57,629 nt of DNA. Source: Spirochaetia bacterium. Its GTDB lineage: Bacteria; Spirochaetota; Spirochaetia; CADAEX01. The stretch spans positions 1 to 57,629 of the forward strand of contig JAGCPA010000042.1 of the NCBI GenBank assembly GCA_017642445.1. The letters run 5' to 3'. The notes under the pieces were generated by a model that did not search any database, was not told where the DNA came from, and was given only the letters and a program-made list of their open reading frames with translations. Positions 1 through 57,629 of this stretch are shown here, one piece after another; the stretch's first letter is position 1; the number at the start of each line of letters is the position of its first letter. Position numbers and translations under genes: made by a program.

Positions 1-315
1 CTCATCATTCTCGGCGGCGCTCCCGTCAATCCAGAGATACTGCAGTTCTTCCAGGACATCGGATTCCTCTGCGTTCAGGGTTACGGCCTTACGGAGTGCG
101 CTCCGATCCTGGCCCTCAACCGTGACGTCGCATTTAAGAATCATGCGGCTGGACTTCCGCTTCCGGGGTGCGACGTTAAGATCCTTGACCGATTATACGC
201 ACCGCGCTGCCAGCTAAAGTTATCACTGCCTCACGGGCGCTTGATAGGGCGGCATAATCCGCCTCGTCCGCCGGCCGTGGGGTGCAAGGGGCCATATTGG
301 ATGCCAGCTCCTTGA
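1..315 (+). pseudogene. Long-chain acyl-CoA synthetase fragment, broken at about base 189
   Basis: Frame 1 from the window edge reads a typical AMP-binding enzyme core: GGAPVNPEILQFF, then QGYGLTECAPILALN (the adenylate-forming A5-type motif with YGxTE), then GLPLPGCDVKILD. This is the part of acyl-CoA ligases that precedes the hinge and C-terminal domain. Homology stops abruptly at about base 189. The frame then runs through antisense sequence of the methionine synthase gene to a stop at 313-315. The enzyme would activate fatty acids with ATP and CoA, but this copy lacks its C-terminal catalytic lysine domain and cannot be functional as it stands. The 5' part lies outside the window. The break is either a real rearrangement or a chimeric join. 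Confidence 0.75.
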
Positions 316-1168
316 TATGGTCCGGCGAGGTGCCGCAGCAGCCTCCCATGAAGTTCACGCCAGCCTCTGCGAACTTGGCTGCATAGGTGCCGAACTCGAC
401 GCTTCCCATAGGGAACTTGGTCCTGCCATCCTCGATATAGGGGAGGCCGGCATTTGGCTTTGCAACCAGCGGTATATGGGCAATAGGCTTAAGACGCTGG
501 ATTATTGGAAGCATCTCGGCAGGACCCGATGAGCAGTTGCAGCCGAAGGCGTGGACTCCAAGGCTCTGCAGTGTGATAAGTGCCGCCTCCGGGGTAGTGC
601 CATTCAAGGTGCGCACAGTCGGCTCAAAAGTCATGGTTGTAAGGATGAAGTTTGGGCACATCTCCTTGATTGCGATTACCCATGCCCTGGTCTCCTGGAT
701 ATCGATCTGGGTCTCTACAGCGAACATGTCGACGCCGCCGTCCAGAAGACCTTTTATCTGCCGCTTGAACATCTCGACAGCCTGGTCGAAATCTAATTCT
801 CCGAAAGGCTTTATGAACTTGCCGCAGGGTCCGATGTTTCCGGCTACCAGAACTGTCTTTCCTGCATTGTCAGCGCACTTGCGGGAGACAGAAGCGAGGC
901 GGCGGTTCACCTCCTCGACATCATCGCAGCCATATTCCTGCAGCTTGTAATAGTTGCCGCCGAAGGTCGGAGTGTAGATGACATCGGAGCCGGACGAGAT
1001 ATAAGCGTTGTGGATTGCCTCCTGCACATCGGGGTGCTCCAGTGTCCAGAGCTCGGGGCATACACCTGCCGGCATACCGCGCATCTGCAGCTGGGTTCCG
1101 GTTGCTCCGTCCAGTATAAGAATCTTTTTGGAAAGAAGTTCATTTATCTCTGACACGCTCTTCATCAT
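176..1168 (-). CDS. metH: Methionine synthase, homocysteine-binding domain only (truncated)
   Basis: Homocysteine S-methyltransferase (TIM barrel) that transfers a methyl group to homocysteine to make methionine. GATGTQLQ lies at residues 21-28. The zinc-binding cysteines are in GCNC (about C212) and GGCCG (C277, C278), all three present. Full-length corrinoid MetH continues after this domain into the pterin-binding domain, which normally begins VRIIGERINPTGK. Here the protein reads AVRIIG and then QGS-stop, so the pterin and cobalamin domains are missing. The cut falls at bases 187-191, exactly where the opposite-strand acyl-CoA synthetase breaks off. It overlaps the upstream reactivation-domain gene by 4 bp, so the two form an operon. 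Without a cobalamin domain this fragment alone should not complete methionine synthesis. Confidence 0.9.
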   Translation of the reverse strand: MMKSVSEINELLSKKILILDGATGTQLQMRGMPAGVCPELWTLEHPDVQEAIHNAYISSGSDVIYTPTFGGNYYKLQEYGCDDVEEVNRRLASVSRKCADNAGKTVLVAGNIGPCGKFIKPFGELDFDQAVEMFKRQIKGLLDGGVDMFAVETQIDIQETRAWVIAIKEMCPNFILTTMTFEPTVRTLNGTTPEAALITLQSLGVHAFGCNCSSGPAEMLPIIQRLKPIAHIPLVAKPNAGLPYIEDGRTKFPMGSVEFGTYAAKFAEAGVNFMGGCCGTSPDHIKELASNMAPCTPRPADEADYAALSSAREAVITLAGSAVRIIGQGS

Positions 1169-1755
1169 CTGACTCCTGTCATTGCAATGACTGATTTCTC
1201 TGGGACCAGCATACAGCTTTCAGTTAGGCGGATATCAAACTGCTCAAGATGGAGAAGGGAATAGAATATACGCTGGTTCTTAAGGTCAAAATCCCCATAT
1301 CCTGGGGAAAAACGCTTTTTGCTCACCACCCGGCTCTCGTGCTTAAGCATGGTGGAGGCATACTTGACTATCCACTCAAGGCCCCAGTCTGTTATCTCGC
1401 TGGCAGTTGCGTCAAATATCACAGCCCTCTCCAGATTTGTGGCTTTGAGCTCCTCAATTTTATCCATTATAGCTTTGCCTGATGTGGCTGCCATTATCAG
1501 GGCCTCTGTGGCACTCCCGTTCAGCTTTGCAGGGAGTGTACCGGTTATGATATCCCCCGACTCAAGCTCTATCCCATGCTCTGCCGGTTTGAATTTCTGG
1601 ATGATATATGTCCCCTTGAGCGCGATATACCCGGCCGCTTCCTCTATCACTCCCTTCACAGCATCCAGCTGACAGCTCAGCATAGTGCTGGTGGACTTCT
1701 TGTAGCCCAGGCGGCTTAAGATGCGGGAATAAGGAATCTCAAAAGGTATATCCAT
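1165..1755 (-). CDS. Methionine synthase reactivation-domain protein (MetH activation domain as a separate gene)
   Basis: A 196-aa protein resembling the C-terminal activation domain of cobalamin-dependent methionine synthase, which binds S-adenosylmethionine and re-methylates inactive cob(II)alamin. In several anaerobes this domain is encoded separately from the Hcy-pterin-B12 chain, and the arrangement here fits: its stop overlaps the metH start by 4 bp. It is recognised from the overall pattern (LSRLGY near the N-terminus, FSPGYGDFDLKNQ and ESCMLVPEKSVIAMTGV near the C-terminus, the latter matching the motif of the activation-domain core). A palindromic ATTATAAT about 40 bp upstream of the start could supply a -10 box. 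The family call is fairly sure; dependence on the neighbouring MetH is inferred. Confidence 0.8.
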   Translation of the reverse strand: MDIPFEIPYSRILSRLGYKKSTSTMLSCQLDAVKGVIEEAAGYIALKGTYIIQKFKPAEHGIELESGDIITGTLPAKLNGSATEALIMAATSGKAIMDKIEELKATNLERAVIFDATASEITDWGLEWIVKYASTMLKHESRVVSKKRFSPGYGDFDLKNQRIFYSLLHLEQFDIRLTESCMLVPEKSVIAMTGVR

Positions 1756-1800
1756 GAGGCAAGTATGGCATATTTTTTAAAATAATGGTACTATTATAAT

Positions 1801-2841
1801 ATGAGAAAAATAATAAAAGGGATTCTTATCATGTGTCTGCTTCTTATGATATGCATTCCATGTATGTCCCAGGAGGCAAAATTGAAAGATGGTTTATATG
1901 CAAAGATTATAACAGACAGGGGAGATATCCTCCTTTCTCTGGAATTTGAGAAAGTTCCTGTGACAGTAATGAACTTCACAGGTCTGGCAGAGGGAAAGAT
2001 CGACGGCGGACAGGGAATCGGAAAGCCATTCTACGACGGGCTCAAGTTCCACCGGGTGATAAGCCAGGCAAACGGCGACCCTCAGGACTTCATGATCCAG
2101 GGCGGCGACCCGCGTGGCAACGGAACAGGCGGACCAGGCTACTCCTTCCCAGACGAGTTTGACATCAGCCTTAAGCATAACAAGCCGGGTGTCATCTCCA
2201 TGGCAAACAGCGGTCCTAACACCAACGGAAGCCAGTTCTTCATCACCCATGTGCCTACTCCTTGGCTTGATGGAAAGCATGCAGTTTTCGGACATGTCAT
2301 CGAGGGACAGAAGGTTGTGAACACAATCAGACAGGGCGATACAATCAAGAAGATAGAGATTATCCGCGTGGGCAAGAAGGCCGAGGAATTCAAGAACGAC
2401 GAGGCTACATTCAAAGCAGAGATCAAGGCGATGGCCGATAAGGAGGCTGCAAAGTTTGCCGCAAAGCGCGAGGCAGACGAGAAGATTATCGAGAAAAAGT
2501 GGCCGGAAGCTATCAAGACCGAGTCTGGACTCCGCTACATTGTACGCAGAGAGGGAACTGGCACCGAGTCTCCGAAGTATGGGCAGAAGGTAACAACCCA
2601 TTATCAGGGAATGCTCCTCAACGGCAAGATGTTCGACAGCTCCTACATGAGGGGCCAGCCGCTGGTATTCCAGGTGGGACAGGTTATCGAGGGCTGGAAC
2701 GAGGCTCTTATGGATATGAAGAAGAACGAGAAGCGTACACTTATCATTCCACCGGAGCTGGGCTATGGTGCTGCTGGAGCAGGCGGTGTTATCCCACCAT
2801 ACGCTTACCTTGTGTTCGAGGTTGAGCTTTTAGATTTCTAA
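1801..2841 (+). CDS. Secreted dual peptidyl-prolyl isomerase: cyclophilin-FKBP fusion
   Basis: Catalyses cis-trans isomerisation of proline bonds, probably as an envelope foldase. Residues 1-23 are a signal peptide with a Cys at 21 in ICIPCMS, so it may be a lipoprotein. Residues about 30-195 are a cyclophilin: FHRVI at 83-87 with the catalytic Arg85, QGGD at 100-103, [15 protein letters not shown] at 134-148, and LDGKHAVFG at 156-164. A charged Lys/Glu/Ala-rich helix (about 195-240) leads to an FKBP domain (243-346) with [27 protein letters not shown] and PPELGYG. Such dual-family immunophilins have been described in Treponema denticola. Its 3' end overlaps the convergent ecfT gene by 4 bp. 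No good ribosome-binding site precedes the ATG; a TATAAT abuts it directly. Confidence 0.92.
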
Positions 2842-3473
2842 TTTGAGCTGCTCCGGTTAAGGAGAGCTTTCCGTTTTATCTCGGCCTGATAGAGCAGGCA
2901 TGAGAAGAAGGCCTGGATTTCGCAGTACACGATGTGTATGGAGCGGAGCAGGCCTTTTTTATTCTTCGGGGTTCGGGCCAATGCAGCTGTATGGACTCTC
3001 TCCCATGTGGCAAACACCTGCGGGATGAAGTTGATGGCCAGGGCTACCGCCAATGCAGGAGCTGATTTCCCCAACGACTCTTTTATCTCCAGAGGTGAGG
3101 TTGTCTCGAACACAATCTGGGCCGCAACCGCGGTGATAAGGAAGCGCACTGTGTACAGAAGACCTGCCGCAAAAGCATCCTTCAGGGGCTGGTTGAATAC
3201 CCGGAACAGTATCATCAGAGCTCCTATGATAAGGACAAACCTGACCGGCTTGAAAGATGTCCTGCTGCATCCCGATGCGAAGAACAGCGCAAGTGTCATC
3301 GCAAGACAAAGCACCGTGCGGATAAGGAGCGATGGCTTGAGCACTGACTCAAGTGTATCATACATTCCCCCTGCAAAAGTGACAATGCACAGGATAATCA
3401 GGAAGAGTATCTTGAGTGTGGCAGGAAAGCGGTGTAGGGGAGTATTCCCCCTGCGGTATGCAAAGAGTGTCAT
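2838..3473 (-). CDS. bioN: ECF transporter transmembrane subunit (EcfT/BioN)
   Basis: A 211-aa integral membrane protein, the T component that couples the ATPase to the substrate-binding S component of an energy-coupling-factor importer. It has about five hydrophobic segments: [45 protein letters not shown] and [16 protein letters not shown] coupling-helix-like segment with AALART lies near residue 165. It is the last gene of the birA-bioY-ecfA-ecfT operon and overlaps ecfA by ATGA, which implies coupled translation. The substrate is inferred to be biotin because bioY and birA sit in the same transcript; EcfT itself carries no substrate specificity. Confidence 0.88.
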
Positions 3474-4195
3474 AGCCAGATCATCTCCTCTATGGAAGAA
3501 GAGGAGAGAAGGGGATTCCGTATGCCCCAGTCTTCCAGCTCTTTCTTAAGCCCGTCAGCAGGTGTACCGTCGAATACCAGATGTCCCTTGTCCAGCACCA
3601 TAAAACGGTCTGCCAGAGCCAGCACCTTCTCAAGCTCATGAGTCAGAACCAGTACTGTCTTACCCTCTTCCTTAAGCTGCTTCATGATGGCGCACACCTG
3701 CTTAACCCCTGGCCAGTCCAGGTTCGCAAAAGGCTCGTCGAATATTATCAGACTGCGGTCCATGGCCAGTATGCCGGCCACTGCCAGGCGGCGCTTCTCG
3801 CCCCCGGATAGCATGCGGGCATAGGCCTCTCTCTTGTTAACAAGACCAGTTTTCTCCAGCGCAGAATCGACTTTCTCCTTCACCTGTTCCTTTGAGAGGC
3901 CACAGTTCTTTGCACCAAATGCTATATCCTCCCCCGGGGTCTCCCCCAGAATCTGGGAGTCGGCTTCCTGAAAAATCAGTCCCGCCTGGCAGCCATTCAG
4001 CGTGATAGTACCTGAGGTTGGCTCATCAAGGCCGGCGATAAGGGACATGAGTACGCTCTTGCCGCTGCCGTTGGAGCCTGCAATTACAGCAAACTCGCCC
4101 CTGCGGATAGAGAAGGAGACATCCTGCAGTGCCACAGTGCTGTCGGAGAATGTCCGGCCTACACCTTTAACTTCCAGTGCAATTATTTCTTCCAT
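3470..4195 (-). CDS. bioM: ECF transporter ATP-binding subunit (EcfA/BioM)
   Basis: ABC ATPase that powers the biotin importer. Walker A is GSNGSGKS (about residues 40-47), the Q-loop is FQEADSQ, the signature is LSGGEKRRLAVAGILAMD, Walker B is LIIFDEP, and the switch histidine is in LTHELEK. The Q-loop and signature are of the ECF/CbiO-BioM kind. The frame can be read from a TTG at 4201, but the ATG at 4195 is preferred because it begins two bases after the bioY stop. The single A subunit suggests a homodimer as in BioMNY systems rather than an EcfA-EcfA' pair. Confidence 0.92.
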   Translation of the reverse strand: MEEIIALEVKGVGRTFSDSTVALQDVSFSIRRGEFAVIAGSNGSGKSVLMSLIAGLDEPTSGTITLNGCQAGLIFQEADSQILGETPGEDIAFGAKNCGLSKEQVKEKVDSALEKTGLVNKREAYARMLSGGEKRRLAVAGILAMDRSLIIFDEPFANLDWPGVKQVCAIMKQLKEEGKTVLVLTHELEKVLALADRFMVLDKGHLVFDGTPADGLKKELEDWGIRNPLLSSSSIEEMIWL

Positions 4196-4197
4196 AA

Positions 4198-4770
4198 TCA
4201 ATCCTGTCTCAGGTAGCTGTTCACAATAGGCCTGAACTTCTTGGTAAGCATCACCATGAGGATTATCTTGATGATGTTGCCCGGTATGAACGGAATCAGC
4301 ACCGCTGCCATAGTCTTGCCGAACTCATAGCCGGTAAGCTGCATGAAGCGTATTATGCCGAAGGCGAAAAGGACAAAGGTGGCAACTAGGGCTGCAATAG
4401 TGATAATCACATAGGCAGCGGCGGTGCTGTGCTTTCTCCCCGCAGGCAGGAGGGCAGCCAGGAGAAGTCCGGCTGCCAGGGCCCCGGCAAGGTAGCCGAT
4501 AAGGAAACCGCCGGTGGGGCCCGCCAGGATAACCTGGACTCCTGCCTTGCCGGTGAACACCGGCAGCCCGATGCACCCCAGCACCAGGAATATGACCACG
4601 GCACCGGCGCCATACAATGGGCCGAGTATCATGCCGGAAAGCATAGCCAGCATATCCTGTATAGCTATCGGCACGCCCCCTGGAAGGGGAATCTGGATGA
4701 AGCATCCTGCCGAGATCAGCGCTGCAAAAAGGGCAGTGAGCACCAGTGGTGCCGATTTTTTCTTTTTCAT
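4198..4770 (-). CDS. bioY: Biotin transporter S component BioY
   Basis: A 190-aa membrane protein with six hydrophobic helices that captures biotin. Typical BioY motifs are visible: IQIPLPGGVPIAIQDM near residues 26-41, GPTGGFLIGYLAGALAAG at about 85-102, and a C-terminal FIPGNIIKI. It lies 10 bp downstream of birA and 2 bp upstream of the ATPase gene, forming one operon. With no bioABFD genes in view, the organism probably imports biotin, though biosynthetic genes elsewhere cannot be excluded. Confidence 0.93.
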   Translation of the reverse strand: MKKKKSAPLVLTALFAALISAGCFIQIPLPGGVPIAIQDMLAMLSGMILGPLYGAGAVVIFLVLGCIGLPVFTGKAGVQVILAGPTGGFLIGYLAGALAAGLLLAALLPAGRKHSTAAAYVIITIAALVATFVLFAFGIIRFMQLTGYEFGKTMAAVLIPFIPGNIIKIILMVMLTKKFRPIVNSYLRQD

Positions 4771-4780
4771 TCTGTAACTC

Positions 4781-5740
4781 CTAGATGTACGATTTTATGA
4801 AGCTGCCGGTGCCGGGGAGCATAAGCCTCTCTCCCTTTGAGCCCGGTGTAGAGATAATGGCCGAGCCGAAGTTATCCACCCCTCTGAAGATAACATTTTT
4901 CCCGCTTTCCGCAAGGCGCATCCTGTGGCCGGTGTCCAGGCACAGCCTGTTCCATTCATCAGCCAGCCATGGCGACTGTTCAGCTGCCATCTTCTCGTGT
5001 ATCTTGAACTCATCCCAGAACTGGGTGAGTATCTCCTTCCTTGTTATTGGAGCCTCACGGTGGAATATGGAGTCTGTCCCTTTAAGATGAGGCTTCCGTG
5101 TAATATTGATTCCTATGCCTAGGTTGATCCAGGTGCAGATATTGCCGCAGGATGAGAGCTCCTCCAGGATTCCTACAACCTTGCCGTCATCGGACCAGAT
5201 GTCGTTAGGCCACCGGATGTAGAACTGCCTGCCTGTGATGCGGCGGAGCACCTTGGTCAGTGCAACCTGTGCAGCCATGGTCATCCTGCTGTGGCAGGCC
5301 AACGGCAGATAATTCTTTGTTACCACAGTGAAGGCCAGACTTCCCCGGGTGGTGGTCCAGCTCTTGCCATGCTGGCCCACTCCATGGGTCTGCATGTCGG
5401 CAGTTATTATGTGGGTCTCGCCCGGCTGGGCTTTGCCCGATTCTGCGATGCGCTTTGCCTCGGCCATGGTGCTGGTGGTGGAGGCGAAGTGGGTGAACAT
5501 AGCCTCGTCAGAGCCGAATTCCCATGGGTAGATGCTGTCGGCCAGATCCTTTGCCAGCCGGTAGCCTTTCCTGCTCACCTCGATGGTGTAGCCTGCCTCC
5601 TGCAGTCCCTGGACAGCCTTCCAGACTGCCACCCGGCTTCTCCCTGTCTCCTTGGAAAGCTCAACCCCGGATACAATATCAGGGCTTTCCCGAAGCAGAG
5701 TGAGGACTTTGCACTTGAGCGATTCTTTTTCGTTAACCAT
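4781..5740 (-). CDS. birA: Biotin-protein ligase / biotin operon repressor BirA
   Basis: Attaches biotin to carrier proteins through biotinyl-AMP and, because it has an N-terminal winged helix (LLRESPDIVSGVELSKETGRSRVAVWKAV), probably represses transcription as well. The ligase core shows HIITADMQTHGVGQHGKSW, FYIRWPNDIW, GKVVGILEE and NLGIGINI. Two normally conserved sites differ. The adenylate-binding GRGRRGR loop reads GVGQHGK, and the usual KWPND is RWPND. I chose the ATG at 5740; a TTG at 5761 would add MVNYIFS. Candidate GTTAAC operator repeats overlap this start region, and a TTGACA lies on the minus strand at 5773-5778, so autoregulation is likely. It leads the biotin uptake operon. 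Confidence 0.92.
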   Translation of the reverse strand: MVNEKESLKCKVLTLLRESPDIVSGVELSKETGRSRVAVWKAVQGLQEAGYTIEVSRKGYRLAKDLADSIYPWEFGSDEAMFTHFASTTSTMAEAKRIAESGKAQPGETHIITADMQTHGVGQHGKSWTTTRGSLAFTVVTKNYLPLACHSRMTMAAQVALTKVLRRITGRQFYIRWPNDIWSDDGKVVGILEELSSCGNICTWINLGIGINITRKPHLKGTDSIFHREAPITRKEILTQFWDEFKIHEKMAAEQSPWLADEWNRLCLDTGHRMRLAESGKNVIFRGVDNFGSAIISTPGSKGERLMLPGTGSFIKSYI

Positions 5741-5760
5741 ACTAAAAATATAGTTAACCA
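5730..5760. promoter_or_regulatory. Candidate BirA operator (two GTTAAC half-sites)
   Basis: GTTAACC occurs at 5732-5738 and again at 5753-5759, two helical turns apart, with a TTGACA-like -35 just upstream on the minus strand at 5773-5778. Known BirA operators are TTGTTAACC, about 14-16 bases, then GGTTAACAA. The left half matches well and the right half partly; the spacer is a little short. The position over the birA start fits repression of birA-bioY-ecfA-ecfT. Confidence 0.4.
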
Positions 5761-5819
5761 AATTGTTTGTTGTGTCAAGGGCTCAATTATGATACACTTC
5801 TTGTCAAGGAAAGAATTAA

Positions 5820-7166
5820 ATGAAGACATCGGGAAGAATACCTCTTTCAGTACAAGTCATCTATGGCCTCGGGGTCAGCTACGCAATCTTTGACCAGATA
5901 TTTGCCCAGTGGGTGCTCACCTACTATCTGCCGCCCCAGAAGTTCAGCTTCCAGGCCTTTATGTCTCCGCTGTTCATTGCCCTTGCCCTTATCGTATCCC
6001 GGTTTGTGGACATGGTCTCTGACCCTCTTGTAGGGTGGTGGTCGGACCGCACCAATACAAAGTGGGGGCGGCGCATACCGTTTATCGCATTTGGTGCAGT
6101 ACCGTTGGCGTTCAGCGCTATAGGCTTCTTTTTCCCACCCAAATCTGGTGGTCTCGGCTCCTTCGCATACCTGGCTGTCATCGGAAGCCTTTTCTTCATC
6201 TTCTATACAATAGTAGGAGCACCATACAACGCCCTCATCCCAGAGCTTTCAGCATCCCGGGAGGACAGGCTCAACCTTTCCACATGGCAGGCTGTGTTCA
6301 GGCTGGTCTATACTGCAGTGGCCATGATTCTCCCCGGCATCCTGATTGCCTCTTTAGGAAAGGGAGATGATGAGAAAGGGCTCCGCCTCATGGTCATCAT
6401 ACTGTCGCTGTTTGCTCTTGTGGGACTTTTCATACTCTCCTTCGGAGTGGATGAGAAAAAATATTCAGGCGGTCAGCTCTCAGAGACAAGTCTCGGCAGT
6501 TCTCTCAAGATTATTTTCGGAGAGAGATCCTTCATATGGTATCTGGGCGGTCTCACCTTCTTCTTCATCGGCTTCAATATCCTGCGGGCTACCATGAACT
6601 ACTTTGTGGTGGACATAATGGGCAAGAGCCCTGCCATGATAACCCCGGTGTCAGCTCTCTTCTTCGGTACCTCAGCCCTCTTCTTCTATCCTGTGAAGAA
6701 ATTCTCCTACAGGTTCGGTTACAGGCTTCCGATGCTCATATCGCTCCTCATGCTCTTTGTCCTTAGCCGTGCCCTGGGAATGTTGGGTAAGGGGCTTCCG
6801 GTGAATGCAGGTTATGCTATCTTCACCTTGTGCGGAATACCTGTGGCAGGGGCTGCTTTCATCTTCCCTCAGGCTATGCTGAGCGAGATCAGTGCTTATG
6901 TCTCATCAAAATCGAAAGAGAAAATAGGAGGCATCTTCTTCGGAATCCAGGGCTTCTTCCTCAAGATGGCTTTTCTTATTTCTATCGCAATTCTCCCTGC
7001 AATCTTAGTGTGGGACGGCTCGGTTCCTTTCATCGAGATGATGGTCACTGTGCCCAAGCAGCCGGAGGCGGTGGGAATCTACCGGAGCGCATTCACCTCC
7101 GGAATATGCTTTATCCTTTCGTTCATATGCTACTGGTTCTACAAGGAGAAAAAAGCTGATGAATGA
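5820..7166 (+). CDS. GPH-family (MelB-like) sugar:cation symporter
   Basis: A 448-aa, 12-helix transporter of the glycoside-pentoside-hexuronide family in the major facilitator superfamily. The diagnostic loop DMVSDPLVGWWSDRTNTKWGRRIPFI lies at about residues 63-88. It contains the Asp pair that binds the coupling cation in MelB and the conserved KWGRRRP-like motif. PYNALIPELS (about 135) is also typical. The substrate cannot be read from sequence. It starts 60 bp from the divergent birA operon and overlaps the following TPR gene by 8 bp, so the two are co-transcribed. Confidence 0.88.
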   Translation: MKTSGRIPLSVQVIYGLGVSYAIFDQIFAQWVLTYYLPPQKFSFQAFMSPLFIALALIVSRFVDMVSDPLVGWWSDRTNTKWGRRIPFIAFGAVPLAFSAIGFFFPPKSGGLGSFAYLAVIGSLFFIFYTIVGAPYNALIPELSASREDRLNLSTWQAVFRLVYTAVAMILPGILIASLGKGDDEKGLRLMVIILSLFALVGLFILSFGVDEKKYSGGQLSETSLGSSLKIIFGERSFIWYLGGLTFFFIGFNILRATMNYFVVDIMGKSPAMITPVSALFFGTSALFFYPVKKFSYRFGYRLPMLISLLMLFVLSRALGMLGKGLPVNAGYAIFTLCGIPVAGAAFIFPQAMLSEISAYVSSKSKEKIGGIFFGIQGFFLKMAFLISIAILPAILVWDGSVPFIEMMVTVPKQPEAVGIYRSAFTSGICFILSFICYWFYKEKKADE

Positions 7167-7734
7167 TGATATTAAAAAACAGATTGCACTTCTGAACAAT
7201 CAGGCCTTTGAATATTCGGAGGAGGAGAACTGGGGGCAGGCTCTTGAGTGCTGCAACAAGGCTCTTTCCCTGTGCGCAGACCCGTCTGTTCCGGCATCGA
7301 CCCGGGCAAGGGTGCTCTATAACAAGGCTATGGTTCTTATCAAGAAAGGGGATGTGGACCGGGGAACAGAGATCCTCAAGACAGCCTCGGACTTAGTGCC
7401 GGACGATGCCCATTTCCTTACAGACTGCGGTCTCTTATGCTACAACAACCAGTGCTTCTGCGAGGCTGGCTTCTACTACAGCATGGCAGAGCGGACCGGC
7501 CAGCTCTCGGGGGCCCTTCTGAACAACATAGGAGTGCTCAACTTCACCAACGGAGAATACGACAAGGCACAGGAATATTTCGAGCGGGCCGTGGTGGCAG
7601 ACTCAGGCAGCCTTGATGCGTGGTACAACCTGGCCGACACCTACGAGGTGCTGGGGGAAAAGGAAAAGTGCGAATTTGCCCGGCAAAGGTACTTTAATCT
7701 TGAGAAAAAATCCGATATAATCGGAGAAAAATAA
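7159..7734 (+). CDS. Tetratricopeptide-repeat protein
   Basis: A 191-aa protein made of about four TPR helical hairpins: NNQAFEYSEEENWGQALECCNKAL, ARVLYNKAMVLIKKGDVDRGTEIL, then a degenerate repeat, then LLNNIGVLNFTNGEYDKAQEYFERAV and AWYNLADTYEVLGEKEKCEFARQRY. It has no signal peptide, so it should be cytoplasmic and act as a protein-interaction scaffold. It starts inside the end of the symporter gene and ends 14 bp before adk, so all three are probably one transcript. The partner is unknown. Confidence 0.8.
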   Translation: MNDDIKKQIALLNNQAFEYSEEENWGQALECCNKALSLCADPSVPASTRARVLYNKAMVLIKKGDVDRGTEILKTASDLVPDDAHFLTDCGLLCYNNQCFCEAGFYYSMAERTGQLSGALLNNIGVLNFTNGEYDKAQEYFERAVVADSGSLDAWYNLADTYEVLGEKEKCEFARQRYFNLEKKSDIIGEK

Positions 7735-7748
7735 TTAAGGAGTCTAAG

Positions 7749-8423
7749 ATGAATATTCTTATTTTCGGACCTAACGGAAGCGGCAAGGGAACACTTGGCG
7801 CAAAGATAAAGGAGAAATACCCGGTTGCACACATCGAGTCCGGTGCTATCTTCAGAGAGAACATCAAGGGCGGCACAGAGCTGGGAAAAGCTGCAAAAGC
7901 TTATATCGACAGAGGCGATCTGGTTCCAGATGAGATCACAATCCCGATGATTCTGGACAGACTTCAGAGAGATGACTGCAAGGGCGGCTGGCTCCTGGAC
8001 GGGTTCCCACGGAACAAAGTACAGGCAGAGAAGCTGGACGAGGCTCTCAAGGCAAAAGGTATCAAGCTGGACTACGTAGTTGAGATTCTTCTTGACCGCC
8101 AGGTTGCAAAGAACAGAATCATGGGAAGAAGACTCTGCGCAAATGACAACAACCATCCTAACAACATCTTCATCGACGCTATCAAGCCGAACGGAGACAA
8201 GTGCCGTGTATGCGGCGGAGCACTCTCTGCAAGAAACGATGACCAGGACGAGGCAGCTATCACAAAGCGCCACGACATTTACTACAACACAGAGACCGGC
8301 ACACTGGCTTCTGCATACTACTTCAAGGACAGAGCTGCAAAAGATGGCTTCAAGTATGTGACACTTGACGGAAGCAAGAGCGTACCAGAGGTTCTGGCAC
8401 AGATGCTCTCAGCACTTGCATAA
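7749..8423 (+). CDS. adk: Adenylate kinase
   Basis: Converts ATP + AMP to 2 ADP. The P-loop is GPNGSGKGT (residues 7-15), the AMP-binding region follows (SGAIFRENI), then LLDGFPRN with the catalytic Arg, and the LID begins GRRLC. The LID is unusual: instead of the usual C-x2-C with C-x2-C/D and a tyrosine-histidine stretch, it has CANDNNHPNNIF followed later by CRVCGG. This may still bind zinc through Cys/His/Cys/Cys. A good ribosome-binding site (AAGGAG) precedes the ATG. A strong terminator follows, closing the symporter-TPR-adk unit. Confidence 0.95.
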   Translation: MNILIFGPNGSGKGTLGAKIKEKYPVAHIESGAIFRENIKGGTELGKAAKAYIDRGDLVPDEITIPMILDRLQRDDCKGGWLLDGFPRNKVQAEKLDEALKAKGIKLDYVVEILLDRQVAKNRIMGRRLCANDNNHPNNIFIDAIKPNGDKCRVCGGALSARNDDQDEAAITKRHDIYYNTETGTLASAYYFKDRAAKDGFKYVTLDGSKSVPEVLAQMLSALA

Positions 8424-8435
8424 TAGGTCAAATAT

Positions 8436-8477
8436 TTAGGCAAAAAAAGCCACCCCAGTTCGGGGTGGCTTTTTTTT
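8436..8477 (+). terminator. Rho-independent terminator after adk
   Basis: A perfect 9-bp stem, AGCCACCCC/GGGGTGGCT, with a five-base loop, preceded by an A-run and followed by eight T residues. It would work on both strands and separates adk from the convergent vapC. The left arm (TTAGGCAAAAAAAGCCACCCC region) closely resembles the left arm of the two large hairpins at 14.5 and 16.0 kb. Confidence 0.93.
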
Positions 8478-8490
8478 CTCTAATTGTTTG

Positions 8491-8916
8491 TTAATCCCAT
8501 TTCTCTGCCATAAGAGAACATTTATCTGCAAAAATCTTGAAATCCTTTTTATCGGATGTCACCAGAATCATGTTGTTCGCTATGGCAATAGAAGCAATCT
8601 GAGTATCCAGGATCGGGGTAGGGTGTCCTTTTGGGATAAGTCTGCCAGTTATAGCTGCATTCACTGCTGCAGCATGGTCATCGTAAGGGATGATGGGGAA
8701 TGAGGGTTTCACATATTCATGCAGAAATAGATTCAGTTTTGTTTTTTTTCTTCCGGGCGGAAGGAGGGCTACCCCGTTTAAAAGCTCAAACCAGGTTATG
8801 CTGCTTATGGCACAGGTGCCGGAATGAAGCTCAAGGTTGCTCATAAGTTTCTCGTCAGGCTCTGGCTTTGTGACCTGCGAGATTATGTTTGTATCAAGAA
8901 GGTAGATGCTTTTCAA
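8491..8916 (-). CDS. vapC: VapC-type PIN-domain ribonuclease toxin
   Basis: A 141-aa PIN nuclease. The first acidic residue is Asp8 in YLLDTNIIS, a second is Glu in TWFELLNG (about residue 44), and a third is Asp in ILDTQIASIAIANNMILVTSDKKDF (about 103), with the fourth Asp in SDKKDF. These make the Mg-binding site of PIN toxins, which cleave tRNA or other RNA. It overlaps its antitoxin gene by 4 bp (ATGA). The stretch up to the adk terminator is only 14 bp, so the pair sits neatly between core genes. The target RNA is unknown. Confidence 0.92.
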   Translation of the reverse strand: MKSIYLLDTNIISQVTKPEPDEKLMSNLELHSGTCAISSITWFELLNGVALLPPGRKKTKLNLFLHEYVKPSFPIIPYDDHAAAVNAAITGRLIPKGHPTPILDTQIASIAIANNMILVTSDKKDFKIFADKCSLMAEKWD

Positions 8917-9197
8917 AACAGATCCTCCTTTGTGGAATAAATCTCTTTATTCCGTTTCAGGGCGTCTGTAAATTCAGCATATTCCTTTGAGGTCAGCCCG
9001 CCGGTCTTCTGTTTCCAGTTGTTGAGCTGTTCGACAAAAGAGGGACGCCAGTTTCTCTTGAGCTGCTCATATTCTTCCAAGCTTACTATTACTGCAGAGG
9101 TCTTCCCATACTTCGTGATTTCAATCACCTCGCCATTTTCAGCCATGGTGACATATTCGCTCAGCTTTGCCTTTACATCGAAAAGTGGAACTGTCAT
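8913..9197 (-). CDS. vapB: Phd/YefM-family antitoxin
   Basis: A 94-aa antitoxin. The N-terminal half has the Phd/YefM DNA-binding fold (FDVKAKLSEYVTMAENGEVIEITKYGKTSAVIVSLEEYEQL). The C-terminal half is charged and would wrap the PIN toxin. A clean AGGAGG ribosome-binding site precedes the ATG. Two ATATAGTCAT repeats directly upstream are the likely autoregulatory operator. The pairing of a Phd-type antitoxin with a PIN toxin is a common mix-and-match type II arrangement. Confidence 0.9.
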   Translation of the reverse strand: MTVPLFDVKAKLSEYVTMAENGEVIEITKYGKTSAVIVSLEEYEQLKRNWRPSFVEQLNNWKQKTGGLTSKEYAEFTDALKRNKEIYSTKEDLF

Positions 9198-9209
9198 ATT
9201 GCCTCCTTG

Positions 9210-9230
9210 ATATAGTCATAATATAGTCAT
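9210..9230. promoter_or_regulatory. Candidate antitoxin operator: two ATATAGTCAT repeats
   Basis: ATATAGTCAT occurs at 9210-9219 and 9221-9230, an 11-bp period that puts both copies on one face of the helix. On the minus strand the same bases give TATGACTATAT, which could include the -10 box. The place, just ahead of the antitoxin ribosome-binding site, is where type II antitoxins bind. Confidence 0.55.
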
Positions 9231-9313
9231 ATCTTGTAAAAATTCAAGAGGTTAAAAAAGAGCTTGAGGTGCCAATATAGGTTTTTGAAGTGATTTTCGC
9301 CTAGGGTGGGGGA

Positions 9314-9685
9314 TTATTCAGATAATGAATCTCTTGTTTTAAAGATCAGTTCTTTTAAAGCGTCTTTGATGCCGGCGGGTATTTCTTCAAGGGCATCAAT
9401 TATTTGTTTGTTTTTCAGGTAAAGTAAGGATTCGTTCTTTTCCATATCTTTTTGATATGTGGTTCCTGAAGTAGGAGGTTTTTCATGGTTTTCGCCTAAA
9501 AGAGCCTCTATGGATGTGTTTAGAACATTAGAAACTCTTAATGCCAGATCAGCGTGAGGCATGCTGTTTGTGTTCATTCCATTGATTATTGTTGAGTATG
9601 ATACACCTGCGCGAAAGGCCAATTCCTTTATTTCCAAGTTTTTATACAACAATATTTTTTTTACATTTATCCAGAATGAATTCAT
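9314..9685 (-). CDS. XRE-family HTH regulator of island A
   Basis: A 123-aa protein with an N-terminal helix-turn-helix of the Cro/CI type (residues about 10-65: LEIKELAFRAGVSYSTIINGMNTNSMPHADLALRVSNVLNTSIEALL). A helical C-terminal tail (ALEEIPAGIKDALKELIFKTRD) is probably for dimerisation. It is divergent from the BspA-like lipoprotein gene, with 135 bp between the two starts that hold short repeats suited to be its operators. A second XRE gene stands in the same relation to a paralogous lipoprotein at 43 kb. Regulation of the lipoprotein gene is inferred from this repeated layout. Confidence 0.85.
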   Translation of the reverse strand: MNSFWINVKKILLYKNLEIKELAFRAGVSYSTIINGMNTNSMPHADLALRVSNVLNTSIEALLGENHEKPPTSGTTYQKDMEKNESLLYLKNKQIIDALEEIPAGIKDALKELIFKTRDSLSE

Positions 9686-9741
9686 ACCTTATTATTACCG
9701 AAAAGCGATATTGCCTTGTAAAAATATCTTTATTAAGTTAT

Positions 9742-9775
9742 ATTATCGTTATAAAGATTTATTATCGGCATAAAG
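9742..9775. repeat. Direct repeats in the XRE-lipoprotein intergenic region (candidate operators)
   Basis: ATTATCGTTATAAAG at 9742-9756 and ATTATCGGCATAAAG at 9761-9775 match at 13 of 15 positions with a 19-bp period. A related ATTACCGAAAAGCGATAT lies further upstream at about 9694-9711. They lie between the divergent XRE regulator and the lipoprotein start and are candidate regulator-binding sites. Confidence 0.45.
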
Positions 9776-9820
9776 TTTTGTCTTCTTTTTTTGCGCTCTT
9801 GCCTCTGGATGGAATTTATT

Positions 9821-12800
9821 ATGAAAAAAACTACCTTATTATTTATTTCTTTACTTGTTCTGACTACCACATTTATGTTCTCCTGTGGCGGTGGCGGCGG
9901 TGGAGCTGATAATGCAATAAAAGAGGTATTCACCATAAGCTATAATGCTAACGGGGCAGAGTATGGAGTAGCCCCTGCTAAGCAGAGCGGCGATGAGGAT
10001 TCACCTCAGGCGGTACAGGCAAACACAGGTAACCTTTCTAAGAGCGGATATCTATTCGACGGCTGGAACACAGCTGCAGACGGTTCCGGCATCAACTATG
10101 CCCCAGGCTCTTCCTATAAAGGGAAGAATGTGGTTCTCTATGCCAAGTGGGCAGCAATATTTAATGTAGAAGTGATTAATCCAGGTTCCCCGGCACCAGC
10201 ACTCAACGGAGCACAACAGAGGGCACCGGGTGTTCCTTATATTAGAATACTTAGCCTCACAGCAAAGGGTAGAACTCTTTCTAATATCAACATCCCAGCT
10301 TCAATTGATGGCTATACAGTAGTTTCCATAGGAAGCGGAGCTTTCCAGGGCTGTGATACTTTCACAGCAATAACAATACCAGAAAGCGTCACCTCCATTG
10401 AGGACAATGCTTTTACTGGATGTACCGGAATTTCCTCGTTGATTATTCCGAGAAGTGTCACCTCGATAGGAGACGGTGCGTTCTCAGGGTGCGCTGGTTT
10501 GAACAGCCTTATTCTGCTTAATCCAACACCTCCTGCCATGGGATCAGATGCCATGGCAGGTTGTACAGCTGTGGTAAGTGTTCCACTAGCCGGAGTTGAT
10601 GCGTATAAAGCTAAAGAAGGATGGGATACTTATTCCAGTCAGATAGTAGGATATGGTACCGAGACTTATACTGTATTTTTTGACGGACAGGGTGCGACAA
10701 CATCAGCCAACCCTGCAAGAAAAGCTGTTGTTCCTCCAGCTGTAACCGTGGGACAACTTCCAACATCACCAATTAAGACTGGTTACAATTTCGGCGGCTG
10801 GTTTACAAAGCCAGAAGGAGCAGGAACTGAGTTTACTGCAAGTACTGTGGTTTCATCAAATATCACAGTATATGCAAAATGGAATGAATATAATTACACA
10901 GTTACATTCAATGATCGAGGAGCGACAACTCCTGTAGGAGATACATCAAAATCAGTAATTTCTCCAAACACAACAGTTGGTACACTACCAACTGAGCCAG
11001 CTTATTCTGGTTTCTATTTCGGAGGATGGAATACTAAGTCAGACGGGACTGGTACTTACTTCGATGCCAACACGCCAGTAACTGCTGACATAACGGTTTA
11101 TGCAATTTGGATGGCTAATCCGACTTTTACTGTAACTTTTGACAGCGAGGGGGCTACAAACTATGCCACTAAACAAATTCAGGTTGTTTCGCCTAATACT
11201 ACTACAGGTGAATTACCTACGGATCCAGTAAGAAATGGGTTTACTTTTAAAGGATGGTATAAAGGAAGAGAGGGAACTGGAGAAAAATTTACTGCAAGTA
11301 CAATAGTTACAGGTAATATTACAGTTTATGCCTCATGGACAGCTCTTATCAGATATGAAGTTAATGGTTTGAATGCTACAATTACTGGACTTACTACAGA
11401 AGGTAGGGCTCTGTCGCAGATACAGATTCCTGAGACGATAGATACATATACTGTAACAGCTATTGGAAGCTATGCTTTTGAGGAATGCAGTAATCTCACC
11501 AGTATTACTTTACCGAACACTATAGCAAGCATTGGAGATAATGCATTCTATAGATGTAGCAAACTTGCTTCAATTAATTTGCCAGATGGATTACCTAATA
11601 TCGGTAATAGAGTATTCTATCAGTGTACTAAGTTGACAAGCATTACTTTACCAGAGAGTATAACAGCTATTCGAGAAGCTGCATTCTGTCAGAGTGGCTT
11701 AACAAGCATAAGAATACCAGCAAGTGTAGTAAGCATTGGAGAAGATGCATTTGCAGGATGTTCTTTAAATGAAGTGACAATTTCAGATTATGTAATTAGA
11801 TACTTCACCACAATTTTTGAAGATATTGGAGTAAAGAGTGTAATAATAATAGACGGGTCGACATCTATTTCTGAACGGGCCTTTGAAAACTATACAAGTC
11901 TTACCAATATAACTATCCCCAATAGTGTGACCAGTATTGGTGCTTATGCATTCAACGGCTGTACTGGGTTAACAAGTATAATAATATCTTCTGGTGTTAC
12001 AAGCATTGGAAATAATGCATTTTCTAATTGTACTAATCTAATTACTATTTATTTTAATGCTATTAATTGCCCAAGGATAGGCAGTGACAATGATCCTAAT
12101 GATAACCCAGCTTTTAATGGTTGCAGTAAACTGAAATCGGTGATTATTGGAAATGGTGTTAAGATAATACCCTCTTATGCATTTTGTTACTGTTCATGGC
12201 TTATTAATATAACAATTCCAAATAGTGTGACTACTATTGGCAGTAGTTCATTCAGAAGTTGTTCGGGACTTTCTAGCATAACGATTCCAAGTAGCGTAAC
12301 CAATATTGGCACTGATGCATTTAAATATTGCTCGGGGCTTACTAGCATAGTGATTCCAAATAGTGTGATTAGTATTGGTCCAACTGCATTTGAATATTGT
12401 ACAGGGCTTAATGATGTAACCTTATCTAATGGCCTGACTTATCTTCAAGGTCGTTTATTCTCCGGTTGTACTGAAATCACAAGTATAACAATACCCAATG
12501 GCGTAAAAATAATTGGAGAAAGAGTTTTTGCAGGAACTGGACTTACTAGTATAACCATACCAAATAGTGTAACAAGTATTGATTCTCTAGCGTTTGAGGC
12601 TTGTAATAGTTTTTCTAATATAGATGTAAATATATCTAATACAAAATACAGTAGTCAGGATGGGGTGTTGTTTGATAAAAATAAAACAACAATAATAAAA
12701 TATCCTCAGGGTAAAAATAATAATTATATAATACCTAATAGTGTAACCCAAATTGGTCATAATGCATTCAGGGGTATTGGGAATAAAAGTATAACAATAC

Positions 12801-13087
12801 CAAATAGTGTAACCATAATTGAAGATTATGCATTTAGCTATTCTGGGCTCACAAGTATAACAATACCCAATAGTGTATCATCAATTGGAGCAGGTACATT
12901 TAATGGTTGTTTTGACCTTACAACTGTTATTGTGAAGAACAATACACCTCCTGTAATCAGTAACTATTCTTTATCTTTATCTTGGCCATCATTATCAGCT
13001 ATCAAAGTCCCAGCAGAATCAGTGGCAGCATATAAAACCGCTGATGGATGGTCTGATTATGCGAATTTGATTATAGCAGATGAGTGA
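9821..13087 (+). CDS. BspA-like surface lipoprotein: polyglycine, InlB B-repeats and LRR_5 repeats
   Basis: A 1088-aa predicted surface protein. The lipoprotein signal is MKKTTLLFISLLVLTTTFMFSC, followed by six Gly residues. An InlB-type B-repeat (FDGWNTAADGSG...LYAKW) follows, then a first set of BspA-type leucine-rich repeats (IPxSVTSIGxxAFxGC pattern), then three more B-repeats. After about residue 545 comes a long run of at least twelve LRR_5 units to the C-terminus. Such proteins bind host or microbial surfaces in oral and gut Treponema and Bacteroides. The start chosen is the ATG before the signal peptide; an upstream ATG at 9791 would add ten non-signal residues. The first 150 residues closely match the lipoprotein at 43.4 kb. 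The later LRR half is AT-rich with near-identical DNA repeats of about 69 bp. Confidence 0.92.
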   Translation: MKKTTLLFISLLVLTTTFMFSCGGGGGGADNAIKEVFTISYNANGAEYGVAPAKQSGDEDSPQAVQANTGNLSKSGYLFDGWNTAADGSGINYAPGSSYKGKNVVLYAKWAAIFNVEVINPGSPAPALNGAQQRAPGVPYIRILSLTAKGRTLSNINIPASIDGYTVVSIGSGAFQGCDTFTAITIPESVTSIEDNAFTGCTGISSLIIPRSVTSIGDGAFSGCAGLNSLILLNPTPPAMGSDAMAGCTAVVSVPLAGVDAYKAKEGWDTYSSQIVGYGTETYTVFFDGQGATTSANPARKAVVPPAVTVGQLPTSPIKTGYNFGGWFTKPEGAGTEFTASTVVSSNITVYAKWNEYNYTVTFNDRGATTPVGDTSKSVISPNTTVGTLPTEPAYSGFYFGGWNTKSDGTGTYFDANTPVTADITVYAIWMANPTFTVTFDSEGATNYATKQIQVVSPNTTTGELPTDPVRNGFTFKGWYKGREGTGEKFTASTIVTGNITVYASWTALIRYEVNGLNATITGLTTEGRALSQIQIPETIDTYTVTAIGSYAFEECSNLTSITLPNTIASIGDNAFYRCSKLASINLPDGLPNIGNRVFYQCTKLTSITLPESITAIREAAFCQSGLTSIRIPASVVSIGEDAFAGCSLNEVTISDYVIRYFTTIFEDIGVKSVIIIDGSTSISERAFENYTSLTNITIPNSVTSIGAYAFNGCTGLTSIIISSGVTSIGNNAFSNCTNLITIYFNAINCPRIGSDNDPNDNPAFNGCSKLKSVIIGNGVKIIPSYAFCYCSWLINITIPNSVTTIGSSSFRSCSGLSSITIPSSVTNIGTDAFKYCSGLTSIVIPNSVISIGPTAFEYCTGLNDVTLSNGLTYLQGRLFSGCTEITSITIPNGVKIIGERVFAGTGLTSITIPNSVTSIDSLAFEACNSFSNIDVNISNTKYSSQDGVLFDKNKTTIIKYPQGKNNNYIIPNSVTQIGHNAFRGIGNKSITIPNSVTIIEDYAFSYSGLTSITIPNSVSSIGAGTFNGCFDLTTVIVKNNTPPVISNYSLSLSWPSLSAIKVPAESVAAYKTADGWSDYANLIIADE

Positions 13088-13099
13088 GGGGAAGGGGGG

Positions 13100-14371
13100 A
13101 TGGCAAAAATTAAGAACTTATTGATTCTTGGAGCAGGCACTGATAAAAGTAGTGGGCTTGATATACCACTCGCCCAAGAATTAATTAATGGAATAAGGGA
13201 TTTTTTGTCTAATGAACCAGTAGGCCTAGAGGTTGATAAGCTTTTAAGAAGCTTTTTAAAAGATTTAAATTTTTCTTATAATAATCTGTCCAAGGAAGCA
13301 TCGGCACAATTGATTGAAACTTATGAGATAAAAAGAGAAAAGTTGTTAAATATAGTTAAACAAGGATCTGTTAATCAAGAAGAAAAAGAATTGCTGGACC
13401 TTATTCAGTATTTTTTGAAACAAAAATCATTAAAATTTGAGATAAGTTATGATAATAAATTATTAATTGAAAAAATAATAAATAACTATAAAAATCATTT
13501 TTCAGGGAAAGAAAAAACAGAAACAATTTTCAAAAAAATAATGGAAAAATCCTTTTTAACAGCAATTCATAATCCCAATTATGTAATTCTAAATAAAATC
13601 TATAATAATTGTATCGATTTTGAAATGCTGTTATTAAAATATTTTATTGGGTTTTACAATAAAACTCATATAAATATTAAAAGATATCTTTATATAAGTT
13701 GGACTCTCTGGGCATTCTTGTGTTGGAAGGAGAGACAAGCTTTAGAACATACCACACTTCCATTTTATGGTTCAATTGATAAGAATAGGTATAATGTTAT
13801 TACTTTAAACTATACATCATTTGCAAGTAATATTTCAGATTGTTGTATTTATTTTCATGGAAAATTAGATAAACATATTAATTTATATAATCGTATGGTT
13901 AACCCGATTCCCACGAAAATTGATATAGCAAAATTTATAAATACAACTGTAAAAACAACAATTGATTTTTCAAGAGGAAAATTTATTATCCCATTTATTA
14001 TTCCACCTCTTAAAATGAAACCAATTATATCTAAAGAGTTTATAGATATTTGGTATAATGCTACACAAATTATTAAAGATTCAGAAAGAATTGTAATTGT
14101 TGGTTATTCATTTAATCCTGTTGATGAGCATTTTAACGATATTATACGAAAAAATAAAAAGAAAGAAATTATTATTGTTGATCCATATCCGAAAAATAAT
14201 TTATTAAATTTAAAAAGAATTTTTAGTTATAAAAAAGATAATTATCAGGAAGGTGTTTTTAAAGGTAAAAACTACTATAAGTACAATTCTTTAATGATAA
14301 TAGAGGCTGGGGCTACAGATCTAAGCATTGATGAGCTGTTTGAAATGACTACAATATCAACTGCTAAGTAA
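13100..14371 (+). CDS. SIR2-like domain protein, very AT-rich
   Basis: A 423-aa protein with the Rossmann-type NAD site of SIR2-like families. LLILGAGTDKSSGLDIPLA is at the N-terminus, VITLNYTSFA with IYFHGKLD sits near residues 233-258, and ERIVIVGYSFNPVDEHFNDII with IIIVDPYP lies near the C-terminus. Bacterial members often hydrolyse NAD, several as anti-phage effectors; others are uncharacterised. It starts 13 bp after the lipoprotein behind a purine-rich GGGGAAGGGGGG ribosome-binding site, so the two are probably co-transcribed. Its AT content is far above the core genes, which suggests transfer. No membrane segment or partner nuclease is visible. The role is unproven. Confidence 0.75.
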   Translation: MAKIKNLLILGAGTDKSSGLDIPLAQELINGIRDFLSNEPVGLEVDKLLRSFLKDLNFSYNNLSKEASAQLIETYEIKREKLLNIVKQGSVNQEEKELLDLIQYFLKQKSLKFEISYDNKLLIEKIINNYKNHFSGKEKTETIFKKIMEKSFLTAIHNPNYVILNKIYNNCIDFEMLLLKYFIGFYNKTHINIKRYLYISWTLWAFLCWKERQALEHTTLPFYGSIDKNRYNVITLNYTSFASNISDCCIYFHGKLDKHINLYNRMVNPIPTKIDIAKFINTTVKTTIDFSRGKFIIPFIIPPLKMKPIISKEFIDIWYNATQIIKDSERIVIVGYSFNPVDEHFNDIIRKNKKKEIIIVDPYPKNNLLNLKRIFSYKKDNYQEGVFKGKNYYKYNSLMIIEAGATDLSIDELFEMTTISTAK

Positions 14372-14411
14372 AAGAATAATTTCGAAGAAATAGAACTATA
14401 ATAATTCCACC

Positions 14412-14578
14412 GCCTCTACGCCAAGAGGCTGAAAACTAATATGGTGAATTAATAGGCAAAGAAATAAGCCACCCCTGGCGGTATTGCGTCCCGAAGGGAG
14501 CGCACCCTACCGAGCAGGGGTGGCTTATTTCTTGCCTGATAACTTATTAAACAGTTTTCTGCTTTTTGAAGGTCTTTA
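14412..14578. repeat. Left copy of a ~167-bp direct repeat (cstA 3' end plus terminator)
   Basis: This copy matches 15944-16110, about 1530 bp away. It starts with GCCTCTACGCCAAGAGGCTGAAAAC (itself a small hairpin). It then contains 73 bases identical to the right copy (14466-14538) and ends in sequence that, on the minus strand, still encodes KTFKKQKTV-stop. That is a relic of the last codons of cstA (KTFKKQKTA-stop). The repeat ends exactly at the stop codon of the ATPase gene. Confidence 0.9.
14454..14537. terminator. Large bidirectional hairpin, left copy
   Basis: A stem of about 22 bp (AGGCAAAGAAATAAGCCACC and CCTG paired with the complement ending TTATTTCTTGCCT, one bulge). It encloses nested pairings CGGTA/TACCG and GCGTCCC/GGGAGCGC around a GAA tip. 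It lies between the convergent SIR2-like and ATPase genes and should terminate both. The internal structure is longer than a usual terminator needs. Confidence 0.7.
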
Positions 14579-15847
14579 CCCTCTGAGCATGTGGATAGGA
14601 ACAACATAAATGCCATCTGATGTTGTATAGGCATTGCCAGAAGCTGTTATAATCATAAGGAAAGATGGTGGATTATGATTGCTGCCAAGAATTTTTTTCC
14701 GCAAAGCCAATAAGGTTTTGCTTCCTTCTGCAACCAGATTCTCTCCACCAAGCTTTATTTCAATCAAGGCATATTTGCCATTATTAAGTCTGAGTACTGC
14801 GTCACATTCAAGACCGTTTCCATCTCTATAATGCTGGATAATACCTTGAGATGGCTGGGCGTAAACAGACAGTTCCTTTATGGCAAAATCTTCAAAGAAT
14901 AAGCCGAAAGTCTCCGGGTCGTTTATAAGGTCGTCGGGGGATATATGCAATGCGCCGGCTGCAATGGATGTATCTATAAAATGTCGGGTCGGAGATGTGA
15001 TGATGGATGTCCTGCTCCGCAGATTTGGGTTCCAGGCCTCGATATCCTTTATAATATATAAATCCTTTAGAGCCTCGACATAACTGTCAAAGGTCTCGGG
15101 GTCAAGATTCCTGTCGTCGTGCTCGTTTACATCGGACATCAATGTTTTCCGTTTTGCCTCTGTTGAGATATGCCGTGCATAACTGCGCAGAATCATGAAG
15201 AATATTTCTGGCTTCTTATTCCTGAATTTTTTGTTTTTAGAGTTTTCAAACTCGAATAGTGTGGAATAATAATTCTGGGTTATTCTTAAGCTTTTATTTC
15301 TATCAGGAGTAATGGAAAGCGGCCAGCCCCCACGGCATATATAAAAGGCAGTGTCGTGAATACTATGTGTTTCATCAATATGAAGAAGCTTGGTATTTGG
15401 ATTATCAAATAGGTCTTTGATTGAAACCGCTCCATCCGACTCCCCTGATTCAAACAGGCTCATAGTCCGCATATCGATAGTGACAATCCTTCCTGCTCCC
15501 GAATGATATATTTCATTTTTATCGGCTGGAGTTGAACTGCCGGTAAAGAGCAGAAGACCAAATTTATCTGAACTTGCATCTACAAAAGACCTGGCAGCAT
15601 TCCACAGGTCTGGAACATTCTGCCATTCATCGATTAGTCTGGGGGAGGCTCCGACCAGAATTCCTTCTGGGTTGCTCTGTGCCAGATCTATCTTTGCTTT
15701 TGTATCCAATACGAACTTGCTTTTAGCAAAAAGCTGGCATGTTGTGGTCTTTCCGCAGAATTTTGGACCAGCAACCACTACCACGCCTGATGTTTCTAGA
15801 GTTTCCTTTATTTCTTGCTCTATATATCTAGTTAAATATCTTGCCAT
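14576..15847 (-). CDS. AAA ATPase with DUF4143 (archaeal-type ATPase/nuclease-like) in a direct-repeat-flanked unit
   Basis: A 423-aa protein of the ATPase/DUF4143 family common and often multicopy in gut and rumen bacteria. Walker A is GPKFCGKTTT (residues about 27-36), a Walker B/DEW motif is LIDEWQNVP, sensor-like LLLFTGSSTP follows, and a winged-helix linker spans about 210-260. The C-terminal domain has ECDAVLRLNNGKYALIEIKLG, a PD-(D/E)XK-like nuclease signature. The function of this family is not established. It lies between two ~167-bp copies of the cstA 3' end, and its stop codon TAA is formed at the edge of the left copy. Only about 95 bp of non-coding DNA lies between its start and the right repeat. 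It is probably mobile or acquired. Confidence 0.88.
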   Translation of the reverse strand: MARYLTRYIEQEIKETLETSGVVVVAGPKFCGKTTTCQLFAKSKFVLDTKAKIDLAQSNPEGILVGASPRLIDEWQNVPDLWNAARSFVDASSDKFGLLLFTGSSTPADKNEIYHSGAGRIVTIDMRTMSLFESGESDGAVSIKDLFDNPNTKLLHIDETHSIHDTAFYICRGGWPLSITPDRNKSLRITQNYYSTLFEFENSKNKKFRNKKPEIFFMILRSYARHISTEAKRKTLMSDVNEHDDRNLDPETFDSYVEALKDLYIIKDIEAWNPNLRSRTSIITSPTRHFIDTSIAAGALHISPDDLINDPETFGLFFEDFAIKELSVYAQPSQGIIQHYRDGNGLECDAVLRLNNGKYALIEIKLGGENLVAEGSKTLLALRKKILGSNHNPPSFLMIITASGNAYTTSDGIYVVPIHMLRG

Positions 15848-15943
15848 ATTGCCCTTGAATTAAAGATAGCGTATTTATAAGGCTTTGTCAATATTTTCCC
15901 CTAGTTCTCATTGACTATTTTCCCCCTCTTTTCAGTCATTTTA

Positions 15944-16110
15944 GCCTCCACGCCAAGAGGTTGAAAACAGGTTATAGAATTAATAGGCAAAGAAAAAGCC
16001 ACCCCTGGCGGTATTGCGTCCCGAAGGGAGCGCACCCTACCGAGCAGGGGTGGCTTATTTCTTGCCTGCTAGTTTCTATTAAGCAGTTTTCTGCTTCTTG
16101 AAGGTCTTGA
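15944..16110. repeat. Right copy of the ~167-bp direct repeat, containing the true cstA 3' end
   Basis: This is the original copy, because it is continuous with the intact cstA gene (last ten codons plus stop) and its terminator. The 73-bp core at 15996-16068 is identical to the left copy; outer parts differ by scattered substitutions and small gaps. The hairpin at its far end (GCCTCC...GAGGTT) is slightly mismatched relative to the left copy. Confidence 0.9.
15985..16067. terminator. Large hairpin terminator of cstA, right copy
   Basis: Same structured hairpin as at 14.5 kb, directly after the cstA stop. On the minus strand the stem is followed by TTTTTCTTTGCC, a good terminator tail. The stem reads AAGCCACCCCTG/CAGGGGTGGCTT with further pairing of AGGCAA/TTGCCT. 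Confidence 0.8.
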
Positions 16111-17785
16111 TTCCTTCAATTACCAGAATAATAGCCAGTATAGTCATGGCTGCCGCAAAGAAGAACTGGAACCAGTGTCCCCACATTGGGCCTGCAGCCT
16201 TGGCTGCGCCTGTGAAGATGTTGATCTTTGCAATTACAGTGCGGATAAGCTGTGTCAGTGTCGCTGCCAGCATGAAGACTGTAGGGATGAAGAACATCTT
16301 GTTGTTCTTACCTGCATTGCCAAGCCATGCTGCAACTGCCATGAGGGCGATACCTGCCAGAAGCTGGTTTGCTGCTCCGAAGAGTCCCCAGATCTGTGAG
16401 AGGCTGAGGCCACCCAGGATACAGCCGATAGCAACCATCAGCAGTGTTCCGAACAGTGGGAATGCCAGCACTTTGCGGATTCCTTTTGCATCTTTATATG
16501 TTTCCTCTCCTTCCTTGAGGAAGAGCTCTGTGAACATGAACCGGCTGAGACGGGTTCCTGTGTCCAGGGATGTGAGTGCGAATACAGATACAGCCAATGT
16601 AAGAAGTGCATAGATTGCATTTTTATCATCGACCAGGCCGAACATCTTTGAGATACCGGAAGCGAAAGCTACTGGAGGTGCACCTTTGAAAGCTCCATCC
16701 ACGATGAATTTTCCGGCTACCATACCTACGGCGATAAGAGAGATGACTCCCAGTGCGCTTTCAACCAGCATGGAACCATAACCGATAGCCTTTGCGTTCT
16801 TCTCGTTGTCCAGCTGCTTTGATGTGGTTCCTGTTGCGATAAGGGAGTGGAATCCTGAGCAGGCACCGCATGCTACTGTGATGAACAGGGCAGGGAACAT
16901 AGGTCCGATCTTTGTGCTCCAGCCTGTGAATGCAGGAAGCTCAAAGGTTGCATTGCCTGTGAATGCAGACATCAGTATACCGATGAGAGCCAGTCCCATC
17001 ATGCCGTACAGCAGGAAGCTGGAGAGGTAGTCACGGGGTTGGAGAAGAACCCATACAGGGACCAGGGATGCAATTGTGATATATGCACCGATGAAGATGA
17101 TCCATGATGTTCTGCCCATTGCGAATCCGATATTAAGGCCAAGGATTACGGCTAATACTATTCCGATAAGACATACGACTGTTGATGGGAGTGTTCCCCA
17201 GTTGAGCCGGTTGGTAAGGTATCCATACAGGATGGCCAGAACTATGAACAGAAGTGATATCATGGCAGTGGACTGCTGTCCTGTAGGATTGAAGACAACT
17301 CCGAATCTGCCGTCGGTGGAGAGGAATGTGCTGGCAACAACGTTTACGAATGATGCGATTACCAGAATAAGAACCAGGAGGGCGAAGATGATGAACAGCC
17401 TCTTGCTTGTCTTGCCCATGGAGGATTTGATGATCTCTCCTACAGATTTACCGTCGTTCCGGGCAGATGCAAACAGGGAGCCGAAGTCCTGAAGACCTCC
17501 GAAGAATATACCGCCCAGTACACACCATAGGAATACCGGTACCCAGCCGAATACTGCAGCCAATATAGGACCGTTGATAGGACCTGCTCCTGCGATTGAT
17601 GAGAAGTGGTGTCCCATCAGTACAACTGGTTTGGCAACAACATAATCCATTCCATCTGCCTTGACCTGGGCAGGTGTCTGTCTCTTGGGGTCAATTCCCC
17701 ACTGCTTTGCAAGCCATGAACCATAGAAGACATAACCGATGAAAAGCAGCACAATTGCAGCAATAATGATAAGTAATGCTGTCAT
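16079..17785 (-). CDS. cstA: Carbon starvation protein CstA-family transporter
   Basis: A 568-aa membrane protein with about 14-16 helices. CstA/BtsT proteins import pyruvate or peptides during starvation. Characteristic segments are visible: MGHHFSSIAGAGPINGPILAAVFGW (about residues 54-78), GGLQDFGSLFASARNDGKSVGEI, and ACGACSGFHSLIATGTTSKQL. The ATG at 17785 is chosen because AAGGAGGG precedes it; a more upstream ATG at 17824 overlaps the upstream gene and adds non-membrane residues. The gene follows a 166-aa unknown by 22 bp. Its 3' end and terminator are duplicated 1.5 kb downstream. Confidence 0.95.
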   Translation of the reverse strand: MTALLIIIAAIVLLFIGYVFYGSWLAKQWGIDPKRQTPAQVKADGMDYVVAKPVVLMGHHFSSIAGAGPINGPILAAVFGWVPVFLWCVLGGIFFGGLQDFGSLFASARNDGKSVGEIIKSSMGKTSKRLFIIFALLVLILVIASFVNVVASTFLSTDGRFGVVFNPTGQQSTAMISLLFIVLAILYGYLTNRLNWGTLPSTVVCLIGIVLAVILGLNIGFAMGRTSWIIFIGAYITIASLVPVWVLLQPRDYLSSFLLYGMMGLALIGILMSAFTGNATFELPAFTGWSTKIGPMFPALFITVACGACSGFHSLIATGTTSKQLDNEKNAKAIGYGSMLVESALGVISLIAVGMVAGKFIVDGAFKGAPPVAFASGISKMFGLVDDKNAIYALLTLAVSVFALTSLDTGTRLSRFMFTELFLKEGEETYKDAKGIRKVLAFPLFGTLLMVAIGCILGGLSLSQIWGLFGAANQLLAGIALMAVAAWLGNAGKNNKMFFIPTVFMLAATLTQLIRTVIAKINIFTGAAKAAGPMWGHWFQFFFAAAMTILAIILVIEGIKTFKKQKTA

Positions 17786-17807
17786 ATTCCCTCCTTTTAG
17801 GAATTCT

Positions 17808-18308
17808 TTATAATGTGCTGACAAGCTTCTTTAGACTTTTGCCCAACCTGTTGCACACAATCCGGCCCGAAGAAATCTCGTAAGCCAATAACCTGAAGTT
17901 GCTCCAGCCATGAAGGCTGAAGAAATAGGATTTTGAATGCTTTATACGGCTGACCTGACTGAGGGCTGTTTCTTCTATATTATCTGCAATGATGATCAGA
18001 GCAACATCGGAATTCCTGTGGCCGCTTCCGGGATGCACCCGGGATAGCCCTTCCTTCCATGCGGCACTTGCCAATTCCTCAAGACGGTCAGATGTAAGGT
18101 TCTCCTCCTCTGCAAAAAAGACATATTCATGGGAATCGATATCCGCAATATGGGCAGCACGAGTAAGAAAGTATTGCTCGGAATGGGAATGGAACTCTGC
18201 CTCTGCTTTGAACATGGAATGGGCAGCCGTTCCTGGTTCTCCTGCCTTTACATTGTAATAACGTTCGAACGAATGTAAAAGGGTCTCTAGGACACCATCT
18301 TTTTCCAT
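17808..18308 (-). CDS. Unknown 166-aa protein preceding cstA
   Basis: I do not recognise this family. The protein is soluble, with no signal peptide or membrane helix. It is rich in histidine in the first half (AAHSMFKAEAEFHSHSEQYFLTRAAH) and has a conserved-looking block EEENLTSDRLEELASAAWKEGLSRVHPGSGHRNSDVALIIIAD. It ends 22 bp before the cstA ATG, so the two should be co-transcribed; a role in sensing or modulating the transporter is only a guess. A T-box-controlled operon starts divergently on the other side. Confidence 0.7.
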   Translation of the reverse strand: MEKDGVLETLLHSFERYYNVKAGEPGTAAHSMFKAEAEFHSHSEQYFLTRAAHIADIDSHEYVFFAEEENLTSDRLEELASAAWKEGLSRVHPGSGHRNSDVALIIIADNIEETALSQVSRIKHSKSYFFSLHGWSNFRLLAYEISSGRIVCNRLGKSLKKLVSTL

Positions 18309-18394
18309 ATTTGCTACCTAAATTCTGTTCATTTCTGGCAATGTTGTCAAGAAAAAAAAGTTTATTTATAACATTTTTTTCATAAAGAATTCTA

Positions 18395-18423
18395 TTGACA
18401 ACAGATTCATTTTCGGTGTAGAA
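18395..18423 (+). promoter_or_regulatory. Promoter of the T-box leader
   Basis: TTGACA at 18395-18400 matches the sigma-70 -35 consensus. After a 16-base spacer comes TGTAGA (18417-18422), a moderate -10 box. Transcription would start near 18430, just before the first stem of the T-box. Confidence 0.6.
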
Positions 18424-18439
18424 AAAAATAACAAAACCT

Positions 18440-18713
18440 ATTAAAGGCTACGAAGGGAACAAGTAGCTTCTATGGATACTGAAAAGAGAGTTGCCGGGTG
18501 GTGAGAGGCGCGCAGTTACTGGAAGTGAATACATCCCGGAGCCGCGTATCGAAACTGTAAGGGAGTAGGTTACGACGGGTGTGCCCGTTACAGCGCAAGG
18601 GTATAATCATACGTTGTGTGACGTACCTGAAGAGATTGCCACTGCGAGGTGGTGATGAATAGAGGTGGTACCGCGGAATTATCCGCCCTCTTGATCGGGG
18701 GGCGTTTTTTTTT
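18440..18713 (+). promoter_or_regulatory. T-box riboswitch, apparent tyrosine (UAC) specifier
   Basis: The conserved T-box sequence GGTGGTACCGCG is at 18664-18675, followed by the competing terminator CGCCCTC/GGGGGGCG (18684-18704) and nine T. Upstream, a Stem I can be folded: GGCT (18446-18449) pairs with AGCC (18540-18543) and GGGA with TCCC. An AGTA-bearing left side of the specifier loop faces GTGAATACA on the right. The AG-bulge/GNUG-type region AAAAGAGAG...GGTGGTGAGAG lies in between. By alignment to known leaders, the specifier is TAC at 18530-18532, Tyr. Uncharged tRNA-Tyr would stabilise the antiterminator and turn on the downstream symporter. The T-box call is firm; the specifier is read by eye. 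Confidence 0.92.
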
Positions 18714-18753
18714 GCCTCCAGATGATGCAGACTTTGTATGAAGGAGGAAAAGT

Positions 18754-20337
18754 ATGAATGCAAAAGTTGTAAGCGTCATTATGCTGCTGGTCTTCTTTGC
18801 TGTGATGATTGCCGTGGGCTTCATTACCAGGAAAAGGGCGGCTTCTGTTGATGGATTTGTTTTAGGGGGGCGTACCGCCGGCCCGTGGATTACCGCATTT
18901 GCCTTTGGTACCTCTTATTTCTCGGCAGTTATCTTTGTAGGATATGCAGGACAGTTCGGCTGGAACTTCGGCCTTTCAAGCACCTGGGCCGGCCTGGGAA
19001 ATGCCTTTATCGGCTCGCTTCTGGCCTGGAACATACTGGGACGGCGTACCCGTATCATGACCCAGCATATCGATGCCAAGACTATGCCCGACTTCTTCGG
19101 CAAGCGTTTTGACTCTGTCCCGATGAAGGTTGTGGCTTCTGTAATAGTCTTCATCTTCCTTATTCCATACACATCATCTCTGTACAACGGTCTCTCCAGC
19201 CTCTTCGGTCTGGTGTTCAAGATGCCATACTGGGTGGTAATAGTGATGATGGCAGCACTCACCGGAATCTACGTAATTTTCGGCGGCTACATGGCTACTG
19301 CTATCAACGACTTTATTCAGGGTATAATCATGCTCTTCGGTATCTGCGCAGTAATAGGCTCTGTCCTCTCTGCCAACGGCGGACTCCTGGCAGCGACCCA
19401 GAAGCTTTCTGCAGTCTCTGCTCCGGGCTGGTCAGGCGGCGCATTCACATCGTTCCTGGGACCTGATCCTCTGGCGCTTCTCTTTGTAGTGCTCCTGACA
19501 TCTCTTGGTACCTGGGGACTGCCTCAGATGGTGAACAAATTCTACGCCATCAAGAGCGAGGATGATATCCAGAAGGGAACAATAATCTCCACACTGTTCG
19601 CTATTGTAGTGGCAGGCGGCTGTTACTTCCTGGGCGGCTTCGGACGGCTCTACGCAGACAAGATCATGTACCAGAAGAACGGAGTCACACCTCTGTTTGA
19701 TACTATTGTTCCAACTATGCTGGCAACACTGCCTGCCCTGGTTATCGCAGTAGTTATCGTGCTGGTGCTCTCTGCATCAATGTCCACACTCTCTTCTCTG
19801 GTGCTCACCTCCAGCTCCACATTCACACTGGATGTCATCGAGCCTCTCTCAAAGAATAAGATGGGAGAGAAGAAGAAAGTCTCCATAATGCGTATTTTCA
19901 TCGTGTTCTTCATCGTGATCTCAGCATACATTGCAATCATCAAGGATGCTCATCCTGAAATCACATTCATCGCCCAGATGATGGGTGTCTCCTGGGGTGC
20001 TCTGGCCGGATCATTCCTGGCTCCGTTCCTCTATGGACTCTACTGGAAGGGAACTTCACGGGCAGCATGCTATGTCTCCTTTGCCTTTGGCTGCGGTCTT
20101 ATGATTATCCAGATGTGGGTTTCCCTGGGTGGCGTAGATATCTCTGGCTGGGCTCCGGTATGCCGCTACCTCTTCGCATCCTCAGTCCGCTCCGGTGTTA
20201 TCGCCATGGTGGGCGGTCTTGTGATTGTCCCGGCGGTGAGCATCTTCACAAAGAAGCAGGACAAGGCACAGCTGGAAGAACTTTTCTCCTGCTACGAGGA
20301 AAAGGTTACTGTTTCCAAGAAAGAGGCTCTGGACTGA
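18754..20337 (+). CDS. Sodium:solute symporter (SSS family), T-box controlled
   Basis: A 527-aa transporter with about 13 helices of the LeuT-fold SSS family. Typical elements: DGFVLGGRTAGPWITAFAFGTSYFSAVIFVGYAGQFGWNFG (residues about 29-69), RIMTQHIDAKTMPDFFGKRF, GGYMATAINDFIQGIIMLFG and GLPQMVNKFYAIKSEDDIQKG. The sequence looks very like clostridial homologues. A T-box leader with apparent Tyr specifier suggests that the substrate is tyrosine or a related aromatic compound; this is an inference from regulation. A GGAGG ribosome-binding site precedes the ATG. The next gene begins 84 bp downstream with no terminator between. Confidence 0.9.
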   Translation: MNAKVVSVIMLLVFFAVMIAVGFITRKRAASVDGFVLGGRTAGPWITAFAFGTSYFSAVIFVGYAGQFGWNFGLSSTWAGLGNAFIGSLLAWNILGRRTRIMTQHIDAKTMPDFFGKRFDSVPMKVVASVIVFIFLIPYTSSLYNGLSSLFGLVFKMPYWVVIVMMAALTGIYVIFGGYMATAINDFIQGIIMLFGICAVIGSVLSANGGLLAATQKLSAVSAPGWSGGAFTSFLGPDPLALLFVVLLTSLGTWGLPQMVNKFYAIKSEDDIQKGTIISTLFAIVVAGGCYFLGGFGRLYADKIMYQKNGVTPLFDTIVPTMLATLPALVIAVVIVLVLSASMSTLSSLVLTSSSTFTLDVIEPLSKNKMGEKKKVSIMRIFIVFFIVISAYIAIIKDAHPEITFIAQMMGVSWGALAGSFLAPFLYGLYWKGTSRAACYVSFAFGCGLMIIQMWVSLGGVDISGWAPVCRYLFASSVRSGVIAMVGGLVIVPAVSIFTKKQDKAQLEELFSCYEEKVTVSKKEALD

Positions 20338-20421
20338 TTGTAAAACCGGGGCTGTTGTTATATACTTTTTCCGTTGCACAGGGTGCAGCGTTTTGAATGT
20401 TTTTGCATAAGGGGTGTTCTT

Positions 20422-21615
20422 ATGAGTAGAATGGTTGGAACTGTTTCTAGAGGTCTTCGTGCCCCTATCATCCGCGAAGGTGATGATCTGGTGAAGATTG
20501 TCACAGAGACTGTTCTTGAGGCTTCTAAACAGGAAGGATTTGCGGTACGTGACCGCGATGTTGTGGCTATGACCGAGGCTATTGTAGCCCGCGCTCAGGG
20601 TAACTATGCTACAGTTGCCGATATTGCTGCAGATGTGAAGGCCAAGCTGGGCGGCGGAACCATCGGAGTTGTATTCCCGATTATGAGCCGCAACCGTTTT
20701 GCAATCTGTCTACGGGGTATTGCTTCTGGCGCCAAGAAAGTTATTGTTCAGCTTTCATATCCATCTGATGAGGTTGGAAACCATCTTATTGACGACGATC
20801 TGGTGGATGCAAAGGGTGTTGATCCATATACCGACGTGCTTGATGAGAAAAAATATCGCGAGCTTTTCGGATATACAAAGCATCAGTTCACAGGTGTGGA
20901 CTACATTGATTATTATAAGCAGTTGATCGCTGAGAGCGGTGCGGAGGCAGAGGTTATCTTTGCCAACAATCCTAAGGCAATCCTGCAGTACACAAAAGAT
21001 GTTATCTGTGCCGACATCCACACACGGGCACGGACAAAGAGAGTCCTTAAGGCTGCCGGTGCTGAAAGAGTTTTCGGCCTTGATGAGATTATGAATGCTC
21101 CTGTAAACGGCAGCGGATGCAATGAGAAATATGGACTTCTTGGCTCCAATAAGGCTACCGAGGACAAAGTGAAGCTGTTCCCAAGAGCATGCCAGGGCCT
21201 GGTTGAGGATATCCAGAAGGAGCTTTTCAAGGCTACCGGCAAGAATGTCGAGGTCATGGTATATGGCGACGGCGCTTTCAAGGATCCTGTAGGAAAGATC
21301 TGGGAGCTTGCTGACCCTATCGTTTCTCCGGCTCACACAGCAGGACTTGCAGGAACACCTAACGAGCTCAAGCTGAAGTATCTGGCAGACAACGATTTTG
21401 CAGCACTTGATGGAGATGCCCTTAAGGAGGCAATTAAGGAAGAGATCCGCAAGAAGGACGGCAACCTGGTTGGCAAGATGGTTTCCGAGGGAACCACTCC
21501 ACGGCAGCTTACAGACCTTCTGGGCTCTCTCTGCGACCTTACCTCCGGATCAGGCGACAAGGGAACTCCTATAGTTTACATCCAGGGTTATTTTGACAAC
21601 TATACTACCGAGTAA
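20422..21615 (+). CDS. Coenzyme F420-0:L-glutamate ligase-like protein (CofE family)
   Basis: A 397-aa member of the CofE/FbiB family, whose characterised members add glutamate to F420-0 with GTP. The N-terminal GTVSRGLRAPIIREGDDLVKIV and DRDVVAMTEAIVARAQGNYATV match the family, and ADIHTRARTKRVLKAAGAERVFGLDEI is distinctive of longer bacterial versions. No other F420 genes are visible, so it may add amino acids to another molecule. I chose the ATG at 20422 (AAGGGG upstream) over 20374. It shares a transcript direction with the T-box symporter and overlaps the next gene by 23 bp if that gene starts at TTG. Confidence 0.85.
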   Translation: MSRMVGTVSRGLRAPIIREGDDLVKIVTETVLEASKQEGFAVRDRDVVAMTEAIVARAQGNYATVADIAADVKAKLGGGTIGVVFPIMSRNRFAICLRGIASGAKKVIVQLSYPSDEVGNHLIDDDLVDAKGVDPYTDVLDEKKYRELFGYTKHQFTGVDYIDYYKQLIAESGAEAEVIFANNPKAILQYTKDVICADIHTRARTKRVLKAAGAERVFGLDEIMNAPVNGSGCNEKYGLLGSNKATEDKVKLFPRACQGLVEDIQKELFKATGKNVEVMVYGDGAFKDPVGKIWELADPIVSPAHTAGLAGTPNELKLKYLADNDFAALDGDALKEAIKEEIRKKDGNLVGKMVSEGTTPRQLTDLLGSLCDLTSGSGDKGTPIVYIQGYFDNYTTE

Positions 21616-22810
21616 AAAGGCAAAACGCCTCTGTCTGCGCCTTATGGAAGCCCTTGACAGCGGGGAGGAGAAGCTCCCCCTGGAGGGCGAGGGGAAGATG
21701 CTGGGCATCTTGGCCTGCGACGATGCAGATGGAAACAGGGTAGTACTCAAAGCTTTTTCAGGGCAGGTTGGCGGCCAGTGGGTTATTCCCGGCTGGTGCG
21801 AGCCTGCCTTTTCTGTTTCCGAATTTAACGCAATCCTTGAAAATACCGACCGGCAGGTGAAAGAACTTGCTTCCCGCGATGAAGATAGTCGTGAAACCTC
21901 AGCCGAGGCTATGCGGCGCCTCTTCGGGCTCTATCGCATCCACTGCATAGATGGCTCGGTAAAGACTTATTCCCAGATTTTCGGTGATACACTGCCGCCA
22001 TCCGGCACCGGCGACTGCGCCGCTATAAAGCTTTTGAACTGTGCATTTAAAAACCACCTGCAGCCTGTAAGCATGGCCGAGTTCTACTACGGCGGCCAGA
22101 CGCCGTCCGGCACCAGGGAGCCCTGCCAGTTCTATCCCCCGTGCGAGGATAAGTGCAGGCCCCTCCTTAAAGAGATGCTGGGGCTGGACATCCTATATCT
22201 GGATCAGGAGATAGTGGTGGTGAACAAGCCGGCAGGGCTCCTGTCGGTGCCAGGAAAGGGACCCGACAAGCAGGACTGTGTGGTGAACCGGGTGAAAAGA
22301 CTTTTCCCGGAGTGCATAGAAAACCCTTCCGTGCACCGGCTTGATATGGATACCTCCGGCATACTGGTCCTGGCCCTTACCAAGGAGAGCCAGCGCTTTC
22401 TATCCATGGAGTTCGAGAGCCGCCGTGTACATAAAAAGTATACAGCTCTGCTGGATGGTATACTCCGCAGCTCAGGCGGCGCACTGGCTCTCCCGTTCCG
22501 GCTGGACCCGGAGAACCGGCCTTACCAGGTCTACGACCCGATGCAGGGGAGACTCTGTATCACGCTGTGGAAGCGGCTTTCGGTCTATGATGGCAAGACT
22601 CTGGTGGAGTTCACACCCCTTACCGGGCGCACCCACCAGCTCAGGGTCTCATCTGCCAGCCCCAAGGGACTTGGCATACCTATAGTAGGCGACCGGCTCT
22701 ATGGCACAAGAAAAGAGGGGCAGCGCCTCATGCTCCACGCAGGATACCTGAGTTTTACCCATCCATGGTCAAAAGAGAAAATAGAATTTAAAGTAGATGC
22801 ACCCTTTTAA
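21593..22810 (+). CDS. RluA-family pseudouridine synthase with N-terminal extension
   Basis: Isomerises uridine to pseudouridine in rRNA or tRNA. The catalytic motif is VHRLDMDTSGILVLALTK (about residues 245-262), with the Asp in RLD. KPAGLLSVPGKG precedes it, and FTPLTGRTHQLRVSSA and PIVGDRLYG follow. The first ~200 residues (LPLEGEGKMLGILACDD...VIPGWCEPAF) form the extra domain seen in a subset of RluA-type enzymes. The listed start is TTG, overlapping the previous gene; an ATG at 21644 is an alternative. The 3' end overlaps the convergent hydrolase gene by 4 bp. The target uridine is not predictable. Confidence 0.88.
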   Translation: MTTILPSKKAKRLCLRLMEALDSGEEKLPLEGEGKMLGILACDDADGNRVVLKAFSGQVGGQWVIPGWCEPAFSVSEFNAILENTDRQVKELASRDEDSRETSAEAMRRLFGLYRIHCIDGSVKTYSQIFGDTLPPSGTGDCAAIKLLNCAFKNHLQPVSMAEFYYGGQTPSGTREPCQFYPPCEDKCRPLLKEMLGLDILYLDQEIVVVNKPAGLLSVPGKGPDKQDCVVNRVKRLFPECIENPSVHRLDMDTSGILVLALTKESQRFLSMEFESRRVHKKYTALLDGILRSSGGALALPFRLDPENRPYQVYDPMQGRLCITLWKRLSVYDGKTLVEFTPLTGRTHQLRVSSASPKGLGIPIVGDRLYGTRKEGQRLMLHAGYLSFTHPWSKEKIEFKVDAPF

Positions 22811-24225
22811 ATCTTGTCGATAAGGATAGAGCACTTGCCCGAAGGAATCGGCAGCCGTTTCTTCTGCCCACCCAGTATATTGATGGTGAAGTAGTAGAGC
22901 TTCTCAGACTCCATCCGCACTTCCCAGCCCCGTCCACTCTTGTTCACAAGTATAGTTATCATGTTCCGCTTAAGGGAAAGATCCTGTATTCCCATGATCT
23001 CAAGCAGTGGGATGATCCAGTCTACAGTCTTGCGCGGCAGGCTTATATCCAGGCCGATTACATTCTCTATCATCAGTGTGATGGTGGAGAGGGCGGCGTA
23101 GGAGAGGAAATTCTTCCTTGGGAAATTCTTTTTTCCTTCCCATTTTGATGCGACGCCTGTTATAGGCGAATAGGCCTCATACAGCTCGCCAGGCTTGTTT
23201 CCGTCGGGGTTCAGGGCATCAAGCATGAAGTAGAGATGCCGGATAGCACATTCCCGGGCAAACTCATGCCTGTCATATTTCTCAAGCCCTTTTATCACCA
23301 TGAATGTAAGATGTGGATATACAGAGCCGCAGTATCCCTTTCCATTGGAGTTGTATGCCTTTGAATCGGTGGCCAGCGATGGGAATGGATTTTCGGTGTT
23401 GAAAGGGCCATCCATAAGCTTCTGGACCAGAGCCTCGGCTTTGTCCTCGCTTGGAATCTGGGCCAGCATAGTCCAGTAGGAAGCAAGAGTCTTTACCTTA
23501 ACCTTCTCCTCGCTCCGGTTCAGGTCGTAGTAGAACTGATCCTCTTCATCCCACATAAGGGCATCGATACGGGTCTTGAGCGAATAATATTTTTTCTTAT
23601 ACTTAAAGCTTACTTCCTTGTCGTTCAGGATGTCGCCGATAGCTGACATATAATAAGCATTAAGAGCCATCTGAGAGTTGAAATCTATCAGGTAAGCTGC
23701 TTTTTCCCTGGGAGAATTATCCATCTGGGCCACTGCCAGAGGGGTTTTGAACAGTCCATTCTTCTGCTGGAACTTGGTCTCAATCCACTCATAATATCTC
23801 TCAAGGACAGGAATCACTTCTTTGAGTCGCTTTTTCAGACCTACCTTGTGATAAATATTGAACTCTGCCCATGCAAACAGAGGTGGAAACAGACATTCCG
23901 GATTGTCCCTTGGGAACACGGCCTTTCCGTCTGCTTCGTTGTAGATGCCTCTGATGGCACCTGAGTCTTCCTGTTTGTTATAGAAGTTGTCCAGCGCAGG
24001 GGCCGGGGAATATGTTGAATTGCTGTAAACGAGGAAGAATGTGGATAGACACGCCTCGAATTGATTTATAGTTGTACTTTCAGGATAACAGTAGTATTTG
24101 TTCTGGAATCCGTTTTTTTTGGTTCCTTTTTTCCAGAAATCTCCAAGCCACAGCCATGTTTTGTTGTAAATGTCCACGAAGTCCTGATCATAGAAGTGGA
24201 TAACCGGAAAACCTGTTTTAATCAC
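22807..24225 (-). CDS. Trehalase / MGH1-like glycoside hydrolase, (alpha/alpha)6 barrel
   Basis: A 472-aa cytoplasmic protein (no signal peptide) resembling the six-hairpin glycosidases of the trehalase and GH63 type. Recognisable parts are WLWLGDFW near residue 25, FPPLFAWAEFNIYH (about 123), an Asn/Gln/Asp-rich NSQMALNAYYMSAIGD, LMWDEEDQFYYDLN (about 232) and YCGSVYPHLTFMVIKGL. GH63 catalytic residues are a Glu and an Asp; candidates are the Asp in MDNSPREKAAYLIDFNSQ and the Glu in GELYEAYSPITG. The substrate is unknown; alpha-glucosides or mannosyl compounds are plausible. It stands alone between convergent and divergent neighbours. Confidence 0.75.
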   Translation of the reverse strand: MIKTGFPVIHFYDQDFVDIYNKTWLWLGDFWKKGTKKNGFQNKYYCYPESTTINQFEACLSTFFLVYSNSTYSPAPALDNFYNKQEDSGAIRGIYNEADGKAVFPRDNPECLFPPLFAWAEFNIYHKVGLKKRLKEVIPVLERYYEWIETKFQQKNGLFKTPLAVAQMDNSPREKAAYLIDFNSQMALNAYYMSAIGDILNDKEVSFKYKKKYYSLKTRIDALMWDEEDQFYYDLNRSEEKVKVKTLASYWTMLAQIPSEDKAEALVQKLMDGPFNTENPFPSLATDSKAYNSNGKGYCGSVYPHLTFMVIKGLEKYDRHEFARECAIRHLYFMLDALNPDGNKPGELYEAYSPITGVASKWEGKKNFPRKNFLSYAALSTITLMIENVIGLDISLPRKTVDWIIPLLEIMGIQDLSLKRNMITILVNKSGRGWEVRMESEKLYYFTINILGGQKKRLPIPSGKCSILIDKI

Positions 24226-24360
24226 TTTAACTCCCTTTTACCACAAGAGAAAACAAAATTAGTTATACGCTTTAACTATATTACACCCATTATCTTTATT
24301 CTGTCAAATTTTTTTATTATTTTTATTGACATTTTATTAGTAAGCACATACTTTGCAGAT

Positions 24361-24714
24361 ATGACTACTGCCGATTTTGCTGAGAAAATTTTGAAAATTG
24401 ATCCCGATACCCTTAAAAAACGGAACATTTTCATCAAGTTTATCGTGGCCGAAGGAAAGGTTGTGTTCGATCCTGAGCTTTTTGTCTACTTCGAAAAACA
24501 TTATGGAGAGGAGAGCCTGTACCACAAGGATATTGCAGGTGCCCATAACATAGACCTGAGCAAAGTGCAGGGGGGTGCCTTTGTGGGAGTGGGTGACAAC
24601 GAGGTGAAGGTGTCGGGATTCAGCACCCAGTTCGGCGGGGTAGAGGACTACAAGGATGAGGTCAGAGCCTACTTTGAAGGTTACTTTGACTGTCCGGTGG
24701 CGGTGGAGGTCTGA
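24361..24714 (+). CDS. Unknown 117-aa protein upstream of hydE
   Basis: I do not recognise it. The protein is small, acidic and soluble: TTADFAEKILKIDPDTLKKRNIFIKFIVAEGKVVFD then a glycine-rich block GGAFVGVGDNEVKVSGFSTQFGG and an acidic end. Its stop lies two bases before the TTG start of hydE, and its last codons contain the GGAGG that serves hydE. The two are therefore translationally linked. A role in hydrogenase maturation or its control is possible by position only. The 135 bp upstream (24226-24360) are AT-rich and probably hold divergent promoters; I see no RNA structure there. Confidence 0.7.
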   Translation: MTTADFAEKILKIDPDTLKKRNIFIKFIVAEGKVVFDPELFVYFEKHYGEESLYHKDIAGAHNIDLSKVQGGAFVGVGDNEVKVSGFSTQFGGVEDYKDEVRAYFEGYFDCPVAVEV

Positions 24715-24716
24715 TT

Positions 24717-25688
24717 TTGGAATTCAAGGATCCGGCTGTAAAGGCCAGAATTGAGCAGGCAGATAAGCTGACTAAGGAGATCTTTGGCAATAAAGTCTAT
24801 ATCCGGGGCATAATCGAGTTCTCAAACTGCTGCCGGAAGAACTGCAACTACTGCGGCATCCGCAGGGGCAACACCAGCGTAGTGCGCTACCAGATGACTC
24901 CCGACGAGATTGTGGCCAAAGCAGGGGAGAACCTGAAGCATGGGATCAAGACTATAGTGCTCCAGTCCGGTGAAGATCTTTCCTACACCAAAGAAATACT
25001 GGTAGATATTATTAAACGGATCAAGGCTCTGGACCCTGAATGTGCAATAACTCTCTCCATCGGAGAGCGGACAGAGGAGGAGTATAAGGCCTTCAAAGAT
25101 GCAGGGGCCGACCGTTTCCTGCTAAGGTTTGAGACTGCAGACCGGGCTCTGTTTGAAAGGCTACACCCCGATGATGACTACGATTACCGTATTGAGACAA
25201 TAAAGACTTTGAAAAAACTGGGCTACGAAGTGGGCTCCGGCTTTATGTTCGGAATACCAGGGGAGGCCCCTGATTCTGATGACAAGAATATAGCGCTGCT
25301 TAAGGAGCTCGGGGTGGCCATGGTGGGCTGCGGCCCCTTCATCCCGGCGGAAGGAACCCCCATGGAGGGTTCCGGTGTCCACGCCGACCTTGAGCGGTGC
25401 CTGGATATTTACGCCAAGGTGCGCCTGGCTATGCCAGAGGTCAACATTGCGGCAGCCACCGCTCTGGACGCCGTGGACAAGGGAGCGCGGAAGCTCTCCC
25501 TCTCCGCCGGTGCGAACGTAGTGATGCCTAACACCACCCCGCCAAAGTATAAAGACAACTATTCTATTTATGAGAGAAAAGGGAAGCTGGACGATAATAT
25601 TGCCGACGCCAAGAAGCTTGGCGCCGAACTTGAAAGGCTGGGGTACACCCCGATGTGGAACCAGCGGGGCGACTCCAGAGTAAAGTAA
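24717..25688 (+). CDS. hydE: [FeFe]-hydrogenase H-cluster maturase HydE (radical SAM)
   Basis: Radical SAM enzyme that helps build the dithiolate-bridged di-iron subcluster of [FeFe] hydrogenase. The CxxxCxxC motif is in SNCCRKNCNYCGIRRGN (about residues 36-52), preceded by VYIRGIIEF. LQSGEDLSYTKEILVDII, FLLRFETADRALFERLHP and GSGFMFGIPGE are family signatures. It uses a TTG start two bases after the previous stop. HydF and HydG are not in the window. The 3' end comes within 4 bp of convergent serA. Confidence 0.93.
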   Translation: MEFKDPAVKARIEQADKLTKEIFGNKVYIRGIIEFSNCCRKNCNYCGIRRGNTSVVRYQMTPDEIVAKAGENLKHGIKTIVLQSGEDLSYTKEILVDIIKRIKALDPECAITLSIGERTEEEYKAFKDAGADRFLLRFETADRALFERLHPDDDYDYRIETIKTLKKLGYEVGSGFMFGIPGEAPDSDDKNIALLKELGVAMVGCGPFIPAEGTPMEGSGVHADLERCLDIYAKVRLAMPEVNIAAATALDAVDKGARKLSLSAGANVVMPNTTPPKYKDNYSIYERKGKLDDNIADAKKLGAELERLGYTPMWNQRGDSRVK

Positions 25689-25691
25689 AAC

Positions 25692-26870
25692 TTATCCGAT
25701 AAGCCGTACAGCGATAACGCCTTCAGCGGCCTTAAGCTTGGTGGTAACCTCTGCCATAAGCTCGTCTGTCACTTCGCTGTCAATCTCGATGATATTGTAT
25801 GCATAGCCATTCTTGTTCTTGTTGATGAACTCGGCTATGTTGATCTTCTCCTCTGCCATGATAGCGGTGAGCTGACCGATTACGTTAGGGATATCCTTGT
25901 TGATTACGCAGATTCTCTTCCGGCCTGTGAACGGCATGGAGCAGTTAGGGAAGTTGACTGAGTTCTTGATGTTTCCGAACTCCAGGTAATCCTTGAGCTG
26001 CTGTGCTGCCATTGCGGCGCAGTTGTCCTCGGCCTCTTCGGTGGATGCTCCGAGGTGCGGAACGCAGATTACATTCTTCATGCCGATAAGCTCAGCATCT
26101 GGGAAGTCTGTCATGTAAGTTGCGATTGTTCCGTTCTCGATTGCAGCCTTAAGGTCTTCATTCTTTACCAGTCCGCCACGGGCGAAGTTAAGGAGCACTG
26201 ATCCCTTCTTCATGATCTTGAACTTGTCTGCATTGAACATTCCCTTGGTGCCGTCTGTCAGAGGAACATGTACTGTGATATAGTCGGATTCTGCAATCAG
26301 GTTGTCCAGGCTTATTGCCTTCTTGATATCTCTGGAGAGTCCCCATGCGGCATCGACAGAGATGTATGGGTCGCTTCCGATTACATTCATTCCCAGTGCA
26401 GATGCGCTGTTTGCAACCATAACTCCGATAGCTCCAAGGCCGATTACACCAAGTGTCTTGCCCTTGATCTCGTGGCCTACGAACTGTCCTTTACCTTTCT
26501 CAACTAACTGTGGAACCTCATCGCCCTTGTCTGCCAGTGTCTTGCACCAGTCGATTGCAGGGTTCATGTTTCTGGATGCAAGGAGCATGGATGCGATAAC
26601 CAGCTCCTTGACGCTGTTTGCGTTTGCACCTGGTGTGTTGAATACAACAATACCTTTCTCGGTGCACTTGTCTATAGGAATGTTGTTCACTCCTGCGCCG
26701 GCTCTTGCCACTGCAAGGAGGGAAGCAGGAAGCTCCATATCGTGCATCTTGAAGCTTCTGAGGATTATTCCGTCAGGATTTGTCATCTCGGAAGCGGTCT
26801 CGTACTTGTCTCTCTCCAGCAGGTGGAGTCCTGCGAGTGAAATCTTATTGAGGGTCTGAATCTTGAACAT
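25692..26870 (-). CDS. serA: D-3-phosphoglycerate dehydrogenase
   Basis: First step of serine synthesis: 3-phosphoglycerate + NAD to 3-phosphohydroxypyruvate. This is a 392-aa D-2-hydroxyacid dehydrogenase with the NAD motif GVIGLGAIGVMVANSASALGM (about 144-164). The catalytic Arg is in FARGGLVKNEDL, Glu in a PDAELIG region, and His in VPHLGASTEEAEDNCA. A C-terminal ACT domain (RICVINKDIPNVIGQLTAIMAEEKINIAEF) probably senses serine. The ATG at 26870 follows AAGGAGAA and lies one base after the serC stop, so I prefer it to the upstream start at 26906. It is the last gene of rex-serC-serA. Confidence 0.95.
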   Translation of the reverse strand: MFKIQTLNKISLAGLHLLERDKYETASEMTNPDGIILRSFKMHDMELPASLLAVARAGAGVNNIPIDKCTEKGIVVFNTPGANANSVKELVIASMLLASRNMNPAIDWCKTLADKGDEVPQLVEKGKGQFVGHEIKGKTLGVIGLGAIGVMVANSASALGMNVIGSDPYISVDAAWGLSRDIKKAISLDNLIAESDYITVHVPLTDGTKGMFNADKFKIMKKGSVLLNFARGGLVKNEDLKAAIENGTIATYMTDFPDAELIGMKNVICVPHLGASTEEAEDNCAAMAAQQLKDYLEFGNIKNSVNFPNCSMPFTGRKRICVINKDIPNVIGQLTAIMAEEKINIAEFINKNKNGYAYNIIEIDSEVTDELMAEVTTKLKAAEGVIAVRLIG

Positions 26871-26871
26871 A

Positions 26872-27963
26872 TCAGTTCTCCTTTGCGAATTTTTCCATGA
26901 ATTCAACCAGCTTCTTCACACCTTCCAATGTCATTGCATTGTAGATGCTGGCTCTCATTCCGCCTACCAGACGGTGTCCGCCCAGGTTTGCAAGTCCTGC
27001 TGCAGCAGCCTCTTTCACAAACTTCTTGTTGATTGCATCTGCCTCTTCGCCTGTGTACTTGGTCAGGAAAGGAACATTCATGAGGGATCTGCTTCCCTTG
27101 GCTGCGGTTGCGTGGTAGAAGTCGCTGTTGTCCAGGTAGTTGTACAGATAATCTGCCTTCTCGTGGTTCCGCTTGCCCATTCCCTCGGCTCCACCGTTCT
27201 TCTCGATCCAGTTCAGAACTTTGCCTACAACGTAGATTGCATAGCAAGGAGGTGTGTTGTACATGCTCTCGCCGTCAACGTGGGTCTTATATGAAAGCAT
27301 GGAAGGTGTTCCTGCCAGCGGTGTCTCGGTGATAAGATCGTCTCTGATGATTACCAGTGTGACTCCGGCAGGTCCCAGGTTCTTCTGTGCTCCTGCGAAG
27401 AGGAGGCCGAACTTGTTCACGTCCAGCGGCTCGGAGAGGATGCAGGAAGAGATATCTGCAACCAGTGGAATGTCACCTGTGTCTGGGATATACTCATAGT
27501 GGGTTCCCATGATTGTGTTGTTGAAGCAGATATATACATAATCGTAGTCGCCTGTCACCTTCTCTACCCGTGGAATATAGCTGAAGCCCTTGTCCTCGGA
27601 AGAGGCGATCTCGTCCACTGTGATGAACTTCTTAGCCTCTGCGGCAGCTTTCTTTGCCCAGACTCCGGTGCGGATGTATGCAGCTTTCTTGTTTTTGATT
27701 CCCAGGTTCAGTGGAACCATTGCGAACTGTGTGGAACCGCCTCCCTGGAGGAAGAGGATCTTATAGTTGTCAGGCACGTTCATCAGCTTTCTTACCTTGG
27801 CCTCTGCCTCGGTGATAATAGGCTTGAATGCGGCGCTCCGGTGGCTCATCTCCATTACAGACTGGCCTGTCCCGTTGTAGTTGAGCATCTCTGCAGCACA
27901 TTCCTTAAGCACTTCTTCTGGCAGGCAAGATGGACCTGCGGAAAAATTGTAAACTCTATCCAT
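26872..27963 (-). CDS. serC: Phosphoserine aminotransferase
   Basis: Second step of serine synthesis, a PLP enzyme of 363 aa. FSAGPSCLPEEVLKE at the N-terminus and LFLQGGGSTQFAMVPLNL (about 70-87) are SerC signatures. The PLP lysine is in FAGAQKNLGPAGVTLVI (about residue 195). HGVPSML-like GTPSMLSYKTHVD and GGMRASIYNAM at the end bind substrate. Its ATG lies inside the rex stop region (overlap of 8 bp), with AAAGGAG as ribosome-binding site, so the two are translationally coupled. Confidence 0.96.
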   Translation of the reverse strand: MDRVYNFSAGPSCLPEEVLKECAAEMLNYNGTGQSVMEMSHRSAAFKPIITEAEAKVRKLMNVPDNYKILFLQGGGSTQFAMVPLNLGIKNKKAAYIRTGVWAKKAAAEAKKFITVDEIASSEDKGFSYIPRVEKVTGDYDYVYICFNNTIMGTHYEYIPDTGDIPLVADISSCILSEPLDVNKFGLLFAGAQKNLGPAGVTLVIIRDDLITETPLAGTPSMLSYKTHVDGESMYNTPPCYAIYVVGKVLNWIEKNGGAEGMGKRNHEKADYLYNYLDNSDFYHATAAKGSRSLMNVPFLTKYTGEEADAINKKFVKEAAAAGLANLGGHRLVGGMRASIYNAMTLEGVKKLVEFMEKFAKEN

Positions 27964-28591
27964 TTTTAACTCCTTTTTCCAAATCTGGTATCATTGCTGT
28001 CAGAAACCGTAACTCTTCTGCAAAATGGACATTCCTGACCGCTATATCCTTATCCCCTAGAATGGCTGGGGAAAAGTTCAAGATTCCCTTTATGCCCCCC
28101 TCTTTCATCCGCTGCATTGTTATCTCGGCAGCCTGGGCAGGTACGGCAATTATTCCCAGGTCTATCTTTAGCTCCTTGATCCTGTCTGCCATTTCGTAGG
28201 CAGGGAAGAGCGGAACATCCGACTTCATCACCTCTATCTTGTTGATGTTGGTGTCAAAACCGGCCACAATTATGAACTGGCCCCCTTCCTGCACCGGATT
28301 CTTGATGAAGGAGGACCCCAGAAGCCCGATTCCGGCCACGCATACCCTCAAGGGGGAGTCGAACCGGAACAGCTCTCTGATGAAGTCCAGAAGCTCTCCA
28401 GCCTTGTATCCGGCATTGGAGCTCTTGAGCTTGCCGGCCACGCTCAGATCCTTGCGGATAGTGTGGGCCGGAATGTTCACCAGCTTGCCCAGCTTGGAGG
28501 ATGAGAGGAGAGTCTCCCGGTCCATCCCCAGAAGTACCCTGTATATCAGGCAGAGCCTGGAGACTGTCTGGACTGGCAACTGAACACTCAC
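27956..28591 (-). CDS. rex: Redox-sensing transcriptional repressor Rex
   Basis: Binds DNA when the NADH/NAD ratio is low and lets go when NADH rises. The winged helix has LVNIPAHTIRKDLSVAGKLKSSNAGY. The Rossmann motif is VAGIGLLGSSF (normally GxGxxG), followed by GFDTNINKIE, IIAVPAQAAE and GIKGILNFSPA. The length from the GTG at 28591 is 211 aa, the usual size. The longer frame from 28681 would read through the Rex operator. The operator immediately upstream predicts autoregulation and Rex control of serC and serA. Confidence 0.93.
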   Translation of the reverse strand: MSVQLPVQTVSRLCLIYRVLLGMDRETLLSSSKLGKLVNIPAHTIRKDLSVAGKLKSSNAGYKAGELLDFIRELFRFDSPLRVCVAGIGLLGSSFIKNPVQEGGQFIIVAGFDTNINKIEVMKSDVPLFPAYEMADRIKELKIDLGIIAVPAQAAEITMQRMKEGGIKGILNFSPAILGDKDIAVRNVHFAEELRFLTAMIPDLEKGVKNG

Positions 28592-28604
28592 CTTCAAACC
28601 TCGG

Positions 28605-28622
28605 TTGTGAAATATTTCACAA
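28605..28622. promoter_or_regulatory. Rex operator (perfect 18-bp palindrome)
   Basis: TTGTGAAATATTTCACAA is a perfect inverted repeat and matches the Rex consensus TTGTGAANNNNTTCACAA at every fixed position. It lies 13 bp upstream of the rex start and 89 bp upstream of the divergent secreted-protein start at 28712, so it could affect both directions. Confidence 0.9.
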
Positions 28623-28711
28623 GTACCAATATATTGATTTCGGGAACCTCTGTCAATATGTTTTGAAAGAAATCTTAACATTCTTTGAAATTATGTGTTA
28701 TAGTATTGGTG

Positions 28712-29875
28712 ATGAAGCGGTTTATTCCTTTTGCTTTCCTTTTATTATTACTCACCCAGCTGATATATGCCGACGATGCCCAGAATAAGAACTACATGAT
28801 TCCTATCAGGCTCAAGGAGGGGCACGACAAGGTGCGGGTCGATTTCACGGCCCCGGGAAAGCACAGGATTTACACCTACCGCGACCTGAAGAACAATACT
28901 GTTACTTTCTACACCTCTTCCATCGGCTTTATCCCTGCAGATATCTCGGTGCAGCAGTTTGATACAGGCCTTGATATGATAGATTCTGTGGAGATGAAGG
29001 AGATTGTGCCTGACGGCAAGGCTCCGTTGACCCCGCTTCCGGCCGATTTCAAGCAGATTCTGGAGAATGACCCTGCCCAGTGGCGTTATTCCGACTGGGA
29101 AGTCTACAGATGGGAAAGCTTCCCTGGAATTTTAATAATAGACTTTCAAAACTTCAATATTCAGAGCCACATGCTCAAGCGGCTCTCCTACTTTGTGGAG
29201 AAAAGGGGCTACACAGGCAGGATCCACAGCTTCCTGCGCCTTTCCGGCAAGACAGACTGGAACGCCCATAACTATAAGAGTGCCGATCTAGCAGCTTTCT
29301 TCACCGAGGCGCAGCGGAGCAATGCACTCCTTTCCTCGGCCGAGTCCTATCTGAGGGAGCTTCTTCTGGAAAATGGAATAATAGAAAGAAGCGGCGAAGG
29401 ATATACTGGAGGCGAGGATAAAGGTATAGTCTCTGTCTCCCAGGAAAGCGCCTCCCATGTCCGTGCCCTGCTCCTGACCCACGAGGGGTACCATGGCCTC
29501 TTCTATGCTGCGCCGGGTCTCAAGGAGCTGGTGTATGACCAGTGGGATAAGCTGGCCCCCGAGGCTCAGGAGATGTGGGTCGATTATCTGCGCACTGCAG
29601 ATGTGTGGAACTATGATTATAATAACGGGTATCTGCTCCGGAACGAGATGCTTGGCTACATGATGCAGCAGAAGGATTTTGCCGAGTACTTTGACAACAT
29701 GATGTTCCCACGCCTTTTAAAGCGTATTCCGGACAAGGCAGAGCACTTCCAGCAGAACCGTGATGCAGCCAGACAGGCATTCCTGGATATGGCTTTGAAG
29801 ATAGCTGTCTTCCTGCAGAACAACTTCAATCTTTCTCCGGGGAATCTCTCCTACATGCGGGAAGTGCGGCCGTAA
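28712..29875 (+). CDS. Secreted protein with an HEGYH motif (possible metallopeptidase)
   Basis: A 387-aa protein with signal peptide MKRFIPFAFLLLLLTQLIYA and no transmembrane segment after it, so periplasmic or exported. I do not recognise a named family. Residues about 254-272 read HVRALLLTHEGYHGLFYAA, containing HExxH as HEGYH. A downstream Glu in LLRNEMLGYMMQQ could be the third zinc ligand, as in gluzincins. Upstream, about residues 125-200 hold WEVYRWESFPGILIIDFQNFNIQSHMLKRLSYFVEKRGYTGRIHSF. It is divergent from rex across the Rex operator and its 3' end overlaps nth by 25 bp. Confidence 0.75.
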   Translation: MKRFIPFAFLLLLLTQLIYADDAQNKNYMIPIRLKEGHDKVRVDFTAPGKHRIYTYRDLKNNTVTFYTSSIGFIPADISVQQFDTGLDMIDSVEMKEIVPDGKAPLTPLPADFKQILENDPAQWRYSDWEVYRWESFPGILIIDFQNFNIQSHMLKRLSYFVEKRGYTGRIHSFLRLSGKTDWNAHNYKSADLAAFFTEAQRSNALLSSAESYLRELLLENGIIERSGEGYTGGEDKGIVSVSQESASHVRALLLTHEGYHGLFYAAPGLKELVYDQWDKLAPEAQEMWVDYLRTADVWNYDYNNGYLLRNEMLGYMMQQKDFAEYFDNMMFPRLLKRIPDKAEHFQQNRDAARQAFLDMALKIAVFLQNNFNLSPGNLSYMREVRP

Positions 29876-30489
29876 CTGCACAGATCTTTAAGCAGACATT
29901 TATCACACTCAGGTTTCCGGGCGTGGCAGCATTCTCTTCCGTGGAGGTTTGCTGTCATCGAGAACCGGTACTGTTTCTCTTCGGGCAGTATTTTCCTTAT
30001 GTCGGTCTCAATCTTGTCAGGCTCTGTGTTCTTAGTCAGCCCAAGGCGGTAAGTTACACGCTTGAAGTGGGTGTCCACGATCACAGCAGGTTTGTCAAAG
30101 ACTGTTCCGATAACCACATTGGCACACTTCCGTCCGACTCCCGGCAGTTTGACAAGCTCTTCTATGGTATCTGGAACAACGCCGCCATACATATCCAGAA
30201 GCATCTGTGCAGTGGCTTTTATATTCTTTGCCTTGGCACGGAAGAAGCCTGTGGCATGGATAAGATCCTCAAGAACTGGAATTTCGGCCTTTGCCATCTT
30301 CTCTGGGGTAGGGAACTTGGCAAACAGTGCAGGAACCACCCGCATCACCTGATCGTCGGTGGTCTGTGCACTCAGTATCACGGCTATAAGGAGCTCAAAG
30401 TTGCTCTTGAAATGAAGGAACTCAATCCGGGGCGGATAGTGGGCATCCAGAGTATCTGCGATCAGGGCTGCTTTAGTCTTTTTATCCAT
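29851..30489 (-). CDS. nth: Endonuclease III
   Basis: Base-excision repair glycosylase and AP lyase for oxidised pyrimidines. The helix-hairpin-helix is LVKLPGVGRKCANVVIG, which carries the catalytic Lys. The catalytic Asp is in IVDTHFKRVTYRLG. The 4Fe-4S cluster loop is C-x6-C-x2-C-x5-C (CHARKPECDKCLLKDLC). Length 212 aa is standard. The gene stands alone and its 3' end overlaps the convergent secreted-protein gene. The 63 bp between its start and the tRNA are AT-rich. Confidence 0.96.
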   Translation of the reverse strand: MDKKTKAALIADTLDAHYPPRIEFLHFKSNFELLIAVILSAQTTDDQVMRVVPALFAKFPTPEKMAKAEIPVLEDLIHATGFFRAKAKNIKATAQMLLDMYGGVVPDTIEELVKLPGVGRKCANVVIGTVFDKPAVIVDTHFKRVTYRLGLTKNTEPDKIETDIRKILPEEKQYRFSMTANLHGRECCHARKPECDKCLLKDLCSYGRTSRM

Positions 30490-30552
30490 AAAAATAAAAT
30501 ATCATTTATATCTTGACCGTGTAAAGTTAAATCTTTATACTATGCTCTGTAT

Positions 30553-30625
30553 CGGAATGTGGCCCAGTGGCTAGGGCACCTGGTTTGGGACCAGGGTATC
30601 GTGAGTTCGAGTCTCACCATTCCGA
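30553..30625 (+). tRNA. tRNA-Pro (UGG)
   Basis: Cloverleaf by eye: acceptor CGGAATG/CATTCCG with discriminator A, D-arm in GGCCCAGTGGCTAGGGC, and anticodon arm CCTGG-TTTGGGA-CCAGG with anticodon TGG. The T-arm is GTGAG-TTCGAGT-CTCAC. The CCA end is not encoded. A run of nine T follows, suitable for termination. Confidence 0.95.
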
Positions 30626-30737
30626 TATTTTTTTTTGCCGCAACAACTTACAGAAAACTTTCAGAAAATCCAAAAAATTTTTCAAGAAATTGAAGCAAAA
30701 TGAACTTTTTCGGAGTTAACACAGTTGGAGGTGTTTT

Positions 30738-33700
30738 ATGAAAAAGTCTGTTTTTGCGGTTTTAATGTTTGCATGCTGTGCCTGTCTTGCTGCAGGACAG
30801 AGCGATGAGCTTTTCCGCAGGGCTCTGTCGGAGCGGAACGAGAACCGATGGTACGAGATATCTGACCGGTTTGGAAAGAAGGGAGCAGAAGACTGGGACA
30901 GGGTTTACTCCACCTGGCTATGGCAGCAGATAGAGTCCAGGATAGTCTCTCCCGATATCCAGCGGTTCTCTGATCAGCTGTCAGAGCAAGCTGCCAGGAT
31001 GACTCACACAGCAGGGGCACAGGATAATTTTGCCGATACCCTTGCCGATTGGAGAAATTATGGTCAGGTGTCGATGCAGAATCTGTACCATGAATGGGAG
31101 ATGGCTGCAGGTGCAGTCTATGACCAGATGGCATCTTTGCTGCCAGATGATGCCCGGAACCAGGTCTCTGAATTTTTTGAGGATTATAAGAGCAGGGTTC
31201 ATAAAGAGCTTGAGACCCTGTTTTTAGCAGGGGAAAGAAGGTTTCTCTCTTCTCATCTCCGGGCAGATGATGCAGATTCCAACGATGAGAAAACTGGGAA
31301 AAAGAAGATAGAGGATATGTTTGAGGAGATTGCATCTGCTTCTGACACCAGCCTCCAGTCGCTTCAGGAGAGGTGGGACACCACATTTGACCCCGGAATA
31401 TCTCAATGGAATACTTATACTTCCCAGACTCTCGGTTCCAAGGTGGACTGGAGCAATCTGACTTATACACAGAATCTGGAAGGCAAAGATGCCCTTGAGA
31501 ATGCTATGGCTGAGCTTGCGGAGAGCAGGAACAGCTGGTTTGCAGAGCTTCAGGCTGCCCTCCAGGCAGGTAAGACCGCCTTGGATGGCAGGGCCGCAAC
31601 CTTCTTCAACGGGATGGAAGATACTTTGGATCAGACCCGTGCGGCATTTGACCAGAATGCCCAGCTGCTTCAGACCAGGATGGATGCGGTATTTGCCCAG
31701 TTCAGCACAGTCAAAGGAATAAAGGATCAGGCCACATCCAACAGGCAGAGCTGTCTTGCTGAAAAATCCAATATCGAGAGCTATAAAGCAGAGCTTCAAG
31801 CCAGTGTAAATACCTGTAACAGTTCTATCGCAAATCTGGATAATAAGATCAGAAGAAATAATGAAGAAATTGCGGATTATAACAGGGCGAAACTCTTTGT
31901 CGGATCTATTTACAGCGATGAGAACGGACATCTTAATCAGGCTACTCTCGAATATTATAACAGCATGATTGCCTCTCTCCAGGCCGAGATACAGAGCTGG
32001 GAGGCAGAGAAAGCCCGTATTGTGAGTCAGAGAAACACATTGAATGCCCTAATATCTCAGCAGAATGATAAGATAACGGCCTATACCCAGCAGGCTGCTT
32101 TCTGGGTCGATGCTATCTCCAGGTGCAACACCAGAGAAGCAGAGATAAGACAGAGCATGGCAAGCATAGAGGGAGAGATACGGAGTGCAGGATGGCCTGC
32201 CGATGCAGATATCCAGCTCTATGAGCTTAAAGCCGAGATGGAGAGCCTTGCTCAGAATGCGGAGATAGCCCGCAAAGTCTATGAGTTTGCCCTTGATATC
32301 AGCTCTGGAAAGGTGGTCAGGGAAGAGGTGTTTGACGCATACGCCGAAGCCGAGAAAGCGATGGCAGATGCAGATGCTGCATATAAAAATTCAGTCGCTT
32401 CCTTAAAGGAACTGGCAGCTGAACTTGATGATAAGAGCGGAGTTGACCAGACCGCCTATCTGGCTCTGGCAGATGAATACAACAGAAAAGCAGAAGAAAG
32501 CAGAGAACTTTATGAACAGTATGCCAGTGCAGTGATGAACTTCAAGGTGCAGGACAGAAAGCGGGAATATATTATGTCCCCGGGCAGTACTCCGGAAGAT
32601 GCGCTTAAATCTTTAAATGAGGCTCAGAAAGCCTTGGCAGAGGCATCGGAAAAATATGATGCTGCTGTTCTGATGGCACAGCAGAATGCTTCTGGTCAGG
32701 AAAAGTCAGAGAGTACAGAGATAGTTCAGTCAGTCCTCTATCTCAACAGGGTGGGAGAGGCAGTGCAGGCTGATACCGAGGACTTGTATGCTAAAGCTGC
32801 CCTTGCAGACCGGAATGCTGATCTGCGTCTTTCTGACAGGCTGTTCAACGATGGAAGCGATATAGCTCTTGAGTTTGTTCAAAAAATGAACAACTCTCTG
32901 CTCCGTGAATTCTCCCTCGCATACTACTGGCGGAGCCTGCATAATTCAGGGTTCAAGACTATTGATGTGGCTATATACAGCGACCAGAACTTCCAGAAGC
33001 TTAAAAGCTATGGCTATGCTTTCAGCCATCCGGAGGATTATTCAACCTCACAGGCTCAGGCCGCCTACAACGAGATTGCCAGGTCGCCGGAGAAATTAAG
33101 GCTTTATACCTATTTCGAGGAATCGATCAACAATGGCAGTGCCCAGTTTAATATCTCATTTATCGGTAAAGATGTGAGCGATGTGGCTCATGACTATCTG
33201 TGGGATGTGTCGGTGGAGAAGGAAAAGAATTACGAGGAAAACCATGCGGTTTATAACTTTTTCACCAGGAAATCCAAGAAGATGCGGAGCATGCGCAAAG
33301 CAATGGCAGATATAGACGGAAATCTGGAACGTTCTGAGATTATGGAAACTGTCAGCTATATCAAAGGAGAACTGGAGGCAAAGAACAGGTATGAGACTCT
33401 TGCTGGTGAAGTTCTGGATGAGGATAAAAGTTACAGCTTTGATGAGTTTATGGCAAAGTGCAGGGAATGTTCGGGCCTGGTTTTAGCTGATGATGCTGCG
33501 CTGGAAAACTATTTCAACCGGCTGGACTCGGATGAGAGAAAAGGGTTTTTATCCCTTCTCTCAAATCTCTCATCTCTGATTATGAGCGAGGATGTCTACA
33601 TAACCTTGGGACAGCTGAATGGACTGGATGATTACGGCAGCTCCTCAAACCGCCTAATGATAATGAATCTGACAGGTGTTGAACTGATGAACAAGTATCA

Positions 33701-36527
33701 GGAGATGGCAGAGTTTTCTGTTAAGAAAATGGCTGCAGACCTGAACTTGACTTATAAAGAGCTTTCTGATGACTCTGCCTCCTGGGATGCTATGACTGAA
33801 AATCTTCTTGCTTTGGCAGAGGATAAGTGGACCATGATGCTTGAGAATATCAAGACAGAGATGAAGAGCAGGCTTCAGTTTGAGACTATAAAGAGCGTAT
33901 CATCAGAAGATGAATTCATAGAGGATGTCATTCAGCATAGTACTTATCTGGTGGCTCTCCAGATGTCGACTGCTGTGGATGATCTTGAGAATCAGCTGCT
34001 GTCTCATATAGAGAAAGCTAACCAGACTGCTGACAGAAGAATAACAGACCTTCTGGAGGGGAAGGGGTATGTAAGGCATGGTTCAAATTTCAAGCGCAGG
34101 GTTATAGTCGGAGAGACTCTACTGGGAGGTATTGAGCATGAGAATCAGAGTATAGAGGGGTACCGGTGGTTCTGTGCACCTGTCTTCAACCTGGGTGTGG
34201 ATCTCTCTCCTTCTTATATAGAGGGGCTGAGTCTTGTACATCTTGCGGCTTTGGTTGAACAGGCCGAGACAGCAATAGACCGGTATACAAAAGTGGTGTT
34301 CGGCCAGAGCGGCAGCATTGAGGCAGCCTCTTGGAACGGCTTTGATCAGGATATGCTTGCTTATATGCAGCAGGCAGAATCTGGTTTCCGCAGCTCTGCC
34401 CAGTATTCAGATTATTCTGGTGTAAAAGGCCTTTTTGCAATGCACATCGGTTATGTTCCTGTCATGTCCAGCTCAGATCCGGAGAAGGTTCTGAAAAAAG
34501 GATACGGAGAATATGGCAGGATATTTGAGCTTTTCTATAAGAACGAAGGGAAGCTGGGGCGGGGGCTGGCTGCCATTGATGTTCCTTTCTATATGCAGAA
34601 GCTTTGGGATGAGGACAAGGATAATGACGGCAGGACCGACACCATCCTTTTTTCTCTTCCAAGCATAAGGGAAGGGGGCCAGATTGTATGCAATATATTC
34701 AGCTCTATCAATCCTGGTCTGGGGCTTATGGTGACAGCTTTTGACAGCACCACATTCGCAGGGCTTGATATGGTGTTTGCAGGGAAAAGTTTTGAAGATG
34801 CAGTCAAGGATGTGAATAAAAGGATGGCCCAGGCAGCCTCCAGCTGGGGAACCAGTTCCCTGGCCCAGGCGGCACAGCCGGCACAGTCTGCCGCAACAGG
34901 AACCAGGCTTCTTCAGGCTGCCGCAGTATCGGTGGGCAAAGGGTATGCCGACCAGGCCGTTGCTTCTGCTGTGGAGGGAGAACCCTTTGATAAAGCTATG
35001 AAACCTGATGCCAAGAGAACCCTCGGCAACCTGGTGCGCAACTGGATAAGCAGCAGGCTCTCCGGATTTCTGGGAGAAGACAGGATTGCGGCAGAGCAGG
35101 TTGCAAGCTTTGCCGGTACCCTTGCCGATGCTGGTTATGACCTTGCCACCACAGGAAGGGCTAAATTCAATGTGCTCAAGATCAATGACCATATTGGAAT
35201 CCTGGAGATGAATATAGGAGGCGAAGGGCCAATCTTTGAAATAGGAACTGGTGGCTATGACATAAGTAAAAATACTGTGGAATCTGCCATTGCATCAGCC
35301 TATGTCTTAAAGGAGGACAACAGGATCCGTCACAGCTCCGATTTCTCCAAAGACAACAAGATAACAATGCGGGCCCTTTTCTCCGAGGGAAAAATCCAGA
35401 GTCAGGTGGAGCATCTCTATAACCTGCTTCTGAACGATGAAGCGGCAGTAGAGTATGGAGATCTCAAGGGTGCTCTGGCCTATACTTCTGAAGATGAATG
35501 GGGTGTAAGAAACATCATACTCAATCTGATTCCATCCAGCTCGATATCAGATCAGCTTAAGGCCGCTGTCATACTGGCCCATGAGGCATTCCGCAACGGA
35601 AAAGATGACGGCTTATTCCAGATTCTTGAGACAGCAGATGCAGTTCTGGGGCATGCAAAGATGGCCTATGACATTATCAATTCCGGCTTCAATTATCCCG
35701 ATATCACACTTATCAAAAACGAAGTGGAATCCTTGGTCGGAGGTAACATGGCCGATCTTTTTGTGAATGCCCTGGTCAACTATACCTCAAGCGGCGACTA
35801 CTGGCGGCTGATCGGGGATGGCAAGGCTGTGTGGGATGGCCACATGAACCTGTATCAGGAGAATGGTAATCTTCTTTACAACTATCAGCTGTTAAAGACA
35901 GCTTTGGAGTCTGGTGTTGAGAGTATAGCGGGAGTTCCACAGGAAAGGCTTTCCGATATTGTGTGGAAGAACTCTCTTCTGGAGGCGGCTGGGACAAAGG
36001 TTGATGGTACCTATGCATCAAAAACGGCAGAGGCTCTTCTCTCCGACGGTTACATGAGTTACAGCGAAGCAGTCGATTCTCTTTCTGGTGCAGCAGGCAG
36101 GATATTTGCAGTTCCAGATTTGTTCCAGCATTACAGCGCGCGGATTATAGCCAATGATACAGCTATGCTCGAAAAATATTTCTCCGATCCCGATATGCTT
36201 AAAAAATGGAGCGACAGAAACCAGCCGGTTCAGTATCTGAATGGAGTCAAGGCAACTCTGCTTCCCGACAGCAAGTCGGTTTTCCATATAGCTCCAAAGG
36301 ACAGAGCCACCTACAAGTGGGTGCTTGATGATGGCAGAGAGCTTGTGATAGGGGAAAGAAAAGATGGGACAAAGTATGTGCAGACCGACGACCGTTATCT
36401 TGGAACATACAATATGGCAAACCCAGACAGCCCGTTGGAGCACGCGGTCAAGGATGTCTTCCCTTATATCATTCTAGGCAACACACCCGATGACAGCTCT
36501 ATTGCGAATTTCCTCTTTTCTTTGTAA
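30738..36527 (+). CDS. Giant secreted coiled-coil protein, 1929 aa
   Basis: Signal peptide MKKSVFAVLMFACCACLAAG. Residues about 100-560 are predicted to be long coiled coils (for example QASVNTCNSSIANLDNKIRRNNEEI and AEAEKAMADADAAYKNSVASLKELA). A second helical block runs to about 1130. At about 1291-1302 DEDKDNDGRTDT looks like an EF-hand or dockerin-type calcium loop. An alanine-rich stretch (about 1370-1410) precedes a globular C-terminal part. It may belong to the very long spirochaete protein family known from Leptospira (TIGR04388 type); I cannot confirm this. The gene lies behind tRNA-Pro with a GGAGG site and is 20 bp upstream of pyrK. The function is unknown; a structural periplasmic or surface role is plausible. 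Confidence 0.85.
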   Translation: MKKSVFAVLMFACCACLAAGQSDELFRRALSERNENRWYEISDRFGKKGAEDWDRVYSTWLWQQIESRIVSPDIQRFSDQLSEQAARMTHTAGAQDNFADTLADWRNYGQVSMQNLYHEWEMAAGAVYDQMASLLPDDARNQVSEFFEDYKSRVHKELETLFLAGERRFLSSHLRADDADSNDEKTGKKKIEDMFEEIASASDTSLQSLQERWDTTFDPGISQWNTYTSQTLGSKVDWSNLTYTQNLEGKDALENAMAELAESRNSWFAELQAALQAGKTALDGRAATFFNGMEDTLDQTRAAFDQNAQLLQTRMDAVFAQFSTVKGIKDQATSNRQSCLAEKSNIESYKAELQASVNTCNSSIANLDNKIRRNNEEIADYNRAKLFVGSIYSDENGHLNQATLEYYNSMIASLQAEIQSWEAEKARIVSQRNTLNALISQQNDKITAYTQQAAFWVDAISRCNTREAEIRQSMASIEGEIRSAGWPADADIQLYELKAEMESLAQNAEIARKVYEFALDISSGKVVREEVFDAYAEAEKAMADADAAYKNSVASLKELAAELDDKSGVDQTAYLALADEYNRKAEESRELYEQYASAVMNFKVQDRKREYIMSPGSTPEDALKSLNEAQKALAEASEKYDAAVLMAQQNASGQEKSESTEIVQSVLYLNRVGEAVQADTEDLYAKAALADRNADLRLSDRLFNDGSDIALEFVQKMNNSLLREFSLAYYWRSLHNSGFKTIDVAIYSDQNFQKLKSYGYAFSHPEDYSTSQAQAAYNEIARSPEKLRLYTYFEESINNGSAQFNISFIGKDVSDVAHDYLWDVSVEKEKNYEENHAVYNFFTRKSKKMRSMRKAMADIDGNLERSEIMETVSYIKGELEAKNRYETLAGEVLDEDKSYSFDEFMAKCRECSGLVLADDAALENYFNRLDSDERKGFLSLLSNLSSLIMSEDVYITLGQLNGLDDYGSSSNRLMIMNLTGVELMNKYQEMAEFSVKKMAADLNLTYKELSDDSASWDAMTENLLALAEDKWTMMLENIKTEMKSRLQFETIKSVSSEDEFIEDVIQHSTYLVALQMSTAVDDLENQLLSHIEKANQTADRRITDLLEGKGYVRHGSNFKRRVIVGETLLGGIEHENQSIEGYRWFCAPVFNLGVDLSPSYIEGLSLVHLAALVEQAETAIDRYTKVVFGQSGSIEAASWNGFDQDMLAYMQQAESGFRSSAQYSDYSGVKGLFAMHIGYVPVMSSSDPEKVLKKGYGEYGRIFELFYKNEGKLGRGLAAIDVPFYMQKLWDEDKDNDGRTDTILFSLPSIREGGQIVCNIFSSINPGLGLMVTAFDSTTFAGLDMVFAGKSFEDAVKDVNKRMAQAASSWGTSSLAQAAQPAQSAATGTRLLQAAAVSVGKGYADQAVASAVEGEPFDKAMKPDAKRTLGNLVRNWISSRLSGFLGEDRIAAEQVASFAGTLADAGYDLATTGRAKFNVLKINDHIGILEMNIGGEGPIFEIGTGGYDISKNTVESAIASAYVLKEDNRIRHSSDFSKDNKITMRALFSEGKIQSQVEHLYNLLLNDEAAVEYGDLKGALAYTSEDEWGVRNIILNLIPSSSISDQLKAAVILAHEAFRNGKDDGLFQILETADAVLGHAKMAYDIINSGFNYPDITLIKNEVESLVGGNMADLFVNALVNYTSSGDYWRLIGDGKAVWDGHMNLYQENGNLLYNYQLLKTALESGVESIAGVPQERLSDIVWKNSLLEAAGTKVDGTYASKTAEALLSDGYMSYSEAVDSLSGAAGRIFAVPDLFQHYSARIIANDTAMLEKYFSDPDMLKKWSDRNQPVQYLNGVKATLLPDSKSVFHIAPKDRATYKWVLDDGRELVIGERKDGTKYVQTDDRYLGTYNMANPDSPLEHAVKDVFPYIILGNTPDDSSIANFLFSL

Positions 36528-36547
36528 GATTGAACAGAAGGTGACCT

Positions 36548-37303
36548 ATGAAGATACAAGAGAAAGGCGTTGTAATCTCTAATCAAGAAATGGCTTGCAA
36601 TCTCCATTTTATGGAAATCCAGGTGCCAAAGATCTCAGCTCAGATCAAGCCTGGCAACTTTGTGAGCCTTCTTCCCCCGGCTTCTTCCGGTACCTTCCTC
36701 CGCCGTCCTTTCTCTGTTGCAGGGGTGCATGATAGAGCTCTGCAGCTTGTGATCCGTGATATCGGCAAGGCGACCCATGCCATCACTTCGCTGAGAGAGA
36801 ATGAAACAATCGAGGTGCTGGGACCGCTGGGCAACAGCTATCCGACCTTTGAGCCTGATAAAAAGCTCTGGCTTCTGGGCGGCGGCACCGGAATCGCCTC
36901 ATTATTTTTCATAGGAAGTGTGCATGGTAACCCGGGAGACAAAATCCTGTGGGGTGGAAAGTGTTCCTGTGAGCTGCCAGAACCTGCTGCGCTTCCAACT
37001 GGCTGCACTCTGGCCACCAACGACGGCTCCAAGGGCGAGTGCGGAAATGTGGTGGAGGTGGCCCGGCGCTGGCTTGTCTCTGACAGACCCGAATACATCG
37101 CAGCCTGCGGCCCCAAGGGACTTCTGAAGGGGGTGCAACAGCTTGCATCTGAATACAATATTCCGGCATGGATATCCTGCGAGGAGTTCATGGCATGCGG
37201 CGTGGGAGCCTGCGCCGGGTGCGCAATCCCGCTGGCTGCCGGAGGGTACGCCCGGGTATGTGCTGACGGTCCCGTGTTCAAGGCAGAGGAGGTTGTGTTA
37301 TGA
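36548..37303 (+). CDS. pyrK: Dihydroorotate dehydrogenase electron-transfer subunit
   Basis: FAD and [2Fe-2S] protein that passes electrons from PyrD to NAD in class 1B dihydroorotate dehydrogenase. FAD binding is seen at LRRPFSVAGV (about 52-61) and the NAD site at LLGGGTGIASLFFIG (about 108-122). The iron-sulfur cysteines are in CEEFMACGVGACAGCAIP and a final Cys in YARVCADGP. It overlaps pyrD by ATGA. It starts 20 bp after the giant gene, so it may share that transcript or have its own promoter inside it. Confidence 0.94.
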   Translation: MKIQEKGVVISNQEMACNLHFMEIQVPKISAQIKPGNFVSLLPPASSGTFLRRPFSVAGVHDRALQLVIRDIGKATHAITSLRENETIEVLGPLGNSYPTFEPDKKLWLLGGGTGIASLFFIGSVHGNPGDKILWGGKCSCELPEPAALPTGCTLATNDGSKGECGNVVEVARRWLVSDRPEYIAACGPKGLLKGVQQLASEYNIPAWISCEEFMACGVGACAGCAIPLAAGGYARVCADGPVFKAEEVVL

Positions 37304-38217
37304 ACCTTTCCACAAAGGTAGGCAGCTTTGAGCTTTCAAATCCTTTTATCGCAGCCAGCGGAACATATGGCTACGGCACCGAGTACAGCGACCTTTCTCC
37401 TGCGAAGGAGTGGGGTGCGGTGATACTGAAGTCTGTATCCAAGAACCCCCGGCCAGGCAATGTGCCGCCTCGGTGCTGCGAGACAGACAGCGGCATGATC
37501 AACTCCATCGGCCTTGCCAATGTGGGCCTTGATAAATTCGTGGCCGAGAAGCTTCCATCCTTTGCAGCAGCAAATCCAGATGCACTATGCATAGCAAGCC
37601 TGGCAGGGGAGACCTTAGATGAGTTCCTCTACCTGGCAGAAAAACTTTCCGGCATCGGCACCATAAAAGCTTTTGAGCTTAATATCTCCTGCCCCAATGT
37701 GGCCAAAGGGGGAATGCACTTCGGCGCAGATTGCAATGCATCCCGCCAGCTGGTGGAGGAGATGAAGAAGATAAGCAGCGTGCCGGTTTGGGTAAAGGTG
37801 ACACCTTCCACCACCGATCCAGTTGGCGTGGCCAAAGTATGCGCCGAAGCCGGCGCTGATGCAGTGGTGGCTACCAACACTATCCCAGCTATGAAGATCG
37901 ATATCACAAGGTGCCGCCCTGTGCTGGGCAACACCTTCGGCGGCCTGTCTGGCCCTGCCATTTTCCCCGCATCGCTCCGTATAGCATACATGATCCACCG
38001 GGCCCTCCCGGAGCTGTCTCTTGTGGGGTGCGGCGGCGTGGACTGCGGTGAAAAGGCAATCCAGTACATCCTTGCAGGATGCAGTGCCGTCGAGATCGGC
38101 ACCGCCACATTCCGCCGGCCCGAAACACTGGTAGAGGTAAAGCAGTTCCTTTCCGACTATATGGAGAGAATGTGCTTCAAAACAATAGAAGATTTCAGAG
38201 GACTGGCTGCCCGTTAA
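37300..38217 (+). CDS. pyrD: Dihydroorotate dehydrogenase, catalytic subunit (class 1B)
   Basis: Oxidises dihydroorotate to orotate in pyrimidine synthesis with FMN. NPFIAASGTYGYGTEYSDL is at the N-terminus and LNISCPNVAKGG at about 126. VWVKVTPSTTDPVGVAKVCAEAGADAVVATNT follows, with GGLSGPAIFPASLRI and LVGCGGVDCGEKAIQYILAGCSAVEIGTA near the C-terminus. Length 305 aa is normal. Translational coupling with pyrK supports class 1B and NAD use. Confidence 0.95.
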   Translation: MNLSTKVGSFELSNPFIAASGTYGYGTEYSDLSPAKEWGAVILKSVSKNPRPGNVPPRCCETDSGMINSIGLANVGLDKFVAEKLPSFAAANPDALCIASLAGETLDEFLYLAEKLSGIGTIKAFELNISCPNVAKGGMHFGADCNASRQLVEEMKKISSVPVWVKVTPSTTDPVGVAKVCAEAGADAVVATNTIPAMKIDITRCRPVLGNTFGGLSGPAIFPASLRIAYMIHRALPELSLVGCGGVDCGEKAIQYILAGCSAVEIGTATFRRPETLVEVKQFLSDYMERMCFKTIEDFRGLAAR

Positions 38218-38269
38218 TTTGCTTGCGTGGCAACCCTTTTTACTGTATCATTAAAAAAGGAGGCAATCT

Positions 38270-39001
38270 GTGGATAAGCTTATCACCCTTCTTAAAGAAG
38301 CAAAACACTGCGTAGTTTTCACCGGCGCAGGAGTCTCTACCCTGGCTGGAATCAAGGATTTCAGGGGAAAGGATGGCCTGTACAGGACAGCCGGCGAGGA
38401 TGCGGAGAAAATTTTCGACATCGACTATTTCCATAAGAAGCCGTCCTTCTACTATAAGGCGGCCAAGGATTTCATATACAACCTGGATCAGAAGGAGCCT
38501 GCCATTGTCCACACCGAGCTGGCAAGGCTTGAGAAGATGGGTATTGTCAAGGCGGTGATCACTCAGAACATCGACCTGCTGCATCAGAAGGCCGGTTCCA
38601 AGAAAGTGATCGAGGTACACGGATCCCCCGAGATCCACCGCTGCCTTGCCTGCGGAAAGATATACAAATTTGATGAGATTGTTAAGATTGTACAGGAGGG
38701 CAAAGTGCCTCAGTGCAGCTGTGGCGGCATCATCAAACCGGATATCACATTCTTCGGCGAATCTCTCCCTGCGCTGGCAGTGGAGGAGGCTATATCAGAG
38801 GCTTCCAAGGCCGACCTTATGCTGATCCTGGGCTCCACTTTGATTGTGTACCCTGCCGCATCATTCCCGCTCTACACTGCACGGAACGGCGGAAAGCTGG
38901 TCATTGTGAACAATATGGAGACTCCGCTGGATTATATGGCTGCGGCCAAGTATGACGACCTTGAGAAGGTCTTCACCTATATCTCCGAGCATCTGAAGTG
39001 A
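38270..39001 (+). CDS. cobB: NAD-dependent protein deacylase (sirtuin CobB)
   Basis: Removes acyl groups from lysines, consuming NAD. The NAD motif is VVFTGAGVSTLAGIKDFRG (residues about 14-32), TQNIDLLHQKAG is at about 101-112, and the catalytic His is in EVHGSP. The zinc Cys pairs are CLACG and CSCG, and GSTLIVYPAA is near the end. It uses a GTG start behind AAAAAGGAGG. The next gene, a SIR2-like protein, starts one base after its stop, so the two are tightly coupled. Confidence 0.95.
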   Translation: MDKLITLLKEAKHCVVFTGAGVSTLAGIKDFRGKDGLYRTAGEDAEKIFDIDYFHKKPSFYYKAAKDFIYNLDQKEPAIVHTELARLEKMGIVKAVITQNIDLLHQKAGSKKVIEVHGSPEIHRCLACGKIYKFDEIVKIVQEGKVPQCSCGGIIKPDITFFGESLPALAVEEAISEASKADLMLILGSTLIVYPAASFPLYTARNGGKLVIVNNMETPLDYMAAAKYDDLEKVFTYISEHLK

Positions 39002-39002
39002 T

Positions 39003-39959
39003 ATGGATACATATAAGCGCATCTATGTATTAGGCTCCGGCTTCTCAAAATCTATCTCGAAGAATATGCCTGCAATGAGCGGTCTTTCACAGGAGCTCAG
39101 AAAGGCAGACGATGATAAATATCCTGAGCTTATGGAGTTCATGAGAAACCTGAACGCAAAAACCAATGGCAGCCGGGAGCTTACCTCTCTTGAGGCTGTG
39201 TGCTCTCTGATTCTTGGACGGGATATTTTTTACAACAGTTCAGTTTATCTCCATTATCAGATTCTGCAGGATCAGCTTGTCCACTGGCTGTATGAAAAGA
39301 TAGACAACGCCGCCAAGACAGTGGATCCGGAGAAGGAGGAGGGACTTAAGAAGTTCATCCTCCGATGCGTAAAACCTGAGGATGGGAAAAAGTCACTGGT
39401 CATAACATTCAACTACGACCTTCTGATTGAGCGGCTCTTTGCCAGCGTTAAAGACTTTCCATGCAGGCTGGATTATATAGTCAGACTCAACAGCTATTTT
39501 GACGAGAAGAAAACATCGGTAAACAAGCATATTTTCCCGTATCTGAAACTTCATGGCTCCTTCAACTGGTTCCGCTCACCTGGCAGCATTATCTGCGACA
39601 CCAACAATGTGTATCTTCTGGAGGAGGATGGATACAGCCGCAACCTGGTGCATCATAATGATATTCCTGTGTTTGTCCCTATGACATTCTCAAAGCAGAG
39701 CTATCTTGGTGGAAGCTTCTTCAATGTTCTGTGGAATATTGCCCAGAGATATCTGGAACTGGCCGAAGAGATCAATTTCATCGGGTACGGATTCCCCCTT
39801 ACAGATCTTATCAATCTGGCTTTCTTCCTGAACTACAAGGATAAGATAAAGCATGTGGTGATAATGGGAGAGGAAGAACGCAAGAAAGCCCGCCTTGAGG
39901 CCCTTTTCGGCAAAGAGCGGATTGTCGATTGCGATGCGATTGAATATATCTCCTGCTGA
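39003..39959 (+). CDS. SIR2-like domain protein coupled to cobB
   Basis: A 318-aa protein of the SIR2-like (SIR2_2) group. YVLGSGFSKSISKNMPAM is at the N-terminus, VITFNYDLLIERLF at about 131-144 (like TQNxD), and YLKLHGSFNWFRS at about 180-192 (HGS in place of sirtuin HGS/HGP). INFIGYGFPLTDLINLAFFLNYKDKIKHVVIMG lies near the end. It lacks the zinc-ribbon cysteines of true sirtuins, so it is unlikely to be a deacylase; NAD hydrolysis or binding is more likely. Codon use is like the core genes, unlike the AT-rich SIR2-like gene at 13.1 kb. Confidence 0.8.
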   Translation: MDTYKRIYVLGSGFSKSISKNMPAMSGLSQELRKADDDKYPELMEFMRNLNAKTNGSRELTSLEAVCSLILGRDIFYNSSVYLHYQILQDQLVHWLYEKIDNAAKTVDPEKEEGLKKFILRCVKPEDGKKSLVITFNYDLLIERLFASVKDFPCRLDYIVRLNSYFDEKKTSVNKHIFPYLKLHGSFNWFRSPGSIICDTNNVYLLEEDGYSRNLVHHNDIPVFVPMTFSKQSYLGGSFFNVLWNIAQRYLELAEEINFIGYGFPLTDLINLAFFLNYKDKIKHVVIMGEEERKKARLEALFGKERIVDCDAIEYISC

Positions 39960-41048
39960 TTACCTTTTGTTAACCTGCCACTGACACTGGTTAACGAAAT
40001 CTCCCATATAGATAGCCAAGTTCTTATTTGATGCCGCATCGAAGTGGATTCCGTCGGTGCCATCGCATGTGGCGTACTTTCCAGCCTCAATAAAAGTGCA
40101 GCCTTTTCTCTCTGCAACTTCTTTAACTGCACCGGCAAGCCGCTGAGACTTGTTCACCTGGCTCTCGAAGAATGAGGCAAACAGATTCTCCTCGTCGCAC
40201 TTGGTGGAGATAGGCACAGCAGATGCAAGGAATACACGCGCATCTGGGTTCGAAGCCCACACGATGTCGGCCATCTCTCCCATCCCCTCTGCAATCCTGT
40301 TTGTAGTGATATCTGGTACTGCCATTATATCGTTGTTCCCCAAGAGGATGATGACACCGTCAAAAATCTCTTTGCTCACAGCCCTCTCAAGAGACTGCTT
40401 TCCGTTGGTAGGGCTCTTCATAGGAAGGTAGTTCAGCACAGTACGGCCGTTCACTCCGTTCTCAGTTATCTCAAAGCACTCTGGTATATACTTTTTAATC
40501 ACGCAGGGCCACCTGGTCTCCTCGTCCAGCCTGCTCCCGTCGCGCCAGTCGTATCCCCATGTGCTGGAGCTGCCGAAGAAGAGTATCTTTTTCTTCTCTT
40601 TGAAAATCTGGAGCCGGCTTTCCCGCATGGAGTCGCCGTCGAATGTAAAGTATCCAGAGAAACAGCTGCCTTCCAGGAGGGCAGGGATCCAGAGCTTATC
40701 ATCCTCCCACATCTGGTCGTAGGGCATCTCTGAGACAGGGCACCAGAAAGGTTCAGCCTCGTCACAAGATTTCAGCTCGCCGAAGAACTCATCTGCGTAG
40801 AAGACATAGCCTTTAAGATCAAGCCCATCGGTAAAGGGAAAATCCAGAACACCTCTCAGCACAGGATTCACTGGGACAATGCCGGTCTCCTCCATGCATT
40901 CCCGTACTGCTGCCTGCACCGGAGTCTCGCCCGGCTCTATATGCCCGCCCGGAGCATTCACCTTGCCAGCCCCATGTCCTTTCTTCTTGTGGATCAGGAG
41001 GATATCATCCCCCGACCTTATATATGTTATGACTGCCCTTTCTTCCAT
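39960..41048 (-). CDS. Nudix hydrolase fused to an SGNH/GDSL esterase domain
   Basis: A 362-aa two-domain protein. Residues about 1-150 are a MutT-type Nudix domain with the Nudix box GGHIEPGETPVQAAVRECMEETGI. From about 155 an SGNH hydrolase follows: block I ILFFGSSSTWGYDWRDGSRLDEETRWP (Ser in place of the GDSL Asp position), block II-like NGVNGRTVLNYLP, block III VIILLGNNDIM, and DGIHFDAAS for the Asp-His pair. The join may let one enzyme clean a nucleotide-linked or acylated metabolite in two steps. I use the ATG at 41048; a TTG at 41072 is possible. Its 3' end abuts the SIR2-like gene. Confidence 0.85.
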   Translation of the reverse strand: MEERAVITYIRSGDDILLIHKKKGHGAGKVNAPGGHIEPGETPVQAAVRECMEETGIVPVNPVLRGVLDFPFTDGLDLKGYVFYADEFFGELKSCDEAEPFWCPVSEMPYDQMWEDDKLWIPALLEGSCFSGYFTFDGDSMRESRLQIFKEKKKILFFGSSSTWGYDWRDGSRLDEETRWPCVIKKYIPECFEITENGVNGRTVLNYLPMKSPTNGKQSLERAVSKEIFDGVIILLGNNDIMAVPDITTNRIAEGMGEMADIVWASNPDARVFLASAVPISTKCDEENLFASFFESQVNKSQRLAGAVKEVAERKGCTFIEAGKYATCDGTDGIHFDAASNKNLAIYMGDFVNQCQWQVNKR

Positions 41049-41084
41049 ATGGACATTATAACCCCTTTTCAATAAAATAAAAAT

Positions 41085-42191
41085 ATGGGACTTAATTGCG
41101 GTATAGTAGGACTCCCCAATGTGGGAAAATCAACAATATTCTCGGCGGTGACCTCGGCTCCGGCAGAGGCTGCCAATTATCCATTCTGCACCATCGAACC
41201 TAATGTTGGAATCGTAAGTGTGCCTGACAAGCGGCTTGACAACCTTTCAGCTCTTTTCAAGCCGAAGAAGACAGTTCCTGCCATCGTGGAGTTTGTCGAT
41301 ATAGCAGGTCTTGTAGGAGGTGCATCCAAAGGTGAAGGACTTGGCAACAAGTTCTTGTCCCACATACGGCAGGTGGGTGTGATTGCCCATGTAGTGCGCT
41401 GTTTTGACGACAAAGATATCATTCATGTCAGCAATAAAGTTGATCCTGCATCAGATATCGAGACTATAAATATAGAGCTGGCACTCTCTGATCTGGAGAC
41501 AGTAGAGAAGCGGAAGGTGAAGACCGAGAAGCTGCTCCACGCAGGAAAGGATGCTGCAAAAGCAGCCCAGGCTGAGCTTGAGGTTCTGAATATGCTGAAC
41601 ACTGCTTTAAGCGATGGCAAACCGGCCCGCTCTATCGAGTTCACCGACGACCAGTTGGCTATAGTAAAAGATCTGCAGCTTATAACTATGAAAAAGCAGC
41701 TCTATGTCTGCAATGTGGATGAAGAATCAGCCAAGGATGGCAACCAGTATTCCAAGATAGTGGAGGAGATTGCCGCCAAGGAGGGCTCTGCCGCAATTGT
41801 TGTATGTGGAAAACTGGAGGCCGAGATTGCGATGCTGGAGACCCAGGAGGAGCGGGCTGAATTCCTGGAGATGGCCGGCCTTGAGGAATCGGGACTGGTA
41901 CGTCTTATTCATGCCGCATACAACCTGCTTGGACTTCGCACTTTCTTTACCGCAGGAGAGGATGAGTGCCGTGCCTGGACATTCCACGACGGCGACAAGG
42001 CACCGCAGGCTGCAGGTGTAATCCACACAGACTTTGAGAAAGGATTCATCAAGGCCGAGGTCTACAGTTACGACGACATCATGGAGCTGAAGACCGAGCA
42101 GCAGATAAAGCTGGCAGGCAAGCTCCGCATCGAAGGAAAGGACTATGTGGTCCAGGACGGCGATGTGATGCACTTCCGTTTCAACGTGTAA
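41085..42191 (+). CDS. ychF: Redox/ribosome-associated GTPase-family ATPase YchF
   Basis: Obg-like P-loop protein of the YchF/OLA1 family that hydrolyses ATP and binds the ribosome. G1 is GLPNVGKST (residues 9-17), TIEPNVG follows, G3 is VDIAGLVGGASKGEGLGNKFL, and the base-recognition site is YVCNVDEE in place of NKxD, in line with ATP preference. The C-terminal TGS domain contains TFFTAGEDECRAWTFHDGDKAPQAAGVIHTDFEKGFIKAEV. At 368 aa it is full length. It is divergent from the Nudix-SGNH gene. Confidence 0.96.
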   Translation: MGLNCGIVGLPNVGKSTIFSAVTSAPAEAANYPFCTIEPNVGIVSVPDKRLDNLSALFKPKKTVPAIVEFVDIAGLVGGASKGEGLGNKFLSHIRQVGVIAHVVRCFDDKDIIHVSNKVDPASDIETINIELALSDLETVEKRKVKTEKLLHAGKDAAKAAQAELEVLNMLNTALSDGKPARSIEFTDDQLAIVKDLQLITMKKQLYVCNVDEESAKDGNQYSKIVEEIAAKEGSAAIVVCGKLEAEIAMLETQEERAEFLEMAGLEESGLVRLIHAAYNLLGLRTFFTAGEDECRAWTFHDGDKAPQAAGVIHTDFEKGFIKAEVYSYDDIMELKTEQQIKLAGKLRIEGKDYVVQDGDVMHFRFNV

Positions 42192-42202
42192 TTTGTAAAG
42201 AT

Positions 42203-42754
42203 TTAATTGACAGATTTATTTTCCTCAAGTATAGTGATTATAGAGTCCAGGTCTAAATAAGTAACGTCGGCGAGATTGGTTCGCCGTTTGCTTATTATGT
42301 CCTGGATTTTTTTAATGTCCAGATATAATCCTTTACCTTGGTTTATCCAGTTAAGCCATTCGGCTGTATCTTTCGGGAATATACCCCTTATACTTGAAAC
42401 AATTGAATTACCATGTTTTTGGTTGAAATGAATCCCTATAAGAAAATTTTTGTCTTCATGCATCAAATCAATAATCACATTCTGAGCCTTTTCTGCATCA
42501 CCATATGAGAATACTGCAACTGGATTTTTTATTGAATTAACAAGACCATTCATATCTTTGATATCAAATCCATGTTGTTTAGCTTTTCTTACTAATTGTC
42601 CTGATGCAAGTTCTATATAATCAGTTACAGGAAAACCAGTTTTTGACATTATTTCAGAGGGTTTACCTAGATTAAATACATGACGATAGTCTAGAATTCC
42701 ATCCGCTAATTGTTTTAGTTCTTTGTTGAAGTGATTATCATAATTTACATCCAT
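42203..42754 (-). CDS. MuF C-terminal / PBECR nuclease-like protein (possible toxin)
   Basis: A 183-aa soluble protein whose pattern matches the domain found at the C-terminus of phage MuF-type proteins and in free-standing PBECR-like (Barnase-EndoU-ColicinE5/D-RelE-like) proteins. It has FNLGKPSEIMSKTGFPVTDYIELASGQLVRKAKQHGF, then INSIKNPVAVFSY-type block (SIKNPVAVFSYGD), then IGIHFNQ and SSIRGIFPKD. Members are predicted RNases, and His in KQHGFD and Ser/Arg in SSIRGIF are candidate active residues. It is AT-rich and lies next to an XRE regulator with no classical antitoxin. The call is by eye and the toxic role is inferred. Confidence 0.6.
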   Translation of the reverse strand: MDVNYDNHFNKELKQLADGILDYRHVFNLGKPSEIMSKTGFPVTDYIELASGQLVRKAKQHGFDIKDMNGLVNSIKNPVAVFSYGDAEKAQNVIIDLMHEDKNFLIGIHFNQKHGNSIVSSIRGIFPKDTAEWLNWINQGKGLYLDIKKIQDIISKRRTNLADVTYLDLDSIITILEENKSVN

Positions 42755-42902
42755 ACCCTATATACACAAAAAATTTTCATTTTGCTTCAATTTTTGCACC
42801 ATTAATTTCAAAAACTTTATAATTGCTTACATACCCAGCAAATAAAACACACTTGCTTGTAATATAATCCACAATGGTTCATGTGGGCATTAGCGTAGGA
42901 GA
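42755..42902. other. AT-rich non-coding gap in island B
   Basis: There is no convincing ORF. A small inverted repeat, CCACA/TGTGG around 42872-42890, and an AT-rich stretch before the 42203-42754 gene are seen; the latter probably holds its promoter. Confidence 0.4.
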
Positions 42903-43244
42903 CTATTGAAGTTTGATTGAGTATTTCTTGCAGAGATTTTTTAAGGCATTATTTTGGGAGATAGATATTTCTTTAACCAGTTTCGAAATGAAAATAGAAG
43001 TGTCAGTGCCAGTCATCAGATGAGGACAGAATAATTCAAATACATCTATTTCCAAAGCAGTTGCTATCTTGGCTACAGTTTCTGGAGATGGCCACTTGTT
43101 ACCCCGTTCAATATCACTGAGGAAAGGAATGGAAATACCAGCGGTAAAAGCCAGTTCCTCTTGAGATATGGATCTGTTTTCTCTAAGCCGCTTGATATTC
43201 TTCGCAAGAATCTGTCTGACTTCATTTCCGTTCATAACAACCAA
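42903..43244 (-). CDS. XRE-family HTH regulator of island B
   Basis: A 113-aa protein with a Cro/CI helix-turn-helix at about residues 10-65 (RQILAKNIKRLRENRSISQEELAFTAGISIPFLSDIERGNKWPSPETVAKIATALEIDVFELF) and a helical tail. The start may be the ATG at 43244 or one four codons later at 43232. It stands divergent to a polyglycine lipoprotein gene, as the XRE gene at 9.3 kb does, although the two regulators differ in sequence. The probable operator is the TTAGTAT/ATACTAA inverted repeat in the shared intergenic region. Confidence 0.88.
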   Translation of the reverse strand: MVVMNGNEVRQILAKNIKRLRENRSISQEELAFTAGISIPFLSDIERGNKWPSPETVAKIATALEIDVFELFCPHLMTGTDTSIFISKLVKEISISQNNALKNLCKKYSIKLQ

Positions 43245-43297
43245 TCCTCTTAGCTAATTCATTTTAACCATAAGATTGACTTATATATAAACATCAG

Positions 43298-43315
43298 TTA
43301 GTATTAATATACTAA
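43298..43315. promoter_or_regulatory. Candidate XRE operator: TTAGTAT-4-ATACTAA
   Basis: Perfect 7-bp arms separated by TAAT, between the divergent XRE gene and the lipoprotein gene. Size and symmetry suit a Cro/CI-type dimer. It is 47 bp upstream of the lipoprotein ATG. Confidence 0.5.
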
Positions 43316-43361
43316 TTCTAATAGAATTATATTTTTATGTTTTTTATGGGGTTTAAATTTG

Positions 43362-45482
43362 ATGAAGAAGACTGCCTATAAATTTACACTTTCACTTATC
43401 CTTGCTGTTGCACTCATGTTCTCCTGCGGCGGTGGCGGCGGTGGTGGAGGAGTTGACAATGCAATAGAAGACAATTCTTTCTCCATAGGCTACAATGCCA
43501 ATGGGGCAGAGTCTGGTGAAACTCCTGCTTCACAAAATGGAAGTGGTAAAGAAGCTCTGTCAGTAAGTGCAAATACTGGCAATCTTGCAAAAGGAGGATA
43601 TCTCTTTGATGGATGGAACACTTCTGCAGACGGTTCTGGGACAGATTATGCTCCTGGAGCCTTGTATAATGGTAAAAATATCACCCTGTATGCCAAGTGG
43701 GCGGCAATATTCAATGTTCAGGTGATTAATCCAGGTTCTCCTGCACCTGCCTTGGATGGTGTCCAGAGAGCCCCGGGGTTATCTTATCTTAAGATTCTTG
43801 GTCTTACAGCAAGGGGAAGAACTCTCCCTAATATTATTATCCCAAAAGCTATCGATGGTTATACGGTATCCTCTATAGGTGATAATGCATTTCAAGACTG
43901 CAGTAATCTTGCAGAAGTTACTATTCCGGAAACAGTAACAGAAATCGGAGATAGTGCTTTCAGTGGATGTTCAAACCTATCAGAGATTACAATGCAGGGG
44001 ACAACGCCTCCAACTGTAGGGGCAAATGCGTTTGATGGCTGTGTGCAGCTTGCAGTAAATGTTCCACAGAGTGCAGCATCAGCATATACTTCTGACCCAA
44101 ATTGGAGTACAGTACCTATTTTAGCACCTAATACATTTAGTATACTTTACAATGGAAATGGTTCAGATGGAGGAATTGTCCCCTCTAGACAGGTTGAAGC
44201 GATAGGATCACCCGTACATATACATGGCAACGATGGAAATCTGACCAGGGCAGGCTGTACATTCAACGGATGGAATACTAAAGCAGATGGCACTGGTAAC
44301 AGCTTTGCAGTGGATGAATCGTATGACGGACCAGAAGATATGTTACTTTATGCCCAGTGGACGCACCCTGATTATATTGTCACCTTCAATGGCAATGGGG
44401 CAGATACAGAGGCTTCTCCAGGAAGTATTACAGTCAAAGCTCCTGCTAATACTATAAGTTCTTTGCCAGCAACACTTCCAACGAAAAATGGATATCATTT
44501 TGTTGGATGGTATACACAGGCTGGCGGAACAGGTGACCCGTTTGTTGTCGGCTCACAAGTTATAAGTAGTATGACCGTATATGCAAAGTGGAGCGAGAAT
44601 GATTACACCGTTTCATATAATAGAAACAATGCAACAGGTGGTTCTGTACCGGCATCCCATGCTACGAAATTTAATCAGTCCATAACCCTGCATGACAATA
44701 CAGGAAACTTGGTAAGAACTGGATATAGGTTCGAAGGTTGGAACACTATGGCAGACGGTTCTGGAACTGATTATGCAGTTGGGGCAAGTTATAAAGTAAC
44801 TGGAGACGCAACACTTTATGCCAAGTGGGTTCTTTCATATTCCAGTATTCCTGGTAACAGAAACGATATTGCTGTTGGAGATATTGTCCTTGCAGATGGA
44901 AAGACAGCAACCACTGTAAACTATACGAGCGATACTCATGCTGCATATACAGCAGCTTCTGGTATTCCGGTAGGAGTGGTGGCATATGTAGGTACAGCAG
45001 AAGCAGGCGAAGAGGGAACTGTCTACATGGTTGGTCTCAATCAGAGTTCCCTCGCTTGGGCATTGTATCAAAAATGGGGCTGGTCTACTGAACTATCTAC
45101 AACTAATTCAGGCTTTTACAACACTTATACTATTATTCAGAATCTTGTAGACTATAGTGCTTCAAACTATCCAGCATTCGGCTATGCTATTGACTACAAC
45201 GTGACTGGGTACACAAATGGCTGGTTTGTCCCTAGTTTAAATGAACTGAGTCAAATACATTATAATAGGTCAAATATTAATGATGGACTTACTGCAATAA
45301 TAGGGGCAGGCGGGACAACAACAGTCTTGAAAGATTCTACTTTCTGGTCGTCGTCTCAAAGCCATAATAGTGGTACGGCAATGGCGTATAATCAAGGATT
45401 TTACAGCTGGGATGGAGCTCCTAACACAAACACGAAAGATTGTTCATTCACGGTACGCGTTGTCCATGCTTTGGACGATTAA
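43362..45482 (+). CDS. Surface lipoprotein: polyglycine, InlB B-repeats and DUF1566 (Lcl-type) C-terminus
   Basis: A 706-aa paralogue of the lipoprotein at 9.8 kb. The lipoprotein signal MKKTAYKFTLSLILAVALMFSC is followed by eight Gly. Next come an InlB B-repeat (FDGWNTSADGSG...LYAKW), a short BspA-type LRR part (SIGDNAFQDCSNLAEVTIP), and three more B-repeats (FNGWNTKADGTG, FVGWYTQAGGTG, FEGWNTMADGSG). The C-terminal domain has GWFVPSLNELSQIHYNRSNIN, then FWSSSQSHNSGTAMAY and SFTVRVVHAL. The last is the DUF1566/Lcl C-type-lectin-like fold, a binding domain that is sometimes diversified by retroelements. ATG at 43362 is chosen over the TTG three bases before. Confidence 0.9.
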   Translation: MKKTAYKFTLSLILAVALMFSCGGGGGGGGVDNAIEDNSFSIGYNANGAESGETPASQNGSGKEALSVSANTGNLAKGGYLFDGWNTSADGSGTDYAPGALYNGKNITLYAKWAAIFNVQVINPGSPAPALDGVQRAPGLSYLKILGLTARGRTLPNIIIPKAIDGYTVSSIGDNAFQDCSNLAEVTIPETVTEIGDSAFSGCSNLSEITMQGTTPPTVGANAFDGCVQLAVNVPQSAASAYTSDPNWSTVPILAPNTFSILYNGNGSDGGIVPSRQVEAIGSPVHIHGNDGNLTRAGCTFNGWNTKADGTGNSFAVDESYDGPEDMLLYAQWTHPDYIVTFNGNGADTEASPGSITVKAPANTISSLPATLPTKNGYHFVGWYTQAGGTGDPFVVGSQVISSMTVYAKWSENDYTVSYNRNNATGGSVPASHATKFNQSITLHDNTGNLVRTGYRFEGWNTMADGSGTDYAVGASYKVTGDATLYAKWVLSYSSIPGNRNDIAVGDIVLADGKTATTVNYTSDTHAAYTAASGIPVGVVAYVGTAEAGEEGTVYMVGLNQSSLAWALYQKWGWSTELSTTNSGFYNTYTIIQNLVDYSASNYPAFGYAIDYNVTGYTNGWFVPSLNELSQIHYNRSNINDGLTAIIGAGGTTTVLKDSTFWSSSQSHNSGTAMAYNQGFYSWDGAPNTNTKDCSFTVRVVHALDD

Positions 45483-45504
45483 TTAAAAAAAGGAAAAGGA
45501 GAAA

Positions 45505-46134
45505 ATGAATATATTAAATATTTTAAACGGGAAAATAAATAATAAGAAATATAGTTGGGTTATTATGTTAGTTCTCTGTTTGGTGATTTGTTTATTATGC
45601 ATTGGGGATTATAAAAGCAGTACTGCGGATTGTATAATAGCTATTATTACTCTTTTAACATGTTTTATTGCATATATCCAGCTTAAAAAAATAAACACAA
45701 CAGATTCTAGTCGTTTTTTATTAGAATTAAGAACCGCATTTAGCGAGGGAAGGCGATGGACAGTTCATTGTGATATTAAAGATGGAAGAGTTGATGATGA
45801 ATATGTTAAAGAAAATGGTGCTAAAATAGATGACTATTTGGGCTTATTTGAGATATGTGAAGAAATGATAGCAAATGGTTCTTTAACTAAAAAAACTTTT
45901 AAAAAGCTTTACTATTTTCGACTGGAATGTATTATTAAATGTAAAGCTATAGTTGATTACTTGAAAGGAAGCTATATATTCTGGGGTAATTTTTATAATT
46001 TGATAAAGCGTTTTCCTAAATTGGAAGAAAAGTTTAATGAATCAAAAAGTGATTCAAAAGGTTCAATGTCAAAAACTGATGATTCAGCTTCTAAAACAAA
46101 AAATGGATTGCAGTTTAAGAAAATAGAAATTTAA
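45505..46134 (+). CDS. Small membrane protein of island B, unknown
   Basis: A 209-aa protein with two N-terminal membrane helices (WVIMLVLCLVICLLCIG and CIIAIITLLTCFIAYIQL) and a cytoplasmic helical part (LELRTAFSEGRRWTVHCDIKDGRVDDEYV...DDYLGLFEICEEMIANGSLTKKTFKKLYYFRL). A Ser/Lys-rich tail follows. This layout recalls DUF4760-like membrane proteins, but I cannot assign it. It lies 22 bp after the lipoprotein with GGAGA ahead of the ATG, so it is probably co-expressed. It is AT-rich like the rest of the island. Confidence 0.75.
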   Translation: MNILNILNGKINNKKYSWVIMLVLCLVICLLCIGDYKSSTADCIIAIITLLTCFIAYIQLKKINTTDSSRFLLELRTAFSEGRRWTVHCDIKDGRVDDEYVKENGAKIDDYLGLFEICEEMIANGSLTKKTFKKLYYFRLECIIKCKAIVDYLKGSYIFWGNFYNLIKRFPKLEEKFNESKSDSKGSMSKTDDSASKTKNGLQFKKIEI

Positions 46135-46176
46135 TATTATAATTTAATCACTATGAATGCGTTTATAATTACTTCC

Positions 46177-46353
46177 TCAACCGGTCGCAGTCAGCGGCCG
46201 GTTTTTTATTTCCATTGACCTTTTTACCTTAGCAAACGCTTTCTTTGCTGACACGCCTTTTCCTGCTTTCATACTTTTATAAGATTTCTCCATTTCGGAG
46301 TTAAACTCATCTTCTGTCATGGTGCCTAAATTGAGTGGGTATTCTGTTGCCAT
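46177..46353 (-). CDS. Orphan RelB/Phd-like antitoxin, 58 aa
   Basis: A short ORF reading MATEYPLNLG, MTEDEFNSEMEKSYKSMKAG, then SAKKAFAKVKRSMEIKNRP to a stop. The pattern (Thr-Glu-Asp-Glu, Tyr-x3-Met-x-Ala-Gly, then Ala-x3-Phe) is that of type II antitoxins with a short C-terminal toxin-binding part. No toxin gene is next to it: downstream is the terminator, upstream is the thioesterase end. Its 3' end overlaps the terminator hairpin, so it may be a relic left after loss of the toxin. Confidence 0.55.
   Translation of the reverse strand: MATEYPLNLGTMTEDEFNSEMEKSYKSMKAGKGVSAKKAFAKVKRSMEIKNRPLTATG
46179..46209 (+). terminator. Terminator after island B membrane protein
   Basis: Stem AACCGG-T-CGC / GCG-G-CCGGTT with loop AGTCA, followed by TTTTATTT. 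It lies 45 bp after the stop of the membrane protein and would also act on the minus strand. Confidence 0.85.
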
Positions 46354-46374
46354 ATAAGTGCCTCTGTTTTGAGC

Positions 46375-46773
46375 TTATTTCCTATACACAGTGCCGTGCA
46401 GCAGGGCGATGAGTGTGCCGTCCTCGGTGGTAACAGATACATCATAGCGGGCTAATGTGCGTCCGCAGGTGATTTCCTTTGCGATGGCAGTAATCTTGCC
46501 GGAGGATACACCTTTGATGAAGGACATGGTGGTTTCGATGGAGACTGATACTTTTTCCCTAGAGTTGGCGGCCGAGGCCAGCGCGTAGTCGGCCAGAGTA
46601 AAGAGCACGCCCCCCTGTATGACGCCTGCGCCGTTAAGGTGCTGCGGTCCTATCTGAACCGAGGTCTTGGCGTACCCTGGCCCTATCTCATCCAAGGTAA
46701 TGCCACACAGGTCTACAAACTTGTCGGCTTTCATCAGGTCTATCACTTTCTGGGGAACATTGTCATTCTTCAT
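46375..46773 (-). CDS. PaaI-family hotdog thioesterase
   Basis: A 132-aa acyl-CoA thioesterase of the PaaI/YbgC-like hotdog fold. LNGAGVIQGGVLFTLADYALASAAN carries the usual HGGxxxxLxD-type helix, with Gln-Gly-Gly replacing the common His-Gly-Gly. YDVSVTTEDGTLIALLHGTVYRK forms the last strands. The ATG at 46773 has GAGGTG at good distance; a GTG at 46779 would add two residues. The substrate is unknown. It is divergent from lysS across 51 bp. Confidence 0.85.
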   Translation of the reverse strand: MKNDNVPQKVIDLMKADKFVDLCGITLDEIGPGYAKTSVQIGPQHLNGAGVIQGGVLFTLADYALASAANSREKVSVSIETTMSFIKGVSSGKITAIAKEITCGRTLARYDVSVTTEDGTLIALLHGTVYRK

Positions 46774-46824
46774 ATTCACCTCGCTGATTGAATAAATACC
46801 ATTTTTTTATATATACTGTCCACT

Positions 46825-48429
46825 ATGGATACAAAAGAGAATACTCAGTCTGTCCACTGGGCAGATATAACAGCAGACAAGATTATCAGAGAAAGAAAAC
46901 AGTTCTTGAACGACAAGAAGACAAAATATGTGTGTGCTTCCGGTATCACTCCCTCAGGCACTGTCCACATCGGCAACTTCCGGGAGATCATCTCGGTGGA
47001 GCTGGTTGTCCGGGCCCTGCGCCAGAAGGGGGCCGATGTCCGTTTCATCTACTCATGGGACGACTACGATGTGTTCCGAAAAGTGCCTAAAAACATGCCT
47101 AAGCAGGAGGAGCTTGCAAAGTATCTCCGTTTCCCTATCACTATGGTTCCGGATCCATGGGGAAAAGAGACCAGCTATGCACGGGCCCACGAGGTTGAGC
47201 TTGAGAGCCTTCTGCCGCTTGTGGGAGTATATCCTGAGTATCTGTACCAGGCTTCAAATTATCAGGCATCCCGCTATGCCGAGGGTATGCGGAAGGCTCT
47301 TGAGAACCGCGCTGTGATCAAGGCAATCCTGGATGAGTTCCGCACCACTCCGCTGCCTGACGACTGGATGCCTATCTCCATGTTCTGCGGCAAATGCCAC
47401 AAGGACACCACCACAGTCTTGAGCTGGGACGGTGAATGGGGCGTAACATATAAATGCGACTCCTGCGGATGCGAGGAGACTGTGGACTTGCGCACCACCT
47501 CCATTGCAAAGCTGCCATGGCGTATCGACTGGCCTATGCGGTGGGGCGTAGAGGGTGTGGATTTCGAGCCTGCGGGAAAGGATCATCACTCCGAGGGTGG
47601 CTCATTCAGCACAGCAAAAGGTATAGCTAGAAAAGTATACAATCATGAGCCTCCTGTGACATTCCAGTACGACTTCTTAAGCATCAAGGGAAGAGGCGGA
47701 AAGATATCATCCTCCAGCGGCGAAGTTATCAGCCTGCGTGATGTTCTTGAGATCTACCAGCCCGAGATTGTCCGCTACATGTTTGCAAGCACAAGACCTA
47801 ATACAGAGTTCGCAATCTCCTTCGACCTGGACGTGCTCAAGATCTACGAGGACTACGACAAGTGCGAGCGGATCTACTTCGGCGTGGAGAAGGTGAACGA
47901 CAAGAAGGCAGAGAAGGAGAAGAGAATCTACGAGCTTTCCCAGGTTGGCGATGTTCCTGCTGTAATGCCATATCAGATTCCGCTCCGTCACCTTTGCAAC
48001 CTGCTGCAGATTCACGACGGTAATATAGACGAGGTGCTCAAGCTTTGTGACATCAAGGACGAGAGCCAGGTGCCACGGCTTAAGAACCGCGCAGAGTGCG
48101 CATGGCGGTGGATCACCACCTTTGCTCCCGAAGATTTCCGGTTTGCTCTTAAGAAGCCTGGTGAGGATATGTATTTACCTCAGGACGACAGGGAGATTGC
48201 AGTCATTCAGCAGTCAGTTCCAGTTGTTGAGAATCTGGACCAGTATGATGAGAAGTCTCTGGCCGAGGCACTGTATGCAGTAGCTGAGAAAGCTGGTATG
48301 GATTCCAAGGATATGTTCAAGGTGTTCTATAACGTGCTTATCGGCAAGGAGAAAGGGCCACGCCTTGCAGGATTCATCAAGACATGCGGCAAGGAGAAAG
48401 TGCTGCCTCTTCTTAAGTGGTATAAATAA
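46825..48429 (+). CDS. lysS: Lysyl-tRNA synthetase, class I
   Basis: Charges tRNA-Lys. It has the class I Rossmann fold: TPSGTVHIGNFRE (HIGN, residues 48-51) and GGKISSSSGEV, the KMSKS equivalent, at about 291. A zinc-binding pair FCGKCHK...YKCDSCGC lies in between. Class I LysRS is the archaeal type and in bacteria is found mainly in spirochaetes, alphaproteobacteria and few others. Most bacteria have class II, so this is a useful taxonomic hint. At 534 aa it is full length. Its 3' end is 3 bp from the convergent kinase gene. Confidence 0.97.
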   Translation: MDTKENTQSVHWADITADKIIRERKQFLNDKKTKYVCASGITPSGTVHIGNFREIISVELVVRALRQKGADVRFIYSWDDYDVFRKVPKNMPKQEELAKYLRFPITMVPDPWGKETSYARAHEVELESLLPLVGVYPEYLYQASNYQASRYAEGMRKALENRAVIKAILDEFRTTPLPDDWMPISMFCGKCHKDTTTVLSWDGEWGVTYKCDSCGCEETVDLRTTSIAKLPWRIDWPMRWGVEGVDFEPAGKDHHSEGGSFSTAKGIARKVYNHEPPVTFQYDFLSIKGRGGKISSSSGEVISLRDVLEIYQPEIVRYMFASTRPNTEFAISFDLDVLKIYEDYDKCERIYFGVEKVNDKKAEKEKRIYELSQVGDVPAVMPYQIPLRHLCNLLQIHDGNIDEVLKLCDIKDESQVPRLKNRAECAWRWITTFAPEDFRFALKKPGEDMYLPQDDREIAVIQQSVPVVENLDQYDEKSLAEALYAVAEKAGMDSKDMFKVFYNVLIGKEKGPRLAGFIKTCGKEKVLPLLKWYK

Positions 48430-48432
48430 ATA

Positions 48433-49779
48433 TTAAGCAGGGATTGTGATGGTGAACACTGTCCCTTTCCCTGCCTCTGATTCTACCCCAATTCCCCAGT
48501 TGTGTGAGTTTATGATGCTCTTTACTATGGCAAGTCCTAGGCCGCTGCCTTTCTCGCGTCTTGATGCAGTGCCGCGGTAGAAAAGGTCAAAGATATTCTT
48601 AAGCTCGTCTTTGTCAATTCCGATTCCATCGTCCTCGATCTGGATCTTGTAACAGCCTGAACTCTGGAAAGCACGGAGTACCACAGTGCTCCCTTCCTTT
48701 GAGTAGCGTATTGCGTTGCTGAAAAGATTCTCAAAACACCGGTTCATAAGCTTCTCGTCCATCTGCACAACCGCATCATCAGGCAGGTTGACATCTGATT
48801 CAAAATTATGCTTGAGTATGGTGGTCGCTTCGGCACCCCGCTTTGCTATTTCCTTTACAAAGTCTGCCAGGTTCACATCCTCCCAGGTGGTGCGCCATTC
48901 GCCTGTGTCAACCTTGATAAAGTCGATCAGGTCGTTTATAAGTGCCTCCAGGTCGTCGGCTTTGCGCAGTATTATCTGGGCATACTGCCTGCGCTCCTCT
49001 GGAGATGCCGGAATCTCGTCGTACAGCGCCTCCACATAGCCCCGGATAAGGGCCAGCGGTGTCTTTAAATCGTGGGATATGCCCATTATGAACCGTGCCT
49101 GCTTGTCCCGGTTCTCCTTTACAGCCAGCCTCAGCTCGTTAAGCGATTTTGTAAGGGATATTACCTCGTTGCTTCCACGCACCTCTATGGGCTTGTCCAG
49201 CTCGCCCCGGGTAACCCGCTTTGCGGCATCTTCCAGGACAGTCACCGACTTGGCGATAGATCTGGTTATCATAGTTATGATGACAATACAGAATAAAAGA
49301 ATTACCACAGAGACTATGGTGACAGTATTTACATAATACTCGGTCCTGGATCTGAGGGGTCTGGCCCTTTTCTCCGATCTTATCAGGGTGACCAGCGTGC
49401 TCTCCTTAAGGTGGGGCGGGGTAGTCATCTGGAAGAAGTAGCGGTCAGAGTTGTCCATAGAGTATTGAAGCAGGTTCCTGTTATCCAGCTTCTGCCCCTG
49501 GGCAAACTGCTCCATGGTGGAATAAAGGACTTCCATGGTGGCCTTGTCAAAGACGGTGATCTCCATATTGGGCGGGCGGCGTGATATAAAACTTCTGATC
49601 CGCTCCCAGTCCTCTGCCGATGTGAGGTTCTGCTTCTCCTGGAAGATCTCTTCGTAAGTGGGGACATCGGAACCCAGTTTCTGCCGCTGGTGGAACATAA
49701 GCCAGTAGGAGGAAAGAAGCACTATAGGAATAATGATGATACCGGCCAGAAGAAGAAAACTCTGGGTCTTTATCTTCAT
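48433..49779 (-). CDS. Sensor histidine kinase
   Basis: A 448-aa membrane kinase. The first helix is LLLAGIIIIPIVLLSSYWLMF, a periplasmic sensor of about 130 residues follows, then a second helix (VTIVSVVILLFCIVIITMI). Next are HAMP (SIAKSVTVLEDAAKRVTRGELDKPI) and the H-box FIMGISHDLKTPLALIRGYVE. The ATPase has N-box CFENLFSNAIRYS, then DDGIGIDKDELKNIFDLFYRG and GSGLGLAIVKSI. It overlaps the regulator gene by 4 bp. Lying divergent to an RND efflux operon, it probably senses an envelope stress or toxic compound; the signal is unknown. Confidence 0.95.
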   Translation of the reverse strand: MKIKTQSFLLLAGIIIIPIVLLSSYWLMFHQRQKLGSDVPTYEEIFQEKQNLTSAEDWERIRSFISRRPPNMEITVFDKATMEVLYSTMEQFAQGQKLDNRNLLQYSMDNSDRYFFQMTTPPHLKESTLVTLIRSEKRARPLRSRTEYYVNTVTIVSVVILLFCIVIITMITRSIAKSVTVLEDAAKRVTRGELDKPIEVRGSNEVISLTKSLNELRLAVKENRDKQARFIMGISHDLKTPLALIRGYVEALYDEIPASPEERRQYAQIILRKADDLEALINDLIDFIKVDTGEWRTTWEDVNLADFVKEIAKRGAEATTILKHNFESDVNLPDDAVVQMDEKLMNRCFENLFSNAIRYSKEGSTVVLRAFQSSGCYKIQIEDDGIGIDKDELKNIFDLFYRGTASRREKGSGLGLAIVKSIINSHNWGIGVESEAGKGTVFTITIPA

Positions 49780-50477
49780 TTCTTGATCTCCTCGTCGGGA
49801 ACAAACCGGTATCCCATGCCATGCACTGTCTCGATGAAATGAGGTGCCGCCGGGTCTGCCTCCAGCTTTTTCCTAAGCCGCTGCACATAGACTGCAACTG
49901 CTGTCAGGTCGCCGAACTCGCTGCCCCATACCTTGCGGTAGATCTCCTCGGGTGTGCTGGTCTTTCCTTTTGTATTTATAAGGTAGAGGAGAATATCAAA
50001 TTCCTTGGCCGAAAGGTGGATGCGCTCATCATCACGCTTGAGAAGGCAGGATTCTGTGTTCAATGTGTAAGGGCCGAACTGTATGACATTCTTTGAAGAG
50101 CCTGATGATCCGCTCTGCTTCCTGCGAAGCAGTGCCCGGATACGCGCCATAAGCACCTTGGGAGAGAATGGCTTGGTGACAAACTCATCGGCACCATAGC
50201 CCAGTGCCATAATGATATCCTCGTCCGAATCCCTGGCCGATACGATCAGGACAGGACAGTCCGACTGCTTGTGGTAGATATTTAGGAACTCAAAGCCATC
50301 CATGCCTGGGAGGTTTATATCCAGAAGGATAAGGTCTGGAGTGCTGGTCTTGAGGTATTCCAGAGCATCTTCTGCATTGTCAAAGACTTTGGTATCCATC
50401 CCCTCGCGCTTTACATACAGCTGGATGAGGTCAGACATCTCTTTTATATCTTCTATTATGACAACAGATGCTTTCAT
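49776..50477 (-). CDS. OmpR/PhoB-family response regulator
   Basis: A 233-aa regulator. The receiver domain has the acidic pocket EDIKE, phosphoacceptor Asp53 in LILLDINLPGMDG, Ser/Thr in LIVSARD and Lys in FVTKPFSP. The C-terminal winged helix has LTAVAVYVQRLRKKLEADP and TVHGMGYRFVP. It leads the two-gene operon with the kinase. The 133-bp gap to the tolC-like start (50478-50610) is AT-rich. It holds two TTTTATAG copies 16 bases apart, possible regulator sites, but this is weak. Confidence 0.95.
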   Translation of the reverse strand: MKASVVIIEDIKEMSDLIQLYVKREGMDTKVFDNAEDALEYLKTSTPDLILLDINLPGMDGFEFLNIYHKQSDCPVLIVSARDSDEDIIMALGYGADEFVTKPFSPKVLMARIRALLRRKQSGSSGSSKNVIQFGPYTLNTESCLLKRDDERIHLSAKEFDILLYLINTKGKTSTPEEIYRKVWGSEFGDLTAVAVYVQRLRKKLEADPAAPHFIETVHGMGYRFVPDEEIKK

Positions 50478-50610
50478 TTATTCCTCCTGCTTTTAATACT
50501 ATCTTAACTTTTTCCAAAAACCAACACAAAATTGGCTTTATAACAAAAAATTATTGATTTTTTATAATTATTTTATAGCGGCGCATATGGTTTTATAGTA
50601 TAGTAAACTT

Positions 50611-51894
50611 GTGAAAAAATACGTTTGTCTTCTTTTGTTTTTGACATCTTTCATCTTCTCCTGCTTCGGTGATATTGTGCTCACAGCTGACACTGCCGCC
50701 GAGATGGCGCTGGAGAACAACCGCGGTCTCAAGAGACAGGAGATAACTGTCCTGGGAAAAGAGCGGACAGCCAAGAACCGCTGGAATGTATTCCTCCCTG
50801 AGATAACTGCAACTGCCGGAGTAAGCCGTGGCAACGAGATCCTCAAGAATTCTCCCGATGCGACATGGGCAGGGCAGGTTGGCGGTTCCATCTCCTTGAC
50901 CCTGGGAACTGATATCCCGCATAAGATGAGCCGTATAAAGGAAGAGTATGCTGCAGGCAACATCGACTATGAGGTTGCACAGCGGAACCTGGAGGTGACT
51001 GTGCGTCAGGCCTTCTATGAGCTTCTGATCCATCAGAAGGATATGGAGCTGGTGCAGAGCAACCTGGAGACAAACAAGAAGCGCTACGAACAGACAGAGG
51101 CGCGGTACAAGGGAGGTCTTGCCCCGGAGCTGGATGTCCTTAACTCATTCCTTGCGTGGAGCAAGCTGGTTCCGACCTACGATTCAATCTCCACTGTATA
51201 TCAGCACAAGCTTGACCAGCTTAAGATAACCTTGGGCATTCCTGCCGATGAGAAAGTGGTGCTGCAGGGCGATGTGGAGACCCTGGTTCCCGATGAGCTC
51301 GACTTTTCCAATATTCCTGAGGAGTACGAGACCCCTGAGCTTAGAAAGCTTAAGGCCAGTCTCCAGGTGACAGAGAGCAGCAGGAAGGAGCTCCGCGGTT
51401 CTTCGCTTATGCCTGAGCTTACTCTGGGATGGAACATAAACCCTTACTGGAATGACATTTCCCGTGGCGATGATTATATGGACAGAGGTGCCTTGAGCGC
51501 TTCTCTGCGGTGGCACCTGGACAACCTTATCCCGAACTCTGCCGGCAACCTCAAGATAAGACAGATGGAAGATGATGCCGAGAAGATCCGCCTCCAGATT
51601 GCAGAAGAGGAGGAGGAGAGCATAAGCAGAGTGGAGAATCTGGTGCGCCAGATAAAGCAGCAGCAGGAGAGTGTGAAAACCCTCGACCTGACCAGAGAGG
51701 TGGCTGAAAAAACCCTTGCCCTGACAGAAGAGGCATATAAATACGGAACCAAGGATATGCTGGATGTAAGCGATGCCCAGTTGACAGTACATACAGCAGA
51801 GATGGACATTCTCCAGCGTAAATTTGATATCTACTGCTCTATCCTTGAGCTTGAATATACACTCAATCTAACATTCGGAACATTAGGCAGGTGA
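50611..51894 (+). CDS. TolC-family outer membrane efflux protein
   Basis: A 427-aa outer membrane channel with signal peptide MKKYVCLLLFLTSFIFSC (GTG start). TADTAAEMALENNRGLKRQE marks the first OEP repeat; a second begins near 230. Long amphipathic coiled coils are typical of TolC, for example EEESISRVENLVRQIKQQQESVKTLDLTREVAEKTLALTEEAYKYGTKDMLDVSDAQ. The Cys at the signal end could be lipidated. It overlaps the adaptor gene and forms a tripartite pump operon. Divergent two-component genes probably control it. Confidence 0.93.
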   Translation: MKKYVCLLLFLTSFIFSCFGDIVLTADTAAEMALENNRGLKRQEITVLGKERTAKNRWNVFLPEITATAGVSRGNEILKNSPDATWAGQVGGSISLTLGTDIPHKMSRIKEEYAAGNIDYEVAQRNLEVTVRQAFYELLIHQKDMELVQSNLETNKKRYEQTEARYKGGLAPELDVLNSFLAWSKLVPTYDSISTVYQHKLDQLKITLGIPADEKVVLQGDVETLVPDELDFSNIPEEYETPELRKLKASLQVTESSRKELRGSSLMPELTLGWNINPYWNDISRGDDYMDRGALSASLRWHLDNLIPNSAGNLKIRQMEDDAEKIRLQIAEEEEESISRVENLVRQIKQQQESVKTLDLTREVAEKTLALTEEAYKYGTKDMLDVSDAQLTVHTAEMDILQRKFDIYCSILELEYTLNLTFGTLGR

Positions 51895-51896
51895 CT

Positions 51897-52790
51897 ATGT
51901 CAAAGAAACTTTTATTTATACTTTCTATTCTTTCTGTCGGGATTATCCTGACCACAGTCTCCTGTAAAAAGAAGGAAGAGGCGGCTGCTCCTGTGGCCAG
52001 AGAGCGTGTCTATGCAGTTGTGACCCAGCCGGCTTCAGTGGCTGCACTTCAGGACAGCATAGAGATAAACGGCGAGGTCGATGTAAAGACCAATGTGGCA
52101 ATCTACCCGGAGATCGGCGGCAAGCTGGTATCTCTGACTGTAGAGGTGGGCGACCGGGTTCAGAAAGGGCAGGTCATTGCGACTGTAGACCCATCCAAGC
52201 CGGGTTACAGCTATGTCATGAGCCCCATAAAATCTACAATATCAGGAGTTGTCACTCAGGTTATCTCCCGGGTCGGCACCACTTTGACCACAAGCACAGG
52301 AATTGTGACTATAGGGGATATCGACAACCTTGTTATCCACGCGAATATCCCGGAGCGGAATGTGGGCGAGCTTAAGAAGAATTTATCTGCAGATATCTTC
52401 TTCCCGGCATATCCCGATATTCCTTTCAAGGCCCATATAACATGGATTTCTCCAGTCGTGGACCAGGCATCCCGCAGCAAGCAGATAGAGCTGACCCTTG
52501 ATAAGAAGGATTCACGGATAAACATAGGTATGTTCCCGAAGATCAAGCTTTATACAACTGTTTATGAAGGCTATATCGCTGTTCCGGATGATGCGGTTGT
52601 CACCAGGGCTGACCAGGATTATGTGTTTGTGGTCAAAGGCGATATTGCAAGCCGTGTTCCTGTTAAGAAGCTGATAACAATAGGCAACACCACCCTTATT
52701 TCAGAAGGGCTTTCCAAAGGTGACAGCATAGTTATTGACGGTATGGATGTCCTGGTTGATGGCTCCAAGGTAAACCTGGTGGAGAGGTGA
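51897..52790 (+). CDS. RND efflux periplasmic adaptor (membrane fusion lipoprotein)
   Basis: A 297-aa MFP/HlyD-type adaptor. Lipoprotein signal MSKKLLFILSILSVGIILTTVSC. The lipoyl-like domain reads NGEVDVKTNVAIYPEIGGKLVSLTVEVGDRVQKGQVIATVD, with the second half SPIKSTISGVVTQVISRVGTTLTTSTGIVTIGDIDNLVIHANIPE. The beta-barrel and proximal domains follow. The hairpin between the lipoyl halves is short, so this is a compact adaptor. ATG at 51897 is used; a GTG at 51891 overlaps the tolC stop. Confidence 0.94.
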   Translation: MSKKLLFILSILSVGIILTTVSCKKKEEAAAPVARERVYAVVTQPASVAALQDSIEINGEVDVKTNVAIYPEIGGKLVSLTVEVGDRVQKGQVIATVDPSKPGYSYVMSPIKSTISGVVTQVISRVGTTLTTSTGIVTIGDIDNLVIHANIPERNVGELKKNLSADIFFPAYPDIPFKAHITWISPVVDQASRSKQIELTLDKKDSRINIGMFPKIKLYTTVYEGYIAVPDDAVVTRADQDYVFVVKGDIASRVPVKKLITIGNTTLISEGLSKGDSIVIDGMDVLVDGSKVNLVER

Positions 52791-52799
52791 CAGCATAAA

Positions 52800-55700
52800 A
52801 TGAATGTCTCGCGTCTGGTTGTAAGCCGTCCTGTCCTTTTCACCATCATCTTCGTAGTTCTTACCGGTCTTGGCCTGTTCTTCTATTCTGACCTTCCGGT
52901 TGAGATGATGCCTGAGGTGGAATACCCTATGATCACAGTCATAACCACCTATTCAGGAGCGGCTCCGGAATCTGTCGAGAAGAGTATAACCAAACCTATT
53001 GAGGAGGCTCTTACCAGTGTCACAGGTGTAAAGGAGCTCACCTCCGCATCGCAGGAAGGGCGGAGCCGTGTAATGCTGGAGTTCGACTTCGGTACCAACC
53101 TGGATGCTGCGACCAACGATATCCGCGATAAACTGGACAGAGTCAAGAGGAGCCTGCCGGACGATGCCGACACCCCTCTTATCCGTATTTTCAACTCATC
53201 TTCCATGCCTATAATGCGTCTTGCAGTGCGGGGCGACCGAGACCTGGGCGAGCTCCGATACATTGCAGAGAACCGTATAGAGGACCGCCTTTCCCAGGTC
53301 GAGGGAGTAGGTGATGTAAACACCTACGGAGGCCAGGTGCAGGCTGTCCAGGTGGAGCTTGAGCAGAACCGGCTCGACGCCTATGGAATAACAATCGCTT
53401 CTATCAAGAGTTCCTTGAGCAAGCAGAATATGGAGCTTGGCGGCGGAGATATAGAGGGAAGCACCAGAGAATATCTGGTCCGCACCACAGGCGAGTTCAA
53501 GAATGTTGAGGAGATTGCAGAGACTGTAGTTGCAGTCCGGGGCGGTGTTCCGATCCATCTCTCAGACTTGGGCAGAGTATTCATGGGGCACAAGGATAAG
53601 ACTTCCATCGCATCTGTTAACGGAGAGCCTGGAGTCTATGTATCAATCCAGAGAGCAACCGGTGCCAACATAGTCAAGGTTGCCGACGGCCTTTATAAGA
53701 AGATCGAGGAATTAAAAGATTACCTCCCTGAGGATATAAACCTTATCATTATCCGTGACGACAGCACCGAGATCCGTGACACTCTTTCAGAGCTCAAGAC
53801 CACTTTGCTCCAGGGACTCGGCCTTGTCATCTGTGTCCTCTTTGTATACCTCCGGAGCCTCCGCAGTACAGTGATCATAAGTATATCGCTGCCGGTTGCA
53901 GTCCTTATCACAGTGTTTGCCATGTACCTGTGCGGTTTTACCCTGAATATGATGTCCATGACAGGTCTTATCCTGGGTCTTGGTATGATTCTGGATGCCT
54001 CTATCGTTGTGCTTGAGAATGTGTACCAGCATCTGGACAGGGGCGAGGTTGGAAAAGAGGCTGTAATAGAGGGTGCCCACGAGATGATAGCTGCTATCAC
54101 CGCATCCACTCTGACAACAGTAGTTGTATTCCTTCCATTCATCTTCTATAAGAACCAGCTGGAGATGGTGGGACAGATCCTCACCGATGTAATCTTCACC
54201 ATCATCATATCGGTCAGCATAAGCCTTTTTGTCGCTATCTTCCTGGTACCGGTACTTGCCACCAAATACTTCCCTGTGCGGAGCAAGCGGAAAGCGGTAA
54301 AGACTGTGGAAGGAGAGGGAGAAGAGGGCAAGAAAAAGAAAGCCAAGATTCCGTTTGTGGAGCGGTTCAGAAATGGGTACAGAAGTTCAATCAGGTTTGC
54401 CATCAAGTTCCGTTATCTTGTGATTCTCCTTATCATAGCTGCATTCTGCGGCGGTCTATATATGCTGTCGAAAACCCGTATCATCTATATGCCGGGAATG
54501 ACTACAAACAACATCACCCTTTCGGTCACATTGGCTCCGGGAACCAAGCTTGAGGAGACAGAAAAATTCATGCTTGGCCTTGAGGAGATAGTGAAGGAAG
54601 AGGTGAAGGATTACAAGTACATAATCACAACATCAGGTTCAGGCACAGCCTCGTACTCTGGAGAGATTTCGGTAGAGCTCTTGAGCGCAGGAGAACGTAA
54701 GGAGACCCCTGACCAGGTCAAGGACAAGCTGCGTAAATACTTCACCAGGTTCCCGCAGGCAAAGCTCAGCTTCAGCTCCCGCCGTGGCGGTTTCTCATCC
54801 ACCCCGACTATCAAGGTGCAGCTGGCCTATGAGGATATCAACAATGTGCGTATAGCAGCTGACGATATAATGGAGCTTATCAGGCAGAACATGGCTGACA
54901 CTGTCACAAACACAGTGCTGGATCTTACCGACGGTCTGCCTCAGGTGGAGGTTGTGATCGACAGACAGCGGGCCTACAACTTCGGTCTCAGCGTCTCTGA
55001 TATAGCCCAGGAGGTCAGGAACTCCATAGAGGGAACCAACGCCACAACATACAGGGAATCGGGAAACGAGTATGATGTCATCCTCCGGCTCCAGGAATCG
55101 GACCGGCTCCAGATACCAGACCTTAACAAGATATTCCTTATCTCAAGCTCCGGGGAGAAGATCTATCTTTCCAACGTGGCTTCGCTCAAGAAAGGTGTTG
55201 GCCCTATGACTATAAGCCGTGATAACAAGCGGCGTCTGGCCACAATAAGTGTGGAATGCTCTGCAACTGCAAAGATGAACGAGGTGCAGGACGGTATCAA
55301 GGTTCTTATGGACGAGAACATGGTCTTCCCTGATGATGTCACCTACACATTTGACGGCGACTGGGTTGATGCGCAGGAGAAAGGAAAGTATGTGGGAATA
55401 ATCCTGACCATGGCTATCATCCTTATCTTTGCGGTAATGGCAGGACAGTATGAGTCATTCAAGAACCCGTTCATCAACATGTTCACTATTCCGCTCCTAG
55501 TTATCGGAGTTGCCGGTATCTACTACATAACAGGGCAGTCCTTGAGCCTCTTCAGTGCAATCGGAGTTGTAATGCTTACCGGTATTGTCGTAAACAACGG
55601 TATTGTACTGGTGGACTACACCAACCAGCTGAGGGCCAAGGGAATGAGCGTATACGATGCCTGTGTCGAGGCGGCGGCCGCCAGAATCAGACCTATCCTC

Positions 55701-55892
55701 ATGACCAGCACCACCACTATATTCGCTATGCTCCCTATGGCTTTCTCCCATAAGGAGGGGCCAAACATGACACAGCCTATCGCCCTTACTGTACTGGGCG
55801 GCCTTATGAGTGCTACTCTTATAACCCTGTTCTTTATCCCGATTATGTACTACATCTTCAATAAGCGGGCAGACAAGAAGAAACAGCGGTGA
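52800..55892 (+). CDS. RND multidrug efflux transporter (HAE1/AcrB family)
   Basis: A 1030-aa inner membrane proton antiporter. The first helix (VLFTIIFVVLTGLGLFFYSDLPVEMMPEVEYPMITV) is followed by PESVEKSITKPIEEALTSVTGVKELTSAS. The relay acidic residue is in GLILGLGMILDASIVVLENVYQH (AcrB D407/D408-like region: one Asp seen). The second half repeats this as GVVMLTGIVVNNGIVLVDYTNQLR. A charged insertion KTVEGEGEEGKKKKAKIP joins the two halves. It completes the TolC-adaptor-pump operon. Its 3' end overlaps rlmL by 43 bp. Confidence 0.96.
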   Translation: MNVSRLVVSRPVLFTIIFVVLTGLGLFFYSDLPVEMMPEVEYPMITVITTYSGAAPESVEKSITKPIEEALTSVTGVKELTSASQEGRSRVMLEFDFGTNLDAATNDIRDKLDRVKRSLPDDADTPLIRIFNSSSMPIMRLAVRGDRDLGELRYIAENRIEDRLSQVEGVGDVNTYGGQVQAVQVELEQNRLDAYGITIASIKSSLSKQNMELGGGDIEGSTREYLVRTTGEFKNVEEIAETVVAVRGGVPIHLSDLGRVFMGHKDKTSIASVNGEPGVYVSIQRATGANIVKVADGLYKKIEELKDYLPEDINLIIIRDDSTEIRDTLSELKTTLLQGLGLVICVLFVYLRSLRSTVIISISLPVAVLITVFAMYLCGFTLNMMSMTGLILGLGMILDASIVVLENVYQHLDRGEVGKEAVIEGAHEMIAAITASTLTTVVVFLPFIFYKNQLEMVGQILTDVIFTIIISVSISLFVAIFLVPVLATKYFPVRSKRKAVKTVEGEGEEGKKKKAKIPFVERFRNGYRSSIRFAIKFRYLVILLIIAAFCGGLYMLSKTRIIYMPGMTTNNITLSVTLAPGTKLEETEKFMLGLEEIVKEEVKDYKYIITTSGSGTASYSGEISVELLSAGERKETPDQVKDKLRKYFTRFPQAKLSFSSRRGGFSSTPTIKVQLAYEDINNVRIAADDIMELIRQNMADTVTNTVLDLTDGLPQVEVVIDRQRAYNFGLSVSDIAQEVRNSIEGTNATTYRESGNEYDVILRLQESDRLQIPDLNKIFLISSSGEKIYLSNVASLKKGVGPMTISRDNKRRLATISVECSATAKMNEVQDGIKVLMDENMVFPDDVTYTFDGDWVDAQEKGKYVGIILTMAIILIFAVMAGQYESFKNPFINMFTIPLLVIGVAGIYYITGQSLSLFSAIGVVMLTGIVVNNGIVLVDYTNQLRAKGMSVYDACVEAAAARIRPILMTSTTTIFAMLPMAFSHKEGPNMTQPIALTVLGGLMSATLITLFFIPIMYYIFNKRADKKKQR

Positions 55893-57629
55893 ATCTTATT
55901 GTTCCGCTCAAAGTCGAAAGAAATAGTCTCCTGAGTTATCTCCTTTATCTCAAACTGCTCTTTTAAGCTATCATCCAGCTGGAACTTCCTGTAGTTGGTG
56001 GAGAAGATGATGTTTCCACCTTTGGCCAGACATCCGGAGGCGAGGATAAGGAGAATCCGGTGATCCCTCTGGACATCGAAGATATCATCCCTGCTCTTGG
56101 AGTTTGAGAAGGTGGGAGGATCTATGAAGATAAGGTCAAATTTTTCTTTTGCATTCTGAAGATACTGGATGCAGTCCTCTTTTATAAAGGCATGATGTGA
56201 TGGATTCAGACCGTTGAGCTGGAAGTTCTTTTTGCCCCAGTCGAGGTATGTGGAAGAGGTGTCCACGCTGGTGGTGCTCTCTGCTCCGTTTGCTGCGGCA
56301 TAGACGCTGGCAGTGCAGGTGTAGGCAAAGAGGTTGAGCACTTTTTTTCCTGCGCTCATCTCACCGATAAGCTTCCGCACCGGTCTGTGGTCCAGGAAGA
56401 TGCCTGTATCCAGGTAGTCATAGAAGTTCACATAGAACTTGAGGCCATTCTCCTGCATAATCTCAAGATGCTCTGACTGGCCGCTCTTGGTATACTGATT
56501 TGCACCCCGCTGCTTTTCCCTGCGGCGGATGAAGATGCACTCCTCGGGCACATACTCTTTAAGAACCTGGGCCATCTCCCGTACCCGCCGTCTTGTCTTG
56601 ATAGGGTCTATGTAGGAGGGGGCGGCATACTCCTGCAGGTACATCCATTTTCCTTCGTAGAAGTCGATGGCTGCAGAGTAGTCAGGCAGGTCTGCGTCGT
56701 AGATGCGGTAGCTGGTGATGCCTTGGCGGCGGGCCAGCTTGCCGAACTGCTTCATGTTCTTCGCCAGCCGGTTTGCAAACATCTGGGCACTTTCGGAAAG
56801 CTCATGGGTATGCTCTTCCCTGTATGCCGCATTTATGGAGAAGACAGCCGAGATGCACTCGATGGGGCCGTTGTAGATTTTATTCACCTTGGAGGCCTTG
56901 AGCCCAGTCTTCCGGGCCAGCTCCTCGTCGCCGGTTATGAAGATTCCTTTCCATCCCTCAAACCGCTCTTTGAAGATGCTGCCCATGTCGGCATAAAGTG
57001 TCCTGAGGGCCTCGATCTCTCCCAGTCGCTCTCCATAGGGTGGGTTCACCCCGATAAACCCCGGTTTATCACCGGCCTCGGCCGGTATGGAGAGCTTATG
57101 CAGCTCTTTCTTTGCAATATGCACTTTCTCGAGCAGCTCCGGGTACATGGAGAAAGCCTTTGATACATTCTTACGGGCTGCTGTCACCGCATCGGTGCTG
57201 TAGTCACAGCCGAAAAGGTGGGGCACAGTGTTTATATTTGCTTTTATGGTTTCAAGTGCATCCTGCCTAAGTTCTTCCCAGATATCGCCCCTGAACTTTT
57301 TCCAGTATTTGAAGCAGAAATAGTTCCGGTCAAAAGCTGGTGGAATCTTTGCTGCCATCATAGCGGCCTCTATCACCAGGGTGCCGGAGCCGCACATAGG
57401 GTCTATAAAACTGCCGCCAGCCTTGGCGACAGCCTCCCAGCCGCCCCGATAGAGCAGCGCTGCAGCTGCATTCTCTTTAAGAGGAGCCTCCACATGCGCT
57501 ATCCGGTAGCCCCTCCGGTGCAGGGAGTTTCCTGCCATATCAAGACTTACTGAGGCATGGTTCCGCTCTATGTATAAGTTTATCCGTATGTCGGGCTGGC
57601 TGGTCTCTATGTCAGGGCGTTTCCCTGTC
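55850..57629 (-). CDS. rlmL: Bifunctional 23S rRNA methyltransferase RlmL/RlmKL, 5' end outside window
   Basis: Methylates 23S rRNA (m2G2445 and m7G2069 in E. coli). The open frame continues past the first visible Met (57538) to the window edge. It reads RPDIETSQPDIRINLYIERNHASVSLDMAG, the end of the THUMP domain, so the true start lies outside. RlmL part: GGSFIDPMCGSGTLVIEAAMMAA and IGVNPPYGERLGE (the NPPY motif). RlmK part: KVLNLFAYTCTASVYAAANGA and FDLIFIDPPTFSNS. It is convergent with the RND gene. Confidence 0.95.
   Translation of the reverse strand, partial: TGKRPDIETSQPDIRINLYIERNHASVSLDMAGNSLHRRGYRIAHVEAPLKENAAAALLYRGGWEAVAKAGGSFIDPMCGSGTLVIEAAMMAAKIPPAFDRNYFCFKYWKKFRGDIWEELRQDALETIKANINTVPHLFGCDYSTDAVTAARKNVSKAFSMYPELLEKVHIAKKELHKLSIPAEAGDKPGFIGVNPPYGERLGEIEALRTLYADMGSIFKERFEGWKGIFITGDEELARKTGLKASKVNKIYNGPIECISAVFSINAAYREEHTHELSESAQMFANRLAKNMKQFGKLARRQGITSYRIYDADLPDYSAAIDFYEGKWMYLQEYAAPSYIDPIKTRRRVREMAQVLKEYVPEECIFIRRREKQRGANQYTKSGQSEHLEIMQENGLKFYVNFYDYLDTGIFLDHRPVRKLIGEMSAGKKVLNLFAYTCTASVYAAANGAESTTSVDTSSTYLDWGKKNFQLNGLNPSHHAFIKEDCIQYLQNAKEKFDLIFIDPPTFSNSKSRDDIFDVQRDHRILLILASGCLAKGGNIIFSTNYRKFQLDDSLKEQFEIKEITQETISFDFERNNKIHRCFFLSARLLKM

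Follow-up and report, generated by a model that had tools for sequence, protein, structure and literature searches.

T-box leaders of the Bacillus subtilis tyrS type consist of a Stem I with a UAC specifier, a Stem III, an antiterminator with a UGGU bulge for A73, and a terminator. The reductive carboxylation of arylacetates is an old observation in rumen bacteria. This route, in which IOR acts with an arylacetate-CoA ligase, is described for methanogens and has been proposed for Bacteroides, where an AMP-forming ligase encoded beside IOR was assayed as an arylacetate-CoA ligase and suggested to act in biosynthesis (PMC13285125). A 2008 survey distinguished seven families of T-box-regulated transporters, and the SSS family was not among them (PMC2494555). 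In the literature that we searched, we found no report of a T-box associated with paaK or iorAB, nor of a T-box in Treponema, and a prior description is possible. As far as this literature shows, the new element is a regulon in which a tyrosine T-box governs a putative salvage module of the arylacetate type and which has passed to a spirochaete with no detected TyrA.

We analysed a stretch of 57,629 nucleotides, hereafter the window, from the genome of a rumen spirochaete. A sequence-only reading had placed a T-box with Stem I and a competing terminator at 18440–18713 and had suggested a search with the Rfam T-box model. The coordinates were right, and cmscan returned a full-length match to RF00230 at 18441–18693 on the + strand (120.9 bits, E 2.8e-26), above the curated cut-off of 93 bits. 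According to the Rfam model alignment, Stem I, including the specifier loop and the apical loop, spans 18447–18542 (+), a Stem IIA/B-like element GACGGGUGUGCCCGUUA (GACGGG...CCCGUUA) 18574–18590 (+), and Stem III about 18633–18656 (+). The antiterminator helix (18661–18691, +; −11.5 kcal/mol when folded alone) is built from the arms AGAGG (18661–18665) and CCUCU (18687–18691) and contains the T-box sequence GGUGGUACCGCGG, which begins at 18664; its UGGU bulge corresponds to 18666–18669. An intrinsic terminator was detected by terminator scan at 18684–18713 (+), with a stem at 18684–18704 followed by nine T at 18705–18713 (−13.1 kcal/mol). Its bases 18684–18691 overlap the 3' arm of the antiterminator, and the two structures are thus mutually exclusive. 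Upstream, we read from the sequence a candidate promoter at 18395–18424 (+), with TTGACA at 18395–18400, an 18-nt spacer and TAGAAA at 18419–18424. We grade it as weak because the consensus promoter scan, whose criteria it misses, reported none on the + strand.

The specifier triplet is UAC (Tyr) at 18530–18532 (+), in the context GUGAA-UAC-AUCCCG-GAGC. The tRNA-Tyr of the same genome (L168:226-309) has the anticodon GUA, which matches this specifier, and the discriminator A73; its CCA end is not encoded. A73-CCA is complementary to the UGGU bulge, with U18669 facing A73. As a control for the position of the specifier, ACC (Thr) sits at the same distance of 6 nt from the GAGC motif in thrS T-boxes of other spirochaetes. 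Both the TAC specifier and the pairing of the NCCA end of tRNA-Tyr with the bulge, which had been put forward from the sequence alone, thus stand. Going by RNA anatomy, specifier and tRNA match, all of which can be read in the sequence, the leader is a canonical, transcription-terminating tyrosine T-box, an ordinary T-box as RNA, and it would presumably sense tRNA-Tyr in vivo.

The regulated gene (18754–20337, +) starts at the ATG at 18754, downstream of a Shine-Dalgarno sequence AGGAGG (18742–18747, +), and codes for a 527-aa Na+/solute symporter of the SSS family (PF00474, 169.8 bits, above the gathering score of 22.8). Its best NCBIfam model is the proline symporter PutP, an identity that we rejected since the score of 177 bits is far under the equivalog cut-off of 515.5. 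Directly downstream of the symporter gene, window positions 20422–21615 code for an F420-0:gamma-glutamyl ligase domain protein (PF01996), matched weakly and under cut-off by both NCBIfam CofE models. The window also harbours genes for large proteins, probably located at the cell surface, that contain leucine-rich repeats of the BspA type and Listeria-Bacteroides repeats (9791–13087 and 43359–45482), and a 1929-aa ORF without any Pfam match (30738–36527).

All genomes compared are MAGs. The host genome (1.70 Mb, 98.7% complete, 0.8% contamination) yielded no SSU rRNA gene for a 16S placement, and we placed it by the kinship labels of the genome collection, in a family (f1) separate from the large treponeme-like family f3. 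The genome and its congeners carry spirochaete labels, in agreement with the initial guess at the host. The symporter leader and gene are kept in six of the seven genomes of the genus, and the leader and flanking genes show 85–94% nucleotide identity across congeners, with about 9.9 kb aligned in G001. In a sister genus, G009 has a UAC T-box (L010:1202-1461, −) ahead of a 58% identical SSS symporter found on a long branch. Tyr T-box control is common to the family, but that of G009 is perhaps of separate origin.

The relatives of the symporter are mostly found in clostridial gut MAGs (60–81% identity), and 17 clostridial relatives have a T-box upstream, in all cases with UAC. In the symporter tree, the genus forms a supported clade (100) nested inside Clostridia, and a set with a support of 99 joins the four genus rows with L017, L018 and L021, which are clostridial and all have a UAC T-box. 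Leader and gene align jointly with those of L017 (73% over 1.9 kb), and the closest clostridial versions of leader and gene are 72–74% identical. The clostridial affinity of the symporter and its acquisition together with the leader had both been suspected beforehand. Since the three nearest outside relatives share the UAC T-box and the symporter nests in Clostridia, the simplest account is that leader and gene very probably moved together from Clostridia, a riboswitch passing between phyla along with its gene.

A covariance search found exactly two T-boxes in the host genome. The second, on contig C53 (103.2 bits), also has the specifier UAC and lies upstream of a gene for a 544-aa AMP-forming acyl-CoA ligase. 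The triplet UUA (Leu) was considered as its specifier and dropped for wrong spacing, because UAC lies 6 nt from GAGC, as do the specifiers of the symporter and thrS leaders. The terminator of this T-box is weak and irregular, and control is possibly weak or translational. In the ligase leader at L002:1420-1500, a GUGUUU/AAACAC hairpin is found in place of a clear U-rich terminator. Both T-boxes were found in five congeners, and that of the ligase alone in G005. All T-boxes examined that are linked to the symporter or the ligase have the specifier UAC, i.e. 17 clostridial ones and 16 of the spirochaete family, the latter count taking in one leader of a tyrosine phenol-lyase (TPL) gene and one congener under two loci. 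No Phe or Trp specifier was seen among the examined T-boxes of the symporter/ligase module.

The T-box ligase is FadD/4CL-like, with an AMP-binding domain and AMP-binding_C (PF13193). It reaches no curated equivalog cut-off, and the solved structures closest to it are those of fatty-acyl, feruloyl and malonyl ligases. A PaaK-type arylacetate-CoA ligase was rejected for this gene, as the AMP-binding_C_2 domain of the PaaK family is absent and PF13193 is found instead. Clostridial ligases are 62–77% identical to it. In the ligase tree, it groups with clostridial sequences (L048, L083 and L091) other than those closest to the symporter, and the ligase may thus have been acquired separately.

The ligase gene adjoins the symporter gene in 30 of 80 loci. 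Within at most 3 kb of the symporter in the 79 non-spirochaete loci, we found the ligase in 31 (one being a weak opposite-strand fragment), iorA in 15, paaK in 12, and at least one of ligase, iorA, iorB and paaK in 40. By our estimate, chance would place iorA in a flank of about 6 kb of a 2-Mb genome in well under 1% of loci. L050 and L091 encode, in one direction, T-box, ligase, symporter, iorA, iorB and paaK, and L080 and L086 have the order T-box, symporter, ligase, iorA. Half of the clostridial symporter loci lack all three of ligase, IOR and PaaK in their vicinity, and the majority of the clostridial loci are without a T-box. In the host genome, the symporter, ligase, iorAB and paaK genes are spread over four contigs, and no T-box precedes iorAB. 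In some treponeme-like loci (L183 and L190), the symporter and ligase genes are neighbours; the genomes in question are not among the T-box carriers.

We then considered the tyrosine metabolism of the host. Prephenate dehydrogenase (TyrA, PF02153) was detected in none of the eight good genomes of the family and in 124 of the 152 good genomes of the phylum; a more sensitive search found it in all 14 control genomes. The one match in the family comes from G004, whose contamination amounts to 7%. We found chorismate synthase in 10 of 11 family genomes, and the host encodes prephenate dehydratase (PheA); we therefore rejected the idea that the regulon exists because the entire shikimate pathway was lost. 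With these enzymes present and TyrA undetected, the host probably makes phenylalanine, and not tyrosine, by the standard route. Most clostridial hosts of the module possess TyrA.

The host has an operon of aminotransferase, iorA-like, iorB and M20 amidohydrolase genes (L169:4915-9499, −). Its IorB scores above the cut-off (261.6 bits versus 222), and its IorA-like protein, which is shorter than the model (profile positions 4–542 of 595), scores 512.4 bits against a cut-off of 650.9. Full IorA above cut-off was found in 17 of the 31 genomes searched, all of them reached via the loci of the clostridial relatives. The M20 amidohydrolase might free arylacetates from amino acid conjugates. A PaaK+ACT pair is also encoded in the host genome, which makes it a further candidate for arylacetate activation beside the T-box ligase; a PaaK-type enzyme is present in every family genome searched, and we discarded the idea that the T-box ligase has no other arylacetate-type ligase at its side. 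In a sister genus, G008, which has neither TyrA nor full IorA, harbours a UAC T-box (L009:1501-1782) ahead of a gene for TPL (L198:4478-5923); when aligned, the protein retains the TPL residues T124, R381 and F448, and its best solved match is a TPL. Because a Tyr T-box controls this gene, the enzyme may work towards tyrosine synthesis.

Through the T-box, uncharged tRNA-Tyr increases expression, and the genes under its control should therefore provide tyrosine. A CoA ligase and IorAB can do so only in the synthetic direction, which points to reductive carboxylation, and the symporter, which shares an operon with them, would in the simplest case bring in the acid. From this reasoning we infer the substrate of symporter and ligase and the direction of IorAB; the role of the symporter is suggested by operon association. 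Thus, it is likely that in tyrosine-starved cells the Tyr T-box switches on arylacetate import and CoA activation, leading to reductive carboxylation and transamination to tyrosine. Uncharged tRNA-Tyr(GUA) would pair with UAC in Stem I through its anticodon and with the UGGU bulge through its free ACCA end. The antiterminator would then prevail over the terminator and the symporter would be made, the symporter and ligase T-boxes together forming a small tyrosine regulon. The symporter would import an arylacetate, probably 4-hydroxyphenylacetate, and the ligase would convert 4-hydroxyphenylacetate to its CoA ester. IorAB would reductively carboxylate this ester to 4-hydroxyphenylpyruvate, which the aminotransferase of the iorAB operon would turn into tyrosine. 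In this manner, the arylacetate route would stand in for the missing prephenate dehydrogenase. A broader scenario is conceivable, and we propose it tentatively: a Tyr T-box regulon for arylacetate salvage, including a Na+/4-hydroxyphenylacetate symporter and a FadD-like arylacetate-CoA ligase, might have formed in gut Clostridia and moved to a spirochaete genus that lost TyrA, where it would be the main Tyr route, the TPL of G008 being synthetic and filling the same gap.

The sequence-only reading had taken the symporter for a tyrosine importer tied to tRNA-Tyr charging. The Tyr T-box holds; tyrosine as the substrate is less likely than was stated. With the same T-box, a Tyr auxotroph would raise its uptake of tyrosine itself, which would be useful to a genome with no detected TyrA. 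Tyr T-boxes are known ahead of NhaC and NSS tyrosine transporters (PMC2494555), and the best NCBIfam model of the symporter is an amino-acid symporter, though far under cut-off. However, direct tyrosine import leaves the repeated linkage with ligase, iorAB and paaK and the Tyr T-box of the ligase unexplained; because of these operon partners we rank it below arylacetate import and regard it as rather unlikely. Symporter and ligase might instead handle phenylacetate, indoleacetate, an arylpropionate or a fatty acid, with Tyr control as part of a broader aromatic or anabolic response. Broad specificity is frequent among IOR and arylacetate ligases (PMC13285125), and the solved relatives of the ligase would fit with such substrates, but the presence of UAC in all examined T-boxes of the module, with no Phe or Trp specifier, makes another acid improbable. 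Finally, decay of the leader in the spirochaete, or clostridial contamination of the bins, is barely credible despite the clostridial affinity of gene and leader in a MAG without 16S, given the identity of leader and flanks across congeners, their presence in six of seven genomes, the retention of all elements and the terminator, and the distance to the closest clostridial versions.

The premise of the sequence-only reading that T-boxes are unusual in Spirochaetes fails, as 72 of the 393 genomes of the phylum have a T-box, 25 of them above the curated cut-off. Outside family f1, 25 T-box loci were fetched; an ORF was present downstream in 23, and all 23 read as ThrRS, with TIGR00418 confirming five. 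T-boxes, chiefly thrS where checked, are therefore present in many spirochaete families, in contrast with their absence from the six spirochaete genomes of the 2008 survey (PMC2494555). The thrS T-boxes (L096-L120, many families) are common in Spirochaetia and have the specifier ACC and a UGGA, UGGG or UGGU bulge. Within the phylum, tyrosine T-boxes were seen in family f1 only.

A T-box specifier tells which amino acid a gene serves. A Tyr specifier, kept in all linked leaders examined from Clostridia to a spirochaete, would indicate what an importer and a CoA ligase without annotation do, and provides a candidate transporter and regulator for arylacetate reductive carboxylation. It also suggests that gut anaerobes may draw tyrosine from the aromatic acids of the gut.

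Compared with the thrS T-boxes of other Spirochaetia, the symporter leader belongs to the same RNA family in the same phylum, but the former have an ACC specifier, in many cases a UGGA or UGGG bulge, and a threonyl-tRNA synthetase gene downstream. With the Tyr T-box leaders of Firmicutes it shares the same RNA elements, and it differs from them by its spirochaete host and by the SSS symporter that it regulates. As with the NhaC and NSS tyrosine transporters, a Tyr T-box precedes a cation-coupled transporter; the transporter family is nevertheless unrelated, and its partners, a CoA ligase and iorAB, are atypical of plain amino acid uptake. Lastly, the arylacetate route of methanogens and Bacteroides has in common with this system iorAB, an AMP-forming ligase, an aminotransferase and PaaK with an ACT protein, whereas here a Tyr T-box and a candidate importer are added and the ligase is FadD/4CL-like rather than PaaK-like.
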